A stretch of DNA of 64,000 bases from Dysgonomonas sp. PF1-14 (GTDB lineage: Bacteria > Bacteroidota > Bacteroidia > Bacteroidales > Dysgonomonadaceae): assembly GCF_029892965.1 (NCBI RefSeq), contig NZ_JARXWN010000003.1, positions 310,001 through 374,000 of the forward strand, written 5' to 3'. How positions within the stretch are numbered: position 1 is the first letter of the stretch; each line of letters begins with the position of its first letter. The notes under the pieces were generated by a model. That model had not been told where the DNA came from. It did no database searches and saw only the letters and a program-made list of their open reading frames with translations. Position numbers and translations under genes: made by a program. Positions 1 through 64,000 of the stretch are shown here, piece after piece.

Positions 1-482
1 TCCCTGTATTAGGAAGAATCAGAATTGGTGGACTAACAAAAGAACAGGCAGAAGATAAAATCTACTCCATGATCTATCCTTTATATCTGAAAGAAAGCCC
101 GATTATTAATATTCGGTTTTTGAATTATAAGGTAGCTGTTCTAGGAGAGGTTGCCCGTCCCAATATATATACAACAGATAATGAACAAATGACATTGTTT
201 GACGCTTTGGCGATGGCTGGCGATCTAACGATCTATGGGAATAGAAAAAATGTCCTTCTGATACGAGAGAGTGAAACCGGTCAAAGAAGTATTCGCCAGA
301 TAGATTTACAGGATAAGAATATATTGCTGGATAATGATATCTATTATTTGCAACAGAATGATAAGATTTATGTTCAGCCAAATAAGACAAGGGGAAATAC
401 ATCATCCATAGGTACATTAGAGACTTTGGCACTGTCCGGAGTATCCTTATTAATTTCGGTTATAGCGATTATTACCAGATAA
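1..482 (+). CDS. Polysaccharide export protein, Wza/SLBB type (5'-truncated by window)
   Basis: This is the C-terminal part of a Wza-like outer-membrane polysaccharide export protein; the reading frame is open from base 3, so the gene starts before the window. The visible residues include the end of a poly-export domain (PVLGRIRIGGLTKEQAEDKI) and an SLBB-type stretch (VAVLGEVARPNIY ... TLFDALAMAGDLT). A hydrophobic C-terminal segment (LALSGVSLLISVIAIITR) looks like the membrane-spanning end. It lies 10 bp upstream of the Wzc-type kinase, the usual pairing of channel and co-polymerase in capsule loci. Family assignment is firm; the polymer exported is unknown. Confidence 0.88.
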   Translation, partial: PVLGRIRIGGLTKEQAEDKIYSMIYPLYLKESPIINIRFLNYKVAVLGEVARPNIYTTDNEQMTLFDALAMAGDLTIYGNRKNVLLIRESETGQRSIRQIDLQDKNILLDNDIYYLQQNDKIYVQPNKTRGNTSSIGTLETLALSGVSLLISVIAIITR

Positions 483-492
483 GATTACAGAC

Positions 493-2868
493 ATGAATAA
501 ATTTTCGGGAAACAGTGATGTGGAGCAGTATGCAAGCGAGGAAGAGATTGATCTGAGAGAGATCATATTTAAATATCTCCGATACTGGAAATGGATAATA
601 TTGTCGTGTGCAATTTTTCTTATTATAGGTGTTTTCGTTTATCTGAAATCGGATAGGAAATATGAAATAACGACTTCTGTTTTATTGAAAGAGAATAAAA
701 GCGGAGGAGGGGGCTCAAAAAGTGGAACCTTAGGTAGTCTGGAAGAATTAGGCCTGATAAGTACTACTAATAATATTGATAACGAAATAGCTGTTTTCTC
801 TTCTCCTAACCTAATGAAACAGATTGTTTTATCGTTAGAACTTCAAACAGAGTACTTTGAAGATGGATTATTCCGTGATATAGAGGTTTACAAAAAATGT
901 CCTTATTATGTTCGCTTAGAAGATACAAAACCGGATGATTTGAAGGGGGGTATAACTTTGACCTTAAATAAAAACTCATCAGGCGGAGTCAATGTGACAG
1001 GTGTCTATCAGTTGGCTAAAGAGGATCATAAGATTGATTCAAAGATGGATAACCTGCCTGGCTTTATGGAATTACCTGCCGGGTTAGGGCGGTTATATGT
1101 TTCTTTGCGTCCTGAAGTTCCTATAAAAGAGGAGGCCTCATATATCGTATATATTAAAAATGCTCAGAAAGTAGCTTATCAGTTGGCTAGCGAAGTTCGG
1201 ATAGAACCTACTACAAAAGCTGCTTCTGTATTGAGGATAAATTTACCTGTATTGAATGTCTCTAAAGGAATCGATGTGTTGAATGAGATCGTTGTTACCT
1301 ATAATAAGAATAATGTACAGGAGAATAACGAAATAGCAACCAATACATCCAAATTTATCAATGATCAGTTAAAAGACATTTCGGCTGAATTGAAAGTGGT
1401 AGAGGATGATGTGGTTAGTTTTAAGACTCAGCAGAGAATAACAGATCTGGGAACAGAGGCTAAGGTGTATGTTGAACAGACATCTCAGATACAAGATAAA
1501 AAGATAGAATTAGCTACACAGATTAAGACTATAGAACTAATAGAGAATTTTATACAAAGTCCGGATAACAACTCAAAGTTAATACCAAATCTGGGGATAT
1601 CAGATCCGGGATTAGCCTCTGTTATTGGAGAATATAACAGTCTATTGTTGGCTTATCAGCGATTGGAACGAAGTGCCAGTGAAAATAATCCGGCTCGAAT
1701 AAAAGCTTTATCTGAACTGAATAATACCAGACAGGGCATTTCAGGTTCGGTAAATAACATTAAACGAGCATTGGATATATCGAAATCGGAAGTAGATAAA
1801 CAATATTCATCTATAGCTTCACGTATCCAATCTGTACCGATGATGGAAAGAGGATTGCTCGAAAGAACTCGTCAACAGGAAATTAAGCAAGCTCTATTTA
1901 TCTACCTGATGCAAGTAAATCTTGAAACAGGTATAACGATGGCTTCTACATCGGACAAAGCTAAGGTAATTACAGATCCGGTAATTCCGGATTCACCTAT
2001 TGCTCCAAAACGTAATATGATTCTATTGGCAGCATTAGTTATTGGTTTTATTATACCTATAATAATAATCTATATAAAGGATTTGCTTCAGTTAAATATC
2101 ACTAGTCGTGAAGAATTGGAGAAGCTATCGCGTGTAACGGTGATAGGTGAAATAATGAAGAAAGAGGAAGAGGAGATAATTGTTGTAGAAAAAAGTAAGA
2201 CTACTCCTATCGTTGAACTTTTCCGAACATTGAGAAATAACGTTCAGTTTATATTGGACGATCCTGATAAAAAGACAATCTTGGTTACATCGACGGTTCC
2301 GGGAGAAGGGAAGACCTTTGTGAGTATAAACATGGCTGCATCTTTTGCTTTATCCGAAAAGAAAATTCTTTTATTAGGCATGGATATCAGAAATCCTAAA
2401 TTGGCTGCTGATATGGGATTTGCTAAAGGTGCAGGTCTGACATCATACTTGTCCGGTAGTGAGTCTGACTGGAAATCTTTGTTAGCTTCTGTAAAAAGTT
2501 TTCCCAATATGGATATATTACAGGCCGGAGCTATTCCTCCGAACCCGAATGAGCTATTGATGAAGCCTGCATTGAAAGAGTTATTGAGTGAAGCAAGGCA
2601 GTTATATGATATCATAATCATTGACTCAGCTCCTATAGGGGTTGTTTCCGATACGTTCCTGTTGAGCTCTTTAGCTGATATGACAGTCTATGTAACGCGT
2701 GAAAACGTAACACCTAAGAATGCCATAACATTTATAAACGAAGTACACCACGACAACAAACTACCTAATATGTATCTGGTTATAAATGGGGTAGAACCTT
2801 CTAAGAATAAAGGCAGATACGGCAGATACGGCTATGGCTATACCTATGGGTATGGAGAACGGAAATAA
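493..2868 (+). CDS. Wzc-type polysaccharide co-polymerase / bacterial tyrosine kinase
   Basis: A 791-residue inner-membrane protein that would control polymer length and export and autophosphorylate on tyrosines. An N-terminal Wzz domain has a first membrane segment near residues 34-54 (WIILSCAIFLIIGVFVYL). A long periplasmic coiled region follows, with a second membrane segment near 508-528. The cytoplasmic BY-kinase domain has Walker A near 600 (TVPGEGKTF), Walker A' (GMDIRNPK) near 630 and Walker B (IIIIDSAPIG) near 708. The C-terminus is a tyrosine cluster with six Tyr in the last 16 residues, as expected for autophosphorylation. It follows the Wza-type gene and precedes the flippase, so it belongs to the capsule operon or its regulatory start. 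Confidence 0.95.
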   Translation: MNKFSGNSDVEQYASEEEIDLREIIFKYLRYWKWIILSCAIFLIIGVFVYLKSDRKYEITTSVLLKENKSGGGGSKSGTLGSLEELGLISTTNNIDNEIAVFSSPNLMKQIVLSLELQTEYFEDGLFRDIEVYKKCPYYVRLEDTKPDDLKGGITLTLNKNSSGGVNVTGVYQLAKEDHKIDSKMDNLPGFMELPAGLGRLYVSLRPEVPIKEEASYIVYIKNAQKVAYQLASEVRIEPTTKAASVLRINLPVLNVSKGIDVLNEIVVTYNKNNVQENNEIATNTSKFINDQLKDISAELKVVEDDVVSFKTQQRITDLGTEAKVYVEQTSQIQDKKIELATQIKTIELIENFIQSPDNNSKLIPNLGISDPGLASVIGEYNSLLLAYQRLERSASENNPARIKALSELNNTRQGISGSVNNIKRALDISKSEVDKQYSSIASRIQSVPMMERGLLERTRQQEIKQALFIYLMQVNLETGITMASTSDKAKVITDPVIPDSPIAPKRNMILLAALVIGFIIPIIIIYIKDLLQLNITSREELEKLSRVTVIGEIMKKEEEEIIVVEKSKTTPIVELFRTLRNNVQFILDDPDKKTILVTSTVPGEGKTFVSINMAASFALSEKKILLLGMDIRNPKLAADMGFAKGAGLTSYLSGSESDWKSLLASVKSFPNMDILQAGAIPPNPNELLMKPALKELLSEARQLYDIIIIDSAPIGVVSDTFLLSSLADMTVYVTRENVTPKNAITFINEVHHDNKLPNMYLVINGVEPSKNKGRYGRYGYGYTYGYGERK

Positions 2869-3279
2869 ATAATTTCCATGAATAACGTAATAGTAATAAA
2901 ATAAGTAAATAATATACATACAGTAGCTGCTTTTTTTAGGGTAGCTATTGTACATTATGGTTTCGTCTTTTTATATCAATAACTATTAATTAATCTGACT
3001 AGAGGCGCGTCTACTGTTGGATATTTTATAAAATATATTGTATTATCGCGGGATTACAAACTTTGAGCTACTAACTAAACATGAGAAAAATGTTTAGAGT
3101 AGAATGATAACACATGCGTAGGCAAAACATTTTGGTATAACTCCATTGTTAATTCGGAAAGGTGTTTTATGAATTGTAAAATATTTTGAATATTTAGAGA
3201 GGTTTCGTTTTTTATATAAAGGGATAATTAAGAATCGAAACTGAAATAAATATAATTGAATTGTAATTTGTCTTTTAGG
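2869..3279. other. 411 bp AT-rich non-coding stretch between wzc and flippase genes
   Basis: No convincing gene is seen. It holds a 16 bp perfect palindrome (ATATTTTATAAAATAT, 3021-3036) and a small hairpin with 8 bp arms CTAAACAT/ATGTTTAG (3075-3097) that lacks a following T-tract. This is the longest gap within the polysaccharide locus, so it may be a long leader or control region for the glycosyltransferase genes; no clean TAnnTTTG promoter was identified. Confidence 0.5.
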
Positions 3280-4650
3280 ATGTCACTAAAAAATAATTTA
3301 ATAAAAAACGGAATCGGGTTTACAATTCAGAAGGGAATTCGGATTTTAGAACAACTGTTGTTAGTTCCTTTTTTTATTTCTGCTTGGGGAGCAGATTATT
3401 ATGGGGAGTGGATTACATTAACAATTATTCCGAGTATTCTAGCTTTCTCCGATCTGGGCTTCGGTTCTGCGGCAGCTAATTCATTTGTGTTGAAGTATGC
3501 ATCTGGAGACAAACAAGGTGCAGCCAATATAGGAAGTAGTGGATTCTTTGTTGTGACAGCCACAGTGATAGCAGGCTTACTGATAACTGTGCTTCTGCTG
3601 TATGGGCTTAATGGCTTTCATGTATTTGATAAGCTTCTGATTGATAAATGGGATGCTATAATGGCTCTTTTTATGATGATGATTTCCAAGATACTTAGTT
3701 TTTATCAGCAACTATTTGAAGCATATTATCGAGCTGTGCGGAGAGCAGCTCTTAGCATTAATTTGATGAGTGTGTATTCGGGGCTTAATATTGTGGTAGG
3801 AGTAACCGTTCTGGTTTTAGGTGGTGATGTTGTCGCTTTTGCAGCAGCAAATTTAGTTGTTTCATTAATGTTTTATCCTGTATATATCTTAATTAGCCGC
3901 AGAGTATTGTCTTTAGAGAAGGAATGTAAGGGGCAGATACATAAAGAAGATATGCAAATGATTGCAAAAAAAGGTTTTGGTTATTTGCTTTCCCCGATAT
4001 GGCAAAGTGTATACTATCAAGGTACAACATTTGTCGTACGTTTGACTCTGGGACCAGGAGCTGTCGCTATATTCAATACGGTTCGTACATTGTCGAGAAC
4101 TGTTAACCAAATTTTTAATTTGGTCTCATCCACAGCATTTCCAGAACTTCAATATGAAATAGGAGCAAAGAATATGAATATGGCAAAAAAAATATTTAAT
4201 GGGACGATGGGGTTAAATATCTTATTTGCAATAGTCGGTTGTATTTTCTTATATTTCTTTGGATTGGACTTCTATGAGTTGTGGGTTAAGAAAGTTTTGA
4301 GCCCTCCTACTGCAATGTGGAATGTTTTTTTGATAGGGGTCTTATTCAATTCTATATGGTGGTCGGCAATGTACATTTTTCAGGCTATTAATAAGCCATA
4401 CGAGTTTACCGTGGCAGGTGTTGTCTGTGCCATTATTTCAGCAGGACTTTGTTATCCGTTTTCGTATGTTTGGGGATTGCAAGGAGCTGCTTTAGCATAT
4501 ATTACACTGGATATATTACTTGTATTATATGTATTACCGCGAGCGTGTAAGGTGTTGGATCAGTCAATAAAAGAATTATTGATGAATATAATAAAAGATA
4601 TGACTATTTTTATAAAAATGTTGTCAGCAAAGATGAAGATAAGAAGATGA
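3280..4650 (+). CDS. Wzx-type lipid-linked oligosaccharide flippase (MATE/MOP superfamily)
   Basis: A polytopic membrane protein of about 456 residues resembling O-antigen/capsule repeat-unit flippases, which move undecaprenyl-linked oligosaccharide across the inner membrane. Many hydrophobic segments are visible, and the N-terminus has the typical pattern of an amphipathic start followed by LLLVPFFISAWGADYYGEW. An in-frame TTG lies at 3256, but the ATG at 3280 (MSLKNNLIKNG) is chosen because it matches the usual family start. It is followed 17 bp later by a GT4 gene. Composition is AT-rich, like the following glycosyltransferases. The substrate cannot be inferred. Confidence 0.88.
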   Translation: MSLKNNLIKNGIGFTIQKGIRILEQLLLVPFFISAWGADYYGEWITLTIIPSILAFSDLGFGSAAANSFVLKYASGDKQGAANIGSSGFFVVTATVIAGLLITVLLLYGLNGFHVFDKLLIDKWDAIMALFMMMISKILSFYQQLFEAYYRAVRRAALSINLMSVYSGLNIVVGVTVLVLGGDVVAFAAANLVVSLMFYPVYILISRRVLSLEKECKGQIHKEDMQMIAKKGFGYLLSPIWQSVYYQGTTFVVRLTLGPGAVAIFNTVRTLSRTVNQIFNLVSSTAFPELQYEIGAKNMNMAKKIFNGTMGLNILFAIVGCIFLYFFGLDFYELWVKKVLSPPTAMWNVFLIGVLFNSIWWSAMYIFQAINKPYEFTVAGVVCAIISAGLCYPFSYVWGLQGAALAYITLDILLVLYVLPRACKVLDQSIKELLMNIIKDMTIFIKMLSAKMKIRR

Positions 4651-4667
4651 ATATATGAGGATATGTA

Positions 4668-5909
4668 ATGAATAAGATTAAAGTTATTATATCAGCAGGA
4701 ATAGGGCCTCTTCATTTTATGAAAAGTGCTGTATATATATATAAATTAACAGATCTGTCTGTTATTCAAAGTTGGATACCTAAGAATACTGATGGTTGGT
4801 TTGTTCGCTTATTATCAAAATTAATAAAACATAAACACTTGTCCACAGGTCTGAAAAAGAGAAAACCTGTGGAATTGAAAGATAGAAATTATAGTTGTGC
4901 ACTTCCTGACTTTTTTTTATGGGGGGGGGTTCTTATCAATAGAATTATTAAATACCCCAGTCGTCGCAACCTGGCTGGATGGGCATGGAGATTATACGGT
5001 TTCCAGAGTAGGAAATATATAAAAAATGCAGAGATATTTCATGTTCGCAGTGGAGCAGGACAAGGTGGTGCCATCCGAAAGGCAAAAGGAGAGGGGATGA
5101 AAATAATCGTTGATCATAGTATTGCACACCCGGCATATATGGATAAGCATTTAGCTAATGAATATATGCGTAATCATGAGATATTTACTTTGGGAATGAA
5201 ATCGCCTCTATTCCAATATACAGTGAAGGATGCAGAGATGGCAGATCGTGTTGTTGTAAATTCTTTTTTTGTGAAGAAAACATTTATAGAACAAGGATTT
5301 CCAGAGGAAAAACTAAAAGTAATATATCTAGGAGTTCGCGAAGACTTTATTTCTTTAAAAACGGATTATACTGTGGGCGAGTCGGTGAAGCTTTTATTTA
5401 CGGGAGGTTTTGGTTTTCGCAAAGGTGCAGAATATTTATTAAAAGCACTTCAAACTCTGGAACAACAGAATATAAAATTTGAAATGAAAGTTATAGGATC
5501 ATATGAGGAAGCTATACCTTTGATAAAGAAATATCCGGTTAAATCTATTAATTTTCTAGGATTTATACCTCAGGATGAGCTGAAAGAGCATCTTAAGGAA
5601 TCTGATATATATATATTTCCATCCTTATGTGAAGGCTGTGCCAGCTCGGGAATGGAAGCATTAGCAGCAGGATTACCTGTAATAGCAACAGAAGAGAGCG
5701 GACTTCCTATCTCAAATGGCGTTGATGGCATAATTATACCATCTAAGGACTGTACAGCAATTGCTAATTCTATAATGAATTTATGTGTTGATAAAGAAAA
5801 AATGGAGTGTTTGGGACGGAACGCAACAAAGAATATTCAAGAAAACTATACATGGGAAAAGTATGCTTCTCAATTTAAAGAACTTTATACTACATTACTG
5901 AACAAATAA
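4668..5909 (+). CDS. Glycosyltransferase family 4, with internal homopolymer tract
   Basis: A 413-residue GT-B fold retaining glycosyltransferase for repeat-unit assembly. The C-terminal nucleotide-sugar half is recognisable: LLFTGGFGFRKGAEYLLKAL (near 245-265) and an EX7E motif in CEGCASSGMEALAAGLPVI (near 320-338). The N-terminal half is less typical. The coding sequence contains eight T, then AT, then nine consecutive G (4911-4929), encoding FFLWGGV; in this AT-rich gene the G9 run is striking, and a change in its length would truncate the protein near residue 90. It lies in the collinear capsule cluster, 17 bp after the flippase gene and 7 bp before the polymerase gene. Confidence 0.88.
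   Translation: MNKIKVIISAGIGPLHFMKSAVYIYKLTDLSVIQSWIPKNTDGWFVRLLSKLIKHKHLSTGLKKRKPVELKDRNYSCALPDFFLWGGVLINRIIKYPSRRNLAGWAWRLYGFQSRKYIKNAEIFHVRSGAGQGGAIRKAKGEGMKIIVDHSIAHPAYMDKHLANEYMRNHEIFTLGMKSPLFQYTVKDAEMADRVVVNSFFVKKTFIEQGFPEEKLKVIYLGVREDFISLKTDYTVGESVKLLFTGGFGFRKGAEYLLKALQTLEQQNIKFEMKVIGSYEEAIPLIKKYPVKSINFLGFIPQDELKEHLKESDIYIFPSLCEGCASSGMEALAAGLPVIATEESGLPISNGVDGIIIPSKDCTAIANSIMNLCVDKEKMECLGRNATKNIQENYTWEKYASQFKELYTTLLNK
4911..4929. repeat. Homopolymer tract T8-AT-G9 inside a glycosyltransferase gene
   Basis: Bases 4911-4918 are T and bases 4921-4929 are G. The run lies at codons 82-88 of the GT4 gene and is in frame in this sequence (ON state). Such G runs are typical slipped-strand mispairing sites in phase-variable surface genes; that it varies here is inference. 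Confidence 0.7.
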
Positions 5910-5916
5910 CATTCTT

Positions 5917-7206
5917 GTGGGAAAGGGTAAGAACATATTAGTGCGGAAAATAAAATTATTTTTATTTGCAGCATTTGCAGGTATAAAATTACCTCTTGTA
6001 GGTCAATTGCCACTAAGTGAACTTTTCGCTTTAATGTATAGTTTGTCTCCTAAAAAGTGGATGGAGACATTTCGTGATTTGCCAGATGTAAAAAAAATCT
6101 GCATCGTATATATAGTTTTCTTTGTCTCTCAGGTAATAAGCGATATCGTAAATGGTTCGCAAACGAATGATTTACTCCGAGGCTGGGCCAATATATTAAT
6201 GGCTATAGTAGTAACAACTTTTTTGGCCCGGATGTTAAAGAATGCTCCATCACTGATTATCATGTATTTTATAGGGTCTATTATTTGCTTTATAATTGCT
6301 CCTGTCGAGACAGATGAATATTCATTGGAAGATATGAGTTTTTTAAAATTTCAGTTAGGCCCTATTCTGAATAGTATAATATTGGTATCAACATGGTTTC
6401 TACTTGAAAAGAAAATTGTGAATAGATATATAATAATTGTCAGTGTGTTGATTGTTTACGGGTTGTTTTGTTTTTTCTTTGATTTTCGGTCAAATGGAGC
6501 ATTTTTTATCTTGACAGCTATCTTATTTTTGTTTAGAAGAAAGTTCCTCAATATTACTCGGAAAAAAATAATTGCTTTTGGGATTTTATTCTTACTCCTG
6601 ACACAGATATTATATTCATTGTATATTTATCAGGCTTCATTGGGAAATATCGGAGGGAACCACATTAAAAACCAGATATCAAAAATGGAAAACCCATACA
6701 ACCCGATTAATATATTAATAGTTGGCCGTTCAGAGACTTTTACTTCCTTATTGGCTATACGTGATAAACCGGTTTTTGGGCATGGTTCATGGGCACCTGA
6801 TCCTACAGGAAAATACAATTATATGGTACATGTTTTACATGGTGATGAGGAACGCTTTATTAGTCGATTTCAAATGATGAAAAATCCGATTATACCTAGT
6901 CATTCAGTTTTATTTGGTGCATGGCTTACAGCAGGAATAGGCGGCTTTCTATCTATGTTATATATATTTGTATTATTTGTTAAACGTGGATTTGCTTTGT
7001 TGAAAGAAAGACAAATACTGGATAGTTCATATGTTGTTATTATTATTAATTATTTAATAAACGGGATATGGATATTCTGTTTTTCCCCATTGCCTCATAT
7101 AAGGCAAACTATACCTATAATGTTAAGTTTTATTATAGTATTATATAATTCTATATTATGTAAGCAGAGGCAACTCTCAAAAAAAGATGAAAAAACATAT
7201 GTATGA
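5917..7206 (+). CDS. Wzy-like O-antigen/capsule polymerase (O-antigen ligase-like membrane protein)
   Basis: A 429-residue polytopic protein with about ten hydrophobic segments and a larger extracytoplasmic loop near residues 245-310 (contains VGRSETFTSLLAIRDKPVFGHGSW). That loop resembles the GHG/GSW-type loop of O-antigen polymerases and ligases. It would polymerise repeat units at the periplasmic face of the inner membrane. The start is a GTG at 5917, with another in-frame GTG at 5941 as an alternative. The stop overlaps the ATG of the next glycosyltransferase (ATGA), indicating translational coupling. It is the only polymerase candidate seen in the cluster, which supports a Wzy role over a WaaL-like ligase role. 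Confidence 0.8.
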   Translation: MGKGKNILVRKIKLFLFAAFAGIKLPLVGQLPLSELFALMYSLSPKKWMETFRDLPDVKKICIVYIVFFVSQVISDIVNGSQTNDLLRGWANILMAIVVTTFLARMLKNAPSLIIMYFIGSIICFIIAPVETDEYSLEDMSFLKFQLGPILNSIILVSTWFLLEKKIVNRYIIIVSVLIVYGLFCFFFDFRSNGAFFILTAILFLFRRKFLNITRKKIIAFGILFLLLTQILYSLYIYQASLGNIGGNHIKNQISKMENPYNPINILIVGRSETFTSLLAIRDKPVFGHGSWAPDPTGKYNYMVHVLHGDEERFISRFQMMKNPIIPSHSVLFGAWLTAGIGGFLSMLYIFVLFVKRGFALLKERQILDSSYVVIIINYLINGIWIFCFSPLPHIRQTIPIMLSFIIVLYNSILCKQRQLSKKDEKTYV

Positions 7207-8327
7207 AAATCTGTTTTGTTACAACTGGAGACATAAAAGATATTGCAACCTCAAAAAGAGCATTTGGATTAGCTGGTCCTTTGGTAGATATGGGCTGGGA
7301 GGTACACATAGTCCTCGAAGATGCTTCTGAAAATAGAAAAAGAGCTGAGATAGAATGTTCTTCAGCAATACAATTTCATTATTTTCAAAAGTGTAGCTTC
7401 TTTAGAGAAATAAAAGAAAAGAATAAAATAATAAAAGCTATAAAACCTGATTATATATATATATGTGCTTTTGTTATAAGGAATATCGTGCATCCCAATA
7501 TTTCAGCAAAGTATATAGTTGAACATTCTGAGTTACAATCAAAAATATATAATGTCAGCTTTAAGCGGAGAGCGATCTCGTTTATCCTCGAATATTATTC
7601 AGTTCTTTATGCTCAAGGGCTTATATGTGCAAGCCGTTATTTAGTGAATGAATTTGAATGTAAAGAAAAAAAGATTAAATCATCAACTCCAATCTTATAT
7701 CTTCCGTATGCATTTACTCCGGACTTGTATAAAGAGATAAGACCAGAATTATTACCGTCAACATTTAAGGAACTATCAAAAAAGAAAAATTTCATATTTT
7801 TGGGTTCTATAACAGATAATTATGGTGCTTACACAATGCTTGAAGCCTTTAATTTGCTGAAGGGGAAAGAGAAAGATATACGACTAATTTTACTGGGAAA
7901 TGGCAAAGATTATTACTCGGGATTGGAGTATATAAAGGAAAAAGGTTTAGAGGACACTGTATTGATGCCAGGCTTTATTGAAGAAGAAGATATATCTCGT
8001 TATTTTTCAATTGCATATGCATTTATTTCACCTATGAATGATACAATTCAGGATTGGGCGCGTTGTCCCAGTAAATTATATATGTATCTTCCTTTTCGCA
8101 AACCTGTTATTACATGTAATATAGGTGAGCCTCCTATTGTGTTAGGTAAATCAGGATTTTATTATAAACCAGGCTCAGCTTTGGAAATGTCAAAGTCTGT
8201 AACGAAATTGTTGAATTATGAAGAGGAATACGAGGCCGTTGACCCCAAATTACACACATGGGCAGCCCGTTCTTCAGAGTTAGATAATTGGATAAGGAAT
8301 ACATTAGATAAAAAAACAGAGCAATAA
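7203..8327 (+). CDS. Glycosyltransferase family 4
   Basis: A 374-residue GT-B glycosyltransferase. The N-terminal Rossmann start is MKICFVTTGDIKDIATSKRA, and the C-terminal half shows FIFLGSITDNYGAYTMLEAF (near 198-217) and LGNGKDYYSGLEYI. The acidic EX7E motif usual in GT4 is not clear; that position reads DWARCPSKLYMYLPFRKPV, a variant in which PSKLYMYL is typical of capsule GT4 proteins. It is coupled by a 4 bp overlap to the polymerase gene. Donor and acceptor are unknown. Confidence 0.85.
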   Translation: MKICFVTTGDIKDIATSKRAFGLAGPLVDMGWEVHIVLEDASENRKRAEIECSSAIQFHYFQKCSFFREIKEKNKIIKAIKPDYIYICAFVIRNIVHPNISAKYIVEHSELQSKIYNVSFKRRAISFILEYYSVLYAQGLICASRYLVNEFECKEKKIKSSTPILYLPYAFTPDLYKEIRPELLPSTFKELSKKKNFIFLGSITDNYGAYTMLEAFNLLKGKEKDIRLILLGNGKDYYSGLEYIKEKGLEDTVLMPGFIEEEDISRYFSIAYAFISPMNDTIQDWARCPSKLYMYLPFRKPVITCNIGEPPIVLGKSGFYYKPGSALEMSKSVTKLLNYEEEYEAVDPKLHTWAARSSELDNWIRNTLDKKTEQ

Positions 8328-8337
8328 ATGTTTTTAT

Positions 8338-9480
8338 ATGAAACAATCAAAACAGAAACTTTTCTTCTGGCAAAATACTAATAGTATACATCAGGCACCT
8401 TTCTTTAGAAAATTATCAGAATATTCTCAAATTGAAGTTTGGCTTATTGTCTGTGAGCCACTATCTCGTGAACGTATTTTAATGGGATGGCAAGAACCAG
8501 CTCTGAATAATACAAATGTCCTTAAAATAAATAAAGATTTTAGCTGGCGGAAATTAATTGACAATAATAAAGACAATAAATGTATTCATATATTCTCAGG
8601 GATAGGAGCATTCCCCTCTATACATAAAGCCTTTAAATACGCGTGTGCTAGTTCTTGTAGGATAGCTATATTGAGTGAGTCTTTAGATATGAGAGGAGTA
8701 AAGGGTTTTTTGCGAAATATTAGAGGTTATTGTCATTATTATTATTATGATAAATATATAGAATTTATATTAGCTATAGGGTGGGAAGCTAAAGAACAAT
8801 TTAAGTTATGGGGATATAATCAGAATAAAATTGTTGATTGGATCTATACAATGGAAAATTCTAAAATAGAAGATATTACTGAAGTGAAGGAGGGAACTCC
8901 ATTTCGTATAATATATGTTGGATCTTTATATACATGGAAAGGGTATGATTTATTGATAAGAGCTTTGGATGAACTGGCAGATATTGATTTCATTGCCGAT
9001 TTATATTGTGTGAATGATTCTAATATAGAAAAAGCAGACCTTATACAAAATAGCATCAAACAAAAAAATAAAATAAGACTACAGGCTTTCCTTAAAAATG
9101 ATAAAGTCAGAAAGCAGATGTCAGAATCTGATTTATTAATATTACCGAGCCGCTATGATGGCTGGGGGGCAGTTGTTAGTGAAGCTTTGATGGAAGGAAC
9201 ACCTGTTATGGTAGGCTATAATTGTGGTTCTGCAATCTTATTGCAAAATAATGAGATGCTTGGAAATATTATTGAGCCATTAACAGATAATGAAATTAAA
9301 AAGGAGCTTGAAAAAAAAATTATTGAAGGTAAGATATCTATGGAGAAGCGTCTATCTCTAAAAAAATGGGCTGAGAAGCATATTTCAGCCGAAATTGTTG
9401 TTGAGTATTTTAGGGATATATTAGTTTATATAGACAATAAAGAGTCGGAGAAGCCGAATGCACCTTGGATTAAAAAATAA
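8338..9480 (+). CDS. Glycosyltransferase family 4 (capsule type)
   Basis: A 380-residue GT-B glycosyltransferase. The start MKQSKQKLFFWQNTNSIHQAPFFRKL is typical of a subgroup that opens with a short basic stretch before the first strand. The C-terminal domain has IIYVGSLYTWKGYDLLIRAL (near 190-210) and the PSRYDGWGAVVSEALMEGTPV segment (near 273-293), which supplies the nucleotide-sugar site although the first Glu of EX7E is replaced by Asp. It is 10 bp after the previous GT gene and 6 bp before the next. Its precise sugar is not predictable. Confidence 0.86.
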   Translation: MKQSKQKLFFWQNTNSIHQAPFFRKLSEYSQIEVWLIVCEPLSRERILMGWQEPALNNTNVLKINKDFSWRKLIDNNKDNKCIHIFSGIGAFPSIHKAFKYACASSCRIAILSESLDMRGVKGFLRNIRGYCHYYYYDKYIEFILAIGWEAKEQFKLWGYNQNKIVDWIYTMENSKIEDITEVKEGTPFRIIYVGSLYTWKGYDLLIRALDELADIDFIADLYCVNDSNIEKADLIQNSIKQKNKIRLQAFLKNDKVRKQMSESDLLILPSRYDGWGAVVSEALMEGTPVMVGYNCGSAILLQNNEMLGNIIEPLTDNEIKKELEKKIIEGKISMEKRLSLKKWAEKHISAEIVVEYFRDILVYIDNKESEKPNAPWIKK

Positions 9481-9486
9481 TAATTA

Positions 9487-10653
9487 ATGAAAGTACTCCG
9501 TGTTATATGCAGTATGGACCCTAAGAGTGGTGGACCTTGTCAAGGCATACGCAATTCTATTCCGGCCCTCCAAGAGAAAGGAGTAGAGAATGAGGTCCTT
9601 TGTTTTGATGCGCCGGATGCGGACTATTTAGGATCTGATAATTTTCCTATATATACTATCGGTCCCGCTAAAGGACCATATGCATATTGTCCAAAGTTGA
9701 AAAAATGGCTCTTAGATAATATGCTAAGATACGACGTTGTAATGATACATGGACTCTGGCTATATCATAGTTATGGGACTTATAAAATCTGGATGGATTA
9801 TAAAAAAAGAAACCACAAGGTCCCTCGATTATACGTTATGCCACATGGAATGCTTGATCCATACTTCCAAAAAGCAAAAGGGCGAAAGATTAAAGCGATA
9901 CGTAATTGGTTTTTTTGGAAATTAATAGAGAGACACCTTGTCAATGAATCTGATGGTCTCTTGTTTACTTGTGAGGAGGAATTATTATTAGCCCGTAAAA
10001 CATTCTCTCCATATAAGCCAAAACAAGAATTAAATATAGGCTACGGGATCTTGCCACCACCCGAATTTAAAGAAGAAATGACACAAAATTTTTCTGAGAA
10101 ATGTGAGGGTTGGAATCGAAAACCGTTTTTTCTCTTTCTCAGTCGTATCCATGAAAAGAAAGGTGTTGATATGTTAGTAAAGGTTTATTTACAACTGTAT
10201 AGAGAAAATCCGGATATACCCCAGCTTGTAATAGCTGGACCCGGTTTAGAAACTCCATATGGGCAACATGTCAAAGCGTTGACTGGTGGGAATAATAATA
10301 TACTATTTCCGGGAATGCTATCAGGGGAAACAAAATGGGGAGCATTCTATAATTGCGAAGTATTTGTGCTGCCTAGTCATCAGGAAAATTTTGGAATAGC
10401 TATAGTAGAAGCTATGGCTTGCCAAAAAGCGGTTTTGATAACGGATAAAGTCAATATCTGGCGTGAAATAGCCAATGGTGATGGAGGATTGATTTGTTCT
10501 GATACAATCGAAGAAATATATGATATGTTGAGTAAATGGCTATCTTTGACTAATAAAGAGAAGGAAAATATGAACAATAGCGCGGGAAAGCTTTTTTTTG
10601 ATTTTTTTGGAATAAATGAATTCGCAAAAAAACTATTGTTTTTTTTGGGCTGA
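9487..10653 (+). CDS. Glycosyltransferase family 4
   Basis: A 388-residue GT-B retaining glycosyltransferase. N-terminal features are MKVLRVICSMDPKSGGPCQGIRNSIP and the HGLWLYHSYGTYKIW block near residue 90. The C-terminal half has FFLFLSRIHEKKGVDML (near 213-230) and the intact EX7E motif in PSHQENFGIAIVEAMACQ (near 297-315). These features match the GT4 subgroup common in EPS loci, often annotated as WcaI/WcaL-like. The last 70 bases contain several runs of seven or eight T or A, so slippage there could alter only the extreme C-terminus. It sits in the middle of the capsule cluster. Confidence 0.9.
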   Translation: MKVLRVICSMDPKSGGPCQGIRNSIPALQEKGVENEVLCFDAPDADYLGSDNFPIYTIGPAKGPYAYCPKLKKWLLDNMLRYDVVMIHGLWLYHSYGTYKIWMDYKKRNHKVPRLYVMPHGMLDPYFQKAKGRKIKAIRNWFFWKLIERHLVNESDGLLFTCEEELLLARKTFSPYKPKQELNIGYGILPPPEFKEEMTQNFSEKCEGWNRKPFFLFLSRIHEKKGVDMLVKVYLQLYRENPDIPQLVIAGPGLETPYGQHVKALTGGNNNILFPGMLSGETKWGAFYNCEVFVLPSHQENFGIAIVEAMACQKAVLITDKVNIWREIANGDGGLICSDTIEEIYDMLSKWLSLTNKEKENMNNSAGKLFFDFFGINEFAKKLLFFLG

Positions 10654-10671
10654 TTTAAGTGTATATGAATT

Positions 10672-11565
10672 ATGGAAGATAGTACTAATGTCATACCAAT
10701 AGTTATCTGTGGTGATAAAAATGTTGAGATAGGCTTACATGTTACTTTATTTTCATTGCTCAGTCATTCAACAGGGAGTTTTCATAATATTTATTTTATA
10801 AATAAAGGTTATAATGATTCCGATCTCAATAAGTTAAATAATTCTTTATCCCAGTTCAGGCAAAGGTATGAAGTTATATCTGTGCCATATATGGGAGACT
10901 TCGAAGGTCTTAAAAGCTTGCATGGGAATAAATTTGCTTATGCTAAGCTTTTAATTCCAGAATTAGTGGGAGAAAACAAGGTAATATATTTGGACTTAGA
11001 TATATTAGTTAATACAGATATTGTAGGACTATATAATTTACCGCTATATGATTATATAGTTGCAGCAGTCATAGAGTGTCGCATGTCGAATACATTGGAA
11101 AAAACACTATATAACTCTCTTGAGATCGATATGAATGCTGCTTATTTTAATTCAGGTATTATGGTTATTGATTGTAAGAGGTGGAGGGAAAACAGAATTA
11201 CGGAGAAGTGTCTCGAATTTGCAGAGCAACATTCTGATAAACTTAAAACAGCAGACCAGACTGTGTTGAACTATTATTTTTATAATAATTTTCAGAAATT
11301 ACCACACAAGTTTAATATAATGATATCAAATAGGATATCTTATAAGGAATATGCACTTCAAGAAGGTATTTATCACTTTTACGGTCGTCCGAAACCTTGG
11401 GATTTATTCGCGGAATTTATTCATCCGCAATATGAACTATATAAGGGAACATTAAATAAGACTATCTTTAATGAGTATAGATCGTACAAAAATATAACGA
11501 AGATTTCAGTGAGAAAGATGCTAAAAACGTACAAGAGTTATATAAAAGTTTTATTTAAATTATAA
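10672..11565 (+). CDS. Glycosyltransferase family 8
   Basis: A 297-residue GT-A fold retaining transferase resembling LgtC/GspA-type galactosyl- or glucosyltransferases. The metal-binding DxD motif is in VIYLDLDILVNTDI (near 103-116). Further family landmarks are FNSGIMVIDCKRWREN (near 161-176), DQTVLNYYF (near 200) and a late HFYGRPKPW segment that supplies the second metal ligand. The start ATG at 10672 follows the previous gene by 18 bp. It would add a hexose from UDP-sugar to the growing repeat unit at the cytoplasmic membrane face; the hexose is not determined. Confidence 0.92.
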   Translation: MEDSTNVIPIVICGDKNVEIGLHVTLFSLLSHSTGSFHNIYFINKGYNDSDLNKLNNSLSQFRQRYEVISVPYMGDFEGLKSLHGNKFAYAKLLIPELVGENKVIYLDLDILVNTDIVGLYNLPLYDYIVAAVIECRMSNTLEKTLYNSLEIDMNAAYFNSGIMVIDCKRWRENRITEKCLEFAEQHSDKLKTADQTVLNYYFYNNFQKLPHKFNIMISNRISYKEYALQEGIYHFYGRPKPWDLFAEFIHPQYELYKGTLNKTIFNEYRSYKNITKISVRKMLKTYKSYIKVLFKL

Positions 11566-11572
11566 TTTTTTA

Positions 11573-12124
11573 ATGAATCAACAGCTTAATGATACAGAAC
11601 GTTGGCCTTTTCCTTTCAAAGATTATCTTTATAGGATTATATGGGGAATTGTTAAAAGTACAATATGGAGGTTGTGTTGGCATCGTTTCTGTTATCTAAG
11701 AATGTTCCTATTAAAATGTATGGGAGCCAATGTTAGCTATACAAGCATGGCATTTGGATCGACAGATATCAGTAGGCCATGGGACTTAACAATTGGACGT
11801 TATGTAGCTCTTGGCCCTAGAGTCCGTATATATAATCTTAATAAAATAAAGATAGGAGATAATACCGTGATATCTCAAGATGTTTATTTGTGTGGGGGAA
11901 CACATGATTATACGGATGGAACTTTGCCGTTATTACGAAAAGATATAACAATAGAGAAGAATGTTTGGATTTGTGCAGGAGCATTTATTTCACCTGGAGT
12001 TACAATCGGAGAAGGAGCTATAGTCGGAGCGCGGGCTGCTGTTTTTAAGGATGTCGAACCTTGGACTATAGTCGGAGGAAATCCCGCAAAATTTATAAAA
12101 AAAAGAGTCATAGTTAATCATTGA
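11573..12124 (+). CDS. WcaF-like left-handed beta-helix acetyltransferase
   Basis: A 183-residue hexapeptide-repeat acyltransferase. Repeats run from about residue 75 to the end (IGDNTVIS, IEKNVWIC, ISPGVTIG, EGAIVGA, and the closing TIVGGNPAKFIKKR). The conserved CGGTHDY segment carries the likely catalytic His. N-terminal residues (PFPFKDYLYRIIW) match colanic-acid WcaF-type proteins. It probably O-acetylates a sugar in the capsule repeat, using acetyl-CoA in the cytoplasm. The flanking GT genes are 7 bp and 3 bp away. Confidence 0.88.
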   Translation: MNQQLNDTERWPFPFKDYLYRIIWGIVKSTIWRLCWHRFCYLRMFLLKCMGANVSYTSMAFGSTDISRPWDLTIGRYVALGPRVRIYNLNKIKIGDNTVISQDVYLCGGTHDYTDGTLPLLRKDITIEKNVWICAGAFISPGVTIGEGAIVGARAAVFKDVEPWTIVGGNPAKFIKKRVIVNH

Positions 12125-12127
12125 ATT

Positions 12128-13042
12128 ATGGTTTCAGATCTTACGATAATAGTTCTTACTTTTAATGAAGAAGATAATATCCGTAGATGCTTAGATAGCA
12201 TTAAGGGTATAACAGATAAAATACTTGTTGTTGACTCGGGCTCAACAGATAAGACCTTAGATATCTTACAAGAATATAAAGTAGAAATCCTTTCACATCC
12301 CTTTGATAATTATTCTCAACAAAGAAACTGGGCTCAAGTGAATAATCCGTTCAATACAGAATGGGTTTTCCATCTTGATGCAGGAGAATGTTTTTCCTCT
12401 GAACTGAAAAGGTGGATATTAGAAGACTTTGATCCGCTTGCCGATTATGACGGATATATGTTTTGCCGGCGGATGATTTTTTTAGGAAGGTGGATAAAAC
12501 ATGGAGGACAATACCCGATCTATCATATGAGATTGTTTAAAGCAGATAAAGGGAAATGTGAAGAAAAAGTATATGATCAGCATTATATTCTTGATGGAAA
12601 AAAATATGTAGTAAAAAAGGGTATTGACTTGATAGACTATATGATCAGTGATTTAAGATCCTTTACTATAAAGCACAATAAATGGGCGATAATGGAGGCG
12701 GCAGAAACAATAATGATAGGAGAGACAGGTGATGTAAAAGCCAGTATAGGAGGTAATCCCATAGAAAAAAGGAGGTGGCTTAAAAACAATGTTTTTCAGA
12801 AGGTTCCATTATTTCTCCGGAGTTTTCTATACTTTAATTATCGTTATTTTTTGTGTTTGGGCTTCTTAGATGGTAAAGAGGGGCTTGTGTGTCATTTTCT
12901 ACAAGGCTTTTGGTTTAGATTCATGGTAGATGCAACAATCCATGAACTCCGTCTGACAATGGATGATAATATAACCTTGGCAGATGCTTTATATAAGTTA
13001 TATGACTTCGATATAAACAAACTTATATATAATAACAACTAG
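12128..13042 (+). CDS. Glycosyltransferase family 2 (WaaE/KdtX-like)
   Basis: A 304-residue GT-A transferase. The N-terminal nucleotide-binding region is LTIIVLTFNEEDNIRRCLDSI with VVDSGSTDKTLDI near 37-49, typical of the WaaE/KdtX subgroup. The position of the metal-binding DxD motif reads HLDAGE rather than the usual LDADE, so the second acidic residue is displaced by Gly; the following Glu may compensate. The C-terminal half has membrane-associated hydrophobic stretches. It ends 1 bp before the WcaI-like gene. It is the last of the clearly AT-rich polysaccharide genes. Confidence 0.88.
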   Translation: MVSDLTIIVLTFNEEDNIRRCLDSIKGITDKILVVDSGSTDKTLDILQEYKVEILSHPFDNYSQQRNWAQVNNPFNTEWVFHLDAGECFSSELKRWILEDFDPLADYDGYMFCRRMIFLGRWIKHGGQYPIYHMRLFKADKGKCEEKVYDQHYILDGKKYVVKKGIDLIDYMISDLRSFTIKHNKWAIMEAAETIMIGETGDVKASIGGNPIEKRRWLKNNVFQKVPLFLRSFLYFNYRYFLCLGFLDGKEGLVCHFLQGFWFRFMVDATIHELRLTMDDNITLADALYKLYDFDINKLIYNNN

Positions 13043-13043
13043 C

Positions 13044-14267
13044 ATGCGCATCCTCATCTACGGCATAAACTATACACCCGAGCTTACCGGCATAGGCAAG
13101 TACACAGGAGAAATGTCCTCGTGGCTGGCGACGCAGGGTTATGACGTAAGCGTGATTACCGCCATGCCATATTATCCCGAGTGGGAAGTCGCCCCGCAAT
13201 ATCAGAACAGGTGGTGGCACAAGGAAATCATAGATGGCGTTAAGGTCTACCGTTGTCCATTCTATGTACCTGCAAAAGTAGACTCGAAAAAGCGTATAGC
13301 CCATGAGTTCTCTTTCCTGTGGAGCAGTTCGTTCCGTTGGTTTGCTGCACTGTTTAAGAAGAAATACGATCTGGTCATAACCGTATGCCCACCCTTTCAT
13401 ATTGGCTTTTCACCATATATATACTCTATATTCAAGAAAACCTCTCTTGTCTCTCATATTCAGGATTTACAGATAGATGCAGCAAAAGACCTGAACATGT
13501 TATCAAACCAGAAAGCGTTGAATCTGATGTTCAAAATGGAGAAGTTCCTGTTGCGTAAAAGTGACTATGTCTCTACCCTGACATCAGGAATGAAGAGTCG
13601 TGTCGCGAAAAAGGGAATCTCCGATGACAAGATCGTAATGTTGCCCAACTGGGTTGATATAGACTTCATTAAGCCATTATCGAAAAGCGAGTCACTGAGG
13701 GACAAGTTCAGCATTTCGCAGGACGATATCGTAATCCTCTATTCCGGCAATATGGGCAAGAAGCAGGGACTGGAGATATTACTCGAAGTTGCCGGACAAT
13801 ATAAAGATCAGCCACATATCCGCTTCATGATGGTTGGCTCGGGCGCAGAAAAGGATGCCTTGAAGAAGATGGCTGCCGATAAAGGATTAACTAATATGAC
13901 CTTTTATCCTTTGCAGCCTTACGAACAGTTATCAGCTTTGCTGGCGACAGCTGATTTGCATCTGGTGCTACAGAAAAGAGAAGCGTCCGATCTGGTGATG
14001 CCAAGCAAGCTGACCGGAATACTTGCTGCCGGAGGCTGTGCCATTGTGACTGCTATGCCCGGAACTTCCTTGTATGAGGATATCAGGAATAATAACATGG
14101 GCGTTCTCTGTGAGCCGGAGTCAGTTGCTGCACTGAAGAATGCCATAGATACGGCTTTAGCTTCCGATCTGACGCAAATAAGAACTAATGCGAGGCAATA
14201 TGCTGAGAATCATCTGAACAGAGATAAGATACTTTCACAATTTATAGATAAAGTAAAAAATAACTAA
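13044..14267 (+). CDS. wcaI: WcaI-like GT4 glycosyltransferase
   Basis: A 407-residue GT4 enzyme of the colanic-acid WcaI family. The signature N-terminus is YGINYTPELTGIGKYTGEM with ITAMPYYPEW at about 40-50. The C-terminal half has LYSGNMGKKQGLEILLEVA (near 232-250) and EASDLVMPSKLTGILAAGG (near 313-331). It likely transfers a sugar early in EPS assembly. Its base composition is clearly less AT-rich than the upstream GT genes and matches the housekeeping genes downstream, so the composition boundary of the capsule insert falls at its start. The family is confident; the gene symbol is by resemblance. Confidence 0.85.
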   Translation: MRILIYGINYTPELTGIGKYTGEMSSWLATQGYDVSVITAMPYYPEWEVAPQYQNRWWHKEIIDGVKVYRCPFYVPAKVDSKKRIAHEFSFLWSSSFRWFAALFKKKYDLVITVCPPFHIGFSPYIYSIFKKTSLVSHIQDLQIDAAKDLNMLSNQKALNLMFKMEKFLLRKSDYVSTLTSGMKSRVAKKGISDDKIVMLPNWVDIDFIKPLSKSESLRDKFSISQDDIVILYSGNMGKKQGLEILLEVAGQYKDQPHIRFMMVGSGAEKDALKKMAADKGLTNMTFYPLQPYEQLSALLATADLHLVLQKREASDLVMPSKLTGILAAGGCAIVTAMPGTSLYEDIRNNNMGVLCEPESVAALKNAIDTALASDLTQIRTNARQYAENHLNRDKILSQFIDKVKNN

Positions 14268-14269
14268 TC

Positions 14270-14752
14270 ATGGCAGAATCACTATATATAGACACCGGTG
14301 CATCGAAAGCCGAGAAGTATGAATCCTTACTACCACAACTGAAAGGCTTGCTTACGGGAGAAACCGATACCATTGCTAATTTTGCAAATGTATCTGCCGC
14401 ACTGAAACAAGCATTCGGCTTCTTCTGGGTAGGTTTCTATATAGTGAAACACCAAGAACTTGTACTCGGCCCTTTTCAGGGTACAATAGCCTGTACACGC
14501 ATAAAATACGGAAAAGGTGTCTGTGGAACAGCATGGAAAGAAAAACGCACAGTCATCGTGGAAGACGTCAATCAATTTCCCGGACATATCGCCTGCGATG
14601 CTGCCTCACAATCCGAAATCGTAGTTCCCTTGTTTGTTCGCGATGAAGTAATTGCCGTACTCGATGTAGACAGTGATCACCTTAACCATTTCGACCAAAC
14701 GGATGCTCTCTATCTACAGGAAATAGTAAAGCTTTTAGAAGCCCAATACTGA
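14270..14752 (+). CDS. msrC: Free methionine-(R)-sulfoxide reductase, GAF domain
   Basis: A 160-residue single GAF-domain enzyme that reduces free methionine-R-sulfoxide in the cytoplasm. The three family cysteines are present at residues 75 (GTIACTRI), 85 (GKGVCG) and 109 (HIACDAAS). Their spacing of 10 and 24 residues equals that of the E. coli enzyme (84, 94, 118). GPFQG and SEIVVP complete the signature. It starts 2 bp after wcaI, so it may be read through from that gene, and converges with the transporter gene on the other strand. Together with the fused MsrB-MsrA at 41326-42258 the cell has at least three methionine-sulfoxide repair activities. Confidence 0.94.
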   Translation: MAESLYIDTGASKAEKYESLLPQLKGLLTGETDTIANFANVSAALKQAFGFFWVGFYIVKHQELVLGPFQGTIACTRIKYGKGVCGTAWKEKRTVIVEDVNQFPGHIACDAASQSEIVVPLFVRDEVIAVLDVDSDHLNHFDQTDALYLQEIVKLLEAQY

Positions 14753-14758
14753 ATCCTT

Positions 14759-16615
14759 TTAGAAAGGAAACAGTAACGGTAGTATCATTATCATTATTAT
14801 CCCCATGATGATCTGTAGCGGCAACCCTACCTTTACGTAATCCATAAAACTGTAGCGTCCGGCGCTCATCACCAGCGCATTCGGCGGAGTAGAGAACGGA
14901 GATGCAAAACACATACTTGCAGCCACCGCTACCGCAAACAAGAACGGATAAGGACTGACACCCATGCCAATAGCTGCTTTCAGGGCGATAGGCGTAAACA
15001 GTACCGCTGTTGCAGTATTACTGATAAACATTGTCAGCAGCGACGTACAGAAATATATTCCCGCTAGCAGAGCGTAAGGCCCCATATCACCCAGTTGCCC
15101 GACCAAGCTGCCCGAAATAAGCGTATCCACACCTGTATTCTGAAATGCAGTAGCCATCGGCAGCATAGCCCCGATGAGGACAATGCTTTCCCAGTTTATA
15201 CTGTTATATGCTTCTTCCACATTGCGCAGACACCCTGTAGCAACCATCAGAACTGCAGCAAGCATGATCGCAATCACCGATGGCAATACTTCGAATACCA
15301 TAGCCAGAATCATCAATAACATTATAATAGCAGCTATTGGAGCTTTCTGGTCGAGGGTAACCTTCGACGCTTCCTTCAACGGCTGACCTACCAGTACAAG
15401 ATCATCCTGCCTTTCGTCCAGATTGGCAAGATCTTTCCATGTACCCTGAATCAGTAAGGCATCGCCCGAGTGCAGTTTTGTATCTTTAATGTCCTGCATC
15501 TTATATTCGTTCTGGCGCTGAATACCCAGTACATTAACATTGTATTCTTCGCGGAAACGTATTTCTGAAATAGTACGGTTTATCAGTCTCGAATTGGGCA
15601 TGACAAAAATTTCGGCGATACCCGATTCCTGAAAATCGGAGAATGGTTCTTTGTCGTTTACCCTTTCAAAGAACAGATTGTTTTCAGAAACAAATCTTTC
15701 TATATTTTCCAGATCACCATGACAATATAGTATGTCATCTTTTAATATTGTCGATTTAGGGCCTGCAACTTCTTCCACCACATTTTTTCTGAATCTGGAA
15801 TTACCTACCTTGCGCACGATCTTGGTAATACTCACATCATAGTTTGTCGCGATTCTGAGTTCTTTCAGATTCTTGCTCAGCAGGGGAGAATCGTACCGTA
15901 CTTCTATCCTGTACGATTGCTGTTGCAACTGATATTCCTGAGCCAGTTCGATAAGTGACTTTCCCTGTTTCTTCTTATTGCCCGATGTATCGTTCTTCGT
16001 CACCAAAAATTTGGTAAGAAAGAAAAGCACTATAATACCTACCGAAAGTGCAACAAACCCTATCGGAGCAAAAGAGAAAAACGCCAACCCATCATAACCG
16101 GCCTCTATCAGTGCATTGTTTATCACAAGGTTGGGCGGCGTGCTTATCAATGTGAACATACCCATACTGCTGGCAAAAGCCAGAGGCATCAGGTAGCGCC
16201 GCGAATTGATATTGGCACTGGCTGCCATACTTATAATAATAGGCATCATCACCGCTACCGTTCCCGTATTGCTGACAAAGGCTCCTATCGAAGCCGTTAC
16301 AAGCATAATCAGTACAAACAGTTTATTCTCGTTGTTTCCTGCCAGATGAAGTATCTTACTACTTATCATCTTAGCCAGTCCGGTACGGAAAATACCGGCA
16401 CCTACAACGAACAGACCTACCATCATTATTACCACCGAGTTGGAAAAACCCGCCAAAGCCTCAGTCGGACTTAATATATCAAAAATGACCAGTGCCAGCA
16501 ATGCACAAATGGCCACGAGGTCGGAACGAACTTTTCCCTGCATAAAGAAAAATGCAGCGATAAATAAAATGATCAACGTAATGTTCATCGGAGTGAGAAG
16601 AGATGATAAGTCCAT
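14759..16615 (-). CDS. SLC13/DASS-type permease with two TrkA-C (RCK_C) domains
   Basis: A 618-residue inner-membrane transporter of the SLC13/citrate-sodium symporter group, probably for a dicarboxylate, sulfate or similar anion. An N-terminal bundle of hydrophobic helices (residues 1-205) includes FVSNTGTVAVMMPI and STPPNLVINNALI, the paired motifs of this family. Two cytoplasmic RCK_C regulatory domains follow (about 220-400, with ELRIATNYDVSITKIVRK and ISEIRFREEYNVNVLGIQRQ). A second membrane bundle contains FISNTATAVLFTPIA and FSTPPNALV. The substrate is not determinable. A TATCTTTG promoter sits 50 bp upstream. It converges with msrC, with 6 bp between stops. Confidence 0.9.
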   Translation of the reverse strand: MDLSSLLTPMNITLIILFIAAFFFMQGKVRSDLVAICALLALVIFDILSPTEALAGFSNSVVIMMVGLFVVGAGIFRTGLAKMISSKILHLAGNNENKLFVLIMLVTASIGAFVSNTGTVAVMMPIIISMAASANINSRRYLMPLAFASSMGMFTLISTPPNLVINNALIEAGYDGLAFFSFAPIGFVALSVGIIVLFFLTKFLVTKNDTSGNKKKQGKSLIELAQEYQLQQQSYRIEVRYDSPLLSKNLKELRIATNYDVSITKIVRKVGNSRFRKNVVEEVAGPKSTILKDDILYCHGDLENIERFVSENNLFFERVNDKEPFSDFQESGIAEIFVMPNSRLINRTISEIRFREEYNVNVLGIQRQNEYKMQDIKDTKLHSGDALLIQGTWKDLANLDERQDDLVLVGQPLKEASKVTLDQKAPIAAIIMLLMILAMVFEVLPSVIAIMLAAVLMVATGCLRNVEEAYNSINWESIVLIGAMLPMATAFQNTGVDTLISGSLVGQLGDMGPYALLAGIYFCTSLLTMFISNTATAVLFTPIALKAAIGMGVSPYPFLFAVAVAASMCFASPFSTPPNALVMSAGRYSFMDYVKVGLPLQIIMGIIMIMILPLLFPF

Positions 16616-16664
16616 AATTGAAGCAGATTTTTAATAGTTTCCTTTCAAATTTTGCTGATTCATA

Positions 16665-16672
16665 CAAAGATA
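16665..16672 (-). promoter_or_regulatory. Bacteroidetes -7 element (TATCTTTG) for the SLC13-type permease
   Basis: The minus strand reads TATCTTTG, an exact match to the TAnnTTTG consensus, placing a start of transcription about 40 nt upstream of the permease ATG at 16615. Confidence 0.6.
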
Positions 16673-16994
16673 AAAAATCCTGTATCAATCAACGAATCAA
16701 AAAGGATAACATTCTTGAAAAGATTAGAGAACTTTAGCCTTTTTTGCTAATTATTAATATGGATTGGATATTAATATAGTTATTAGAAAATAGCTGTTAG
16801 CTTTTAGCGATTATTCCTTTTTTCTGTCACGCTGACCGGTGGGAAAGGACTCTCCTCTCATAAGAGATACTTCTCCTTTTCGGGGCTTTGCAGCTCCCTC
16901 TCCCATTGGAAAGGGCTAGAGTGAGGAGGATTTTAACTAAAATGTAACGAATGTAACGTTTTTGCATTGTTTTTGGTTTTTGTTACTTTTTTTT

Positions 16995-17180
16995 AAGAGC
17001 CTGTTTAAATTTTATTCATTCAGGTTTTCAGAACTATTATTGGAATGATTTTTTCTTATCTGAAGCGCGAATAGCGGGCTATTCAAGCTGAAGAAAGGGA
17101 TAAATTTCACCAAAAGAGACTGGAAATGAACGAAAAAAGAACGATAACAAAATGTTTTGGTAAAATTTAAACAGGCTCTT
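16995..17180. mobile_element. MITE-like element A, 20 bp terminal inverted repeats
   Basis: A 186 bp non-coding element bounded by perfect 20 bp inverted repeats, AAGAGCCTGTTTAAATTTTA and its complement (17161-17180). A second copy lies at 34101-34281 and matches along its whole length. The centre carries a hairpin GAATAG-CGGG-CTATTC (17069-17084). There is no transposase inside; it looks like a non-autonomous derivative moved by an IS with GAGCCTGTTTAAA ends. No clear target duplication is visible at this copy. Confidence 0.8.
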
Positions 17181-17210
17181 ACTATTCTCTTTTGTAGCCT
17201 CTCTTTAGAG

Positions 17211-17387
17211 CAGGGCTGTTAAGTTCTGATTTCTATTCAATTAATTGCCTCCACTTTTAAGTGGAGGAATAAGGTTGATCATTCTGAAATGGCTTTAGCC
17301 AAATCAGATTTGACTAAAGTCTTCTTAAAGAATACTCCTTACCCACGCCTTAAAAGACGTGGCAACTCGCAGAACTTAACAACCCTG
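17211..17387. repeat. REP-type palindrome pair inside 18 bp inverted repeats
   Basis: Outer arms CAGGGCTGTTAAGTTCTG (17211-17228) and CAGAACTTAACAACCCTG (17370-17387) are inverted with one mismatch. Inside are two perfect or near-perfect palindromes: CCTCCACTTTTAAGTGGAGG (17248-17267) and CCACGCCTTAAAAGACGTGG (17343-17362). Between them are GGCTTTAGCC and GACTAAAGTC units. The CCTCC/CCACG palindrome pair recurs at 52977-53089 and 53907-54042, and partly at 27495-27558. It resembles REP/BIME sequences mobilised by Y1-type transposases, but none is encoded in the window. Confidence 0.75.
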
Positions 17388-17414
17388 TCCTATGGGGAGG
17401 TTTGGAAGGGCTGC

Positions 17415-17978
17415 TTATAATATTACCGTTGTGTATCTGTCGTCATCGTCAGTCTCGCCATTGTCCTGCTGACGGATTTCGTGGGGCTGTGGGCTTGTCA
17501 CCTTATCCAGAAATTTATTCACCATCTGTGTGGAGGCTTCCACATCGGCATCTTTCGGGAATTTTAGGACAAAAGGCCTGCTGGTCTGTTCGGTTTCTTT
17601 TTGCTTTTCACGCTTCTTGTCCTGACGGTCGAGTACGAGTTTCATCACATGTGCTCCCGGTGCACGCTTGCGTTTGGTCACCACGCGGTTCTTTATTTTC
17701 TCGCCGCCCCAGCCATCGTCTTCGTAGGTGATGCGTTCGGTAACTTCTATGTAGCCTTCGAGCTGGTCGCGCAGGGAGTGGCGCACAAGGGTGGCAAGGG
17801 CTTCGTCGCGGCGGTCTTCGGCTTCTTCTATGGCTCGGCGGAAATCGCTACGGGTTTTCTTCCAATCGTAGAAGGTTTTGGTAGTCAGTTTCAGGGTTCT
17901 GCAAATTTCGGTGATGGTGTAGCTGTCCTGTTCTATCAGTTTTACTATTTTTTCAACAAGTCTATCGCTGTATTTCAT
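17415..17978 (-). CDS. HTH protein resembling phage terminase small subunit
   Basis: A 187-residue protein starting MKYSDRLVEKIVKLIEQDSYT. Residues 1-45 form a helix-turn-helix (ITEICRTLKLTTKTFYDWKKT) like those of terminase small subunits and transposase-type HTH domains. A charged helical region follows (EEAEDRRDEALATLVRHSLRDQLEGY), then a basic segment (VVTKRKRAPGAHVMKLVLDRQDKKREKQKE) and an acidic tail. No large terminase or other phage gene is near, so packaging is unlikely; a DNA-binding regulatory role is inferred. The paralogue at 44893-45555 shares the same layout (KYSEELVER, ITQICKDLHIGRQAFYNWMED, MERRDETL). Upstream, 195 bp away and divergent, is a small-RNA gene; the paralogue has the same arrangement at 190 bp. 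Confidence 0.72.
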   Translation of the reverse strand: MKYSDRLVEKIVKLIEQDSYTITEICRTLKLTTKTFYDWKKTRSDFRRAIEEAEDRRDEALATLVRHSLRDQLEGYIEVTERITYEDDGWGGEKIKNRVVTKRKRAPGAHVMKLVLDRQDKKREKQKETEQTSRPFVLKFPKDADVEASTQMVNKFLDKVTSPQPHEIRQQDNGETDDDDRYTTVIL

Positions 17979-18148
17979 GCTTTCAAAATTTTTTAGTGAA
18001 TACTTTTTCGGTATTGATAAAGTTGTTTGAAAAGGATGAAAAGGTAACTGGACATATGACAGGGATCACAATCTATGATAATGCATATGCTCTATAAGGG
18101 TAATCTATATCTTAATAGATTCTTTTTATGAAGAAAATTATCAAAAAT

Positions 18149-18180
18149 ATGTTTTATAACATAAAAATGTCATATCTTTG
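18149..18180 (+). promoter_or_regulatory. Small-RNA promoter (copy 1) with palindrome over the -33 position
   Basis: The palindrome ATGTTTTATAACAT (18149-18162) is followed by the -7 element TATCTTTG (18173-18180). The same palindrome and spacing occur before copy 2 (44117-44148), and the palindrome with two more bases before copy 3 (45721-45752). Its position over the -33 region suggests an operator as well as a promoter; that is inference. Confidence 0.7.
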
Positions 18181-18184
18181 TACT

Positions 18185-18256
18185 GTGTTTTTCATGGTAT
18201 TAGATTTAAGGTTAACAATGAAGATTGGTTGTCGTGATGACAACCTTTTCTTTTTT
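18185..18256 (+). ncRNA. Small RNA, copy 1, with intrinsic terminator
   Basis: A transcript of about 72 nt is predicted from the start point after TATCTTTG to a terminator made of stem GGTTGTC/GACAACC (18227-18233 and 18239-18245, loop GTGAT) followed by TTTTCTTTTTT. The region from the promoter to the T-tract is nearly identical in two further copies (44153-44224 and 45757-45827), while flanking DNA differs. The layout (Bacteroidetes promoter, short conserved transcript, terminator) fits the description of the Rfam Bacteroidales-1 RNA motif, but I could not test that. An in-frame 22-codon reading from the ATG at 18194 runs through the terminator and is probably incidental. Confidence 0.75.
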
Positions 18257-18353
18257 ATATAACTTTCTTCTCCACTTTCATTTCTCCACTTATCCTTCCT
18301 TAATATAAGTCATATCGTACGACTCAGTATAATCTAAAAATGTTCTAATTATC

Positions 18354-18833
18354 TTAAACATAACTGCTATTTGCATTTATCACTATAAGTTTAGCCCATT
18401 ACTAACGCGCACTCCTGTGCTTGTTTTTCATTTTACATACGCTTTGCTCCTGTGACCGTTGGTTAGCATTGCCCAAAATGAAACAAAAGGCTAGTGCTCC
18501 CTGCGGAACTAATGCACAGGATCGCAATGCGATGATAAGGCAGACAAGTCGTCTCTTAATCGTGCGTTAGCCTGCGCCGTTAGCTTTATGGACGGGGTAC
18601 CCGTAGGGTGAGAAAGGCGTAAAATGAAAACCTGTTTGAGCTTATCAAAAGATTCATATTTTAGGAATGTCCAGAGCGAGTTTTTTCATTTAGCCTTTAA
18701 GCCCTGTAACGGGTCGTACTATGAAGCGTGGCGCTAAAGCGCTTTGCTTACTTTGCGGCTTTGGGCAAAGTGAGGCAAGCAATCTGTGATTGCGCGCAGT
18801 AAGAAAACGACTAATGAAATTGAACCTATAATT
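18354..18833. repeat. Dispersed 480-495 bp non-coding repeat, copy 1
   Basis: A long repeat that matches 56941-57435 nearly throughout, with clear boundaries (start TTAAACATAACTGCTAT, end GAACCTATAATT). No plausible protein is encoded. It is richer in G+C than surrounding spacers. Conserved distant complementary arms suggest folding: TTTTCATTTTAC (18425-18436) with GTAAAATGAAAA (18619-18630), and TTGCCCAAA (18469-18477) with TTTGGGCAA (18760-18768). A local hairpin ACGGGGTACCCGT lies at 18592-18604. The right end abuts a MITE-like insertion. It could be a structured RNA, a retired mobile element or a recombination site. Confidence 0.8.
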
Positions 18834-18834
18834 A

Positions 18835-19061
18835 ACGTGAGTTCGATATAAAAATAGTATGTAATCAATTGTTTTCCAAAATATATGATGTAAACTTCGT
18901 GCCCTTTGTGGTTTTTCTTCGTGCCCTTTGTGGTTTTTCTTTGTGTCCTTTGTGGTAAAAGAAATAAGATTTAACCACAAAGAGCACAAGGTTTTACACA
19001 AGGCTCACAAAGAAAATATATAACTAGCTGATATTTAGATACTATTATTTCGAACTCACGT
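18835..19061. mobile_element. MITE-like element with ACGTGAGTTCGA ends, copy 1
   Basis: A 227 bp element with perfect 12 bp inverted ends ACGTGAGTTCGA/TCGAACTCACGT. It is flanked by the 6 bp direct repeat TAATTA (18829-18834 and 19062-19067), a likely target duplication. Inside are inverted CTTTGTGGTTTTTC / ACCACAAAG-type units; this copy has an extra 22-23 bp tandem unit compared with the inverted copy at 27257-27461. It inserted at or next to the right end of the 480 bp repeat. No coding capacity. Confidence 0.85.
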
Positions 19062-19265
19062 TAATTAGAACATTTATCATATACACTTTCAAACATTAAT
19101 CGGTGTTTTTTATAAATACAAGAACCATATCTCGATTTACATTACTAATTTTGGCAAGCCTTTTGCATTAGGTTTGAGAGAAAATATATAGAAAGTGAGT
19201 CATATAGAGGTTGATTTACTTCTGTTTTCTTTGTAATATATTGAATACAAAATATTTATTAAGAT

Positions 19266-19820
19266 ATGAAAGAGGAATTTACGAATGAAGATCCGGTGAG
19301 AGACGATATTGCCGGAGCAGAGGATATGACAAATAATCAGACAGAAGAAACTCCTGTGGCCGATATAAATGACAATGTGACCGATTGGGAGACAAAATAC
19401 AATGAGCTGAATGACTCCTATCTGCGCTTGAATGCAGAATTTGATAACTACCGCAAGCGTACACTGAAAGAAAAGGCAGAATTGTTGAAGTCGGGTAGTG
19501 AGAGGGTGCTGATAGATATTATTGCTGTAGTAGATGACTTCGAACGGGCACTGGAAAATATCTCTAAAACAGAAGATATTGCAGCTGTAAAAGAAGGTGT
19601 AGATCTTATCTATACCAAATTTTTAGGCTTTCTCAGCAGGCACGGGGTAAAAGAAATAGAAACAATAGGACAGCCATTCGATACAGACCGGCATGAGGCT
19701 ATTACTACAGTTCCGGCACAAAAAGAAGAGGATAAAGATAAGATAGTAGACAGTGTGCAGAAAGGCTATACCCTCGACGATAAAGTAATCCGCTACCCTA
19801 AAGTGATTGTAGCAAAATAA
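19266..19820 (+). CDS. grpE: GrpE, nucleotide exchange factor of DnaK
   Basis: A 184-residue co-chaperone. After an acidic, disordered start (residues 1-35) comes the long coiled coil (WETKYNELNDSYLRLNAEFDNYRKRTLKEKAELLKSG). The C-terminal beta domain follows, with GVKEIETIGQPFDTDRHEAITTVPAQKE and the closing GYTLDDKVIRYPKVIVAK, the GrpE signature. It releases ADP from DnaK in the cytoplasm. dnaJ follows 14 bp later, so the two form an operon; dnaK is not in this window. About 200 bp between the upstream MITE and the ATG show no exact TAnnTTTG element. Confidence 0.97.
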   Translation: MKEEFTNEDPVRDDIAGAEDMTNNQTEETPVADINDNVTDWETKYNELNDSYLRLNAEFDNYRKRTLKEKAELLKSGSERVLIDIIAVVDDFERALENISKTEDIAAVKEGVDLIYTKFLGFLSRHGVKEIETIGQPFDTDRHEAITTVPAQKEEDKDKIVDSVQKGYTLDDKVIRYPKVIVAK

Positions 19821-19834
19821 AGTAATAAAAACCG

Positions 19835-20974
19835 ATGGCAACTAAACGAGACTATTACGAGGTACTTGAAGTCACTAAAACAGCGACATACGAAGAAATA
19901 AAAAAAGCATACCGCAAAAAGGCAATTCAGTATCATCCCGATAAAAATCCGGGAGACAGTGCGGCTGAAGAAAAATTTAAAGAAGCAGCCGAAGCATACG
20001 AAATACTGAGTGATGAACAAAAGCGCGCAAAATATGACAGATACGGGCATGAAGCACCCGGTGGTTTTGGCGGACACAGCGGCGGTTTCTCTATGGACGA
20101 TATATTCTCCCAGTTCGGAGATATTTTCGGTGGACATTTTGGTGGCGGTTTCGGTGGCTTTGGCGGATCGAGAGGCCCTCGTGTAAACAGAGGTTCCGAT
20201 CTGCGCGTAAAAGTGAAGTTGACTTTGAAAGACATTGCTTCGGGTGTAGAGAAAAAAATAAAAGTAAACAAATTTGTTTCCTGTTCGCACTGTAAAGGAA
20301 CAGGAGCTGATAATGGTACAGCCTACGAAACCTGCTCTACCTGTAAAGGTTCGGGAGTGGTAACAAGAGTGATGAATACCATTCTGGGACAGATGCAGAC
20401 ACAGTCTACCTGTCCTACCTGTAATGGTGAAGGCAAAAATATAACGAAAAAATGTTCGTACTGTTCCGGAGAAGGCATTGTTCGCGAAGAAGAAGTAATC
20501 ACAATAAATATACCTGCCGGAGTTGCCGAAGGAATGCAGCTTTCGATGAGCGGTAAAGGAAATGCTGCCCGTCATGGAGGGGTTAATGGAGACCTGCTGA
20601 TCGTAGTGGAGGAAGAACAACATCCGGAACTCTTCAGAGACGATAACGATGTAGTCTACAATCTGCTGCTGAGTGTGTCTACCGCTGCACTGGGCGGCAA
20701 TGTAGTAGTCCCTACCATAGACGGCAAGGTAAAAGTGACCATAGATGCGGGTACGCAGCCGGGTAAGGTATTACGACTGAAAAACAAAGGCTTGCCTAGC
20801 ATTAACCGTTACGGTACGGGAGACTTGCTTATAAATATAAGCGTATATATTCCCGAAAATCTTACCGATAGTGAAAAGTCTACATTGACAGGACTGGAAA
20901 ACTCACCGAATTTCCAACCCAGCAAATCGGTAAAAGAAAAGATATTCAGTCATTTTCGGAAAATGTTTGATTAA
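19835..20974 (+). CDS. dnaJ: DnaJ, Hsp40 co-chaperone
   Basis: A 379-residue type I Hsp40 with all domains. The J domain (1-70) contains the HPD motif in [11 protein letters not shown] Gly/Phe-rich region (75-115, [27 protein letters not shown]) follows. Four zinc-finger repeats CxxCxGxG ([32 protein letters not shown]) lie near residues 150-215, then the client-binding C-terminal domains. It stimulates the DnaK ATPase and delivers unfolded proteins. Second gene of the grpE-dnaJ operon, with a terminator directly downstream. Confidence 0.98.
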
Positions 20975-20981
20975 GCAATAT

Positions 20982-21014
20982 AAAAAAGAGCAACTCATTG
21001 GTTGCTCTTTTTTT
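20982..21014. terminator. Bidirectional intrinsic terminator between dnaJ and the YARHG gene
   Basis: Stem GAGCAAC/GTTGCTC (20988-20994 and 21001-21007) with a 6 nt loop, preceded by an A-tract and followed by seven T. It can serve both dnaJ (+) and the converging gene (-), whose stop codon lies within it. Confidence 0.85.
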
Positions 21015-21696
21015 ATCCTGCTCCGTTCTGTTGCAGATAGGTAATTGTATTATTATCATCTATATCAAACTCCCACCAGTAACCGAATCCGCCGATTTCC
21101 CTTTCGTCGTCCTCATATAAGAAAGGGCTGTCTTCGTTGAGATAACCCAACATGATATCTTGGTTTACAACTTTCAGGTAATAATTGCTGACGGACTGTC
21201 CGTTGTCGATAGATACCTGATATAATCCCTTTTGTCCACAGAAGGTTATGTCATCTATCTGTATTCTGTTCAGTATATCTATCAACAGGGCGCGTTGGCT
21301 ACCCTCTAATAAGGCATACGCCGAGTTGTTAGCTAAAACACCCTTCTTTAGTTCTCCGAAATAAGATTTGATGGCTTTGGCACGCTTTTCTCTTCTCTCT
21401 TCTTCGGCTTTCAATATGGTTACATTATCCTGTTCGGTTTTGCCGAGTTTTACCTGATTGTTGTCACTCACAGGTTCGTACCACGAATAGTTCTCGAAAT
21501 GCGCTTGTATCTCTTTGTTAGAGAATTTGTATCCGTTGCGGGCGTATATTTCGTTCCGCATCCATTTCAGTTCATCATCACATATCTTACTTAGTTTAGA
21601 TATATTTAATCGCTCTGAGGTGAAGTCAAACCTGCCTTGAGAAAAGGCTGTGAGGGAAAGTAATATCAGACTACCGGTTAAAATAAGTTTTCTCAT
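21013..21696 (-). CDS. YARHG-domain secreted protein
   Basis: About 227 residues with a signal peptide (MRKLILTGSLILLSLTAFSQG). A YARHG domain lies near residues 28-70, recognisable as LKWMRNEIYARNGYKFSNKEIQAHFENYSWY. YARHG domains are small extracytoplasmic modules of unknown function. The C-terminal 120 residues have no recognised domain and end in an acidic, tyrosine-containing stretch. An ATG six codons upstream (21714) exists, but the chosen start places the signal peptide at the N-terminus. It is a single gene converging with dnaJ. Confidence 0.8.
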   Translation of the reverse strand: MRKLILTGSLILLSLTAFSQGRFDFTSERLNISKLSKICDDELKWMRNEIYARNGYKFSNKEIQAHFENYSWYEPVSDNNQVKLGKTEQDNVTILKAEEERREKRAKAIKSYFGELKKGVLANNSAYALLEGSQRALLIDILNRIQIDDITFCGQKGLYQVSIDNGQSVSNYYLKVVNQDIMLGYLNEDSPFLYEDDEREIGGFGYWWEFDIDDNNTITYLQQNGAG

Positions 21697-21765
21697 ATTA
21701 TTCTGTGTTTGCATTATTTAATATGCAATATTAATCAAAAATTTCATATCTCTTGCTTAAAACTT

Positions 21766-21773
21766 TATCTTTG
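21766..21773 (+). promoter_or_regulatory. -7 element TATCTTTG for the Nif3-like gene
   Basis: An exact TAnnTTTG match, 22 bp before the ATG at 21796, giving a short leader of about 15-20 nt. Confidence 0.6.
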
Positions 21774-21795
21774 AGACAGGAAAAAGCTTAAGGAT

Positions 21796-22890
21796 ATGAA
21801 AATAAAAGAAATTCTGCATACGATAGAACAGGTTGCCCCTATCCCTTTACAGGAAGGATTCGATAATAGTGGTGTTCAGGTAGGAGATGTCAATCAGGAG
21901 GCCAAAGGCGCAATTGTCTGTATAGATGTAACGGAAGCGGTAGTAGACGAAGCCATTACAAGGAATTGTAATCTGATCATAGCACATCATCCGCTGGCTT
22001 TCCGCAGTTTCAAATCCCTTACAGGTAAAAACTATATCGAACGTTGTATGATAAAAGCCTGCAAACACGATATCGTTGTGTATGCCGCCCATACCAATCT
22101 CGATAATGCTTCGGAGGGAATAAACCGATATTTGGCCGATATGCTGGGGCTGCAACATGTAAGAATACTCGATCCCCAAAAAGATAAGCTGCTCAAGCTT
22201 GTGACCTTTGTTCCCCATTCGCATGCCGAATTGGTACGTAATACCCTGTTTAATACAGGGGCAGGGCATATCGGTAATTACGATTCCTGTAGCTACAATG
22301 TAATGGGAGAAGGCACATTCAGGGCAGGAGAAGACACAAGCCCGTATGTGGGGGAAATAAACGAGCTGCACATTGAGCCCGAAACCCGTATTGAAGTCAT
22401 ATTGCCTGCTTATAAGCAATCAGAGGTATTGCGGGCGCTTATTTCAGTACACCCTTACGAAGAGCCTGCTTATGATTTCTATGCGCTGACCAATGTATGG
22501 GAAAAAGCAGGAAGCGGTGTTGTCGGTATCTTACCCGAAGAAATGGAAGAAGAAGACTTCCTGTATATGCTGAAAGATACGTTCCACCTGAATGTAATAC
22601 AGCATTCGCCACTAAGGGGCAAGCCTGTGCGTGATGTCGCTATCTGTAGTGGTAGCGGAGCATTCCTCATACCTAAGGCTATATCTTACAGTGCCGATGT
22701 TTTTATAACAGGTGAAGCTAAATATAACGACTTCTACGATGTGGAAGATAAGTTATTGCTGGCAGCCGTAGGGCATTATGAATCTGAAATTTTCACAAAG
22801 AATATATTTTTCGATATTATTTCGAAAAAATATCCTACCTTTGCAGTCTATATGTCGGGATTCGATGTGAATCCGGTAAACTATTTATAA
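21796..22890 (+). CDS. Nif3-like dinuclear metal-centre protein (DUF34/NIF3 family, YbgI)
   Basis: A 364-residue member of the NIF3/DUF34 family; its length matches the long form with an inserted PII-like domain. Metal-ligand motifs are visible: LIIAHHPLAF (near 56-65), VYAAHTNLDNASEGIN (near 95-110), and late FITGEAKYND and AVGHYESE near residues 303 and 320. The insert spans roughly residues 130-240. GTP cyclohydrolase I type 2 is an older name for this family, but the biochemical role is not settled. Upstream is a clear promoter; the next gene (zinc ribbon) is 110 bp downstream and often neighbours this family in Bacteroidetes. Confidence 0.92.
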   Translation: MKIKEILHTIEQVAPIPLQEGFDNSGVQVGDVNQEAKGAIVCIDVTEAVVDEAITRNCNLIIAHHPLAFRSFKSLTGKNYIERCMIKACKHDIVVYAAHTNLDNASEGINRYLADMLGLQHVRILDPQKDKLLKLVTFVPHSHAELVRNTLFNTGAGHIGNYDSCSYNVMGEGTFRAGEDTSPYVGEINELHIEPETRIEVILPAYKQSEVLRALISVHPYEEPAYDFYALTNVWEKAGSGVVGILPEEMEEEDFLYMLKDTFHLNVIQHSPLRGKPVRDVAICSGSGAFLIPKAISYSADVFITGEAKYNDFYDVEDKLLLAAVGHYESEIFTKNIFFDIISKKYPTFAVYMSGFDVNPVNYL

Positions 22891-23000
22891 TCAGACGGTG
22901 ATATACTCCCGTTTCTTATAAATGATGTAGTAAACAAGTAGAATAAGCTCTATTTGATTACTGCATTTTTTTATGACAACAATTTATAACAAGAATAATT

Positions 23001-23753
23001 ATGGCTAAGAAACAAGAAAAAGAAGTTACAGTTGAAGATAAGCTGAAAACGCTTTACTCCCTGCAACAAAAATTATCTGAAATAGATAATATTAAAATAT
23101 TAAGAGGCGAGTTGCCGCTGGAGGTAGCCGATCTTGAAGATGAGATAATCGGTCTTGAAACACGTATCAAGAAGTATGAAACAGAACTGAAAGATTCAGA
23201 AACGGCTGTGTCTCATCAGAAGCAGAAAGCTAAAGATAGCGCTTTGAAAATAGAAAAATACAAAGAGCAACTCGATAATGTGCGCAACAACCGCGAGTTT
23301 GACCATCTGAGTAAGGAGATCGAATTTGAAACATTGGAGATCGAATTGTCCGATAAACGTGTACGTGAGTTTTCTCAGGATTCTAAGAATCTGACTGAAC
23401 AGGTAGAAAAAAGCAAATCGTTCCTCGAGGAGCGTTCTGCCGATCTTGCACAGAAGAAAGAAGAGTTGGATGGCATCGTTTCGGAAACAAAACAGCAGGA
23501 AGAGCAGCTTCGTGAAGAAGTAAAAGATATAGAATCGGAAGTAGAGCCTCGTTTGTTGCAGGCATTTAAACGTATCCGTAAAAGTGCCCGTAACGGTCTG
23601 GCAGTAGTTATGATCGAGCGTGGTGCATGCGGAGGATGCTTCAATAAGATTCCACCACAAAAACAAATGGATATCAAGATCGGTAAAAAGATTATTGTTT
23701 GCGAATATTGTGGACGTATAATGATAGACCCTGAACTGGTAGGAGCTGAATAA
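23001..23753 (+). CDS. Coiled-coil protein with C4 zinc ribbon (DUF164/CdsZ-like)
   Basis: A 250-residue protein. Residues 10-185 are almost continuous coiled coil rich in Glu and Lys. The C-terminus is a zinc ribbon with two CxxC pairs (GACGGCFNKI near 210 and VCEYCGRIM near 233). Homologues with this architecture include chlamydial CdsZ and other DUF164 proteins, proposed to act as nucleic-acid-binding or scaffold proteins; the function here is not known. It follows the Nif3-like gene and is closed by a strong terminator. Confidence 0.88.
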   Translation: MAKKQEKEVTVEDKLKTLYSLQQKLSEIDNIKILRGELPLEVADLEDEIIGLETRIKKYETELKDSETAVSHQKQKAKDSALKIEKYKEQLDNVRNNREFDHLSKEIEFETLEIELSDKRVREFSQDSKNLTEQVEKSKSFLEERSADLAQKKEELDGIVSETKQQEEQLREEVKDIESEVEPRLLQAFKRIRKSARNGLAVVMIERGACGGCFNKIPPQKQMDIKIGKKIIVCEYCGRIMIDPELVGAE

Positions 23754-23787
23754 TTTTCAGCTGAGAATTTTATAAAAATATATCATT

Positions 23788-23827
23788 GATCGGAAAGGTT
23801 AAAAGCAGCCTTTCCGATCATTTTTTT
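23788..23827 (+). terminator. Strong intrinsic terminator after the zinc-ribbon gene
   Basis: An 11 bp perfect stem GATCGGAAAGG/CCTTTCCGATC (23788-23798 and 23809-23819) with a 10 nt loop, followed by A and seven T. Confidence 0.88.
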
Positions 23828-23880
23828 ATGCTTTTTTATGAACTTTATATTGGAAACTTTGTTTTTAATCTTATTTGTAT

Positions 23881-23968
23881 TAAAAAATAAAATGGAAAAC
23901 TTTTTCACTTTTTCAAAAAATTATATATTTGATTATTAGTTATTTAAAAAATAAAATGGAAAACTTTT
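23881..23968. repeat. Two identical 24 bp direct repeats upstream of the class II RNR gene
   Basis: TAAAAAATAAAATGGAAAAC plus TTTT occurs at 23881-23904 and again at 23945-23968, a start-to-start distance of 64 bp, in the 335 bp leader region of the ribonucleotide reductase gene. Both copies lie on the coding strand. This could be a pair of regulator-binding sites. No cobalamin riboswitch or typical NrdR box was recognised in the leader. Confidence 0.55.
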
Positions 23969-24088
23969 GCTTTTGTTTAAAAAATACAGTTGTAAAATTT
24001 GTGTAATGTTTACTTATTGACTAATATTGCAAAAGGATTTAATGACACATTTTTTACCCGAATTAATTACCTCTAAATTATAAAGCAA

Positions 24089-26644
24089 ATGGCACGAAAG
24101 GTTTATACCTTCGATGAGGCGTATAATGCCGCATTAGATTATTTCGTCGGCGATGAATTGGCCGCGAAGGTGTGGGTTAACAAGTACGCATTGAAAGATG
24201 CTTTGGGGAATATCTATGAACAATCCCCCGAAGATATGCATTGGCGGTTAGCTAATGAGATAGGCCGTATAGAAGCGAAATACGAAAACGGACTGTCTAG
24301 TAAAGAACTGTATGATCTTTTCGATCATTTCAGGTACATTGTGCCGCAGGGAAGCCCGATGACAGGTATCGGCAACGACTTCCAGATCGCATCGTTATCT
24401 AACTGTTTCGTTATCGGTATGGATGGTCCGTCAGACTCTTATGGAGCCATAATACGTGTCGATGAAGAACAAGTGCAGCTGATGAAGCGACGTGGAGGGG
24501 TAGGGCACGACCTGTCTCATATTCGTCCGAAAGGCTCTCCGGTGAAAAACTCGGCGCTGACGTCTACAGGCTTGGTGCCTTTTATGGAAAGGTATTCCAA
24601 TTCTACCCGCGAAGTAGCGCAGGATGGCCGTCGCGGAGCACTGATGCTGAGTGTGTCTATTAAACATCCCGATTCCGAATCGTTTGTAGATGCCAAAATG
24701 GAGCAGGGTAAGGTTACAGGTGCTAACGTATCTGTCCGTATCGACGATGCCTTTATGCAAGCTGTTGTTGACGGATCGAAATATACACAGCAATATCCGA
24801 TCGACTCTGATAACCCTACATATGTGAAAGATATAGAAGCAAATCAACTATGGCGTAAGATTGTACACAATGCGTGGAGATCAGCCGAGCCGGGAGTGCT
24901 GTTCTGGGATACTATTATCAGAGAGTCTGTGCCTGACTGTTATGCAGATCTCGGATTCAAGACTATATCTACAAACCCATGTGGCGAGATACCGCTTTGC
25001 CCGTACGACAGCTGCCGTCTGTTGGCGATCAACCTATACTCGTATGTGGTAAATCCTTTCCAGAAAGATGCTTATTTCGACTTCGAACTGTTCAAAAAGC
25101 ATGTTGGGCTGGCTCAGCGCATCATGGATGACATCATCGACCTCGAATCGGAAAAGATAGAGAAAATACTGGAAAAGATAGATGCCGACCCTGAAACTGA
25201 CGAGGTTAGAGGTCCGGAAAGACACCTTTGGGAAAAAATACGTAAGAAAACACTTCAAGGACGCCGCACAGGGGTAGGTATCACAGCCGAAGGCGATATG
25301 ATAGCTGCTATGGGACTCCGCTACGGAACAGAAGAAGCTACAGCCTTTGCCGAAGAAGTACATCGTACACTGGCTCTGGCTGCTTACCGTTCGTCTGTCG
25401 ATCTGGCAAAAGAACGTGGCGCATTCGAAATATTTGATATCAAGCGTGAGAAAAACAATCCGTTTATCAACCGTTTGGCAGAAGCCGATCCGAAGCTGTA
25501 TAAAGACATGGAAAAATATGGTCGCCGCAACATTGCCTGTCTTACTGTAGCGCCTACCGGAACTACCAGTCTGATGACGCAGTCGACTTCGGGTATCGAA
25601 CCTGTATTCCTGCCGGTATATAAGCGCCGCCGTAAGGTAAACCCGAACGATAAGGATGTTCGTGTAGACTTTGTGGATGAAAACGGAGACTCTTGGGAAG
25701 AATACATTGTGTTCCACCATAAGTTTGTAACATGGATGGAGAGCAAGGGATATCCTACAGCCAAACGATATACAAACGAGGAAGTAGATGCAATGGTTGC
25801 CGAATCGCCATACTACAAGGCTACATCTAATGATGTAGACTGGTTGCAAAAGGTGAAAATGCAGGGACGTATCCAGAAATGGGTAGACCACTCTATCAGC
25901 GTTACTATCAACCTGCCTTCAGATGTGTCGGAAGATCTTGTAAACGATCTTTATATCGAAGCTTGGAAGAGCGGATGTAAAGGTTGTACCGTATATCGTG
26001 ACGGCTCGCGTGCAGGAGTATTGGTGTCTGCCGATAGTGATAAGAAGACAGGCACAGAGGAAGACGATTGCGGAGACTGCTACGAACGTCCTCAGATCGT
26101 GCAGGAACGTCCACGCGAACTGGCTGCCGATGTGATCAAATTCCAGAACAATAAAGAAAAATGGATTGCTTTCATCGGACTGCTCGATGGTCGTCCATAC
26201 GAGATATTCACCGGACTCTCCGATGATGATGAAGGCTTGATGCTGCCCAAGAATGTAAACCATGGTGTGATCATTAAGACACTGAACGATGAGGGGCTAC
26301 GCTCTTACGACTTCCAGTTCAAGAATAAGAGAGGTTATAAGACTACAATAGAAGGACTGAACAGTAAGTTTAACCCCGAGTTCTGGAACTACGCCAAGCT
26401 TATATCCGGTGTACTTCGTTACGGAATGCCTATCGATCAGGTGGTGAAACTGGTACAGGGACTTGAGTTGAACAGCGAAACCATCAATACATGGAAAAAC
26501 GGTGTTGAGCGTGCCTTGAAAAAGTATCTGCCTAACGAGACTGAAGCCAAAGGTCAGAAATGTCCTGTCTGCGGATTGGAGACGCTGATCTATCAGGAAG
26601 GTTGTATGAAGTGTACCAACTGTGGTGCATCGAAATGCGGATAA
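24089..26644 (+). CDS. nrdJ: Class II (adenosylcobalamin-dependent) ribonucleotide reductase
   Basis: An 851-residue enzyme making deoxyribonucleotides in the cytoplasm with vitamin B12 coenzyme. The active-site triad Asn-x-Cys-x-Glu lies in STNPCGEIPLCPYDSC (near 292-308), and LSNCFVIG with RRGGVGHDLSHIRPKGS (near 107-153) holds the partner cysteine and nucleotide site. The PTGTTSLM motif is near 490. A C-terminal TSCPD-type region (KWIAFIGLLDGRPYEIFTG) is followed by a zinc/redox tail CPVCGLETLIYQEGCMKCTNCGASKCG, which is annotated here as two key Cys pairs. The gene stands alone and needs no NrdB or NrdG partner. Confidence 0.96.
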   Translation: MARKVYTFDEAYNAALDYFVGDELAAKVWVNKYALKDALGNIYEQSPEDMHWRLANEIGRIEAKYENGLSSKELYDLFDHFRYIVPQGSPMTGIGNDFQIASLSNCFVIGMDGPSDSYGAIIRVDEEQVQLMKRRGGVGHDLSHIRPKGSPVKNSALTSTGLVPFMERYSNSTREVAQDGRRGALMLSVSIKHPDSESFVDAKMEQGKVTGANVSVRIDDAFMQAVVDGSKYTQQYPIDSDNPTYVKDIEANQLWRKIVHNAWRSAEPGVLFWDTIIRESVPDCYADLGFKTISTNPCGEIPLCPYDSCRLLAINLYSYVVNPFQKDAYFDFELFKKHVGLAQRIMDDIIDLESEKIEKILEKIDADPETDEVRGPERHLWEKIRKKTLQGRRTGVGITAEGDMIAAMGLRYGTEEATAFAEEVHRTLALAAYRSSVDLAKERGAFEIFDIKREKNNPFINRLAEADPKLYKDMEKYGRRNIACLTVAPTGTTSLMTQSTSGIEPVFLPVYKRRRKVNPNDKDVRVDFVDENGDSWEEYIVFHHKFVTWMESKGYPTAKRYTNEEVDAMVAESPYYKATSNDVDWLQKVKMQGRIQKWVDHSISVTINLPSDVSEDLVNDLYIEAWKSGCKGCTVYRDGSRAGVLVSADSDKKTGTEEDDCGDCYERPQIVQERPRELAADVIKFQNNKEKWIAFIGLLDGRPYEIFTGLSDDDEGLMLPKNVNHGVIIKTLNDEGLRSYDFQFKNKRGYKTTIEGLNSKFNPEFWNYAKLISGVLRYGMPIDQVVKLVQGLELNSETINTWKNGVERALKKYLPNETEAKGQKCPVCGLETLIYQEGCMKCTNCGASKCG

Positions 26645-26701
26645 TATAGATAATTTATATAAAGCCGGGCGGGAGCGTTTTTATCGTTCCCGCTTTTGTT
26701 T

Positions 26702-26709
26702 TATCTTTG
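26702..26709 (+). promoter_or_regulatory. -7 element TATCTTTG for the PNPOx-like gene
   Basis: An exact TAnnTTTG match. It overlaps an upstream in-frame TTG (26707), ruling that codon out and placing the first usable start at the ATG at 26737. Confidence 0.65.
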
Positions 26710-26736
26710 TTGCGAACACCAAAAAACACGAATATT

Positions 26737-27240
26737 ATGATGACGGTAACCGTTGAGGAACGCCATTTGATAGAAGAAATTATTTCGAAGAATACCATTT
26801 GTTATGTCGGCATGATCGATACTGACGGGATGCCTTATGTAATACCGATGAATTTCGGTTATACCAACGATGTTATATATCTGCACTCGGCACAGGAAGG
26901 CGGTAGTATCAGAGCTTTGGAGAAAAACCCGTCGGTCTGCATTACGTTTTGCACTGAGAGTGCGCTTACCTATCAGAATGAAGAGGTGGCCTGTAGTTAC
27001 CGCATGAAAGGCAGCAGTGTTATCTGTCGCGGGAAGGTTGTCTTTGAAGAAGACTTTAACGAAAAGATAAAAGCGCTGGATATTATAATGAAACATTATA
27101 GTAGCCGTACCTTTACATATTCTGAGCCCGCCGTTCACAATGTACGGGTATGGAAAGTAGAGATTGAAGATATTTCATCTAAAATCTTTGGCGTGCCGCA
27201 CCCTAATTCCCGCAATTATAAAGATCAGGCTGAATTCTGA
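26737..27240 (+). CDS. Pyridoxamine 5'-phosphate oxidase-like flavin-binding protein
   Basis: About 167 residues with a split-barrel FMN-binding fold of the NimA/PNPOx-like group. Diagnostic stretches are TICYVGMIDTDGMPYVIPMNFGY (near 20-42), VIYLHSAQEGGSIRAL and NPSVCITF. Relatives include nitroimidazole-resistance (Nim) proteins and general flavoproteins; the substrate is unknown and I do not infer drug resistance. The start is set by the promoter at 26702-26709; an adjacent ATG at 26740 is an equal alternative. A MITE-like element begins 16 bp after the stop. Confidence 0.85.
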   Translation: MMTVTVEERHLIEEIISKNTICYVGMIDTDGMPYVIPMNFGYTNDVIYLHSAQEGGSIRALEKNPSVCITFCTESALTYQNEEVACSYRMKGSSVICRGKVVFEEDFNEKIKALDIIMKHYSSRTFTYSEPAVHNVRVWKVEIEDISSKIFGVPHPNSRNYKDQAEF

Positions 27241-27256
27241 TCAGGGTATCAGATTA

Positions 27257-27461
27257 ACGTGAGTTCGAAATAATAGTATCTAAATATCAGCTAGTTATAT
27301 ATTTTCTTTGTGAGCCTTGTGTAAAACCTTGTGCTCTTTGTGGTTAAATCTTATTTCTTTTACCACAAAGGACACAAAGAAAAACCACAAAGGGCACGAA
27401 GTTTACATCATATATTTTGGAAAACAATTGATTACATACTATTTTTATATCGAACTCACGT
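27257..27461. mobile_element. MITE-like element with ACGTGAGTTCGA ends, copy 2 (inverted)
   Basis: A 205 bp element, the reverse complement of 18835-19061 minus one 22-23 bp internal unit. The ends are perfect 12 bp inverted repeats, and the flanks show a 7 bp direct repeat CAGATTA (27250-27256 and 27462-27468), strong evidence of insertion. No coding capacity. It sits directly downstream of the PNPOx-like gene. Confidence 0.87.
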
Positions 27462-27494
27462 CAGATTAAGTAGCCGAATTCGTAGAATAGATGG

Positions 27495-27558
27495 AGTCAA
27501 ACAAGTTTGACTAAAGTCTTTTTAGAGGTTACTCCCAACTCACGCCTTAAAAGGCGTG
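27495..27558. repeat. Partial REP-type palindromic unit
   Basis: Contains AGTCAAACAAGTTTGACT (27495-27512) with an ACTAAAGTC unit, and the palindrome CACGCCTTAAAAGGCGTG (27541-27558). It corresponds to the right half of the pair at 17211-17387; the CCTCC half is missing. The rest of the spacer up to the Nudix gene holds nothing else that I recognise. Confidence 0.6.
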
Positions 27559-27584
27559 GTAACTCATAGGACTCATTGGTAGCT

Positions 27585-28151
27585 CTAAGGTATCAGATGA
27601 TTCTCTGCCAGATATTTCCATAGCGGAGCCGCCTGTACAGCCTGCTTTATACCATCCTTTCTGAGTAACTCTATTAGTTGGTCTGTTGTCAGCAGATGAA
27701 CTGTGATGTCTTCCGTCGCTTCTAAGTGTTGTTCCGATATTTTTTCCACATCGGTAGCCAGGAAACAATAGGTCATATTGGTATGTGTACCGGGATTTAC
27801 AGACAGTTCTGTCAGTAAAGACCAGTTCCCGTTGCCATATCCTGTTTCTTCCAGCAGTTCACGTCTTGCCGATATTTCCAGCGAGGGGTCTTCTTTTTCG
27901 GCAACACCCGCGCAGAGTTCCATCGAAGTATAACCTAAGCCATGACGGTATTGTCTGACCAGAACGAACTGTTTTGCTTTGGTGATAGCAATTACATTTA
28001 CCCAATCAGGATAATCCAGTATGTAGTAGTCTGGTATTTCGTTACCGTTAGGCAGTTGTACATGTTCTTTCCTTACCGTAAACCAAGGCTCACGCGATAG
28101 GTATTCGCTTTTCAGCACTTTCCATGCTTTATCGTCTGTTTTATTCATCAT
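27585..28151 (-). CDS. Nudix hydrolase, ADP-ribose pyrophosphatase-like
   Basis: A 188-residue Nudix enzyme hydrolysing a nucleoside-diphosphate-linked substrate, probably ADP-ribose or ADP-sugar. The Nudix box lies near residues 80-105 as AGVAEKEDPSLEISARRELLEETGYG; the RELLEETGY part with metal ligands is intact, while the first half differs slightly from the canonical GX5E spacing. The N-terminal region (VLKSEYLSREPWFTVRKEHVQLPNG) is typical of the ADP-ribose group. It is last in a minus-strand cluster behind the cupin gene (13 bp gap). A second in-frame Met immediately follows the first. Confidence 0.9.
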   Translation of the reverse strand: MMNKTDDKAWKVLKSEYLSREPWFTVRKEHVQLPNGNEIPDYYILDYPDWVNVIAITKAKQFVLVRQYRHGLGYTSMELCAGVAEKEDPSLEISARRELLEETGYGNGNWSLLTELSVNPGTHTNMTYCFLATDVEKISEQHLEATEDITVHLLTTDQLIELLRKDGIKQAVQAAPLWKYLAENHLIP

Positions 28152-28164
28152 CTTTTTCTATAAA

Positions 28165-28503
28165 TTATTTGAGGAAATCCTCTCTTGCCGGAGTGAAGGT
28201 GTCTATTATAACTCCTGCTTCGAGGCAAACAACGCCATGATCGGTATCACCCGGTACAAAAAAACCGTCACCTTTTTCGAGTATCTGTTTGCTGTTATTT
28301 ATCATTACCTCAAATTTTCCGCTTTCGATGTATGATGTCTGCACATGAGGATGTTGATGCACATCGCCTATACTCCCTTTTTCGAATGTTATTTTTGCCA
28401 GTAATATCTGGCTGTTGTAGCCGAATATCTGGCGGGTGACGCCGTTTCCTACTGTCTCCACAGCGATTTCTTTATGTAAGAGGAATTCTTTACTTTGTTT
28501 CAT
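28165..28503 (-). CDS. Small cupin-domain protein
   Basis: A 112-residue single-domain cupin. Metal-binding motif 1 appears as GSIGDVHQHPHVQTSYIESGKFEV (near 43-66) and motif 2 as GDGFFVPGDTDHGVVCLE (near 78-95), with three His and a Glu available for metal. Small cupins may be isomerases, dioxygenases or sugar-binding proteins; no specific activity can be assigned. It lies between the cyclophilin-type gene (38 bp) and the Nudix gene (13 bp) on the same strand. Confidence 0.85.
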   Translation of the reverse strand: MKQSKEFLLHKEIAVETVGNGVTRQIFGYNSQILLAKITFEKGSIGDVHQHPHVQTSYIESGKFEVMINNSKQILEKGDGFFVPGDTDHGVVCLEAGVIIDTFTPAREDFLK

Positions 28504-28541
28504 ATTGGTTGTGCTTAAAAAGTAATAAAAAGGTCTACACC

Positions 28542-29366
28542 TTATTTTTCTAAAACAACGATATTCATTACCACCTTCGACAGAGGCTTGTCCTTTTCGT
28601 TGGTCTTTACATTCTGTATTTTGTCTACAATGTCCATGCCCTCTATTACTTCTCCAAAGACTGTGTATTCTCCATCCAGATGAGGTGCACCTCCTCTGGT
28701 CTTATAGAGTTCGCGTTGTTCGTCACTATACATAGTTTCGGCTTTTTGCTCGTTAGCTTCCCTTTCAGCTTGTTCCTGCCATTGGGTTCGCAGTTCGGTG
28801 ATGCCTGCACGATTTCCTTCTTTATACAAGGCTTTTATCGTATCCATATTTGCCGATTGCAATTTGTTATAGATGTTTTGCTTCAATCGTTCGAAGCGCT
28901 GCTTCTCTATAGCACTCAGCTTTTCGTCAAAAATGAGTTCTCCTGTTACGATATAGAATTGTGAAGCATCCGATGCTTTAGTCGGATTCTCGGCATCTCC
29001 CCAACGGGCGGCAGCCAATGCTCCGCGTTTGTTGAAGAGTTGAGGAAATCTTATTTCGGCAGGGATTGTATCTCCCATTACCTTGTTTTCTGCCGAATCG
29101 GTTTTTATACTATCAGCTTCGTTGCGCGTATCGGGATCACCGCCCTGTATCATAAAGTCTTTGATCACCCGGTGGAAAGTCAGGTCTTTAAAAAATCCTT
29201 CTTCTGCTTTTTTCAGAAAGTTATCTCTGTGGATCGGGGTTTCGTTATACAGTTTTACTTTTATGTTGCCGTAGTTGGTTTGTATCACTACAACAGGTTC
29301 TTTCGGTTTGCTGCTACACATTGTTGTTATAAATAATATGGGGAGGATAATAAATAATTTCTTCAT
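28542..29366 (-). CDS. Cyclophilin-type peptidyl-prolyl isomerase, lipoprotein
   Basis: About 274 residues. The N-terminus MKKLFIILPILFITTMCSSK has a lipobox (TTMC), so the mature protein is lipid-anchored. The cyclophilin fold starts near residue 25 (VVIQTNYGNIKVKLYNETPIHRDNFLK) with FHRVIKDFMIQGGDP near 68-82 carrying the catalytic Arg. An insertion of about 90 charged residues follows the GALAAARWGDAENPTKASDASQFYI block. The domain closes with GEYTVFGEVIEGMDIVDKIQ. It would assist folding of exported proteins. A longer start at 29387 exists, but the chosen Met places the lipoprotein signal at the N-terminus. Confidence 0.92.
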   Translation of the reverse strand: MKKLFIILPILFITTMCSSKPKEPVVVIQTNYGNIKVKLYNETPIHRDNFLKKAEEGFFKDLTFHRVIKDFMIQGGDPDTRNEADSIKTDSAENKVMGDTIPAEIRFPQLFNKRGALAAARWGDAENPTKASDASQFYIVTGELIFDEKLSAIEKQRFERLKQNIYNKLQSANMDTIKALYKEGNRAGITELRTQWQEQAEREANEQKAETMYSDEQRELYKTRGGAPHLDGEYTVFGEVIEGMDIVDKIQNVKTNEKDKPLSKVVMNIVVLEK

Positions 29367-29398
29367 GCTGTTTATTTTAGTAGGCAAAAGTAGTTGTT

Positions 29399-30061
29399 TT
29401 ATTGCTTTTTGAGGAACTTAGTATAATATTCGTCTACAGTTATCATCGGTCTTATTGTATCCAGTCCGTATTGATATGCTTTTATTTTCATTGTAGAGTC
29501 ATTGTCAAATTCTTCAATTTCGCCTGTCTTAAAATGCAGTAGTCTAAAATTGGATACAGTAGTTTTTCTTTGTGCTATAAGTATCTCTTTGTTAAACGAA
29601 AAAGAAGCGATGGAATCCATTACCTGTCTGTTTTTATTTGTATCTTCTGCTCTGTATATTTTCCCTTCCTCGTTGTCTATATAACCGTAATCCAGGTCAT
29701 TGATAGCATTCATCGAATAGGGATATACAAGTGGCATACGGTAATAATCATAAATTCCGGCTTTAGTGAAAAACTCTTTAGGTATTTGCCGGTCTATGGG
29801 TTGTACGCTTTTCAGGCTATCCATATACGGAGAATCAGGGAACCCCCAGATAAGGTCAGAAACTGAATTCATAATTCTATTACCGAAGTAACCACAGCAG
29901 ATTATTGTGAGAATGAAGAAAAGGATAACTGTAAGGCATCCTATACTCCGGTTTTTCTTATCACCCCATTTTACCACCGCCCAGAAGATGGCGATAATCA
30001 CAACAAGAACACATAGTGAAATAATTACAATCAAGAATAAACCTATAAATAATCCGATCAT
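29399..30061 (-). CDS. Hypothetical membrane-anchored protein
   Basis: About 220 residues. Two hydrophobic segments lie near the N-terminus (IGLFIGLFLIVIISLCVLVVIIAIFW and, after WGDKKNRS, IGCLTVILFFILTIICCGYFG), followed by a soluble domain of about 150 residues with no recognised motif. The frame is open to a TTG at 30085 and an ATG at 30082, but a -7 element at 30083-30090 would start transcripts inside those codons, so the Met at 30061 is preferred. If transcription instead comes from the gene upstream, 30082 is the start. Function unknown. Confidence 0.65.
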   Translation of the reverse strand: MIGLFIGLFLIVIISLCVLVVIIAIFWAVVKWGDKKNRSIGCLTVILFFILTIICCGYFGNRIMNSVSDLIWGFPDSPYMDSLKSVQPIDRQIPKEFFTKAGIYDYYRMPLVYPYSMNAINDLDYGYIDNEEGKIYRAEDTNKNRQVMDSIASFSFNKEILIAQRKTTVSNFRLLHFKTGEIEEFDNDSTMKIKAYQYGLDTIRPMITVDEYYTKFLKKQ

Positions 30062-30082
30062 ATCCGGTGCTTTTTCGAGCAT

Positions 30083-30090
30083 CAAATATA
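30083..30090 (-). promoter_or_regulatory. Minus-strand -7 element TATATTTG
   Basis: An exact TAnnTTTG match on the minus strand, upstream of the hypothetical membrane gene and downstream of the TonB-like lipoprotein gene; it may give the lower four genes their own promoter. Confidence 0.45.
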
Positions 30091-30133
30091 CGTAAATTTC
30101 TTTGTACTGTTTTTATTCGGTTTGTCTTTAGCC

Positions 30134-30775
30134 TTATTGAGGTATTCTGAATACTATCGGTATATAAAAATACACATCCACTGCTTCTCCGTTTTGTCTT
30201 CCCGACTTCCATTTTGGCATACTTTCTACAATGCGTACTGCCTCCAAGTCTAATTCGGTAGATACGCCTCTTATTACATGTATGTCTTTTATATCTCCCT
30301 CCTTAGTAATAACCATTCGTAGAGTTACGCGTCCTTCTATTCCCATTTCTGCTGATATCGGAGGGTAATGAAGATTGCTGTATATATATTCTTTTAAGGC
30401 TTCCCGCCCTCCCGGAAATTCCGGCATTTGCTCTACGCTCATGTATGGTTTCTTTTCTTTCTGTATTTCCATCTCTTCATACTCCTTAGGACTTGGTAGG
30501 TCAGGATCAATATCAGGTTCTATCGTAGGTGGAACAAATTCAATACTCATTTTAGGATCAATAATTGTGGCAGGATTGTGTTTCATATGGTGGAGGATTT
30601 CATCTAGGCTCGCAAACGAATCTGTATTATTTCCCTCAATATATTTAGCCAGTGGCTCAATCCTGTTTTCCCCAAGATGAGAAAAAGCTTCCGGTTCGGT
30701 TTTTTGTGTACACGAAGCAGCTAAGATCACACTTGTAATTATAACGCAAACTGTAAAATAGAGCGGTTTTCTCAT
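30134..30775 (-). CDS. TonB C-terminal domain lipoprotein
   Basis: A 213-residue protein with a lipoprotein signal (VIILAASC-type lipobox near residue 22). A Pro/Glu-rich linker leads to a C-terminal TonB domain: MSVEQMPEFPGGREALKEYIYSNLHYPPISAEMGIEGRVTLRMVITKEGDIKDIHVIRG. The same SVEQMPxFPGG signature is in the TonB at 63229. Because this protein appears lipid-anchored rather than held by an N-terminal membrane helix, it probably is not a classical energy transducer; a periplasmic binding or cell-envelope role is inferred. It heads the minus-strand cluster. Confidence 0.85.
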   Translation of the reverse strand: MRKPLYFTVCVIITSVILAASCTQKTEPEAFSHLGENRIEPLAKYIEGNNTDSFASLDEILHHMKHNPATIIDPKMSIEFVPPTIEPDIDPDLPSPKEYEEMEIQKEKKPYMSVEQMPEFPGGREALKEYIYSNLHYPPISAEMGIEGRVTLRMVITKEGDIKDIHVIRGVSTELDLEAVRIVESMPKWKSGRQNGEAVDVYFYIPIVFRIPQ

Positions 30776-30892
30776 AGCCTTGAATTTATAGTATATGATA
30801 ATAGAGTAGATAAGGTCTGATTTTCCATAATGCTTACCTGCCTTTTTTGAATGTAATACAATGATAGGTTTTCATTATTTCGTAAAATATAC

Positions 30893-30900
30893 TAGATTTG
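30893..30900 (+). promoter_or_regulatory. -7 element TAGATTTG for pyrH
   Basis: A TAnnTTTG match 20 bp before the pyrH ATG at 30921, placing the transcript start just upstream of it and excluding the longer in-frame start at 30861. Confidence 0.6.
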
Positions 30901-30920
30901 TACTGATTATAAAATATAGC

Positions 30921-31631
30921 ATGGTAAAATATAAAAGAATCCTCCTTAAACTTAGCGGGGAATCCCTGATGGGGGAACAACAATACGGTATAGATGTAAA
31001 CCGATTGAATGAGTATGCCGAGCAGATAAAAACTGTAGCAGATATGGGTGTGCAGATAAGCATCGTTATCGGTGGCGGAAACATTTTTCGCGGACTTAGC
31101 GGAGCATCTAAAGGCTACGACCGTGTGAAGGGAGACCAGATGGGGATGCTTGCTACGGTGATCAACAGCCTTGCACTGAGTTCGGCGCTGGTGGCTATGG
31201 GACAAAAAGCTCGTGTGCTGACAGCCATCCGTATGGAGCCAATAGGAGAAATTTACAGCAAATGGAAAGCCATAGAAGCAATGGACAGCGGTGAAGTTGT
31301 TATCCTGTCGTGTGGTACGGGCAATCCGTTTTTTACTACCGATACGGGATCTTCGCTTCGCGGTATAGAAATAGAAGCCGATGTAATGCTCAAAGGAACC
31401 CGCGTAGACGGTGTATATACAGCCGATCCGGAAAAAGATCCTACAGCAACCAAGTTCGATACCATTTCATACGATGAGGTATATAGTCGCGGACTGAAGG
31501 TGATGGATATGACGGCTACCGTTATGTGCAAAGAAAATAATCTGCCTATCGTAGTTTTCGATATGGATACCCCCGGTAATCTGGAAAAATTGATGAAAGG
31601 TGAAAATATCGGTACGTATGTGCATGCATAA
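30921..31631 (+). CDS. pyrH: UMP kinase
   Basis: A 236-residue hexameric kinase that phosphorylates UMP to UDP in pyrimidine nucleotide synthesis. Family motifs are KRILLKLSGESLMG (residues 4-17), VIGGGNIFRG (near 51-60), GTGNPFFTTDTGSSLRGIEIEADV (near 133-156, UMP and ATP sites) and VFDMDTPGNLEKLMKGENIGT at the C-terminus. The frame is open further upstream, but the ATG at 30921 gives the family's normal length and lies directly behind a promoter. frr follows 67 bp later, the widely conserved pyrH-frr arrangement. Confidence 0.97.
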   Translation: MVKYKRILLKLSGESLMGEQQYGIDVNRLNEYAEQIKTVADMGVQISIVIGGGNIFRGLSGASKGYDRVKGDQMGMLATVINSLALSSALVAMGQKARVLTAIRMEPIGEIYSKWKAIEAMDSGEVVILSCGTGNPFFTTDTGSSLRGIEIEADVMLKGTRVDGVYTADPEKDPTATKFDTISYDEVYSRGLKVMDMTATVMCKENNLPIVVFDMDTPGNLEKLMKGENIGTYVHA

Positions 31632-31698
31632 TCAGTTAACAGTTATCAGTCAGCAGTTAACAACAGAATGAAATATTGAAACTAAAAATATATAAATT

Positions 31699-32262
31699 AT
31701 GGCAACAGACCTAAAGCAGATCGAACAAAAAGCAGAGCAGAAAATGCAGGCTTCCGTTGAGTTTTTAGATGAATCGCTGGCTCATATTCGTGCTGGAAAA
31801 GCTAATCCGCGCATTCTGGACGGTATCAAACTCGACTATTACGGAAACCTTACCCCACTAAGTGGTGTCGCATCTATCAATACGCCCGATGCGCGTACGA
31901 TAATTGTACAACCTTGGGAAAAACAGATGTTGAAAGAAGTTGAAAAAGCGATCCTTAACTCGGATGTAGGAATTACGCCCGACAATAACGGGGAAGTAAT
32001 CCGCCTTAGCATACCGCCACTGACCGAAGAGCGTCGTAAACAACTGGTAAAACAGGCGAAACAAGAAGCAGAAGATGCAAAAGTAAGTATCCGTAATGCT
32101 CGCCGCGATGCAATAGATTCTATCAAAAAAGCCGTAAAAGACGGTGTTGCGGAAGATATGGGTAAGGATGCTGAAAACGATATGCAGAAACTTCACGACA
32201 GATATATCAAGAAGATAGATGAAGTGTTTGCTGCAAAAGAAAAAGAAATATTGACAGTATAA
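31699..32262 (+). CDS. frr: Ribosome recycling factor
   Basis: A 187-residue protein that, with EF-G, splits post-termination ribosomes. Recognised from the three-helix-bundle sequence: [24 protein letters not shown] (near 28-50), [24 protein letters not shown] (near 52-75), [41 protein letters not shown] (near 100-140). It lies downstream of pyrH in the usual order and is probably cotranscribed, since no promoter was seen in the 67 bp gap. Confidence 0.98.
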
Positions 32263-32285
32263 TTTAATACACTGATGTGTTGATG

Positions 32286-32337
32286 TGCCAATATGCCAAT
32301 AATAATAAGTTCTGATCTTTTTATTGGCACATTGGCA
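32286..32337. repeat. Long hairpin between frr and rsgA
   Basis: Arms TGCCAATATGCCAATAA (32286-32302) and TTATTGGCACATTGGCA (32321-32337) pair over 17 bp with one mismatch, with an 18 nt loop. It lacks a T-tract, so it is not a standard terminator; it may be a repeat remnant or an mRNA-processing structure between the two genes. Confidence 0.6.
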
Positions 32338-32363
32338 TATTAAATAATTGGCACATTTAATAG

Positions 32364-33290
32364 ATGAATGGTCTTGTTATAAAAAATACGGGAAGCTGGT
32401 ATCAGGTGCGTACCGACGACGGACGTGATATAGAATGTAAGGTAAAAGGTAACTTTCGCCTTAAAGGCATTCGCAGTACCAATCCCATAGCAGTGGGAGA
32501 CAGAGTTGTCATTGTCGAGAATAATGAGGGTACGGCCTTGATCACCGAAATTGAAGACCGGAAGAATTATATTATCCGCAAATCGTCGAACCTGTCGAAG
32601 CAGTCGCATATACTGGCAGCCAATATCGACCTTTGTTTTCTGATAGTGACTATAAACCATCCGGTGACGTCTACTGTTTTCATCGACCGCTTTCTGGCAT
32701 CGGCAGAAGCATATCGTGTGCCTGTAAATCTTATTTTCAATAAGATAGATATTTACGATGAAGATGAATCCGAATACATGGATGCCCTTATAGCCATGTA
32801 TGAGCACATCGGATACCCCTGCATAAAAATAGCCGCTTTACAAAATACAGGCATCGCAGCCTTACATGAAAAAATAAAAGAAAAAATTACACTCTTTTCG
32901 GGGCACTCCGGTGTCGGAAAATCAACATTAATAAATTCGCTGATCCCGCAGGCAGACCTGAAGACAGGTGCCATATCGGGATATCATGGGAAAGGAATGC
33001 ACACAACCACTTTTTCGGAGATGATAGAACTGCCGCATGGCGGATTTATCATAGATACTCCCGGAATCAAAGGTTTTGGTACCGTAGATATGGAGAAAGC
33101 GGAGATATTTCACTTTTTCCCCGAAATCTTTAAATTCTCAAGAGATTGCCGTTTCAATAACTGTATTCATATAAATGAGCCCGGATGCGCAGTTCGCGAT
33201 GCTGTAGAAAAACATTATATAAGCGAAAGTCGTTATAAATCGTATCTGAGTATGATGGAAGAAGAAACTGAAGAAAAATACCGTAAATAA
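32364..33290 (+). CDS. rsgA: RsgA, ribosome small-subunit-dependent GTPase
   Basis: A 308-residue circularly permuted GTPase acting in 30S subunit maturation. An N-terminal OB fold (residues 1-75) is followed by the permuted GTPase, whose G4 motif comes first (NKIDIY near 128), then G1 [14 protein letters not shown] (near 181-194), G2/G3 ([18 protein letters not shown]). A C-terminal zinc-binding motif [16 protein letters not shown] lies near 261-276. It is followed by the DUF2809 gene, 1 bp away, so the downstream genes are coupled. Confidence 0.96.
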
Positions 33291-33291
33291 G

Positions 33292-33690
33292 ATGGAAGGT
33301 TTAAAGCTCAGATTTGATCTGAAATCGTTTGTTATCTTTCTTCTGATCTTTCTAGTAGAAGTATTTATTGCATTATTTGTCAAAGACCGTTTTATCCGTC
33401 CCTATGGAGGAGACATACTGGTGGTAATGCTGATGTATTTCTTTTTCAAGTCCTTCATGCAGGTAAAACCGCTCTGGCTGGTGATCGGGGTTGTCGTATT
33501 TGCATATTTGGTAGAAATAGGCCAGTATTTCCAGCTTGTAGAAGTACTCGGTGTGCAAGATAATAAAGTGCTGCGCACAGTGATAGGCTCCTCGTTTAGT
33601 TGGGGCGATATGGTTTGTTATACGATCGGTGGCATTATCTGTTATTTTATTGACAGGAAAAAAACGAATAAAGATGTTGCAACAACGTAA
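33292..33690 (+). CDS. DUF2809 family membrane protein
   Basis: A 132-residue integral membrane protein with four hydrophobic segments (FVIFLLIFLVEVFIALF, GGDILVVMLMYFFF, WLVIGVVVFAYLVEIGQYF, WGDMVCYTIGGIICYF). The conserved RPYGGDILVVMLMY and FSWGDM motifs identify DUF2809. Function is unknown for the family. It begins 1 bp after rsgA and overlaps the next gene by 17 bp, indicating an operon. Confidence 0.82.
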   Translation: MEGLKLRFDLKSFVIFLLIFLVEVFIALFVKDRFIRPYGGDILVVMLMYFFFKSFMQVKPLWLVIGVVVFAYLVEIGQYFQLVEVLGVQDNKVLRTVIGSSFSWGDMVCYTIGGIICYFIDRKKTNKDVATT

Positions 33691-34081
33691 GAAAGACTAT
33701 TTGATCCGCCTTCTCGAAGAACTTATGAAAAGTATTCATAAGCTTGTCGATAAGCGGGAAAAGTTGAGTCCGGCCGAACGGGAAGGGATATTGAACGATG
33801 CCTTTACCTTTTTTGTCACGAATTTTGAAGTTACCGAATCAGATACTATCGATGATTTATCGGAAAAGATACCCGATGTGGAATTGTTGGAGCAATATGC
33901 CCGATTGTTGATGATAAGATCGGATGAATCGGATACGCTGAATACGCCTGATTTGAAGCGGGCTTTACAGATTGTGGAATACCTGGAGGCAGCCGATAAA
34001 ACATATTCGTGGGACAAGGTAGTTCTCAGAGAAGATATCCTTCACCGGCTCGATAGTAGCAATCAGGTTAATTCGATATAA
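33674..34081 (+). CDS. Small helical protein, DUF6483-like
   Basis: A 135-residue, mostly helical and acidic protein starting MLQQRKKDYLIRLLEELMKSIHKLV. The N-terminal pattern resembles small DUF6483-type proteins of unknown function. The frame is open from 33629, but that region lies inside the DUF2809 gene; the ATG at 33674 gives a 17 bp overlap and a family-like start. The C-terminal half (TPDLKRALQIVEYLEAADKTYSWDKVVLREDIL) could form TPR-like helices. A MITE-like element follows 20 bp after the stop. Confidence 0.7.
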   Translation: MLQQRKKDYLIRLLEELMKSIHKLVDKREKLSPAEREGILNDAFTFFVTNFEVTESDTIDDLSEKIPDVELLEQYARLLMIRSDESDTLNTPDLKRALQIVEYLEAADKTYSWDKVVLREDILHRLDSSNQVNSI

Positions 34082-34100
34082 AATATTTTAACAGCTTTTA

Positions 34101-34281
34101 GAGCCTGTTTAAATTTTATTGTTTAGGTTTTCAGCACTATTTTTGGAATGATTTTTTCTTATCTGAAGCGCGAATAGCGGGTTATTCAAACTGAAGAAAG
34201 GGGAAAATGGGACAAAGAGAGACTGAAAATGAACGAAAAAAGAACGATAACAAAATGTTTTGGTAAAATTTAAACAGGTTC
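34101..34281. mobile_element. MITE-like element B, second copy of 16995-17180
   Basis: A 181 bp copy with ends GAGCCTGTTTAAATTTTA and TAAAATTTAAACAGGTTC, flanked by TTA on both sides (34098-34100, 34282-34284), which may be a 3 bp target duplication. The central hairpin is GAATAG-CGGG-TTATTC (34172-34187); the change C to T from copy A keeps pairing as G-U in RNA. The orientation is the same as copy A. It ends 19 bp before the promoter of the cardiolipin synthase gene. Confidence 0.8.
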
Positions 34282-34300
34282 TTAGTATAAAATTTATTTA

Positions 34301-34308
34301 TACCTTTG
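34301..34308 (+). promoter_or_regulatory. -7 element TACCTTTG for cardiolipin synthase
   Basis: A TAnnTTTG match that overlaps the upstream in-frame TTG at 34306; transcription would start near 34312, supporting the ATG at 34330 as the start. Confidence 0.55.
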
Positions 34309-34329
34309 GCTTGGAGGAACTATCAGCCT

Positions 34330-35754
34330 ATGGAAACAGCCAGTAATGTCATTCTTATTTTCCAGATACTTTATGTCGTAACGGCATTAGGTACGATGGT
34401 CGTTGTGATCTCGGAAAACAGGAATCCCTTGAAAACAATTTCATGGGTACTGATATTGCTTTTACTGCCTCTGGTCGGTCTCATTATATATTACTTCTTC
34501 GGGGAAGACAGCCGTAAACAACGGCTTATATCCCACAAAATGTACAAAAAACTCAACCGCCGCTCCATCGGGAGGAAGGAGTTGCTGGAAACACTTAACC
34601 CCCCCACAGAACATAAAGGATTAGTAAACCTGCTGAACAGGCTGAAAGCATCCCCCTTGTACGGAGGGAGTGACGTTACATTCTATTCTGACGGCATAGC
34701 AAAATTTGATGCCCTGTTTGAAGAACTGGAAAAAGCCGAAAAGCATATTCATATTCAATACTACATTTTTCTGGACGATGATATCGGCTGTAAGACTCGC
34801 GATATACTCGTTCGTAAGGCGGCACAGGGAGTAGAAGTCCGCCTTATCTACGATGATGTAGGTTCATGGAAAGCCAAGCGCAACTTTTTTAAGGATATGC
34901 AGGATAGGGGGGTACAGGTACAACCCTTCCTGAAAGTAGCTTTTAAGTTCCTTACCAGCCGCGTGAATTACCGAAACCACAGGAAGATAGTAGTTATAGA
35001 CGGAAAAGTTGGCTTTGTAGGCGGGATGAATGTTGCCGACAGATACATACAGGGAGTGAAATCGGGAATATGGCGCGACAGTCATATCAAAGTAGAAGGA
35101 AAGGCCGTTGCAGGCTTGCAGACATCATTCCTTATAGATTGGTATTCTTCGCGTAAAGAATTTCTGGCTTCGGATTCCTATTATCCTATTCTGGAAAATA
35201 GAGGAAATAACCTGATGCAGTTGGTTACAAGCGGTCCAGTTGGGCAGTTTAAGGATATACATCTCGGTATTTTGCAGGCAATAGCCAATGCTAAAGAATG
35301 TATCTATATACAAACACCTTACTTTGTACCGACCGATTCATTGCTTTTAAATATTCAGATGGCTGCTATGCGTGGTGTAGATGTACGTTTGATGTTGCCC
35401 CGCCATTCTGATACCACTTTTGTGCAAATAGCATCTATGTCGTATCTGGCAGATGTGCTGAATGCGAAAGTGAATGTATTCTTTTTCGAGGCAGGTTTTT
35501 TGCACTCTAAACTGATGGTAATAGACAATTCGCTGACTATCACCGGATCGGCAAATATGGATGTGCGCAGTTTTGAGCACAATTTCGAGATAGATGCGTT
35601 TATCTATAACGAAGAGACATGCCGTCAGGCTAAAGAAATATTTTTCAAAGATATGGAACAGTCTACTCTCCTGTCTGCCGAAGAATGGGATAAGAGATCA
35701 CGATTTGAGAAATTTAAAGAATCGGTGATGAGATTGTTCTCTCCGTTATTGTAA
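34330..35754 (+). CDS. cls: Cardiolipin synthase, two-HKD phospholipase D family
   Basis: About 474 residues, inner membrane. Two N-terminal membrane helices (VILIFQILYVVTALGTMVVVI and ISWVLILLLLPLVGLIIYYFFG) precede two PLD catalytic motifs: HRKIVVIDGKVGFVGGMN (near 218) and HSKLMVIDNSLTITGSANMD (near 397), both with intact His-x-Lys-x4-Asp. It makes cardiolipin from two phosphatidylglycerol molecules. A longer in-frame TTG start (34306) is rejected because the promoter overlaps it. The MITE-like element immediately upstream may have altered its control region. Confidence 0.95.
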   Translation: METASNVILIFQILYVVTALGTMVVVISENRNPLKTISWVLILLLLPLVGLIIYYFFGEDSRKQRLISHKMYKKLNRRSIGRKELLETLNPPTEHKGLVNLLNRLKASPLYGGSDVTFYSDGIAKFDALFEELEKAEKHIHIQYYIFLDDDIGCKTRDILVRKAAQGVEVRLIYDDVGSWKAKRNFFKDMQDRGVQVQPFLKVAFKFLTSRVNYRNHRKIVVIDGKVGFVGGMNVADRYIQGVKSGIWRDSHIKVEGKAVAGLQTSFLIDWYSSRKEFLASDSYYPILENRGNNLMQLVTSGPVGQFKDIHLGILQAIANAKECIYIQTPYFVPTDSLLLNIQMAAMRGVDVRLMLPRHSDTTFVQIASMSYLADVLNAKVNVFFFEAGFLHSKLMVIDNSLTITGSANMDVRSFEHNFEIDAFIYNEETCRQAKEIFFKDMEQSTLLSAEEWDKRSRFEKFKESVMRLFSPLL

Positions 35755-35769
35755 TATAAATAATTAGAA

Positions 35770-36963
35770 ATGAATAAGAGAAGCTTTCTAATCTGTTTAA
35801 TAGTTATTTTGCCCTTCTTTGTCAATGCCCAGACAATAAATGTATTACTTCCTGAAGAAGCAAATAAAGAATATGCCTTTGTTTTAAGTAAAGGTATCAG
35901 GCAAGATACGATACAGAAGGGGACATTGTCTTTTTCCGGAAGTGTAACGATACATATACCCGATAAGGATAAAGGATATACAGGCATGGGCTCGCTACAA
36001 ATAAAAGATAATGCTCCGTTCAATTTTATCATATCCGGAGCTGGCTTTGATGTAGAGCAAGGTGCAGATTCTAAATGTGTATTTAAAAATTCACCGGAGA
36101 ATGCGTATCTCTATTCTGTGTTGCAGGATAGGGTAACACCATCAGCAAATAGTGCCCGGTATGCGCCCGTCTTCATAGATATGGTACGTTATATGCAGCA
36201 ACTGGACAGAGCTGTGCAAACCGGAAACCTCAAAGAAAAATCAGTTGCCCGTATGTATGCCCTGCAAAAACTCGATATAGACAAATTATATACCAGTGGT
36301 ATCTGGTACAACGTTATAGATGGGCTGGTGCGATTGAATACCGATCAGCAGACTTTGGGGCAAAATATGACTAAAATACTGGAACGGATAAAATCGCAGG
36401 AAGTATATGAACATCTGGTCGATAACCTGATAACAATTACCCAGCAATTTGGACTCGACGATGCATTTGACATCATAATACCTTATGTGCAGCAATCCGG
36501 TAGAATAGAAACTCCGCGCGAAAATATATTTATGGCATTTGCTATGGCTAAGGTAAGACGCGGTATGACTGCACCCAGAATAGAAGGATTGAATCCAACG
36601 ATAGACGCTTCCAATGCGGAGAAAACGCTGTTGGTCTTTTATCAGCCCGACTGTGAAAACTGCCATATTCAATTAGAACAATTAATAAAAATTTATCCTA
36701 AATTAAACCAAATGGGGGTTCGGGTAGTCTCATTATCATCAGACCATCAGAAAGAGTCTTTCGAAAAAGATAGAAAACGCTTCCCATGGGCTGAAAATGA
36801 TAAGCTTTGCGATTTTCAAGGCTTTGGCGGAAAGAATTTTATAAACTATGGAATAATGGGTACACCCACGTTTTTTTTGATAGATAAAAATGGAATAATT
36901 ATCAGGCGTTATGCGTTAATAGCTGATATTGACTTTTTTGGTGAAAAAACAAACGAAAAATAA
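35770..36963 (+). CDS. Secreted thioredoxin-fold protein (TlpA-like with N-terminal DUF5106-like region)
   Basis: A 397-residue exported protein with a signal peptide (MNKRSFLICLIVILPFFVNAQ). Residues 25-280 are a Bacteroidetes-type helical and beta region like that found before TlpA domains. Residues 285-390 form a thioredoxin-like domain: TLLVFYQPDCENCHIQLEQL contains the redox CENC site, and GTPTFFLIDKNGIII the cis-Pro. It probably acts as a periplasmic thiol-disulfide protein; whether it reduces or oxidises is not determinable. It follows cls by 15 bp, so the two may be cotranscribed. Confidence 0.85.
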   Translation: MNKRSFLICLIVILPFFVNAQTINVLLPEEANKEYAFVLSKGIRQDTIQKGTLSFSGSVTIHIPDKDKGYTGMGSLQIKDNAPFNFIISGAGFDVEQGADSKCVFKNSPENAYLYSVLQDRVTPSANSARYAPVFIDMVRYMQQLDRAVQTGNLKEKSVARMYALQKLDIDKLYTSGIWYNVIDGLVRLNTDQQTLGQNMTKILERIKSQEVYEHLVDNLITITQQFGLDDAFDIIIPYVQQSGRIETPRENIFMAFAMAKVRRGMTAPRIEGLNPTIDASNAEKTLLVFYQPDCENCHIQLEQLIKIYPKLNQMGVRVVSLSSDHQKESFEKDRKRFPWAENDKLCDFQGFGGKNFINYGIMGTPTFFLIDKNGIIIRRYALIADIDFFGEKTNEK

Positions 36964-36993
36964 GGATAAAACACCAAAATAAAGGCATTTTTA

Positions 36994-37023
36994 TTTGTAT
37001 TCGTTAAAAAAACTATATCTTTG
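36994..37023 (+). promoter_or_regulatory. Promoter for gmd (-33 TTTG, -7 TATCTTTG)
   Basis: TTTG at 36994-36997 and TATCTTTG at 37016-37023 with 18 nt between, close to the full Bacteroidetes promoter consensus. The transcript would have a leader of about 95 nt before the gmd ATG at 37122. Confidence 0.7.
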
Positions 37024-37121
37024 TGCCTTGTATTGATCTGTTTGGGAAACCAGACATTATGAAGTAAATAAGAATAATTTAAAAATAGAAGTCTTAATAA
37101 GGTTATTTATTAAGTTAATTT

Positions 37122-38276
37122 ATGAGCAAGAAAGTTGCACTGATCACAGGCGTTACAGGACAAGACGGAGCTTATCTGTCTGAATATTTGATAAAAAAAG
37201 GTTATACAGTTCATGGTGTTAAGAGGAGATCGTCGATGTTTAATACCGACCGTATTGACCATTTATATCAAGATCCGCATGATGAGAATCGGAATATGAT
37301 ACTTCATTATGGCGATATGACAGATAGTATGAATCTGACCCGTATAATAGGGGATGTGAGACCGGATGAGATATATAATCTTGCCGCGATGAGCCATGTG
37401 AAAGTTAGTTTCGATACACCGGAATATACTGCTAATGCCGATGGTATTGGTACACTGCGTGTATTAGAGGCTGTTCGTTTGCTTGATCTGACAGATAAAA
37501 CAAGGATATATCAGGCTTCTACGTCCGAACTATACGGTTTGGTACAAGAGATCCCTCAAAGAGAAACAACCCCGTTTTATCCCAGAAGTCCGTATGCAGT
37601 AGCGAAACTGTATGCCTATTGGATTACTGTAAACTACAGGGAAGCTTACGGAATGCATGCCAGTAACGGAATCTTGTTTAATCACGAATCTCCATTGCGA
37701 GGAGAGACTTTTGTGACAAGAAAAGTGACACGTGCTGTTGCCCGTATTGTTCTGGGCTTGCAGAAAAAAGTATTTATGGGCAACCTTTCCAGCAAAAGAG
37801 ACTGGGGGCATGCCAAAGATTATATAAAAGCAATGTATCTTATTTTACAACAAGATACGGCAGACGATTACGTTATATCTACAGGTGTAACAACAACTAT
37901 CCGGGATTTCATAAAAATGTCATTTTCCGAAGTTGGTGTAGAAGTAGAGTTTCGTGGCGAGAATGAAAAAGAAGAAGGATTCATCGTGAATGTAAATGAC
38001 GAAATCTTTGCCAAGACAGTAGGTGAAGAGCATCTTGCTGCATTCAAAAAGAGAATCGGTGAAGCTGTAGTAGGTGTTGATCCCGCGTATTTCCGCCCTA
38101 CAGAGGTCGATATACTGATAGGAGATAATACAAAAGCCCGTACCAAACTGGGATGGGAGCCGGAGTATGATCTGAAAGCTCTTTGTCAGGATATGGTAAT
38201 TCATGATCTGGAGTTGATGAAAAAAGAAGAATACTTAAAAAATGCGGGCTACAGGATCTTAAATTATTTCGAATAA
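37122..38276 (+). CDS. gmd: GDP-mannose 4,6-dehydratase
   Basis: A 384-residue short-chain dehydrogenase that converts GDP-D-mannose to GDP-4-keto-6-deoxymannose. Rossmann motif [10 protein letters not shown] (residues 10-19), the [15 protein letters not shown] block, the SYK-type site STSELYG near 135 with YxxxK ([10 protein letters not shown] near 160), and [19 protein letters not shown] all match Gmd closely. It is followed 12 bp later by fcl; together they supply GDP-L-fucose, used for surface glycans and O-glycoproteins in Bacteroidales, and possibly for the polysaccharide at 1-14267. Confidence 0.97.
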
Positions 38277-38288
38277 GGAGATATTTTA

Positions 38289-39389
38289 ATGATAGATAAA
38301 GGTTCTAAAATATATATTGCCGGACACAGAGGTTTAGTCGGTTCAGCGATCCTTAGAAATTTAAAAGAAAAAGGATATACGAATTTTGTGCTAAGAACAC
38401 ATTCACAACTAGACCTAACCAATCAGGCGGCAGTAGCAGAGTTCTTTGAAAAGGAAAAACCGGAATACGTTTTTTTAGCTGCGGCTAAAGTCGGCGGTAT
38501 TGTAGCCAATAACACATATCGTGGGCAGTTTATATACGAAAACATGATGATACAGAATAATGTAATTCATCAGTCGTATTTGAATAATGTTAAAAAATTA
38601 GTATTTTTGGGGAGTTCTTGTATATATCCGAAAGAAGCCCCTCAGCCAATGCGTGAGGATGCATTATTGACCGGACCATTAGAATATACAAACGAACCGT
38701 ATGCCATTGCTAAAATAGCAGGGCTGAAGATGTGCGAAAGTTATAATATTCAATACAATACAAACTTTATAGCAGTAATGCCTACAAACTTGTATGGACC
38801 GAATGATAACTTTAATCTTGAAACATCACATGTTCTGCCGGCTATGATCAGAAAGATACATTTAGGAAAGTGTCTTGAAGAAAATGCTTGGGATATTATA
38901 CGGAAAGATTTGGATACACGTTCTATAGAAGGAGTATCCGGTAAATCTATAGAACAGGAAATTCTGGATATCATGAGTAAATATGGTGTCAGTAGGAATG
39001 GAGACAAAGTTCGGGTAGAGATATGGGGGTCGGGTAGACCAATGAGAGAGTTTCTCTGGAGTGAAGAAATGGGAGATGCTACTGTTTTTATCATGGAGTC
39101 TGTAAACTTTTTAGACTTAACTAATGTTATAAAAAGACAAGAAATACGAAATACACATATAAACATTGGTACTGGAACAGAGATTTCTATAAAAGATGTA
39201 GCAAATTTAATAAAGAAGACTGTCGGTTTTTCGGGAGATTTGTGGTTCAATGCAGATAAGCCGGATGGAACAATGAGGAAATTATCAGATGTTTCGAAAC
39301 TCCAATCACTTGGCTGGAAACACAAAGTAAATATCGAAGATGGTCTACAACGCATGTATAAGTGGTATAGTGAATACTTGCCACTATAA
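38289..39389 (+). CDS. fcl: GDP-L-fucose synthase
   Basis: A 366-residue enzyme completing GDP-L-fucose synthesis (epimerisation and NADPH reduction). Signatures are YIAGHRGLVGSAI (near 9-21), AAAKVGGIVANNTYRGQFIYENMMIQNNVI, FLGSSCIYPKEAPQPMRE and the catalytic YxxxK in YAIAKIAGLKM. It is longer than E. coli Fcl owing to an insertion near 205-240 (DLDTRSIEGVSGKSIEQEILDIMSKYGVSRNGD), a form seen in Bacteroidetes. It is cotranscribed with gmd. Confidence 0.96.
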   Translation: MIDKGSKIYIAGHRGLVGSAILRNLKEKGYTNFVLRTHSQLDLTNQAAVAEFFEKEKPEYVFLAAAKVGGIVANNTYRGQFIYENMMIQNNVIHQSYLNNVKKLVFLGSSCIYPKEAPQPMREDALLTGPLEYTNEPYAIAKIAGLKMCESYNIQYNTNFIAVMPTNLYGPNDNFNLETSHVLPAMIRKIHLGKCLEENAWDIIRKDLDTRSIEGVSGKSIEQEILDIMSKYGVSRNGDKVRVEIWGSGRPMREFLWSEEMGDATVFIMESVNFLDLTNVIKRQEIRNTHINIGTGTEISIKDVANLIKKTVGFSGDLWFNADKPDGTMRKLSDVSKLQSLGWKHKVNIEDGLQRMYKWYSEYLPL

Positions 39390-39437
39390 AAATATGAAAA
39401 ATAGAATAGTGTTTAATTATAATTTAAAAGATTGATT

Positions 39438-40601
39438 ATGAAAAAAGTAAGTTTACTTTTAGTTTTAGTTTTTGCGGCTATAACTATTTCTGCCCAAACT
39501 AGCGGAGTTAGTGCAGAAGCTGGTCGTAAGGCGACTTTTCAACGTAATGGTTTTTGGGATAACTGGTTCATAGGAGTTGGTGCCGGAGCTAATGTTTATT
39601 TCGATGACAACGGAGCTGACGCTGATTTTTGGAGCCGTCCGACTGTAGCACCTCAATTCCAAATCGGTAAATGGTTCAATCCATATCTGGGAGGTCGTGT
39701 TAAAGTAACAGGTGGTGCTCTACATAGCTTTAATACTGGTGCAACAAAAATGCTACACCAAAAATATGTAGGAGCAGAAGTTGATTTCATGTGGAATCTT
39801 TCTGACTATCTGTTGAAGTATAATTCAAAACGTGTATATAGCTTTATTCCGTTTGTCGGAGTTGGTGCTATGTATGGTTGGGATTACAAAATTGATGGAA
39901 AAGTTCTTCCTAAGAACAACCAAAAAACAGCTTCTATCAACGTGGGTATTATCAATAACTTCAGATTCTCTGAAAGAGTATCTTTGGCTATTGAGATCTC
40001 AGGTGCTATGATCAAAGAAGACTTCGACAAAAAAATTGGTGGAGACTGGTCTTATGACGGTGTAGCTAACGCTTCTGCCAGCTTAATATTCAACATTGGT
40101 AAGAAAACTAACTTCAGTGAAGCAGTTCTTTACGATCAAGCTCTTATCGACAAATTGAATGCAGACCTTGCTGAACTTCAAAGACAAAATGCTATCCTGG
40201 CAAAACGTCCAGAAAGATGTGACAACTGTCCAGAGCAAGAAACTAAGATTATTGAGAAAATTGTTAAAGAAGGTGGATCATTCGTTTCTAACGTAGTATT
40301 CTTCCGTCTTGGTAGCGCTAATATCGACAAAAACCAAGAAGTTAGCATCTATAACACAGCTAAATATCTGCAAGATAATCCTAACGCTAAAGTTAAGGTT
40401 ATAGGTTACGCTGATAAGAAAACCGGTACAGCTTCTATTAATGACAAGCTTTCTGAAAAACGTGCTAAGAATGTTGCTAATGCGTTGATCAACAAATACA
40501 ACATCAGCAGCAACCGCGTAGCAGTAGAATGGAAAGGCGATACAGTACAACCATATGCTGAAAATGCTTGGAACCGTGTTGCAATTTTCTATACTGAGTA
40601 A
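39438..40601 (+). CDS. OmpA-family outer-membrane protein
   Basis: About 387 residues. Signal peptide MKKVSLLLVLVFAAITISAQ; N-terminal beta-barrel of about 200 residues (GAGANVYFDDNGADADFW, alternating aromatic strands); linker with coiled stretch and CDNCPEQE; C-terminal peptidoglycan-binding OmpA domain (VVFFRLGSANIDKNQEVSIYNTAKYL to LSEKRAKNVANALINKYNI). It anchors the outer membrane to the wall. Codon use is markedly richer in preferred codons than in the flanking genes, suggesting high expression. The upstream TTG at 39432 is not needed. A terminator follows. Confidence 0.93.
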   Translation: MKKVSLLLVLVFAAITISAQTSGVSAEAGRKATFQRNGFWDNWFIGVGAGANVYFDDNGADADFWSRPTVAPQFQIGKWFNPYLGGRVKVTGGALHSFNTGATKMLHQKYVGAEVDFMWNLSDYLLKYNSKRVYSFIPFVGVGAMYGWDYKIDGKVLPKNNQKTASINVGIINNFRFSERVSLAIEISGAMIKEDFDKKIGGDWSYDGVANASASLIFNIGKKTNFSEAVLYDQALIDKLNADLAELQRQNAILAKRPERCDNCPEQETKIIEKIVKEGGSFVSNVVFFRLGSANIDKNQEVSIYNTAKYLQDNPNAKVKVIGYADKKTGTASINDKLSEKRAKNVANALINKYNISSNRVAVEWKGDTVQPYAENAWNRVAIFYTE

Positions 40602-40626
40602 TATCAGAAACTGAAATACAGAAAAA

Positions 40627-40651
40627 GAGTGGAGTGATCCACTCTTTTTTT
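40627..40651 (+). terminator. Intrinsic terminator of the OmpA-family gene
   Basis: Stem GAGTGGA/TCCACTC (40627-40633 and 40638-40644) with a GTGA tetraloop, followed by seven T, 25 bp after the stop codon. Confidence 0.9.
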
Positions 40652-40684
40652 ATTGTATTATATCACCCTAACTCTGATGAGAAT

Positions 40685-40727
40685 AAACTAAAGGGGATGA
40701 ATTCTTAGAATTCATCCCCTTTAGTTT
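40685..40727 (-). terminator. Perfect 20 bp stem-loop downstream of the DUF5606 gene
   Basis: Arms 40685-40704 and 40708-40727 are perfect complements around a TTA trinucleotide. On the minus strand it lies 19 bp after the DUF5606 gene stop; the arm end provides an A/T flank. It probably ends that gene, although the stem is unusually long and exact. Confidence 0.65.
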
Positions 40728-40745
40728 CTGCGGTATATTGTTTTT

Positions 40746-41186
40746 TTATTCTGCTGTTTCCGCCTTTCCTTCCTCTGCCGTTTCAGCTTCTTCTTTCTCT
40801 TCTTTTTCAAAGTCTATAGCAGCGTCGGTAAGTATATTGTACCAGTTTATCATCTTCTTTATATCAGTAGGATAAACGCGGTCTTTATCAAACTCAGGTA
40901 GTATCTCTTCAAAGTATTTCTTTAGTTCCTCAGGTTTGGCTCCTGTACTAACAGATGCCTTAGCTCCGTTTTCCTTCTGTTTCATTGAAGCGAGGATGTC
41001 TTTAAGAGGGACATCATCAGTTTCTGTGTATATAGATATATCGCCCAGTGATACGACTTTGTCGCGGGCATGAATAGGAATTTTCTTATTATCCACCAAC
41101 GATTCGACAATAACCATATTCTTACTGCTCGATATTAACTTGTAAAGTCCGGGTTTACCAGAAACAGATAAGATAGTTTTAAGCAT
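40746..41186 (-). CDS. DUF5606 family protein
   Basis: A 146-residue cytoplasmic protein typical of Bacteroidetes. The N-terminal half is a small beta domain (ILSVSGKPGLYKLISSSKNMVIVESL and RDKVVSLGDISIYTETDDVPLKDIL), the middle a helical segment (ELKKYFEEILPEFDKDRVYPTDIKKMINWYNIL). The C-terminus is a low-complexity tail of Glu, Ala and Thr. Function is unknown; the family is highly conserved in the phylum. It has its own promoter and a strong stem-loop downstream. Confidence 0.87.
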   Translation of the reverse strand: MLKTILSVSGKPGLYKLISSSKNMVIVESLVDNKKIPIHARDKVVSLGDISIYTETDDVPLKDILASMKQKENGAKASVSTGAKPEELKKYFEEILPEFDKDRVYPTDIKKMINWYNILTDAAIDFEKEEKEEAETAEEGKAETAE

Positions 41187-41227
41187 AATAAATTAGTTTT
41201 AATTAGTTTTCAATTTCAATCAAGCGA

Positions 41228-41235
41228 CAAAAATA
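41228..41235 (-). promoter_or_regulatory. Minus-strand -7 element TATTTTTG for the DUF5606 gene
   Basis: A TAnnTTTG match on the minus strand, giving a leader of about 35 nt before the ATG at 41186. Confidence 0.55.
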
Positions 41236-41325
41236 CGCCGAATACCTCAAATATGATAATTTAAGGCATACAAATTAGCTGTAAATTTCTTAATGATCTT
41301 AAATAAAGGGTATTGTCGCCCATCC

Positions 41326-42258
41326 TCAAAATATCTTCTTATACACATGGCAATAAGGTTTCGTTCCCTTATGCTCATAATACTGCTGATGATAATCTTC
41401 TGCCTTCCAGAATGTAGAAACAGGTTTGAGCATGGTAGCTACCTTATATCCTTTATCGGTGAGTACCTTAATGTGTTTTTCAGCTATAGCCTTCTCTGCA
41501 TCATCCGAGTAGAAAAGGCACGAAAGGTATTGTGGCCCGATATCCGGCCCCTGACCATTTGTTTGAGTAAAGTCATGTGTCTCAAAGAATAACTTCACAA
41601 GGTCTTCATACGAGGTCTTCGATGTATCATACTCCACTTCGGTAGTTTCCAGATGCCCGGTGTTCTTCTGACATACTTGTTCGTAACTGGGGTGATCGAC
41701 ATGTCCGCCCATAAATCCGACAGCTGTATGTTTAACGCCGTCTGCTTTTATAAAGTAGTACTCGGTTCCCCAGAAACAGCCTGAGGCGAAATAAGCTTTC
41801 TTAATCATTTTATTCTCTTCCGGTATAAATTTTAGTGATATAGAATTGACACAATGGCGTGTTTCCTTAGCAGTGAAACCCTCATTGAGAAACACATGTC
41901 CCAGATGGGCACCACAATGTGTACAGATTATTTCTGTACGCATGCCATCGGCATCAGGAATGCGTTTGACCGCTCCCTTTATTTCATCGTCAAAAGACGG
42001 CCATCCGCAGTGTGAGTCGAACTTGTCAGACGATCGGTATAGCGGAGTATTGCAACGTTTGCATACATAGGTGCCACTACGCTTATTATTGGTATATTCT
42101 CCTGTATAAGGCGCTTCTGTGCCTTTGTGTATGATCACACGCTCCTCTTCGGGGGTAAGTTTATTGTAATCCATATTTTCGGTTTTTGTTTTGTTTTGGC
42201 TCTGAATACATGATACACTCATTACCATAATGCAGAGTAGGTATATAAGCCGTTTCAT
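41326..42258 (-). CDS. msrBA: Fused MsrB-MsrA peptide methionine sulfoxide reductase, lipoprotein
   Basis: About 310 residues. A lipoprotein signal (MKRLIYLLCIMVMSVSCIQSQ) shows it is exported. MsrB comes first: YVCKRCNTPLYRSSDKFDSHCGWPSF and CTHCGAHLGHVF supply the four zinc Cys, with catalytic Cys in RHCVNSISLKF. MsrA follows, with the catalytic FASGCFWGTEYYF motif and GHVDHPSYEQVCQKNTGHLETTEV. It repairs both Met-S-O epimers in envelope proteins. The order MsrB then MsrA is the opposite of many MsrAB fusions. The frame is open upstream to 42294, but the signal peptide defines the start. Confidence 0.94.
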   Translation of the reverse strand: MKRLIYLLCIMVMSVSCIQSQNKTKTENMDYNKLTPEEERVIIHKGTEAPYTGEYTNNKRSGTYVCKRCNTPLYRSSDKFDSHCGWPSFDDEIKGAVKRIPDADGMRTEIICTHCGAHLGHVFLNEGFTAKETRHCVNSISLKFIPEENKMIKKAYFASGCFWGTEYYFIKADGVKHTAVGFMGGHVDHPSYEQVCQKNTGHLETTEVEYDTSKTSYEDLVKLFFETHDFTQTNGQGPDIGPQYLSCLFYSDDAEKAIAEKHIKVLTDKGYKVATMLKPVSTFWKAEDYHQQYYEHKGTKPYCHVYKKIF

Positions 42259-42259
42259 A

Positions 42260-42598
42260 TTATTTTCTCCTTCTGTAATAATGAATAAAAGCAAACGGTC
42301 GTCTTCTCTTCAGGTACGATAAGTCATCCATACAGCGATATGCTTCCCTTTCGTATGATATATTATAATATGCCTTCAGCCTGTCTCTATATTGTATCAG
42401 TCTGATAAGCCATTCGATGCCATAAGACAGATAAAAGAATATGACGAGCATTTCCAACATCTGCCGCGTATGAATCCGTTCATGGTTCTTCTCCGCTTCG
42501 CTGAGTCTGCCATAATCTTTTCTCACAATAACCATGCCCAACAGATTGATGGCTCCAAAATCCTTTGGCGGGAAATGTTTGCTATAAAATATCTTCAT
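42260..42598 (-). CDS. Small membrane protein with HExxH motif
   Basis: A 112-residue protein with a central hydrophobic stretch (MLEMLVIFFYLSYGIEWLIRLI). Just before it is NHERIHTRQ, which fits the zinc-metallopeptidase motif HExxH, and a downstream EREAYR could offer a third ligand (Glu). This resembles small Bacteroidetes proteins related to the M56-type membrane peptidase domain, but proteolytic activity is not shown. The C-terminus is strongly basic (YYRRRK). Its stop is 1 bp from the msrBA start, so the two genes are coupled. Confidence 0.7.
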   Translation of the reverse strand: MKIFYSKHFPPKDFGAINLLGMVIVRKDYGRLSEAEKNHERIHTRQMLEMLVIFFYLSYGIEWLIRLIQYRDRLKAYYNISYEREAYRCMDDLSYLKRRRPFAFIHYYRRRK

Positions 42599-42614
42599 AC
42601 CATTATTTGTCAGA

Positions 42615-42622
42615 CAAATGTA
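42615..42622 (-). promoter_or_regulatory. Minus-strand -7 element TACATTTG for the HExxH gene and msrBA
   Basis: A TAnnTTTG match on the minus strand about 16 bp before the ATG at 42598; it would serve both coupled genes. Confidence 0.55.
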
Positions 42623-42809
42623 TTTCCCTCAGGCATTGTTCACAAGTTTTTTGAAGCAAATTTTGTTAAAGATGATATTTTAAATAACTTTCCACTCCCT
42701 TATCAGGCAAAGGTAAAAGGAGCTGCTTCATCGTATAGGTAAACTCGCTCAAATACTTTATAGCCCGATCAATCAACAAACAGGTCTGAGACCTTTAAAC
42801 AACTGAATT

Positions 42810-44066
42810 ATGGAATTAGTTTATGCGGCAGTGATTCTTGTACTGGCCATCGTTGTTATCTTCTTTCTACAAAGAGGTAGTAAGCAACGTGAGCAGGATT
42901 TTAAAAGTCGGATCGATCATCTGTCGGAAGAGAAAGAGTCCTTACAAAACGAAAAGATAGATCACATTCGCAAACTGGCCGAATCAAAAGCTATGTTGCA
43001 GTCTAAAGAAGAACAACTGCGAGTACAGCAAGAAGAGCTACTCAATACCCGAGCCCAGCTGAATAAAGATTTTCAGATTCTGGCAAATCAGATACTCGAA
43101 GAAAAGACGCATCGCTTTACTGATGTGAACAAGGCGAATATGGAAGCTATACTCAAGCCGCTCAATGAGAAACTGGTAGAGTTCCGAACAAAGGTAGAAG
43201 AGACTTACGACAAGGAGTCGAAGCAACGCTTTTCGCTCGAAGAACGCATAAAAGATCTTGTGGCCCTGAACAACCAGATCAGTGAAGATGCTAATAATCT
43301 GACCAGAGCACTGAAGGGTAATAACAAGGTGCAGGGTAACTGGGGCGAAATGATTCTCGAGTCCATACTTGAAAAATCGGGACTAAAGAAAGGTGAGGAA
43401 TATTTTCTGCAAGAGTTTATCACAGACGAAAACGGAAAGCGTGTGCAAAATGAGCAGCAGAAATATATGCAGCCCGATGTGGTGGTGGCCTATCCGGGAG
43501 GACGTAAAATTGTGATCGACTCTAAGGTCTCTCTCAATGCTTATGTCAAGTATGTGGAGGCACAGACCGACGATGTAAAGAACGTTGCCGAAAAAGAGCA
43601 TCTGGTCTCTATCAGGCAGCATATAGACGAACTCAGCCAGAAATCGTATCAGGACTATGTAGACTCCCTCGAATTTGTAATGATGTTCGTGCCCAACGAA
43701 CCGGCTTATATACTGGCTATGCAGGCCGATTCGTCGCTTTGGGACTATGCCTATCGTAAACGAATCCTGCTGATAAGCCCGACCAACCTGATAGCCTCAC
43801 TGAAAGTTGTTGCTGACTTGTGGAAGCGCGAATATCAAAGCCGTAATGCCATAGAGATAGCCAAACGTGGAGCGGCCCTGTACGATAAGTTTGCCGGTTT
43901 TGTAGATACCCTTCAGGATGTAGGTAAAAACATAGAGCGTTCGCAAAAAGCATACGATAAAGCTTTCTCGCAGTTGAAAGATGGTAACGGTAATCTGATC
44001 CGTCAGGCAGAGATGCTTAAAGAGCTGGGTGTGAAAGCTCAGAAGGAATTACCTGAGAGTGATTAA
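42810..44066 (+). CDS. rmuC: DNA recombination protein RmuC
   Basis: A 418-residue protein with one N-terminal membrane helix (LVYAAVILVLAIVVIFFLQ), a long coiled coil (30-140) and a PD-(D/E)xK-like RmuC domain. Landmarks are NWGEMILESILEKSGLKKGEEYFLQEF (near 180), QPDVVVAYPGGRKIVIDSKVSLNAY (near 222) and the closing SPTNLIASLKVVADLWKREYQSRNA. RmuC restrains inversions at short repeats in E. coli. It is of interest beside the repeat-rich region that follows. A single gene; the first direct repeat starts 11 bp after its stop. Confidence 0.94.
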   Translation: MELVYAAVILVLAIVVIFFLQRGSKQREQDFKSRIDHLSEEKESLQNEKIDHIRKLAESKAMLQSKEEQLRVQQEELLNTRAQLNKDFQILANQILEEKTHRFTDVNKANMEAILKPLNEKLVEFRTKVEETYDKESKQRFSLEERIKDLVALNNQISEDANNLTRALKGNNKVQGNWGEMILESILEKSGLKKGEEYFLQEFITDENGKRVQNEQQKYMQPDVVVAYPGGRKIVIDSKVSLNAYVKYVEAQTDDVKNVAEKEHLVSIRQHIDELSQKSYQDYVDSLEFVMMFVPNEPAYILAMQADSSLWDYAYRKRILLISPTNLIASLKVVADLWKREYQSRNAIEIAKRGAALYDKFAGFVDTLQDVGKNIERSQKAYDKAFSQLKDGNGNLIRQAEMLKELGVKAQKELPESD

Positions 44067-44077
44067 TTGATAATTAT

Positions 44078-44226
44078 GTTAATAAACATTAAATATATAA
44101 AGAAAAACAGCAAAACATGTTTTATAACATAAAAATATTATATCTTTGTACTGTGTTTTTCATGGTATTAGATTTAAGGTTAACAATGAAGATTGGTTGT
44201 CGTGATGACAACCTTTTCTTTTTTAT
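44078..44226. repeat. Direct repeat, left copy (149 bp), containing the small-RNA gene
   Basis: This sequence matches 45682-45829 over about 148 bp with few differences, same orientation. It comprises about 60 bp of AT-rich upstream DNA, the promoter with its palindrome, and the small-RNA gene to its terminator. The two copies bracket the segment that carries the unknown gene (44248-44814) and the HTH pseudogene (44893-45555). Confidence 0.85.
44153..44224 (+). ncRNA. Small RNA, copy 2
   Basis: Same architecture as copy 1: palindrome ATGTTTTATAACAT (44117-44130), TATCTTTG (44141-44148), conserved body and terminator stem GGTTGTC/GACAACC (44195-44201 and 44207-44213) with TTTTCTTTTTT. It lies between rmuC and the unknown gene 44248-44814, which converges on it. 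Confidence 0.75.
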
Positions 44227-44247
44227 ATAACTTCCTTTTTCTACATT

Positions 44248-44814
44248 TCATAAAACCTTATGTACTATAACTGTTTTCCCCTTGTCAAACTGCTTTGCTG
44301 CTTTTATCAGACAGGAATCTTTACAATAAGTTATTATTTCATCAATAAATTTAGTTCCCACTTCTTCAGGTAAAATAAAGCTTTCAAAGGCTATTTTAAT
44401 ATCCAGTATCGGAAACGAATACGGCGGAATGTAACCTATCTCTCCCCAATAAAGTTTTTTCAATACAGTATTATTATCTGACATGCTTATGAAATCTGAT
44501 TGAGTGGGGAAGAATGCAGGACTTAGAAAAAAGCAGTTGCGGATAGGTTCTATAGAATGATAGTTCAGGAAGTAGCTTAATTTCTCGTTTTCAGACAGGT
44601 TACCTGACTCAATCTTTTGTCTGGCATCTACTCTGATTATTTTATGCCATTCTTTATCTTCTTTCGGAAGCATATATTCCAACTCTTCGTCGTGGCTGTA
44701 TTCATCGATTATCCTTAGATATTCATCTTTCAGACTTTCAAATTCAGGCTTCTCCTCCGCTGTAACTTTGCTGTTTACTATTATAAATGCCATTTCTACA
44801 ATTCTGTCCTCCAT
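44248..44814 (-). CDS. Hypothetical protein between the small-RNA direct repeats
   Basis: A 188-residue protein that I do not recognise. It is acidic, starts MEDRIVEMAFIIVNSK, and contains Pro- and aromatic-rich segments (FFLSPAFFPTQSDF and WGEIGYIPPYSFPILDIKIAFESF). There is no signal peptide and no membrane helix. Its neighbours are the HTH pseudogene upstream on the same strand (78 bp) and a convergent small-RNA gene downstream. Its location within the direct-repeat segment suggests it entered together with the HTH gene. Confidence 0.6.
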   Translation of the reverse strand: MEDRIVEMAFIIVNSKVTAEEKPEFESLKDEYLRIIDEYSHDEELEYMLPKEDKEWHKIIRVDARQKIESGNLSENEKLSYFLNYHSIEPIRNCFFLSPAFFPTQSDFISMSDNNTVLKKLYWGEIGYIPPYSFPILDIKIAFESFILPEEVGTKFIDEIITYCKDSCLIKAAKQFDKGKTVIVHKVL

Positions 44815-44892
44815 GCTCTTATAGTTTATATTTGTTTAAGGAATATATGTTTTTAAAGATAAAACTAAACTTTCATTTATTGCACTCGGAAG

Positions 44893-45555
44893 TCAAAACT
44901 TTACAAACTTGACACTTTTTCTGATATTTTCTACTGTTGCTCTTTTTCGTTTTCTCATATCCAGTTTTGTTTGTGCAGGCTGTTTTATGGTTGGCGTGTT
45001 ACTCTTTTCCGTAGCAGGGATACTTTGCTTATTACTTATTACAATATTGTTTCGTGTAGGCTCTTCTGTACTTTCGGCATTATCGCTATTTGTATTTTCA
45101 ATATTGGATTCCGCCACATCTTCTATATTATGTGAAGTCTCTCTTTCTGCTTTTTACAGGAGTAGGGGATAGGGCTGCTTTTTTCTTGTCGTTGCGATCC
45201 AATAACATCTTTATGGTTTTAAGGTCGGGCTGATACTCTTTTTTTATGATTACTTTCTGTTTAAATATCAAATTTGTCGTATTATCCATGTCGGGTACAT
45301 AAATATCTTTTTCTATTACCGTTGTATATCCTTCCAGTTTTCTCTTTATAGAAGAATATACTGTTGCCATCAACGTCTCGTCTCTGCGTTCCATAGCGCT
45401 TTTTACCATTTCTTTAAATCCCTTTTTATCTTCCATCCAGTTGTAGAATGCCTGTCTGCCGATGTGCAAATCCTTACATATCTGTGTTATCGATAATAAT
45501 TCGTCCTCCATCAACAAAGTGATCTTTCTACTAATTCTTCACTATACTTTGCCAT
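44893..45555 (-). pseudogene. Frameshifted HTH gene, paralogue of 17415-17978
   Basis: The start MAKYSEELVERS (ATG at 45555) matches the intact paralogue (MKYSDRLVEK), then a stop follows. The HTH part (LLMEDELLSITQICKDLHIGRQAFYNWMED) continues in another frame, consistent with loss of one base near 45521-45529. A second shift occurs in the T5 run (A5 on the coding strand) at 45151-45155; correcting it joins the basic region (KTIKMLLDRNDKKKAALSPTPVK) to the acidic C-terminal reading AERETSHNIEDVAESN and on to KSVKFVKF. The repaired protein would be about 220 residues. Two shifts favour a decayed gene, but sequencing errors in homopolymers are possible. Confidence 0.75.
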
Positions 45556-45756
45556 AATCTTACAATTTACTGTGTTTTCTGTATGGATAAAAGAAAAACC
45601 CGACATGCAGATTTTTAACAGAATAATGATAAGAATACACATTTGTTGCTTCAGCAAGGTGGCAGATTATCTTACATTGTAGTTAATAAATATTAAATAT
45701 GTAAAGAAAAACAGTGAAACATGTTTTATAACATAAAAATATCGTATCTTTGTACT

Positions 45757-45827
45757 GTGTTTTTCATGGTATTAGATTTAAGGTTAACAATGAAGATTGG
45801 TTGTCGTGATGACAACCTTTTCTTTTT
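45757..45827 (+). ncRNA. Small RNA, copy 3
   Basis: Promoter TATCTTTG at 45745-45752; the body is nearly identical to copies 1 and 2; terminator stem GGTTGTC/GACAACC (45799-45805 and 45811-45817) followed by TTTTCTTTTT. The distance from its -7 element to the divergent HTH start is 190 bp, compared with 195 bp for copy 1. Downstream is the GT39 gene on the same strand with its own promoter. Confidence 0.75.
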
Positions 45828-45850
45828 ATAAGAAATCGGATTAATCCTGC

Positions 45851-45858
45851 TATATTTG
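45851..45858 (+). promoter_or_regulatory. -7 element TATATTTG for the GT39 gene
   Basis: An exact TAnnTTTG match 28 bp before the ATG at 45887; it supports that ATG as the real start of the frameshifted gene. Confidence 0.6.
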
Positions 45859-45886
45859 CAACTTATCTTAAACAAACATTAAACAT

Positions 45887-47463
45887 ATGTACGAGAAATT
45901 AGACAATCTATCGAAAAGAAATACTATAATTCTTTTTTTGTCATTTTTCCTGTTTTCCGCTATATTATATTCCTATGCCGTTTGCACTATGGGATCGAAC
46001 ATTATTCTCGACGAATTGTATTAATAGCCCTGGCCGATTATTCGTTCGGTGAGATATACAATCTGACAGCCCGCGATGTACATCCTCCTCTCTTTTACTG
46101 GCTGTTGAAAATAGTGGCATATCCGATGGATATTCAGCATACTGCTCTCTATCAATATCACTATATTACGGCATTTTTCTACCTCATATCCATCATTATT
46201 TGTGCTTTCCCTGTAAGAAGGCTGTTTGGGACTGGGATTGCATTCCTTACTGCGGTCATCATTGTCCTTCTTCCGGTAGCATTATATCTGTACGCCTATG
46301 TGCGGATGTATTCCCTTATGGTTCCTTTGATGCTCGGTATGTTTATATATGTGTGCGATACATATAAGAATAATACCCTGTGGTCGTGGGTGAAGCTGTT
46401 TATATTCGCTCTGGCTGCCATGTACACGCATTATTATGCGCTGCTGGGAGCATTTTGGCTGCTGGCTCTCTACGGCGTATTGTTGGTTGTCGTATCTTCT
46501 AAAAACAAGGAATACAAGTCTCATTTGAAGCATTATCTGATACTTGGCGGCATGCTGGTCGTTTGCTATATTCCTTGGTTATTTGAGTTATATAACCAGA
46601 TGGTTGCTGTGGACAAAAGTTACTGGATCAGCCCTCCCGCACTGAAAGAAGTGATTTACTCGCTGCAATATTATTTTTCACCAAAACATTATGAAGAACC
46701 GTACTCTGAATTTTTCTCTTCATCGTGGCCGCTCATAATCACTTACTCGGCATTTATAAGTTCTGTTTTGATTATTCTTTGCGGATTACTTATCAGAGCC
46801 GATAAAGAAAAGAAATTGCTGGGCTTGCTGGCCTTATCGGCTATTGTCGTTACAGTTGGTTTTATACTTATATATTCATTCCTTGCCAGTCCTGTATTCT
46901 ATGTCCGTTATCTGAGCTGCTTCATCGGGTGGTTTGCCCTTTGTTGTGCAATCTTTATATCCATCATTCTCAAGGATGGGAAAAAATGGCAGAAGAGTAT
47001 TGTTATAGTGTTCTTTAGCTGCTTTCTGTTCTTATCAGGTACATGTTATTACTTAAATGAAGTGAGGCGGAGCTGGTCTAATCCCGATAGAGAAAAAGAG
47101 GAAAGTGCGAAGATGAGAGAATACATGAAAGATACTAACGGCGTTATGTATTCCGAAGAAATCATGGCTCCCAATCTGGCGTTGCTGTCGATGTTCTATC
47201 CGGAATATAAATACAGAGTAATAGATGATGGAATACTTCCTCCGGAAATACCTTATATACCTGACTACAAGAACGATCCGTATGCTTTAGCTCCATTCAG
47301 GCATCTGAAAGCCGTTCCGGAAGTAGAGGTAGATGAATATGGTATTTATGTAACTACCTTCCCCGAAAGTGTCGCCCGCATACTGGGACCCGATTACGAA
47401 GTAGTTAGCCATCTGGAAGGTTCTATGCTCTATAAATTCAAAAAGAAAGAGCCTGCTGAATAA
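45887..47463 (+). pseudogene. GT39-type membrane glycosyltransferase, one frameshift
   Basis: The gene starts MYEKLDNLSKRNTIILFLSF, with a first membrane helix and then MGSNIILDELY, where the acidic LDE lies in the first periplasmic loop that holds the catalytic acid of GT39/ArnT/PMT-type enzymes. A stop follows at 46022-46024. The rest is open in the next frame (ALADYSFGEIYNLTARDVHPPLFYWLLKI onward, many membrane helices) to 47463. Insertion of one base near 46020 restores an intact protein of about 525 residues. It would transfer sugars from polyprenyl phosphate at the periplasmic face. It is either disabled here or carries a sequencing error. Confidence 0.78.
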
Positions 47464-47594
47464 GCATACTCTTTACAAATCTTCACTAAAAAAGCCTGAC
47501 ACGAAAGGAATAAATATGTAATTTTGTCAGGTTTTATAAACATTACACTAAATCAACACGTTTAGTTTGTTACTTATAATATGTAATTAACAAT

Positions 47595-48866
47595 ATGGCA
47601 AAACCGGATATACAGCAGGTAAAACAGCGCTTCGGCATCATAGGCAACAGCCCCGACCTCAATCGGGCTATAGACATTGCATTACAGGTTGCCCCTACCG
47701 ATATGTCGGTTTTGGTGACAGGAGAAAGTGGTGTGGGAAAAGAAAATTTCCCGCAGATAATACATCAGTTCAGTCACCGTAAACACGGTACTTACATAGC
47801 TGTCAACTGTGGCTCTATACCCGAAGGCACGATAGATTCCGAGTTGTTCGGACACGAGAAAGGCTCGTTTACCGGAGCTACGGGCGAACGCAAAGGGTAC
47901 TTCGAGGTGGCTAACGGCGGTACATTATTCCTCGACGAAGTAGGAGAACTGCCTTTGTCGACACAGGCTCGATTGCTGCGTGTACTCGAAACAGGTGAGT
48001 TTATCAAAGTAGGCTCGTCTAAAGTGGAAAAAACAGATGTGCGCGTTGTTGCGGCTACCAATCTCGATATGATCACTGCTACACGTAACGGACGTTTTCG
48101 CGAAGATTTGTACTACCGTCTCAATACCGTACCTATCCGCATACCTGCACTCAGAGAGCGTAAAGACGACATTCCGCTTCTGTTCCGCAAGTTTGCAAGC
48201 GACTGTGCCGAAAAATACAGTATGCCGCCTATTACCCTCACCGATGCGGCAAGACAGATGCTCAAAGACTACTACTGGCCGGGAAATATCCGTCAACTGA
48301 AGAATATCACCGAACAGATATCTATTATAGAGCAGGCGCGCGAGATCACACACGACATACTTAAACTTTATCTTCCGGCTAACGAAGTTGGACTAGTTCC
48401 TGTAGGTACAATAAATGCCAACGATCAGAAGAGTTTCAGCAATGAACGGGAAATTCTCTATCAGGTGCTTTTCGATATGAAGAAAGACATGAACGAGCTG
48501 AAAAAGATCGTTCACGACATAGTCGCCGGCAATCTCAAAGCTGCCGATATAACTACTCCTGTGGTAGATTCCAAAGAACGGGTACTTACCCCGATGGTTG
48601 TCAGCTCTGGCGAAAAGGTCACACCTATACCTGTAAGAGAAGATATACACGCTGTAATGCCGAAGACAGACATAGCCGATGCGGATATTATAGAAGCGCC
48701 CGACTATGAAGAAGAAACACTCTCGTTGCAGGATGTAGAAAAAGACATGATAATAAAAGCCCTTGAGCGGCACAACGGAAAACGTAAGAATGCCGCACAG
48801 GATCTGAAAATATCGGAACGTACACTATACCGAAAAATTAAAGAATATAATCTGGAAGACCTATGA
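47595..48866 (+). CDS. Sigma-54-dependent activator without receiver domain
   Basis: A 423-residue AAA+ enhancer-binding protein. The central ATPase begins near residue 13: Walker A GESGVGKE (near 43-50), the sigma-54-contacting GAFTGA loop as GSFTGA (near 92), Walker B GGTLFLDEV and the R-finger region FREDLYYRLNTVPIRIPAL. A linker with acidic stretches (290-375) leads to a Fis-type HTH (ERHNGKRKNAAQDLKISERTLYRKIKEY). No N-terminal sensory domain is present, so control may be by level or partner protein. It overlaps lptE by 4 bp, a conserved Bacteroidetes arrangement. Confidence 0.93.
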   Translation: MAKPDIQQVKQRFGIIGNSPDLNRAIDIALQVAPTDMSVLVTGESGVGKENFPQIIHQFSHRKHGTYIAVNCGSIPEGTIDSELFGHEKGSFTGATGERKGYFEVANGGTLFLDEVGELPLSTQARLLRVLETGEFIKVGSSKVEKTDVRVVAATNLDMITATRNGRFREDLYYRLNTVPIRIPALRERKDDIPLLFRKFASDCAEKYSMPPITLTDAARQMLKDYYWPGNIRQLKNITEQISIIEQAREITHDILKLYLPANEVGLVPVGTINANDQKSFSNEREILYQVLFDMKKDMNELKKIVHDIVAGNLKAADITTPVVDSKERVLTPMVVSSGEKVTPIPVREDIHAVMPKTDIADADIIEAPDYEEETLSLQDVEKDMIIKALERHNGKRKNAAQDLKISERTLYRKIKEYNLEDL

Positions 48867-49372
48867 TGAAAAAAGCAATACTATTATCTCTTTTGTTTGT
48901 CCTAATAATACCATCCTGCTCAATTTCATACAAATTTAATGGGGCATCTATTAATTATGATGAAACTCCTACAATAGATATACGCGACTTCCAGAATCAG
49001 GCTCCGCTTGTATATCCGCCGTTGACACAAGTATTCAACGAACGGATGAAAGACGTATTTACACGAAATACCAAGTTGAAATTTACAACAGTGAATCCGT
49101 CTTTGGAGATCGAAGGAGAGATTGTTCGCTACGACCTTACCCCTCAAGCGGTGAGAGAGGATAACTTTTCGTCCGAAACACGTTTGACAATGGCGGTGAA
49201 GTTCCGCTACAGGAACAATGTAAGGCCGGAGCAAGATGACGAGCAAACTATTTCGGCCTATCGCGATTTCTCCAGTAACCTGATGCTAACCGATGTACAG
49301 GACGGGTTGATAGAGGAACTCACAAAAGATATTGTCGACCAGATATTCAACGCAACCATGTCTAACTGGTAG
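48863..49372 (+). CDS. lptE: LptE-family outer-membrane lipoprotein
   Basis: A 169-residue lipoprotein with signal MMKKAILLSLLFVLIIPSC ending in a lipobox Cys at residue 19. The family start is SISYKFNGASINYDETPTIDIRDFQNQA, and ITYP-like segments (LTQVFNERMKDVFTRNTKLKFTT, SLEIEGEIVRYDLTP) follow. LptE plugs the LptD barrel for lipopolysaccharide delivery. It is translationally coupled to the activator gene upstream and followed 12 bp later by the TPR-like gene. Confidence 0.9.
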   Translation: MMKKAILLSLLFVLIIPSCSISYKFNGASINYDETPTIDIRDFQNQAPLVYPPLTQVFNERMKDVFTRNTKLKFTTVNPSLEIEGEIVRYDLTPQAVREDNFSSETRLTMAVKFRYRNNVRPEQDDEQTISAYRDFSSNLMLTDVQDGLIEELTKDIVDQIFNATMSNW

Positions 49373-49384
49373 GCACAACCCTAT

Positions 49385-50182
49385 ATGGACATACAACAAA
49401 TACATAGCTTTGCCACGAAGCAGGCAAATCCGGGCGTGCCGGATATCTCTGCCCTGAAAGCATTGGTAGATGAATATCCTTATTTTCAAACAGGGATATT
49501 TACTTACCTGAAAGCCATGTATTCGCTCGATAATGAGAACTTCGACTGCGAACTACGCAGGTTGAGCATCTTTGTTGCCGACCGTCAGGCGTTGTTTTAC
49601 TATATACTGAGTGAAGAATACGACCGCTTCTTCCGTCAGACAGGGAAGACAGCGATAAAAGAAGATAAGACCAGTGTATTGCTCAATGCTTTTTTCGAGT
49701 CGCGTGGTAATAACTTAGCCGGAACAGATGAATTTGAATATAGTATTTCGCATTCAAGCCTTGCCACTACCGACTACTTTACCTATATGCAGGCTACTTT
49801 GCCTACAGCAGGAGAAGAAGCGCAAGAGCAAGAAGGAGGGCATCCACAGGACGAACTGCAACTGAAACATCAGGATATCATTGATACCTTTATCACGAAA
49901 TCGGAACTCGAAGGTGGTGTGCGTATACAATTGGACGATAGCCTTGAAGATCAACCCGAAGAAGAAAACGATACAGACGGGCAGGGCGATGAATTGGATG
50001 AAGACATATTTTTTACGGAGACATTGGCCAAAATATACATAAAACAAAAGAAGTATGAGAAAGCATACAAAATTATTAAACACTTAAGTTTGAATTATCC
50101 GAAAAAAAATATTTACTTTGCAGACCAATTGAGTTTTCTTGAAAAACTGATTATAAATTCGAAATTTAAAGATACGAAATGA
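49385..50182 (+). CDS. Conserved Bacteroidetes protein with C-terminal TPR-like helices
   Basis: A 265-residue cytoplasmic protein. The N-terminal helical part (residues 1-110) has ISALKALVDEYPYFQTGIFTYLKAMYSL. A low-complexity acidic linker lies near 185-210 (EDQPEEENDTDGQGDELDED). The C-terminus forms a single TPR-like helix pair (ETLAKIYIKQKKYEKAYKIIKHLSLNYPKKN). No function is established. It overlaps secG by 4 bp and follows lptE closely, so it belongs to the envelope-biogenesis operon. Confidence 0.8.
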   Translation: MDIQQIHSFATKQANPGVPDISALKALVDEYPYFQTGIFTYLKAMYSLDNENFDCELRRLSIFVADRQALFYYILSEEYDRFFRQTGKTAIKEDKTSVLLNAFFESRGNNLAGTDEFEYSISHSSLATTDYFTYMQATLPTAGEEAQEQEGGHPQDELQLKHQDIIDTFITKSELEGGVRIQLDDSLEDQPEEENDTDGQGDELDEDIFFTETLAKIYIKQKKYEKAYKIIKHLSLNYPKKNIYFADQLSFLEKLIINSKFKDTK

Positions 50183-50544
50183 TCACACTTATTACTTTAT
50201 TAATTGTAATCGCAGCTATTGCTCTAATATTAATAGTTCTTGTTCAGAACTCAAAAGGAGGAGGTCTTTCTTCAGGATTCTCTTCATCGAACGCCATTAT
50301 GGGTGTACGCAAGACAACCGACTTCCTTGAAAAAGCAACATGGAGCCTTGCAGGATTCATCATGGTAATGAGCATAGTATGTGTAATGATTAAGCCAAAA
50401 ACTACAGCTGGTGCCCCTGCTCCGGCAGTTGGTGCTCCTGCACCTGTACCTACCGGTGCACCCGATATGTCTACAACGCTGCCTATGCCATCTAATGCAA
50501 CTCCGGCAGAACAACCGACAACTCCTACACCTCCGGCAGAATAA
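50179..50544 (+). CDS. secG: SecG, protein-export membrane subunit
   Basis: A 121-residue subunit of the SecYEG translocon. Two membrane helices (LITLLIVIAAIALILIVLV and WSLAGFIMVMSIVCVMI) flank the conserved cytoplasmic loop QNSKGGGLSSGFSSSNAIMGVRKTTDFLEKATW. The C-terminal 40 residues are a Pro/Ala/Thr-rich tail that is common in this phylum and of unknown use. It is the last gene in the operon before a strong terminator. Confidence 0.95.
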   Translation: MITLITLLIVIAAIALILIVLVQNSKGGGLSSGFSSSNAIMGVRKTTDFLEKATWSLAGFIMVMSIVCVMIKPKTTAGAPAPAVGAPAPVPTGAPDMSTTLPMPSNATPAEQPTTPTPPAE

Positions 50545-50570
50545 GCTAGGCGGTAAAATGATATAAGAAA

Positions 50571-50603
50571 AAAGCTTCTCTATTGCAGAGAAGCTTTTTT
50601 TAT
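50571..50603. terminator. Bidirectional intrinsic terminator after secG
   Basis: Stem AAAGCTTCTC/GAGAAGCTTT (50571-50580 and 50588-50597) with a 7 nt loop, A-tract upstream and T-tract downstream; it serves secG and the converging HsdR-N-like gene. Confidence 0.9.
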
Positions 50604-51049
50604 AGGTCACTATATGCCGGTATGTCCGGCAGATATTCGAATGTCTGGTTTTCGTAGTCCATCCGGCAGCAATAATGGCTTAGTCCGTTGGAGACGATCA
50701 GGTATCCGACTTTTAGCACAATGTTGTATCTCACTATCTGGTCGAATACATCCTGAGTGATAGCCACCTCCGGCGCTTTATATTCCACAATCATCAGTGG
50801 GGTCAGGTTGCGGTCATATACGACCGAGTCGCAACGCCGTTTCTGATTGTTCAGGTTGATCTGTATCTCGTTTGCTATCAACGAAGGCGGATAACCTTTG
50901 GCCGTTATCAGGAAATTTATGAAATGCTGGCGTACCCATTCTTCGGGAGTAAGCGCTACGAATCTGCGCCTCAGTTTGTCAAAAACAGTGAACTTTTCAC
51001 CTGCTTTTTTTACATTTATATCGAATGAGGGTAAATTTAAGTTCAACAT
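50600..51049 (-). CDS. Stand-alone HsdR N-terminal (PD-(D/E)xK fold) protein
   Basis: A 149-residue protein matching the nuclease-like N-terminal domain of type I restriction HsdR subunits. Motifs are VRQHFINFLITAKGYPPSLIANEI (near 40-63) and the nuclease core QKRRCDSVVYDRNLTPLMIVEYKAP (near 70-94), with Asp and Glu-x-Lys. No helicase or HsdM/HsdS partner is nearby, so this is not a restriction system; it is a conserved single-domain protein often next to holA in Bacteroidetes, role unknown. Its start is 5 bp from the amn promoter element on the other strand. Confidence 0.87.
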   Translation of the reverse strand: MLNLNLPSFDINVKKAGEKFTVFDKLRRRFVALTPEEWVRQHFINFLITAKGYPPSLIANEIQINLNNQKRRCDSVVYDRNLTPLMIVEYKAPEVAITQDVFDQIVRYNIVLKVGYLIVSNGLSHYCCRMDYENQTFEYLPDIPAYSDL

Positions 51050-51053
51050 TTGC

Positions 51054-51061
51054 TACCTTTG
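51054..51061 (+). promoter_or_regulatory. -7 element TACCTTTG for amn
   Basis: A TAnnTTTG match with a leader of about 65-70 nt to the ATG at 51131; it excludes the upstream in-frame start at 51050. Confidence 0.6.
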
Positions 51062-51130
51062 TCAGTTAAAAAACGAAACAACAATCAGAGGGAAAACTTG
51101 TTTAATAATAGAAACAAAAGTAAAGTTAAT

Positions 51131-51904
51131 ATGAAAACAAAGCAAGAAATCGTGGACAATTGGTTACCACGCTATACAAAGAGACCACTGGAACAATTCA
51201 CTAAACATATTCTGCTCACCAATTTTGCTAAATACGTAGAAGTTTTTGCCAATCACTTCGATGTGCCTATTGTAGGGCTTGATGGAAACATGCCTAATGC
51301 TTCGGCAAACGGTATCACTATTATTAATTTTGGTATGGGTAGTGCCAATGCCGCCACTATTATGGATCTTCTCAGTGCCATTAAACCCGAAGCTGTATTG
51401 TTTCTGGGCAAGTGCGGAGGTATAAAGAGACACAACAATGTAGGCGATTATATATTGCCTATCGCTGCCATCAGAGGTGAAGGTACATCGAACGATTATC
51501 TGCCGCCGGAAGTGCCGTCATTGCCTGCGTTTAGTTTGTTGAGGGCAGTCTCTTCCAATATCAGGGACTTCGGACGCGACTACTGGACGGGAACAGTGTA
51601 CACTACCAATCGCCGCGTATGGGAATACGATGAAGCATTTAAAGACTATTTGCGTAAGATACGGTCTATGGCTGTAGATATGGAAACAGCGACATTGTTT
51701 ACCTGTGGTTTTGCCAATCAGATACCTACAGGGGCACTGCTTCTGGTTTCCGATCAGCCGATGATCTCAGACGGTGTTAAAACCGAAAAGAGCGATAATC
51801 TGGTAACTAAGAACTTTGTGAATGAGCATGTGATGATAGGCATTAAGGCTCTGACTACACTAATAAATAACGGGTCTACAGTGAAACACCTGCGCTTTGA
51901 ATAA
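51131..51904 (+). CDS. amn: AMP nucleosidase
   Basis: A 257-residue nucleoside-phosphorylase-superfamily enzyme splitting AMP to adenine and ribose-5-phosphate. Recognised from the compact Bacteroidetes form: MKTKQEIVDNWLPRYTKRPLEQF, INFGMGSANAATIMDLLSAIKPEAVLFLGKCGG (near 60-95), AAIRGEGTSNDYLPPEVPSLP, and AVDMETATLFTCGFANQIPTGALLLVSDQPM. The longer frame opens at 51050 but begins upstream of the promoter start. holA follows after 6 bp, an operon. Confidence 0.92.
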   Translation: MKTKQEIVDNWLPRYTKRPLEQFTKHILLTNFAKYVEVFANHFDVPIVGLDGNMPNASANGITIINFGMGSANAATIMDLLSAIKPEAVLFLGKCGGIKRHNNVGDYILPIAAIRGEGTSNDYLPPEVPSLPAFSLLRAVSSNIRDFGRDYWTGTVYTTNRRVWEYDEAFKDYLRKIRSMAVDMETATLFTCGFANQIPTGALLLVSDQPMISDGVKTEKSDNLVTKNFVNEHVMIGIKALTTLINNGSTVKHLRFE

Positions 51905-51910
51905 TTGAAT

Positions 51911-52915
51911 ATGACCTTTGAGCAAATAATATCCGATATACGATCACGTAAGTTCAGCCCCATATATTTATTTATGGGAGATGAGCCTTATTATATAGAC
52001 GAGCTGACCGATATGCTTACAGCTACCGTGTTGCCCGAAGAAGAACGTGATTTTAATCAGACCGTTCTGTATGGAATGGAAACAGACGTAGCATCGGTTA
52101 TTACATTGGCACGTAGTTTTCCTATGATGTCGGAGTATCAGCTTGTAGTGGTAAAGGAAGCTCAGAACCTGAGTAAGATAGACGAGTTGGAGGTTTATGC
52201 CAAAAATCCGTTGCATACGACTATTCTTGTTCTCAACTACAAGAATGGAACGTTGGACAAACGTAAAAAACTATCGGCAGCAATTGAAAAAAACGGTGTG
52301 ATCTTCGAATCGAAGAAGATTCCCGAATATAAGATACCTGCTTTTATCACTTCTTATATTAAGACTAAAGGTCTGGATATAGATCAGAAGTCGGCGCAAA
52401 TGCTCTCCGACTATCTGGGTAACGACCTGAGTAAGCTTACTAACGAGATAGCAAAATTATTGATCGCTATTCCGGCAGGGCAACAACGGATTACAGCCGA
52501 ACTGATAGAGGAAAATATAGGGATAAGTAAGGATTTCAACAACTTCGAGTTACTGAAAGCCATCATCGATAAGAATATATATAAGGTAAACCAGATAGCC
52601 GATTACTTCGAGAAGAACCCGAAAAACAATCCGCTGATAGTAACACTGGTAGTACTGTTCAATTTCTTCAGTAACCTGATGATCTGTTACTGGGCTAAGA
52701 ACAAAACAGAACAGGGTATTGCTGCCGAACTGGGATTCCGTAATCCGTATCAGGCAAAAGACTATGTTGCTGCCCTACGTAACTACAATGCTTTCAAATG
52801 TATGGAGATAATTGCCCTACTGCGTACATACGATGCCAAATGTAAAGGTGTGAATAATATATCTGCATCTGATGGCGAACTGCTCAAAGAATTATTATAT
52901 AAGATTACACACTAG
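51911..52915 (+). CDS. holA: DNA polymerase III delta subunit
   Basis: A 334-residue clamp-loader subunit that opens the beta sliding clamp. Typical elements are FSPIYLFMGDEPYYIDELTDML (near 15-36), an AAA+-like but non-hydrolysing N-terminal domain, LVVVKEAQNLSKIDELEVY, and C-terminal helices with NPKNNPLIVTLVVLFNFFSNLMICYWA. The start is the ATG at 51911; a TTG at 51905 is rejected. Downstream is a REP-type region with no gene for 207 bp. Confidence 0.95.
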   Translation: MTFEQIISDIRSRKFSPIYLFMGDEPYYIDELTDMLTATVLPEEERDFNQTVLYGMETDVASVITLARSFPMMSEYQLVVVKEAQNLSKIDELEVYAKNPLHTTILVLNYKNGTLDKRKKLSAAIEKNGVIFESKKIPEYKIPAFITSYIKTKGLDIDQKSAQMLSDYLGNDLSKLTNEIAKLLIAIPAGQQRITAELIEENIGISKDFNNFELLKAIIDKNIYKVNQIADYFEKNPKNNPLIVTLVVLFNFFSNLMICYWAKNKTEQGIAAELGFRNPYQAKDYVAALRNYNAFKCMEIIALLRTYDAKCKGVNNISASDGELLKELLYKITH

Positions 52916-52976
52916 CTTACGCATATATTAAAAACCAAAATAGGGTTTAAATTGTTCTATTTGAATAATTGAGTTG

Positions 52977-53089
52977 CCACGACTTTTAAGTCGTGGATAA
53001 AAAATGATAAGATAACGACTTTAGTCGAATCATTTTGACTAAAGTCCTATTTGTTTATATTGTCTAACACCTCCAGCTAAAGCAGGAGG
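52977..53089. repeat. REP-type palindrome pair upstream of the porin gene
   Basis: CCACGACTTTTAAGTCGTGG (52977-52996) and CCTCCAGCTAAAGCAGGAGG (53070-53089), with GACTTTAGTC and GACTAAAGTC units between. The order CCACG then CCTCC is reversed relative to 17211-17387 and 53907-54042, i.e. this copy is inverted. It ends 33 bp before the porin ATG. Confidence 0.75.
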
Positions 53090-53122
53090 CAATTAAATTA
53101 AACTTCTAAAACTACGATAATT

Positions 53123-53710
53123 ATGAAAAAGATTTTGTTCTTGATAGCAATAGCAGGTCTGTTCTCTATAACGGCACAGGCTCAAATACGTTTCGGAGTA
53201 AAGGGTGGTGTTAATATCTCCGGCGTTTCGGGAGATAATATTAGCGACTTTGTTGATAACAATGTTACCGGATTCCATATAGGACCTACTATAGAATGGT
53301 TGGTCAACGGACAGATAGGAGTTGAAGGTAGTGTCTTGTATTCCGAAAAAGGAATAAAATTTAAAGGAGACGATACGCACCGTACAGGTTATATAGAAGT
53401 GCCGGTAAGTCTGAAATACCGTTTCCCGCTCGAAGGAGCGGTAAAACCATATCTTTCGGCTGGTCCTTACATCAGTTTCAGAGTATCGGGAGATGATACC
53501 TTCGGTGCTATACGTGACGGGATCAAAGATCAGTGGAAAGCGAAGAGTTTCGGTGCAGGGCTGAACTTCGGTGCCGGAGTCGAACTGTTTAAGTTTGTGC
53601 AGGTCGGAGCCAATTATGGGCTTGGGTTGTCAGATAATTATAAGCTAAGTGATGGGAACTACTCTGTAAAAGAGCGTGTATGGTCTATTACGGCAGGCGT
53701 ATATTTCTAA
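53123..53710 (+). CDS. Small outer-membrane beta-barrel (porin family) protein
   Basis: A 195-residue outer-membrane protein. Signal peptide MKKILFLIAIAGLFSITAQAQ, then alternating strands of a small barrel: IRFGVKGGVNISGVSGDN, GFHIGPTIEWLVNGQIGVEGSVLYSEKGIKF, YIEVPVSLKYRFPL, PYLSAGPYISFRVSG, FGAGLNFGAGVELFKFVQVGANYGLGLSDNY and the C-terminal VWSITAGVYF ending in Phe. The family (OMP_b-brl) includes proteins of mostly unknown function. It is isolated between two inverted REP pairs. Confidence 0.9.
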   Translation: MKKILFLIAIAGLFSITAQAQIRFGVKGGVNISGVSGDNISDFVDNNVTGFHIGPTIEWLVNGQIGVEGSVLYSEKGIKFKGDDTHRTGYIEVPVSLKYRFPLEGAVKPYLSAGPYISFRVSGDDTFGAIRDGIKDQWKAKSFGAGLNFGAGVELFKFVQVGANYGLGLSDNYKLSDGNYSVKERVWSITAGVYF

Positions 53711-54057
53711 AGATATAAGAAAATAATAGGGTAGGGGTGAAGGTTTTTCATCCTTGCTTTTTTTATCGTTAGACTATCCTGTCATTGGTTTTGCTTCGCT
53801 CTGCCGAACGTTGTTTCTGAGTGTAAAGAAGAATCTCGGCTCTTAAGAAAATAGATGTTTGGCTCTGTTCAGAAATATCTATTGGTTTCGTTGATTCTTC
53901 GAATTGCCTCCACTTTTAAGTGGAGGAGGTAGAGGAACACTGAAGAAAGGCTTTAGCCAAAATAACTTGACTTTGCTGATTCTTAGAGTTCGACTAAAGT
54001 CATTATCTATTTTGTCAATTATCCACGACTTAAAAGTCGTGGCAACTAATATCGTCT
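53711..54057. other. Non-coding stretch after the porin gene
   Basis: 347 bp. It has a weak GGGTGAA/TTCATCC hairpin with a T-tract at about 53735-53766 that may terminate the porin transcript, and the REP pair at 53907-54042. The middle part (53770-53900) has no recognised feature. Confidence 0.5.
53907..54042. repeat. REP-type palindrome pair downstream of the porin gene
   Basis: CCTCCACTTTTAAGTGGAGG (53907-53926) and CCACGACTTAAAAGTCGTGG (54023-54042) with GGCTTTAGCC and GACTAAAGTC between. It has the same order as 17211-17387 and the opposite of 52977-53089, so inverted copies bracket the porin gene. Confidence 0.75.
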
Positions 54058-55470
54058 CTATACAAACTCGTCTGGCAAATTCACCAGATACAGCTTACTG
54101 CTGGCGCGGGTAATTGCAGTATATAACCACCTGTAGAAGTTGATGCCGAGATGCTCTTCCGAGATATAGCCTAGATCGAGAAATACATTTGCCCACTCGC
54201 CACCCTGAGCTTTGTGGCAGGTGATGGCATAGGCAAACTTCACCTGTACGGCATTATAGAAAGGATCGACTTTCATTTTCTTCATCTTACCCGCTCTGGT
54301 CGAAATATCGGCATAGTCCTCAAGTACGTTCAGAAACAGTTCTTCGCTCCGTTCGCGTGTCAGTCCTGCCGCTTCGGAGTGTAATGTGTCCATCAGTATT
54401 TTTACCTCCAGTTCCATGTCGTAGTCGAGGCTCTTGATCGTTACCTCACAGAAACGGAATCCGTACAATTCCTGTTCACGCCTTACCCGTAGCACCTCTA
54501 CTATTTCACCGTTCGCCAGAAAGTCTATGCCCTCAATATTTTCTGTCCAATAATAATTGTTTTTGGTAATCATCAGCATATCGCCTGCCGATAATTCCTC
54601 TTCGCGATAAAGTATGCGGTTGCGTATTCCCTGATTGTAGATATTACTCCGCTTGTTGGAGCGCGATATGATCATCGTATTGTCCAGCCCGTCGCGATCA
54701 TAAGCTGCTGTTATTTCGTCGATAAGTTCTTCACCCGAAATGCGGACAATGTCTGTGAATTTCTTTAATTTTAGTTTGGGATAGGCTTCGGTCTTTCCTT
54801 TGTTCAGTGCATTACGGATATTCGTTGCATTGTATAGGATTCCCGAACTTTCGGCTTGGCGCACTATCTGCGACAGCATGGCATCATGTACTTCGAGTCC
54901 GTATCCTTCCAATACAGCTTTTTGTAGTGCGGGGCTGTCATCCTCACCCACAGGTGGCAACTGAGCCGAATCGCCGATCAATAGCATACGACAGTTTTCG
55001 CCGGAGTACACAAAATGGATCAGGTCGTCCAGCAATCTGCCTGTGCCGAAAAAAGAAGAATCGAGCCCGTTATTGCTGATCATGGAGGCTTCGTCTACAA
55101 TAAATAACGTGTCTTTATGCAGATTGTCCATTAGTCCGAAACTACCTGTTTCGCCCGAATACTTCTGTTGCCTATATATTTTTTTGTGTATGGTAAAAGC
55201 CGGATGATTAGCATAGGATGAGAAAACTTTCGCTGCCCGTCCGGTAGGAGCCAGTAAGACTGTCTTCTGTTTAAATTCTGTCATCGTTTTCACCAATGCT
55301 CCCAATAAGGACGATTTTCCTGTTCCGGCAAACCCTTTCAGTAAAAAGACAGATTCTTCTTTTTGTAGAAAAAGAAAACCGACAATGCCATCCAGAGCAA
55401 GTTCCTGCTCGGAGGTAAGCTCGAACGGAAAGTTTTCTTTTATCTTTTCTGTGAAGAATTTACTGATCAT
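54058..55470 (-). CDS. RecD2-like AAA helicase (exonuclease V alpha type)
   Basis: A 470-residue superfamily 1 helicase related to RecD2. Walker A FLLKGFAGTGKSSLLGAL (near 38-55), motif II IVDEASMIS (near 124), motif III GDSAQLPPVGEDDSP (near 162), UvrD_C-2 type motif FAYAITCHKAQGGEWANVFLDLG (near 420) and the end YTAITRASSKLYLVNLPDEF. It unwinds DNA 5' to 3'; it lacks the long N-terminal extension of RecD2, making it the short form common in Bacteroidetes. It has a divergent promoter shared with the DUF3822 gene. Confidence 0.92.
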   Translation of the reverse strand: MISKFFTEKIKENFPFELTSEQELALDGIVGFLFLQKEESVFLLKGFAGTGKSSLLGALVKTMTEFKQKTVLLAPTGRAAKVFSSYANHPAFTIHKKIYRQQKYSGETGSFGLMDNLHKDTLFIVDEASMISNNGLDSSFFGTGRLLDDLIHFVYSGENCRMLLIGDSAQLPPVGEDDSPALQKAVLEGYGLEVHDAMLSQIVRQAESSGILYNATNIRNALNKGKTEAYPKLKLKKFTDIVRISGEELIDEITAAYDRDGLDNTMIISRSNKRSNIYNQGIRNRILYREEELSAGDMLMITKNNYYWTENIEGIDFLANGEIVEVLRVRREQELYGFRFCEVTIKSLDYDMELEVKILMDTLHSEAAGLTRERSEELFLNVLEDYADISTRAGKMKKMKVDPFYNAVQVKFAYAITCHKAQGGEWANVFLDLGYISEEHLGINFYRWLYTAITRASSKLYLVNLPDEFV

Positions 55471-55496
55471 AACGAAAGATTCCTTGAATTGAAGAT

Positions 55497-55504
55497 CAAA
55501 TGTA
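55497..55504 (-). promoter_or_regulatory. Minus-strand -7 element TACATTTG for the RecD2-like gene
   Basis: A TAnnTTTG match about 27 bp before the ATG at 55470 on the minus strand. Confidence 0.55.
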
Positions 55505-55525
55505 GTGGATAAAAATATCTTTTTC

Positions 55526-55533
55526 TAACTTTG
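55526..55533 (+). promoter_or_regulatory. -7 element TAACTTTG for DUF3822-rsmD
   Basis: A TAnnTTTG match that ends 1 bp before an in-frame ATG at 55535; transcripts would begin just inside that codon, so the next Met at 55553 is the likely start. Confidence 0.55.
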
Positions 55534-55552
55534 TATGCAGAAATTCAGGATT

Positions 55553-56362
55553 ATGTTTTTACCCGACAGTATCGATCTCGGCCAATCCGAGAAATATATT
55601 CTTACTATCCGTCTGACTCCGGCCGGATTTATGTTTTCCATTTCCGATCCCGGCAATGGTAAGAACTACTGTTTGCGGGAAACTACATTTTCGCTGAAAG
55701 ACAATTCGTTGAGCGATATACAACGTATCATTTTCGATCTGAACTTTCTTACGCAGGAGTTTAAGCAGACCAATGTCATTATTGTATCAAAAGATTACGA
55801 ACTGATTCCTGCCGACTACTATAACGGGAAGAAGCAGCCGGACTTTTATGACCTGACGCATACCAGCAAAGCAGGGCATCTGTTGTCGGGGCTGATCGTA
55901 AAGCAGGATGTGATAGTATCGTATAGCGTGGAGGAAGAGATACATAACTTTCTCTCCCGAAACCTCTGGGATCCGCATTTCTTCCATCATTCTCACCTGA
56001 TGATAGACTTTTTTGCAGAGAAAGGACACCTTATGGGGCCTACTCCGCGTATGTATCTGTATTTCCATGACGGATATATGGATGTGGTCTGTTTTGCAGG
56101 ACAGAAGTTGATACATAGCCTGACTTACGAAAGTGAGCCTGCTGCCAATCAGCTTTACTTTATACTGAAACTGTGGGAAGGATGCGGTTTCGATCAGCTG
56201 ACCGATTATTTGTTTATAGCCGGTACAGCCGAAGAACTGCTTGTCGCACAACTTAGGGAGTATATAAAGAATATAGAATTTATAAATACACCGAGCGAGG
56301 TATATCTCTGGAATGAGGATGCCCAACGCGCTCCACTCGACATACTTACATTAGCCTTATGA
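55553..56362 (+). CDS. DUF3822 family protein
   Basis: A 269-residue protein with the phylum-restricted DUF3822 pattern: FLPDSIDLGQSEKYILTIRLTPAGFMFSISDPG at the start and HHSHLMIDFFAEKGHLMGPTPRMYLYFHDGYMDVVCF in the middle. An actin-like ATPase fold has been suggested for similar proteins, but the function is unknown. The frame is open to an ATG at 55535; the promoter position argues for 55553. It overlaps rsmD by 4 bp (ATGA), so both are coexpressed, a pairing conserved in Bacteroidetes. Confidence 0.85.
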   Translation: MFLPDSIDLGQSEKYILTIRLTPAGFMFSISDPGNGKNYCLRETTFSLKDNSLSDIQRIIFDLNFLTQEFKQTNVIIVSKDYELIPADYYNGKKQPDFYDLTHTSKAGHLLSGLIVKQDVIVSYSVEEEIHNFLSRNLWDPHFFHHSHLMIDFFAEKGHLMGPTPRMYLYFHDGYMDVVCFAGQKLIHSLTYESEPAANQLYFILKLWEGCGFDQLTDYLFIAGTAEELLVAQLREYIKNIEFINTPSEVYLWNEDAQRAPLDILTLAL

Positions 56363-56895
56363 GAATAGTCAGCGGAAAATATAAAGGTCGTCGTTTCGAA
56401 CCGCCTAAAAGCTTCAAAGCACGTCCTACGACGGATATAGCAAAAGAAAACCTTTTCAATGTACTGAATAATTCGATTGACTGGGAAGAGACTACGGCGC
56501 TCGATCTGTTTAGTGGTACAGGGAGTATTAGTTTCGAACTGGTATCGAGAGGTTGTCCCAGAGTAGTATCTGTGGAAAAGAATTTCAATCATGCTGCTTT
56601 TATTGAAAAAACAAAAGCTGAACTGAAAATAGGGGCAGAGATGCAGTTGTTCAAGCTTGATGTGTTCCGTTATCTGGAATTTTGCAAAGAGCAGTTCGAT
56701 CTTATCTTTGCCGATCCGCCTTACGATTTGAAAAACTTTGCAGACGTTCCCCGTCTTGTATTCGAGAAAGATTTGATAAAGCCGGACGGCATCTTTATTC
56801 TCGAACATTCCAAAGAATATGATTTTTCCGATCTACCCCTATTCGAAGATAAGCGGGTATATGGGAATGTAAATTTCAGTATATTCGGAAAGTAA
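56359..56895 (+). CDS. rsmD: 16S rRNA (guanine(966)-N2)-methyltransferase
   Basis: A 178-residue SAM-dependent methyltransferase of 30S ribosomal RNA. The N-terminal MRIVSGKYKGRRFEPP and RPTTDIAKENLFNVL are the RsmD signature. SAM motif I is LDLFSGTGSISFELVSRG (near 50-67), and the catalytic motif IV is DLIFADPPYDL (near 114-124). It overlaps the DUF3822 gene by 4 bp. A non-coding repeat starts 45 bp after the stop. Confidence 0.95.
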   Translation: MRIVSGKYKGRRFEPPKSFKARPTTDIAKENLFNVLNNSIDWEETTALDLFSGTGSISFELVSRGCPRVVSVEKNFNHAAFIEKTKAELKIGAEMQLFKLDVFRYLEFCKEQFDLIFADPPYDLKNFADVPRLVFEKDLIKPDGIFILEHSKEYDFSDLPLFEDKRVYGNVNFSIFGK

Positions 56896-56940
56896 TGCCA
56901 ATTAGTGTTTGAGACTGTATTGAGTAAACGTTCAATTTCA

Positions 56941-57435
56941 TTAAACATAACTGCTATCTGCATTTATCTCTATAAGTTTAGCCCATTACTAACGCGCACT
57001 CCCGTGCTTGTTTTTCATTTTACATACGCTTTGCTCCTGTGACCGTTGGTTGGCATTGCCCAAAACGAAACAAAAGGCTAGTGCTCCGGGTGGGTGCCCC
57101 GACTGCGGAACTAATGCACAGAGTCGCGACGCGCTGACAAAGCAGTATAATTGTCAGCTAATCGTGCTTTAGCCTGCGCCGTTAGCTTTATGGACGGGGT
57201 ACCCGTAGGGTGAGAAAGGCGTAAAATGAAAACCTGTTTGAGCTTATCAAAAGATTCATATTTTAGAAAAGCCCAGAGCGAGTTTTTTCATTTAGCCTTT
57301 AAGCCCTGTAACGGGTCGTCCTATGAAGCGTGGCGCTGAAGCGTTTTGCTTACTTTGCGGCTTTGGGCAAAGTGAGGCAAGCAATCTGTGATTGCGCGCA
57401 GTAAGAAAACGACTAATGAAATTGAACCTATAATT
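56941..57435. repeat. Dispersed 480-495 bp non-coding repeat, copy 2
   Basis: Matches 18354-18833 along the whole length in the same orientation. It is 15 bp longer, mostly through an insertion near 57085-57105 (GGGTGGGTGCCCCGA). The distant complementary arms described for copy 1 are present. No gene fits. The flanks (56896-56940 and 57436-57480) have no similarity to those of copy 1, which defines the element's ends. Confidence 0.8.
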
Positions 57436-57480
57436 CAATCCATCTATTGATTTGCATAAATAATCGACAAGGTTTACCTG

Positions 57481-57972
57481 TTAGTCATTCAGCTCTATCA
57501 CATTCAGATTTGTGATATTCCCTGCATCCAGATCAAATTTCACAAGTGTCCTCACTGTATGAAATCCATATTTGCCAGCTGCACCCGGATTGATATGCAG
57601 GCAATTCAATTTTTTGTCGAACATCACCTTTAGTATATGCGAGTGTCCGCAGATAAACAGTTTAGGTGGGTTTGCCAGTAATATATTACGCACTCTCGGA
57701 TCGTACTTTCCCGGATAGCCGCCGATATGTGTCATCAGTACATCTACCCCTTCAAGTGTGAAACGGAGAAATTCAGGATAGGCAGCACGAACCTTACTGT
57801 CGTCTATATTGCCATACACAGCCCTGAACGGTTTGAATGCCTCGAAACGCAGAGCCAGATCCATAGAGCCGATGTCCCCGGCATGCCATATCTCGTCGCA
57901 GTCGGCAAAATGTTTTGTATATTTGTCGTCCCACCAACTGTGTGTATCAGACAGTAATCCTATTCTTTTCAT
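57481..57972 (-). CDS. YfcE/MJ0936-type metallophosphoesterase
   Basis: A 163-residue calcineurin-like phosphoesterase. Metal-binding motifs are in order: LLSDTHSWWD (near 5-14), WHAGDIGSMD (near 29-38), VYGNIDD (GNxD, near 52), THIGGYPGKYD (near 80) and CGHSHILKV (near 107). It hydrolyses phosphodiesters in vitro in related proteins; the natural substrate is unknown. The ATG at 57972 is chosen over the longer frame at 57993. It overlaps the menA stop by 1 base, so it is the second gene of that transcript. Confidence 0.93.
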   Translation of the reverse strand: MKRIGLLSDTHSWWDDKYTKHFADCDEIWHAGDIGSMDLALRFEAFKPFRAVYGNIDDSKVRAAYPEFLRFTLEGVDVLMTHIGGYPGKYDPRVRNILLANPPKLFICGHSHILKVMFDKKLNCLHINPGAAGKYGFHTVRTLVKFDLDAGNITNLNVIELND

Positions 57973-58877
57973 TATAGATTGATGCAAATACAAAAAAAGA
58001 CAGACAGCACGAAGCTTCCCATCGATGTATATTTCAGATAGGGGTCGAGCAGCCGATTTTCGGTTGTGTTAAAAATATCTGCCAATAGCTTTATAAAAAT
58101 AACGAAACTTAATAAATAAAGGTATTGATACCAATGGCTTGTATACATTACAGAATATGCAATAAAGCAAGCCAATGCTCCCAGTGTGAGGAAGGCATGA
58201 TACAGCTTTGCGTTTCTGTAACCGATACGTACGGGAATCGTTATCTTGCCCGATTTGCGGTCATTTTCCATATCGCGCATATTATTCAGGTTCAGTACGC
58301 ATACTGTGAGGAATCCGAGAGCAATGGCGGGAAGCCATGCTCTGAAATCTACGGTATGCGTATGCAGGAAATAAGTACCCACAACCGATACAGGCCCGAA
58401 GAAGGTAAAGGAGAAAATATCGCCCAGTCCTTTATACCCGTACGGATTCTTGCCGGCTGTGTACTTTATGGCAGCGACAATACATGCTGCACCCAGTACC
58501 AAGAAGATGAGGATATATTTTAATTCCATAAACTGAAGAGCGATGTATATAAGCAGAACGCCCACGATGGTTGCTGCCCCAATGGCTATTTTTATAGCAT
58601 TCTTCATCTGTTGAGGTGTGATGACACCACTTTGTACAGTACGTTTAGGACCTACGCGCTCTCCGGTAATATCTGTACCATGCTGGTAGTCGCCCAAGTC
58701 GTTAGCCATATTCGACAGAAGTTGCAATATAGTAGCTATGGATGCGGTGAGAATCAGTACCGGAATGCTGAAATTTCCGGTACTGTATGCAATACCACTA
58801 CCACAGAGAGACGTTGCCACCGCCAGAAAAAGCGTGCGGGGGCGTAGTGCCGATATCCATGATTTTACAGATGCCAT
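57972..58877 (-). CDS. menA: 1,4-dihydroxy-2-naphthoate polyprenyltransferase
   Basis: A 301-residue inner-membrane UbiA-family enzyme of menaquinone synthesis. It starts MASVKSWISALRPRTLFLAVATSLCGSGIAYS. Two Asp-rich motifs bind the prenyl diphosphate: NMANDLGDYQHGTD (near 72-85) and NNMRDMENDRKSGK (near 190-203), with about eight membrane helices. The frame continues upstream to 58940, but the promoter at 58909-58916 and family length support the Met at 58877. Menaquinone is the main respiratory quinone in Bacteroidales. Confidence 0.93.
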   Translation of the reverse strand: MASVKSWISALRPRTLFLAVATSLCGSGIAYSTGNFSIPVLILTASIATILQLLSNMANDLGDYQHGTDITGERVGPKRTVQSGVITPQQMKNAIKIAIGAATIVGVLLIYIALQFMELKYILIFLVLGAACIVAAIKYTAGKNPYGYKGLGDIFSFTFFGPVSVVGTYFLHTHTVDFRAWLPAIALGFLTVCVLNLNNMRDMENDRKSGKITIPVRIGYRNAKLYHAFLTLGALACFIAYSVMYTSHWYQYLYLLSFVIFIKLLADIFNTTENRLLDPYLKYTSMGSFVLSVFFCICINL

Positions 58878-58908
58878 TTGTTTCGGATTGTTGTATTCGT
58901 TCAGGATG

Positions 58909-58916
58909 CAAATATA
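58909..58916 (-). promoter_or_regulatory. Minus-strand -7 element TATATTTG for menA
   Basis: An exact TAnnTTTG match on the minus strand, about 31 bp before the menA ATG at 58877. Confidence 0.6.
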
Positions 58917-59122
58917 CGATTTTTTGAGGCTTGTAGCCATTGCTCATCTGAATAAAAAGGGGATTTCCTCATAGAATCAGGCTGCTTTCAACCGTTAATT
59001 AACATGTAAGAGATTATATATATAAATGTTCTGTCCATTGGTGAAAAAAAATAGATAGCAAATATTTTTTAGCCAAAACATGACAATAATCTATATAAGT
59101 ATATAGAATGGGATTATTTTAT

Positions 59123-59130
59123 TAATTTTG
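59123..59130 (+). promoter_or_regulatory. -7 element TAATTTTG for the aspartate kinase gene
   Basis: A TAnnTTTG match 33 bp before the ATG at 59164. Confidence 0.55.
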
Positions 59131-59163
59131 CATGGTTAAAATTATTTCAAAAATACGATAGTA

Positions 59164-60570
59164 ATGCTTACAGTAGAGAAGATTGGCGGTACATCCATGT
59201 CTCAGTTCAAAGATGTTCTGGAAAATGTAATAATAGGAAAGAGAACACCGGACGAACTATATAATCGCATATTTGTGGTTTCGGCTTATAATAATGTGAC
59301 TAACTGGTTGTTGGAACATAAGAAGACCGGAGAGCCGGGCGTATATGTGCAGTTTCTCGAAAACGGTGATTACAGCATTGGTCTCGACAGTCTGCGCCAG
59401 CGCTTGCTGGATATAAATAAAAGCTTTGAAGAGATCGGGCTGAATCTGAAAGAAGCAGGTGAGTTTATCACATATCGTTTAGAGCAGGCTAAAACAATGC
59501 TGCACAGCCTGAGCAAGGTAATGGCATCAGGATATGTAAATGCCGATGATATCTGTCTTGCCGCCCGCGAAATTCTAGCTTCAATAGGCGAGGCACATTC
59601 TGCATGGAATTCTGTAAATATATTGAATAATAGTGGAATATCAGCCCGTTTTATAGATTTGTGCGGATTCAACGATTCGCTACCGCTCACTATCGACGAA
59701 CGTATTCACAGGGCATTCAAAAATATTGATTTTTCTAAAGATCTATGTATTGTTACAGGATACACAAAAGGTACTGAAGGTATTATGCGTGCATTCGATC
59801 GCGGATATACCGAAGTCACATTCAGTAAAGTAGCAGTGGAAGTGAAAGCAGATGAGGCTATTATACATAAAGAGTATCACTTGTCGAGTGCTGATCCTAA
59901 CCTTGTAGGAGTGGAAAAAACCGTACCTGTAGGCCGCACCAACTATATAATAGCTGATCAGCTTGCCGATATCGGTATGGAGGCTATTCACCCGAAGGCA
60001 GCTAAACCACTCGAATTAGCTGATATTGATATCCGTATAAAGAATACATTCGAACCCGAGCATCCCGGAACACTGATAACGAGGGAATATATTTCGGAAG
60101 TTCCCAAAATTGAGATTGTTTCGGGTACAAATAAAGTATTGGCGATAGAAATACACGATCCGATGATGGTGGGCGAAGTGGGTTATGACCTTAAAGTGAT
60201 GACCATCTTTGCAAAATTCGGCGTCAGTTATATACTGAAATCCACTAATGCCAACTCTATAACAATGGTAGTCTGGGATAATTATAAATCCCGCGAACTG
60301 TTGAGTGTATTGGGCGACGAACTCGTACAGGTGGTCAAGGGTATGCCGCAGATACGAGACGAACGTGTGGCGCTGGTGTGTGTGATGGGTACAAATATAG
60401 CTCTTCCCGGATTTTTATACAGAGCATCTAAGGCCTTATATGATAAAGGTATAAATATAGAGAGCTTCGGGCAGTCGCTGCGGCAGGTGAATATGCAGTT
60501 TGTAATAAAAAGAGAGTACTACAAAGAAGCAGTTATAGCCCTGAATGATGAGCTATGTATTGAGAAATAG
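59164..60570 (+). CDS. Aspartate kinase (Ask_Ect-like monofunctional form)
   Basis: A 468-residue enzyme phosphorylating aspartate at the head of the lysine, threonine, methionine and diaminopimelate pathways. The start MLTVEKIGGTSMSQFKDVLE contains the KxGGTS phosphate-binding motif. A long inserted helical section covers about residues 60-150; the second kinase segment includes TGYTKGTEGIMRAFDRGYTEVTFSKVAVEVKADEA (near 195-230) and AIHPKAAKPL. Two ACT domains follow (about 320-465). This layout resembles the Ask_Ect type rather than E. coli LysC. No other biosynthetic gene is adjacent, and feedback properties cannot be inferred. Confidence 0.9.
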   Translation: MLTVEKIGGTSMSQFKDVLENVIIGKRTPDELYNRIFVVSAYNNVTNWLLEHKKTGEPGVYVQFLENGDYSIGLDSLRQRLLDINKSFEEIGLNLKEAGEFITYRLEQAKTMLHSLSKVMASGYVNADDICLAAREILASIGEAHSAWNSVNILNNSGISARFIDLCGFNDSLPLTIDERIHRAFKNIDFSKDLCIVTGYTKGTEGIMRAFDRGYTEVTFSKVAVEVKADEAIIHKEYHLSSADPNLVGVEKTVPVGRTNYIIADQLADIGMEAIHPKAAKPLELADIDIRIKNTFEPEHPGTLITREYISEVPKIEIVSGTNKVLAIEIHDPMMVGEVGYDLKVMTIFAKFGVSYILKSTNANSITMVVWDNYKSRELLSVLGDELVQVVKGMPQIRDERVALVCVMGTNIALPGFLYRASKALYDKGINIESFGQSLRQVNMQFVIKREYYKEAVIALNDELCIEK

Positions 60571-60978
60571 GGTTTAATAAGACTTTTTTTGTATTTTTTA
60601 ATTGTATAGAATCATTTTTAATTCTATTTTTGTTAGCTGTTAAAATAGAACTTATAGGATTTAATACCCAGTGGACACAATCTGAAAATAGAAACTCCAC
60701 ATTAGCAGTAATTTAGATATTTGAATTTTTTAGAATATATTTTAATCAAGTTGTTTTTATCAAAGAATAAAAATTTATTTTCAACGTTATATTTAATTAA
60801 GAGCGTTAGTCAGGGTGCAATTTTGGGACAAAATACTTTGAATGATAAAACGGAATAGTATATTTGTATCCTTAATAGTTACTCTGTAAGGCTTTTTTCG
60901 AGTTTGAAATTAAGAATAAACAATAAAAAACAAAACAAAAAAAATTGATTCACTAAACTTAAATTATTTATTATCATT
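60571..60978 (+). promoter_or_regulatory. 408 bp spacer with promoter for exbB-exbD-exbD-tonB
   Basis: A strong promoter match is TTTG (60837-60840), 18 nt, then TATATTTG (60859-60866). The transcript would carry a leader of about 105 nt, A-rich near its end, before the exbB ATG at 60979. The first 250 bp of the spacer are AT-rich without a recognised element. Confidence 0.65.
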
Positions 60979-61830
60979 ATGGAAACTAAAAAACAACAAC
61001 CAAATCAAAAACCAAGATCTAAAGGTGTTTCGGCCTTTCTAGTAGTTATTGGCTGTGCGATTGTAGCTCACATATTCTTTTATATGGTAGCAGGAGCAGG
61101 GTCAGATAATCCACTTGGAGGTATTATGGCTACAAATTTCGATGAAAAAGGAATGCCAATCGGCGGAAACTTTTTAGGTACTTTGTATCATGGTGGTTGG
61201 GTAATCCCTATCGTAATCACGCTGTTGCTTACAGTATTTGTCCTTTCAGTAGAAAGATTCTTCGCTTTGAACAGAGCAAGCGGTAAAGGCAGCACTGCAA
61301 AATTTGTAATGAATGCAAAAGCTAAATTGGAAGCTGGTGACATCGCTGGTGCTTCAAAACTTTGCGACGACCAGAAAGGTTCGGTAGCTAACATCCTTAA
61401 AGCAGGCCTTATCAGATATTCAGATGTTGAAAAACTAGCAGATGTACACAATGATGAAAAAGCTGCAATGATTCAGAAAGAAATAGAGGAAGCAACTACT
61501 CTTGAACTTCCTTATCTGCAACAAAACTTATCTGTTATTGCTACTATTTCATCTCTAGGTACACTGATGGGACTATTCGGAACGGTACTTGGTATGATCA
61601 AGTCGTTTGGTGCGATGGCTCAGGAAGGTGCTCCGGATTCAACAGTTCTTGCACTCGGTATTTCTGAGGCATTGATGAATACAGCGATGGGTATCGGTAC
61701 CGGTGCTTGTGCCATTATTTCTTATTCTTATTTCTCTGGAAAAGTAGAAGATATTACTAACGCAGTTGATGAAGTAGGTTTCGCTATCGGCCAGACTTAT
61801 ACTACATTACACGGAGGTTTGTCTAAATAA
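60979..61830 (+). CDS. exbB: ExbB/TolQ/MotA-family proton channel protein
   Basis: A 283-residue inner-membrane protein of the TonB energy system. It has three main hydrophobic regions: FLVVIGCAIVAHIFFYMV (near 20-37), GGWVIPIVITLLLTVFVLSVERFFAL (near 73-98) and paired C-terminal helices (LSVIATISSLGTLMGLFGTVLGMIKSF and ALGISEALMNTAMGIGTGACAIISYSYF), the conserved ExbB core. An N-terminal extra helix is typical in Bacteroidetes. It forms a pentamer around ExbD. First gene of a four-gene operon. Confidence 0.95.
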   Translation: METKKQQPNQKPRSKGVSAFLVVIGCAIVAHIFFYMVAGAGSDNPLGGIMATNFDEKGMPIGGNFLGTLYHGGWVIPIVITLLLTVFVLSVERFFALNRASGKGSTAKFVMNAKAKLEAGDIAGASKLCDDQKGSVANILKAGLIRYSDVEKLADVHNDEKAAMIQKEIEEATTLELPYLQQNLSVIATISSLGTLMGLFGTVLGMIKSFGAMAQEGAPDSTVLALGISEALMNTAMGIGTGACAIISYSYFSGKVEDITNAVDEVGFAIGQTYTTLHGGLSK

Positions 61831-61898
61831 TTGATTTTTTTCGAGAACATTTGTGGAATTTCTGTGAAATTCTACTCTAATAAGTAAAACATAAGAAG

Positions 61899-62510
61899 AT
61901 GGGAAAGATAAAAGTAAAAAAACAGAGCACATTCATCGACATGACCGCGATGAGTGACGTTACTGTACTCTTGCTCACATTCTTCATGCTTACAGCAACT
62001 TTCTTGCCGAAAGAGCCGGTGCAGGTAACTACACCATCTTCGGTATCTGAAACAAAAATACCCGAAAGCAATGTGTTGACCATATTGATCGACCCGCAGG
62101 GTAAAGTATTTTTGAATCTGGACAGACCCGAAACTAAAAAAGCGGTGTTGGAGTTGATGGGGCAGGATTATGGTATGACATTTACACCGAAACAAATCAA
62201 TTCATTCGTAGAGCAAAGCCATATTGGTGTTCCTATGAGTAAGATGAATGGGTTTCTGAATTTGTCATTGAGTGACCAAGACGACGAAATTAAAAAAATG
62301 GGCGTCCCTTTGGATAGCGCAAACAACCAATTTGCACGTTGGGTAAAACACGCTAGAGAAGTAGGGGGCGATGGTTTGGGTATTGCGATTAAAGCTGACC
62401 AGAATACACCTTATCCGTTAGTGGATGATGTGTTGAAAGCTCTGGTGAAAATGAAAGAAAACAGATATAGTCTCGTTACCGCTCTAAGGGCTGCACCAAG
62501 CAATATTTAA
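61899..62510 (+). CDS. exbD: ExbD/TolR-family protein, first copy
   Basis: A 203-residue protein with one N-terminal membrane helix (FIDMTAMSDVTVLLLTFFMLTATF) whose Asp residues are candidates for the proton-carrying site, and a periplasmic domain (residues 45-200) with GLGIAIKADQNTPYPLVDDVLKALVKM. It pairs with ExbB to drive TonB. A second ExbD follows 33 bp downstream; two different ExbD proteins per operon is usual in Bacteroidetes. Confidence 0.93.
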   Translation: MGKIKVKKQSTFIDMTAMSDVTVLLLTFFMLTATFLPKEPVQVTTPSSVSETKIPESNVLTILIDPQGKVFLNLDRPETKKAVLELMGQDYGMTFTPKQINSFVEQSHIGVPMSKMNGFLNLSLSDQDDEIKKMGVPLDSANNQFARWVKHAREVGGDGLGIAIKADQNTPYPLVDDVLKALVKMKENRYSLVTALRAAPSNI

Positions 62511-62543
62511 TTTAAACCTAATTAATCATTAAAAAAAGAAATT

Positions 62544-63203
62544 ATGGCTTCAGTAGATACTGGTGGTGGAGAAGAGAAAAAAGGTAAACCCAAGAAACAG
62601 ACCCTGAGGGTGGACTTTACTCCGATGGTGGATATGAACATGTTATTGATAACATTCTTTATGTTCTGTACCACTTTGAGTAAACCACAAATTATGGATA
62701 TTGCGATGCCTACCGACGAAAAGCTGACGAAGGAGGATGAAGTTAAGGTAAAAGAGTCTAAAGCTATCACTTTGATACTAGGCGAAGATGATAAAGTGTA
62801 CTATTATACAGGAATTCCTGACTACACTGACTATCAGACCTTAAAAGAAACTACTTATGCAGCACAGGGAGGCCTTCGCGACCTACTTTTGGAACGTAAT
62901 GCTCCGATAGTAGCTAAAATGAGAGAGCTCAGACTAGAAAAGTTCGAAAACAAAAAAATGTCTGACGAGGAATTTAAAACAAGATCGAGAGAGATTAAGG
63001 GGGTTGCAGATGGACAGGTAGTAGTAATAAAACCTACATCAGAGGCTACTTATAAGAATCTTGTTGACGCTCTGGATGAAATGCAGATTTGCAGTATTGA
63101 CAAATATGCGATTGTAGATATGTCAGAAGGTGATCAATATCTGGTTGAGAATCTGAAGACGAAAGGGGCTTATGGCGCAGAAGCAGCACCACCTAGAAAA
63201 TAA
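62544..63203 (+). CDS. exbD: ExbD/TolR-family protein, second copy
   Basis: A 219-residue ExbD paralogue. A short Gly/Lys-rich start precedes the membrane helix LRVDFTPMVDMNMLLITFFMFCTTLS, again with Asp in the membrane start. The periplasmic domain is larger than in the first copy, with an inserted charged helix (MRELRLEKFENKKMSDEEFKTRSREI) and closing VVIKPTSEATYKNLVDALDEMQICSIDKYAIVDMS. Probably the two ExbD form a mixed dimer in the ExbB pentamer; that is inference. Confidence 0.93.
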   Translation: MASVDTGGGEEKKGKPKKQTLRVDFTPMVDMNMLLITFFMFCTTLSKPQIMDIAMPTDEKLTKEDEVKVKESKAITLILGEDDKVYYYTGIPDYTDYQTLKETTYAAQGGLRDLLLERNAPIVAKMRELRLEKFENKKMSDEEFKTRSREIKGVADGQVVVIKPTSEATYKNLVDALDEMQICSIDKYAIVDMSEGDQYLVENLKTKGAYGAEAAPPRK

Positions 63204-63228
63204 TCACATTTAAGAAAGGAGTAAAATT

Positions 63229-64000
63229 ATGTCAAAAGATATTAGACTGAATTCCGCTGAATGGTGTGATGTAGTTTTTGAAGGAAAGAACAAAGAGTAC
63301 GGTGCCTACAAACTACGTCAATCATCATCGAAGAGACATATTGTTGCATTCTTGGTAGTCCTTGTCTTTGCAGGGTTCGTATCAGCCTTACCGGGTTTGG
63401 TATCGGTTGTGAAAAATCTGACGCAATCTGACGTGGGTCCAATGGATGAAGCATACGAAATGTCTAAAATTCCGGTAGAACAAGAAATTCCGGAAGAGAA
63501 CATAATCAAGCAGGAAACGGCGCCACCGCCACCACCATTGAAAACAACAGTAAAATTCGTTCCTCCGACAATTGCGAAAGACGAAGAAGTAGTTGAAGAT
63601 AAAATGGTAGGTCAGGAGCAAATTCAGGAAACAAAAATCCAGATTTCGGTAGCTGACGTTAAAGGTACAGACGACAAACACGGTATCGACATTGCAGAAT
63701 TGAGAGAGCACAAACAAATTGTGGAAGAAAAACCTGTAGAAGAAAAACCGTTTGTTACTGTAGAGCAAATGCCTAGCTTCCCCGGAGGCGAAGCGGAAAT
63801 GCAAAGATTTATTGCTGAAAACCTGAAATATCCGGTTGTAGCTCAAGAGTCAGGAATACAAGGTCGTGTAACAATACGCTTCGTTGTAACCAAGACAGGA
63901 GATATCTCCGATGTGCAGGTAATACGTGGTATCGACCCGTCTTGTGATAAAGAAGCAAGAAGAGTAGTAAGCCTGATGCCGAAATGGATACCGGGTAAAC
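63229..64000 (+). CDS. tonB: TonB energy transducer (3'-truncated by window)
   Basis: The open frame starts MSKDIRLNSAEWCDVVFEGKNKEYGAYKLRQ at 63229 and runs off the window end, 257 codons. The membrane helix is HIVAFLVVLVFAGFVSALPGL (near 36-56), followed by a Pro/Glu-rich periplasmic linker (PPPPPLKTTVKFVPP) and the start of the C-terminal domain (VTVEQMPSFPGGEAEMQRFIAENLKYPVVAQESGIQGRVTIRFVVTKTGDI). It transmits proton-motive energy to outer-membrane SusC/TonB receptors. AGGAG precedes the start, unusual in this phylum. It completes the exbB-exbD-exbD-tonB operon. Confidence 0.94.
   Translation, partial: MSKDIRLNSAEWCDVVFEGKNKEYGAYKLRQSSSKRHIVAFLVVLVFAGFVSALPGLVSVVKNLTQSDVGPMDEAYEMSKIPVEQEIPEENIIKQETAPPPPPLKTTVKFVPPTIAKDEEVVEDKMVGQEQIQETKIQISVADVKGTDDKHGIDIAELREHKQIVEEKPVEEKPFVTVEQMPSFPGGEAEMQRFIAENLKYPVVAQESGIQGRVTIRFVVTKTGDISDVQVIRGIDPSCDKEARRVVSLMPKWIPGK

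Follow-up and report, generated by a model that had tools for sequence, protein, structure and literature searches.

Three FopS small-RNA genes of a Dysgonomonas genome and two putative control sites in FopS promoters of Bacteroidales

The three fopS genes and their family

Three short, near-identical segments are present in the 64,000-nucleotide stretch of the Dysgonomonas sp. PF1-14 genome that was analysed here (the window; contig NZ_JARXWN010000003.1, positions 310,001 to 374,000). Judged by covariance search, the segments are genes, paralogous to each other, for the small RNA FopS. They match Rfam family RF04319 with 81.4, 81.4 and 80.7 bits for copies 1, 2 and 3 (gathering score 56 bits; E-values from 2.1e-10 to 2.8e-10), the whole 71-position model is covered, and no other Rfam family reaches its gathering score in the window. 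The features of the three loci, together with a protein-coding neighbour that is not part of the sRNA, are as follows.

18149..18162, no strand: dyad ATGTTTTATAACAT of copy 1, at -36 to -23, putative operator; conserved in class P promoters (defined below)
18173..18180, plus strand: -7 element TATCTTTG of copy 1, sigma-ABfr type; TAnnTTTG at -12 in 84/84 class P promoters
18185..18257, plus strand: fopS copy 1, sRNA gene; RF04319, 81.4 bits
18227..18256, plus strand: intrinsic terminator of copy 1 (7-bp stem, GTGAT loop, T-tract); covariance match and folding
42810..44066, plus strand: rmuC, gene before copy 2; Pfam PF02646, same neighbour in other loci
44079..44092, plus strand: box TTAATAAACATTAA of copy 2, at -74, one mismatch, putative activator site; family-wide box
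44117..44130, no strand: dyad ATGTTTTATAACAT of copy 2, putative operator; sequence comparison
44141..44148, plus strand: -7 element TATCTTTG of copy 2, sigma-ABfr type; basis as for copy 1
44153..44225, plus strand: fopS copy 2, sRNA gene that closely follows rmuC; RF04319, 81.4 bits
44195..44224, plus strand: intrinsic terminator of copy 2; covariance match
45683..45696, plus strand: box TTAATAAATATTAA of copy 3, at -74, one mismatch, putative activator site; family-wide box
45721..45734, no strand: dyad ATGTTTTATAACAT of copy 3, putative operator; sequence comparison
45745..45752, plus strand: -7 element TATCTTTG of copy 3, sigma-ABfr type; basis as for copy 1
45757..45829, plus strand: fopS copy 3, sRNA gene; RF04319, 80.7 bits
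45799..45828, plus strand: intrinsic terminator of copy 3; covariance match

A first-pass annotation of the sequence had placed the segments correctly to within one or two bases and described a nearly constant core within differing flanks, and ungapped pairwise comparison agrees with it. The 73-nt bodies are identical at 73, 71 and 71 of 73 positions and the stretch from the dyad to -1 at 34 of 36 in each pair, with only 30, 32 and 54 identities in the 100 bases upstream and 37, 38 and 32 in the 100 bases downstream; copies 2 and 3 are the closer pair upstream because some similarity there is common to both. The order of elements is the same in each copy: ATGTTTTATAACAT, then TATCTTTG, then the body, which ends 3' with GGTTGTC-GTGAT-GACAACC and a T-tract, the terminator hairpin expected of FopS. 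By sequence, these are stand-alone sRNA genes, each with its own promoter and terminator, as had been proposed. The 14 letters of ATGTTTTATAACAT, described earlier as a palindrome, are indeed unchanged among the copies, but the palindrome is imperfect, with 5-bp arms flanking a 4-nt middle. With up to three mismatches, the 18-mer ACATGTTTTATAACATAA, which includes the dyad and its edges, occurs at exactly three sites in the window, which are the three copies (0.23 expected; none of 100 shuffles gave three). Relative to the sigma-ABfr pattern (TTTG at -33, TAnnTTTG at -7), the copies possess a perfect -7 element, and the dyad occupies the -33 region. In the predicted fold of copy 1 the 5' seed is nearly unpaired in the centroid structure and forms weak 5' pairs in the minimum-energy one.

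Two other families of the Bacteroidales were weighed. Membership in the Bacteroidales-1 motif family (RF01693; PMC2864571), suggested by the first-pass annotation from the layout, has practically no probability, since the covariance model of that family, with which the bacterial order is the only common trait, produced nothing in the window that reached its gathering score and nothing at E<=10 over 44000-45900, the region of copies 2 and 3. GibS (RF04182; PMC7366714) has the start of its R1 seed in common with FopS, and all three copies align to it weakly (43.2-44.5 bits); these scores miss its cut-off of 115 bits, and GibS is described in the available part of that report as a longer RNA with a second seed and a PM2 promoter. 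Moreover, six gibS promoters (GAACAAA ... GTTATAT) contain neither the dyad nor TAnnTTTG, whereas the window copies contain the dyad and TATCTTTG; the chance that these genes are gibS is negligible. PM2 is characterized in the same source, as far as it is available, as a "near-palindromic" promoter motif, and an identity of the dyad with PM2 was considered and rejected: as the six Bacteroides gibS promoters lack the dyad, along with TAnnTTTG at -12, the dyad is not PM2 as found at gibS. Two fopS copies elsewhere in the Dysgonomonas genome (L005 and L006, near 1501-1574, contigs C2 and C8) have GTTAATATTAT instead of TAnnTTTG, loosely reminiscent of gibS promoters; a PM2-like assignment was not retained for them, the resemblance being loose and the scoring class "other".

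FopS also occurs in relatives of the host. Seven copies score above the cut-off in the host's own genome; of 101 genomes from its family, 99 have at least one such copy, as do 58 of the 295 sampled across the order. In the available part of PMC11697453, FopS is reported from Bacteroidaceae, with 14 copies in Bacteroides thetaiotaomicron, 12-15 in other Bacteroides and a FopS sequence in a phage. The Dysgonomonas genes resemble those RNAs in the match to the whole model, the 5' seed, the terminator, the -7 element TAnnTTTG and the multicopy state, and differ from them in host (here of Dysgonomonas type) and in number (seven here, as against 12-15 per Bacteroides genome). FopS is thus placed in genomes outside Bacteroidaceae, where clustered copies are common: four matches lie within 1.85 kb in one relative and three within 0.7 kb in another, and therefore three copies in 28 kb, which had been singled out as notable, are not special. 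In the literature searched, no paper centred on FopS other than PMC11697453 was found; the available part of PMC12119571 mentions it once.

A dyad in one of two promoter classes

The upstream regions of 166 distinct FopS matches were compared (7 from the own genome, 72 from the family and 87 from the order), picked from the listed best-scoring matches and not drawn at random. When the best match to ATGTT-N4-AACAT is sought in -46..-14, the mismatch numbers are bimodal, with 84 promoters at zero or one (class P), only 5 at two, and 77 at three or more (class C). The dyad ATGTTnTAnAACAT over -36 to -23 is therefore the mark of one of two FopS promoter classes in Bacteroidales, represented by 84 of the 166 sampled promoters. 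In the order sample it is in place with at most one mismatch in 38 of 87 promoters, compared with 1 of 87 for a control stretch at -110..-78. The logo core of class P is ATGTTtTAtAACATAA, in which inner positions one and four are the most variable, and the start of the dyad ranges from -33 to -38. TTTG or TTG at the -33 place is absent from 69 of 84 class P promoters and present in 67 of 77 of class C. Among the matches listed, the dyad accompanies FopS in records titled, among others, Bacteroides, Phocaeicola, Parabacteroides, Dysgonomonas, Porphyromonas, Paludibacter, Coprobacter, Muribaculaceae and Candidatus Azobacteroides.

The specificity of the dyad depends on its context and length. 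In combination with the -7 element, it gave 40 matches in 25 Dysgonomonas-group genomes (20 of the 25 have at least one) and the reversed pattern gave none; for 30 of these 40 the loci were at hand, and 29 run into a FopS body, the remaining one being without FopS. An 18-bp form of the dyad, TTATGTTnTAnAACATAA, occurs without mismatch exactly once per genome in six of six Bacteroides genomes, always at fopS. Each of these genomes contains 11-16 matches to the FopS model at E<=0.001, gibS counted; they were reached via loci of B. faecis, B. congonensis, B. bouchesdurhonensis, B. fragilis, B. clarus and B. faecalis. Allowing one mismatch adds four sites in two of the genomes, and the reversed pattern has three sites. 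Among 30 Bacteroides fopS promoters with loci, 5 are of class P, 24 of class C and one in between. Whereas the 18-bp form marks a single fopS per genome in the six Bacteroides, all three window copies bear the dyad near -30, with 1, 2 and 2 mismatches to the 18-bp form.

By itself, the 14-bp dyad is unspecific in the own genome: six of nine exact sites lie away from fopS, and at up to one mismatch there are 48 matches on both strands versus 40 for the reversed pattern. The genes next to the exact sites elsewhere in this genome are unrelated and reveal no regulon; one of them, starting MIKVGINGFGRIGRLVFRAA, resembles GAPDH by its motif. At one locus (L183, 1501-1514) an exact 14-bp dyad lies just downstream of TACCTTTG, ahead of a GAPDH-like gene, and at two further loci away from fopS (L178 and L182, ~1501-1610) the dyad is followed by GTGTGCGCACACATATTG.

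The symmetry, the place, the specificity and the variable spacing of the dyad suggest an operator, a reading to which we give an even chance. Another explanation takes the dyad for a variant -33 region, conserved as a part of the core promoter that RNA polymerase needs. Its left arm falls at about the position of the -33 element, and most class P promoters do without the usual TTTG or TTG there; yet both arms are conserved symmetrically, over 14 bp and beyond, the distance from the dyad to the -7 element shifts by several bp, and the mismatch-free 18-bp form is confined to one promoter per genome in the six Bacteroides. This explanation consequently appears rather unlikely. If the dyad serves as an operator, its overlap with the core promoter and its start, variable between -33 and -38, are best accounted for by a repressor; such variation suits occlusion better than a phased activator. 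Judging from sequence only, a DNA-binding protein, most likely a repressor, would act on the dyad and set when class P fopS is made. No regulator gene beside fopS was found to be common to the six Bacteroides class P copies, for which flanks of 1.5 kb were inspected. A likeness of the dyad to Zur boxes, whose spacing differs, is not claimed here. The terms "palindrom-", "inverted repeat" and "operator" are absent from the available main text of PMC11697453.

Genomic neighbourhood, history and predicted action

Copy 2 starts 86 bases past the stop codon of rmuC. Among class P copies, 11 of 23 from the family loci and 20 of 129 from the named loci have the end of an rmuC gene no more than 500 bases upstream; the two sets have genomes in common. 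In Bacteroides, the class P copy is preceded by a SAM-dependent methyltransferase gene in six of six genomes and followed by a nucleoside symporter gene in five of six, Pfam having been run on one of the six loci. Among the 129 class P copies in named loci, 40 have the methyltransferase upstream, 20 rmuC, 2 the symporter only and 67 none of these, a count in which some flanks may be too short to tell. Class P was found in none of 20 viral FopS copies. The synteny of class P copies therefore points to a long-established locus from which further copies have also arisen, and not only to a passenger. Copy 2 would be the old syntenic gene beside rmuC, and copies 1 and 3 paralogues that have retained the dyad.

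These data bear on the alternative that the window genes form a mobile RNA cassette of recent spread instead of a maintained regulatory family. Near-identical copies in unlike flanks, the clustering of FopS, its occurrence in phage contigs and plasmid records, and the fact that copies 1 and 3 each have a divergent neighbour from a multi-copy family of terminase-like HTH genes are all compatible with such a cassette. Nevertheless, copy 2 follows rmuC as at other loci, the Bacteroides class P copy keeps its methyltransferase neighbour throughout, the viral copies examined lack class P, and 11 of the 13 HTH matches in the own genome are not beside fopS, which together make a mobile cassette very improbable. 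Confinement to mobile elements, the outcome that the first-pass annotation had named as contradicting its reading, is likewise not what the rmuC-linked copies show.

The HTH genes, which resemble terminase small subunits, lie at 17415-17978 and 45128-45517, both on the minus strand; they are related to each other and divergent from fopS copies 1 and 3, and the reading frame of the second is broken. Four of the 13 family matches in the own genome are 97-100% identical. As a candidate regulator acting on the dyad this protein was rejected, the family being dispersed and multi-copy in Dysgonomonas and absent from the 1.5-kb flanks of the six Bacteroides class P copies.

Several viral contigs contain only the seed part of FopS. 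In one (L155, 3818-3922, minus strand), the 29-nt seed pattern starts 3 nt past the end of a tRNA-Arg(tct) and is followed by what by eye is a terminator-like hairpin; as the seed adjoins the tRNA, processing of the latter may give rise to the seed's 5' end. Four others (L160, L170, L171 and L173) keep the 29-nt pattern with a different terminator-like hairpin, and a second hairpin can be discerned by eye just before the pattern, where TAnnTTTG would be. The possibility that such matches are antisense sponges was discarded, as the flanks display a terminator-like hairpin on the sRNA strand.

According to the available part of PMC11697453, FopS of B. thetaiotaomicron is bound by the protein RbpB and induced by bile salts; its seed pairs at the start codon of susC and blocks translation, a block that RbpB relieves. 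The match to this family, which acts in trans in B. thetaiotaomicron, agrees with the trans-acting RNA family foreseen by the first-pass annotation. The equivalent pairing was examined in silico by folding the first 44 nt of FopS against the -35 to +25 regions of SusC-type genes of the own genome (30 of the 33 genes over the cut-off, the remaining three being without a locus). The hybrid energies had a median of -16.6 with these regions and of -12.0 with 59 other genes of the window (Mann-Whitney p=3e-4). The SusC median was out of reach for all 300 letter-shuffled and all 200 dinucleotide-shuffled seeds, whereas 164 of 200 letter-shuffled seeds reached the window-gene median. Pairing with SusC start regions, a trait of FopS, is thus found here in silico. 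The energies range from -24.8 to -7.3 for the best start of each gene, and individual targets are uncertain because the start codons were set by a simple longest-ATG-frame rule.

From the action of FopS in a relative and this pairing analysis, we infer that the window FopS RNAs act on SusC mRNAs; the FopS identity and the seed action of the three genes, taken jointly, are highly probable. Each fopS would most likely be transcribed from its own sigma-ABfr-type promoter, with the G of GTGTTTTTC as predicted start, and yield an RNA of about 70 nt made up of a mostly single-stranded 5' seed and an intrinsic terminator. By analogy with B. thetaiotaomicron, the seed would pair with the start-codon region of SusC-type mRNAs from polysaccharide utilization loci (PULs) and hinder ribosome entry, and an RRM-1 protein (RbpB) would counter this action; the own genome encodes two proteins of the RRM-1 class, to which RbpB belongs. 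In a gut relative, FopS shuts down the production of sugar importers and puts a brake on the uptake of glycans.

A direct repeat near -75 and putative two-site control

Further upstream, a box, gTTAAAnnanGTTAAa, is common to both promoter classes; its two halves are spaced by one helical turn. When TTAAAN5TTAA is sought in -95..-50, the best match has at most two mismatches and a start from -76 to -74 in 70 of the 84 promoters of class P and in 61 of the 77 of class C. With at most one mismatch and anywhere in that range, the box is found in 67 of 84 and 45 of 77, respectively, compared with 8% and 6% of shuffles. Among promoters with TTTG-N18..21-TAnnTTTG within the loci supplied, a box with at most one mismatch is present at -76 to -73 in 29 of 48 FopS promoters and in 0 of 90 others. 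In the window, copies 2 and 3 have the box; copy 1 is without it, its best match having three mismatches. Because it is a direct repeat at a near-fixed distance and specific to FopS, the box is read as an activator site; at copies 2 and 3 it would be a second site besides the dyad, most likely for an activator.

The regulator of FopS is given as "unknown" in the available part of PMC11697453. The two elements suggest two-site control of FopS across Bacteroidales, so far unreported, which we regard as an evenly balanced proposition. The dyad (core ATGTTnTAnAACAT; in Bacteroides the 18 bp TTATGTTnTAnAACATAA) would be bound by a dedicated DNA-binding protein in one ancient fopS class, which the own genome would have amplified, and a second factor, possibly a response regulator of the OmpR/PhoB type, would act on the 10-bp-period repeat near -75 of both classes; the sites would then provide a handle on the regulator by which bile or envelope stress switches on FopS. 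FopS itself is already known, and these promoter elements are the new part. The two conserved elements could serve as direct bait for the FopS regulator, the full dyad being present at one fopS promoter per genome in the six Bacteroides. When all three elements are required together, 28 matches are obtained in the genus, 7 of them not FopS and the other 21 FopS.
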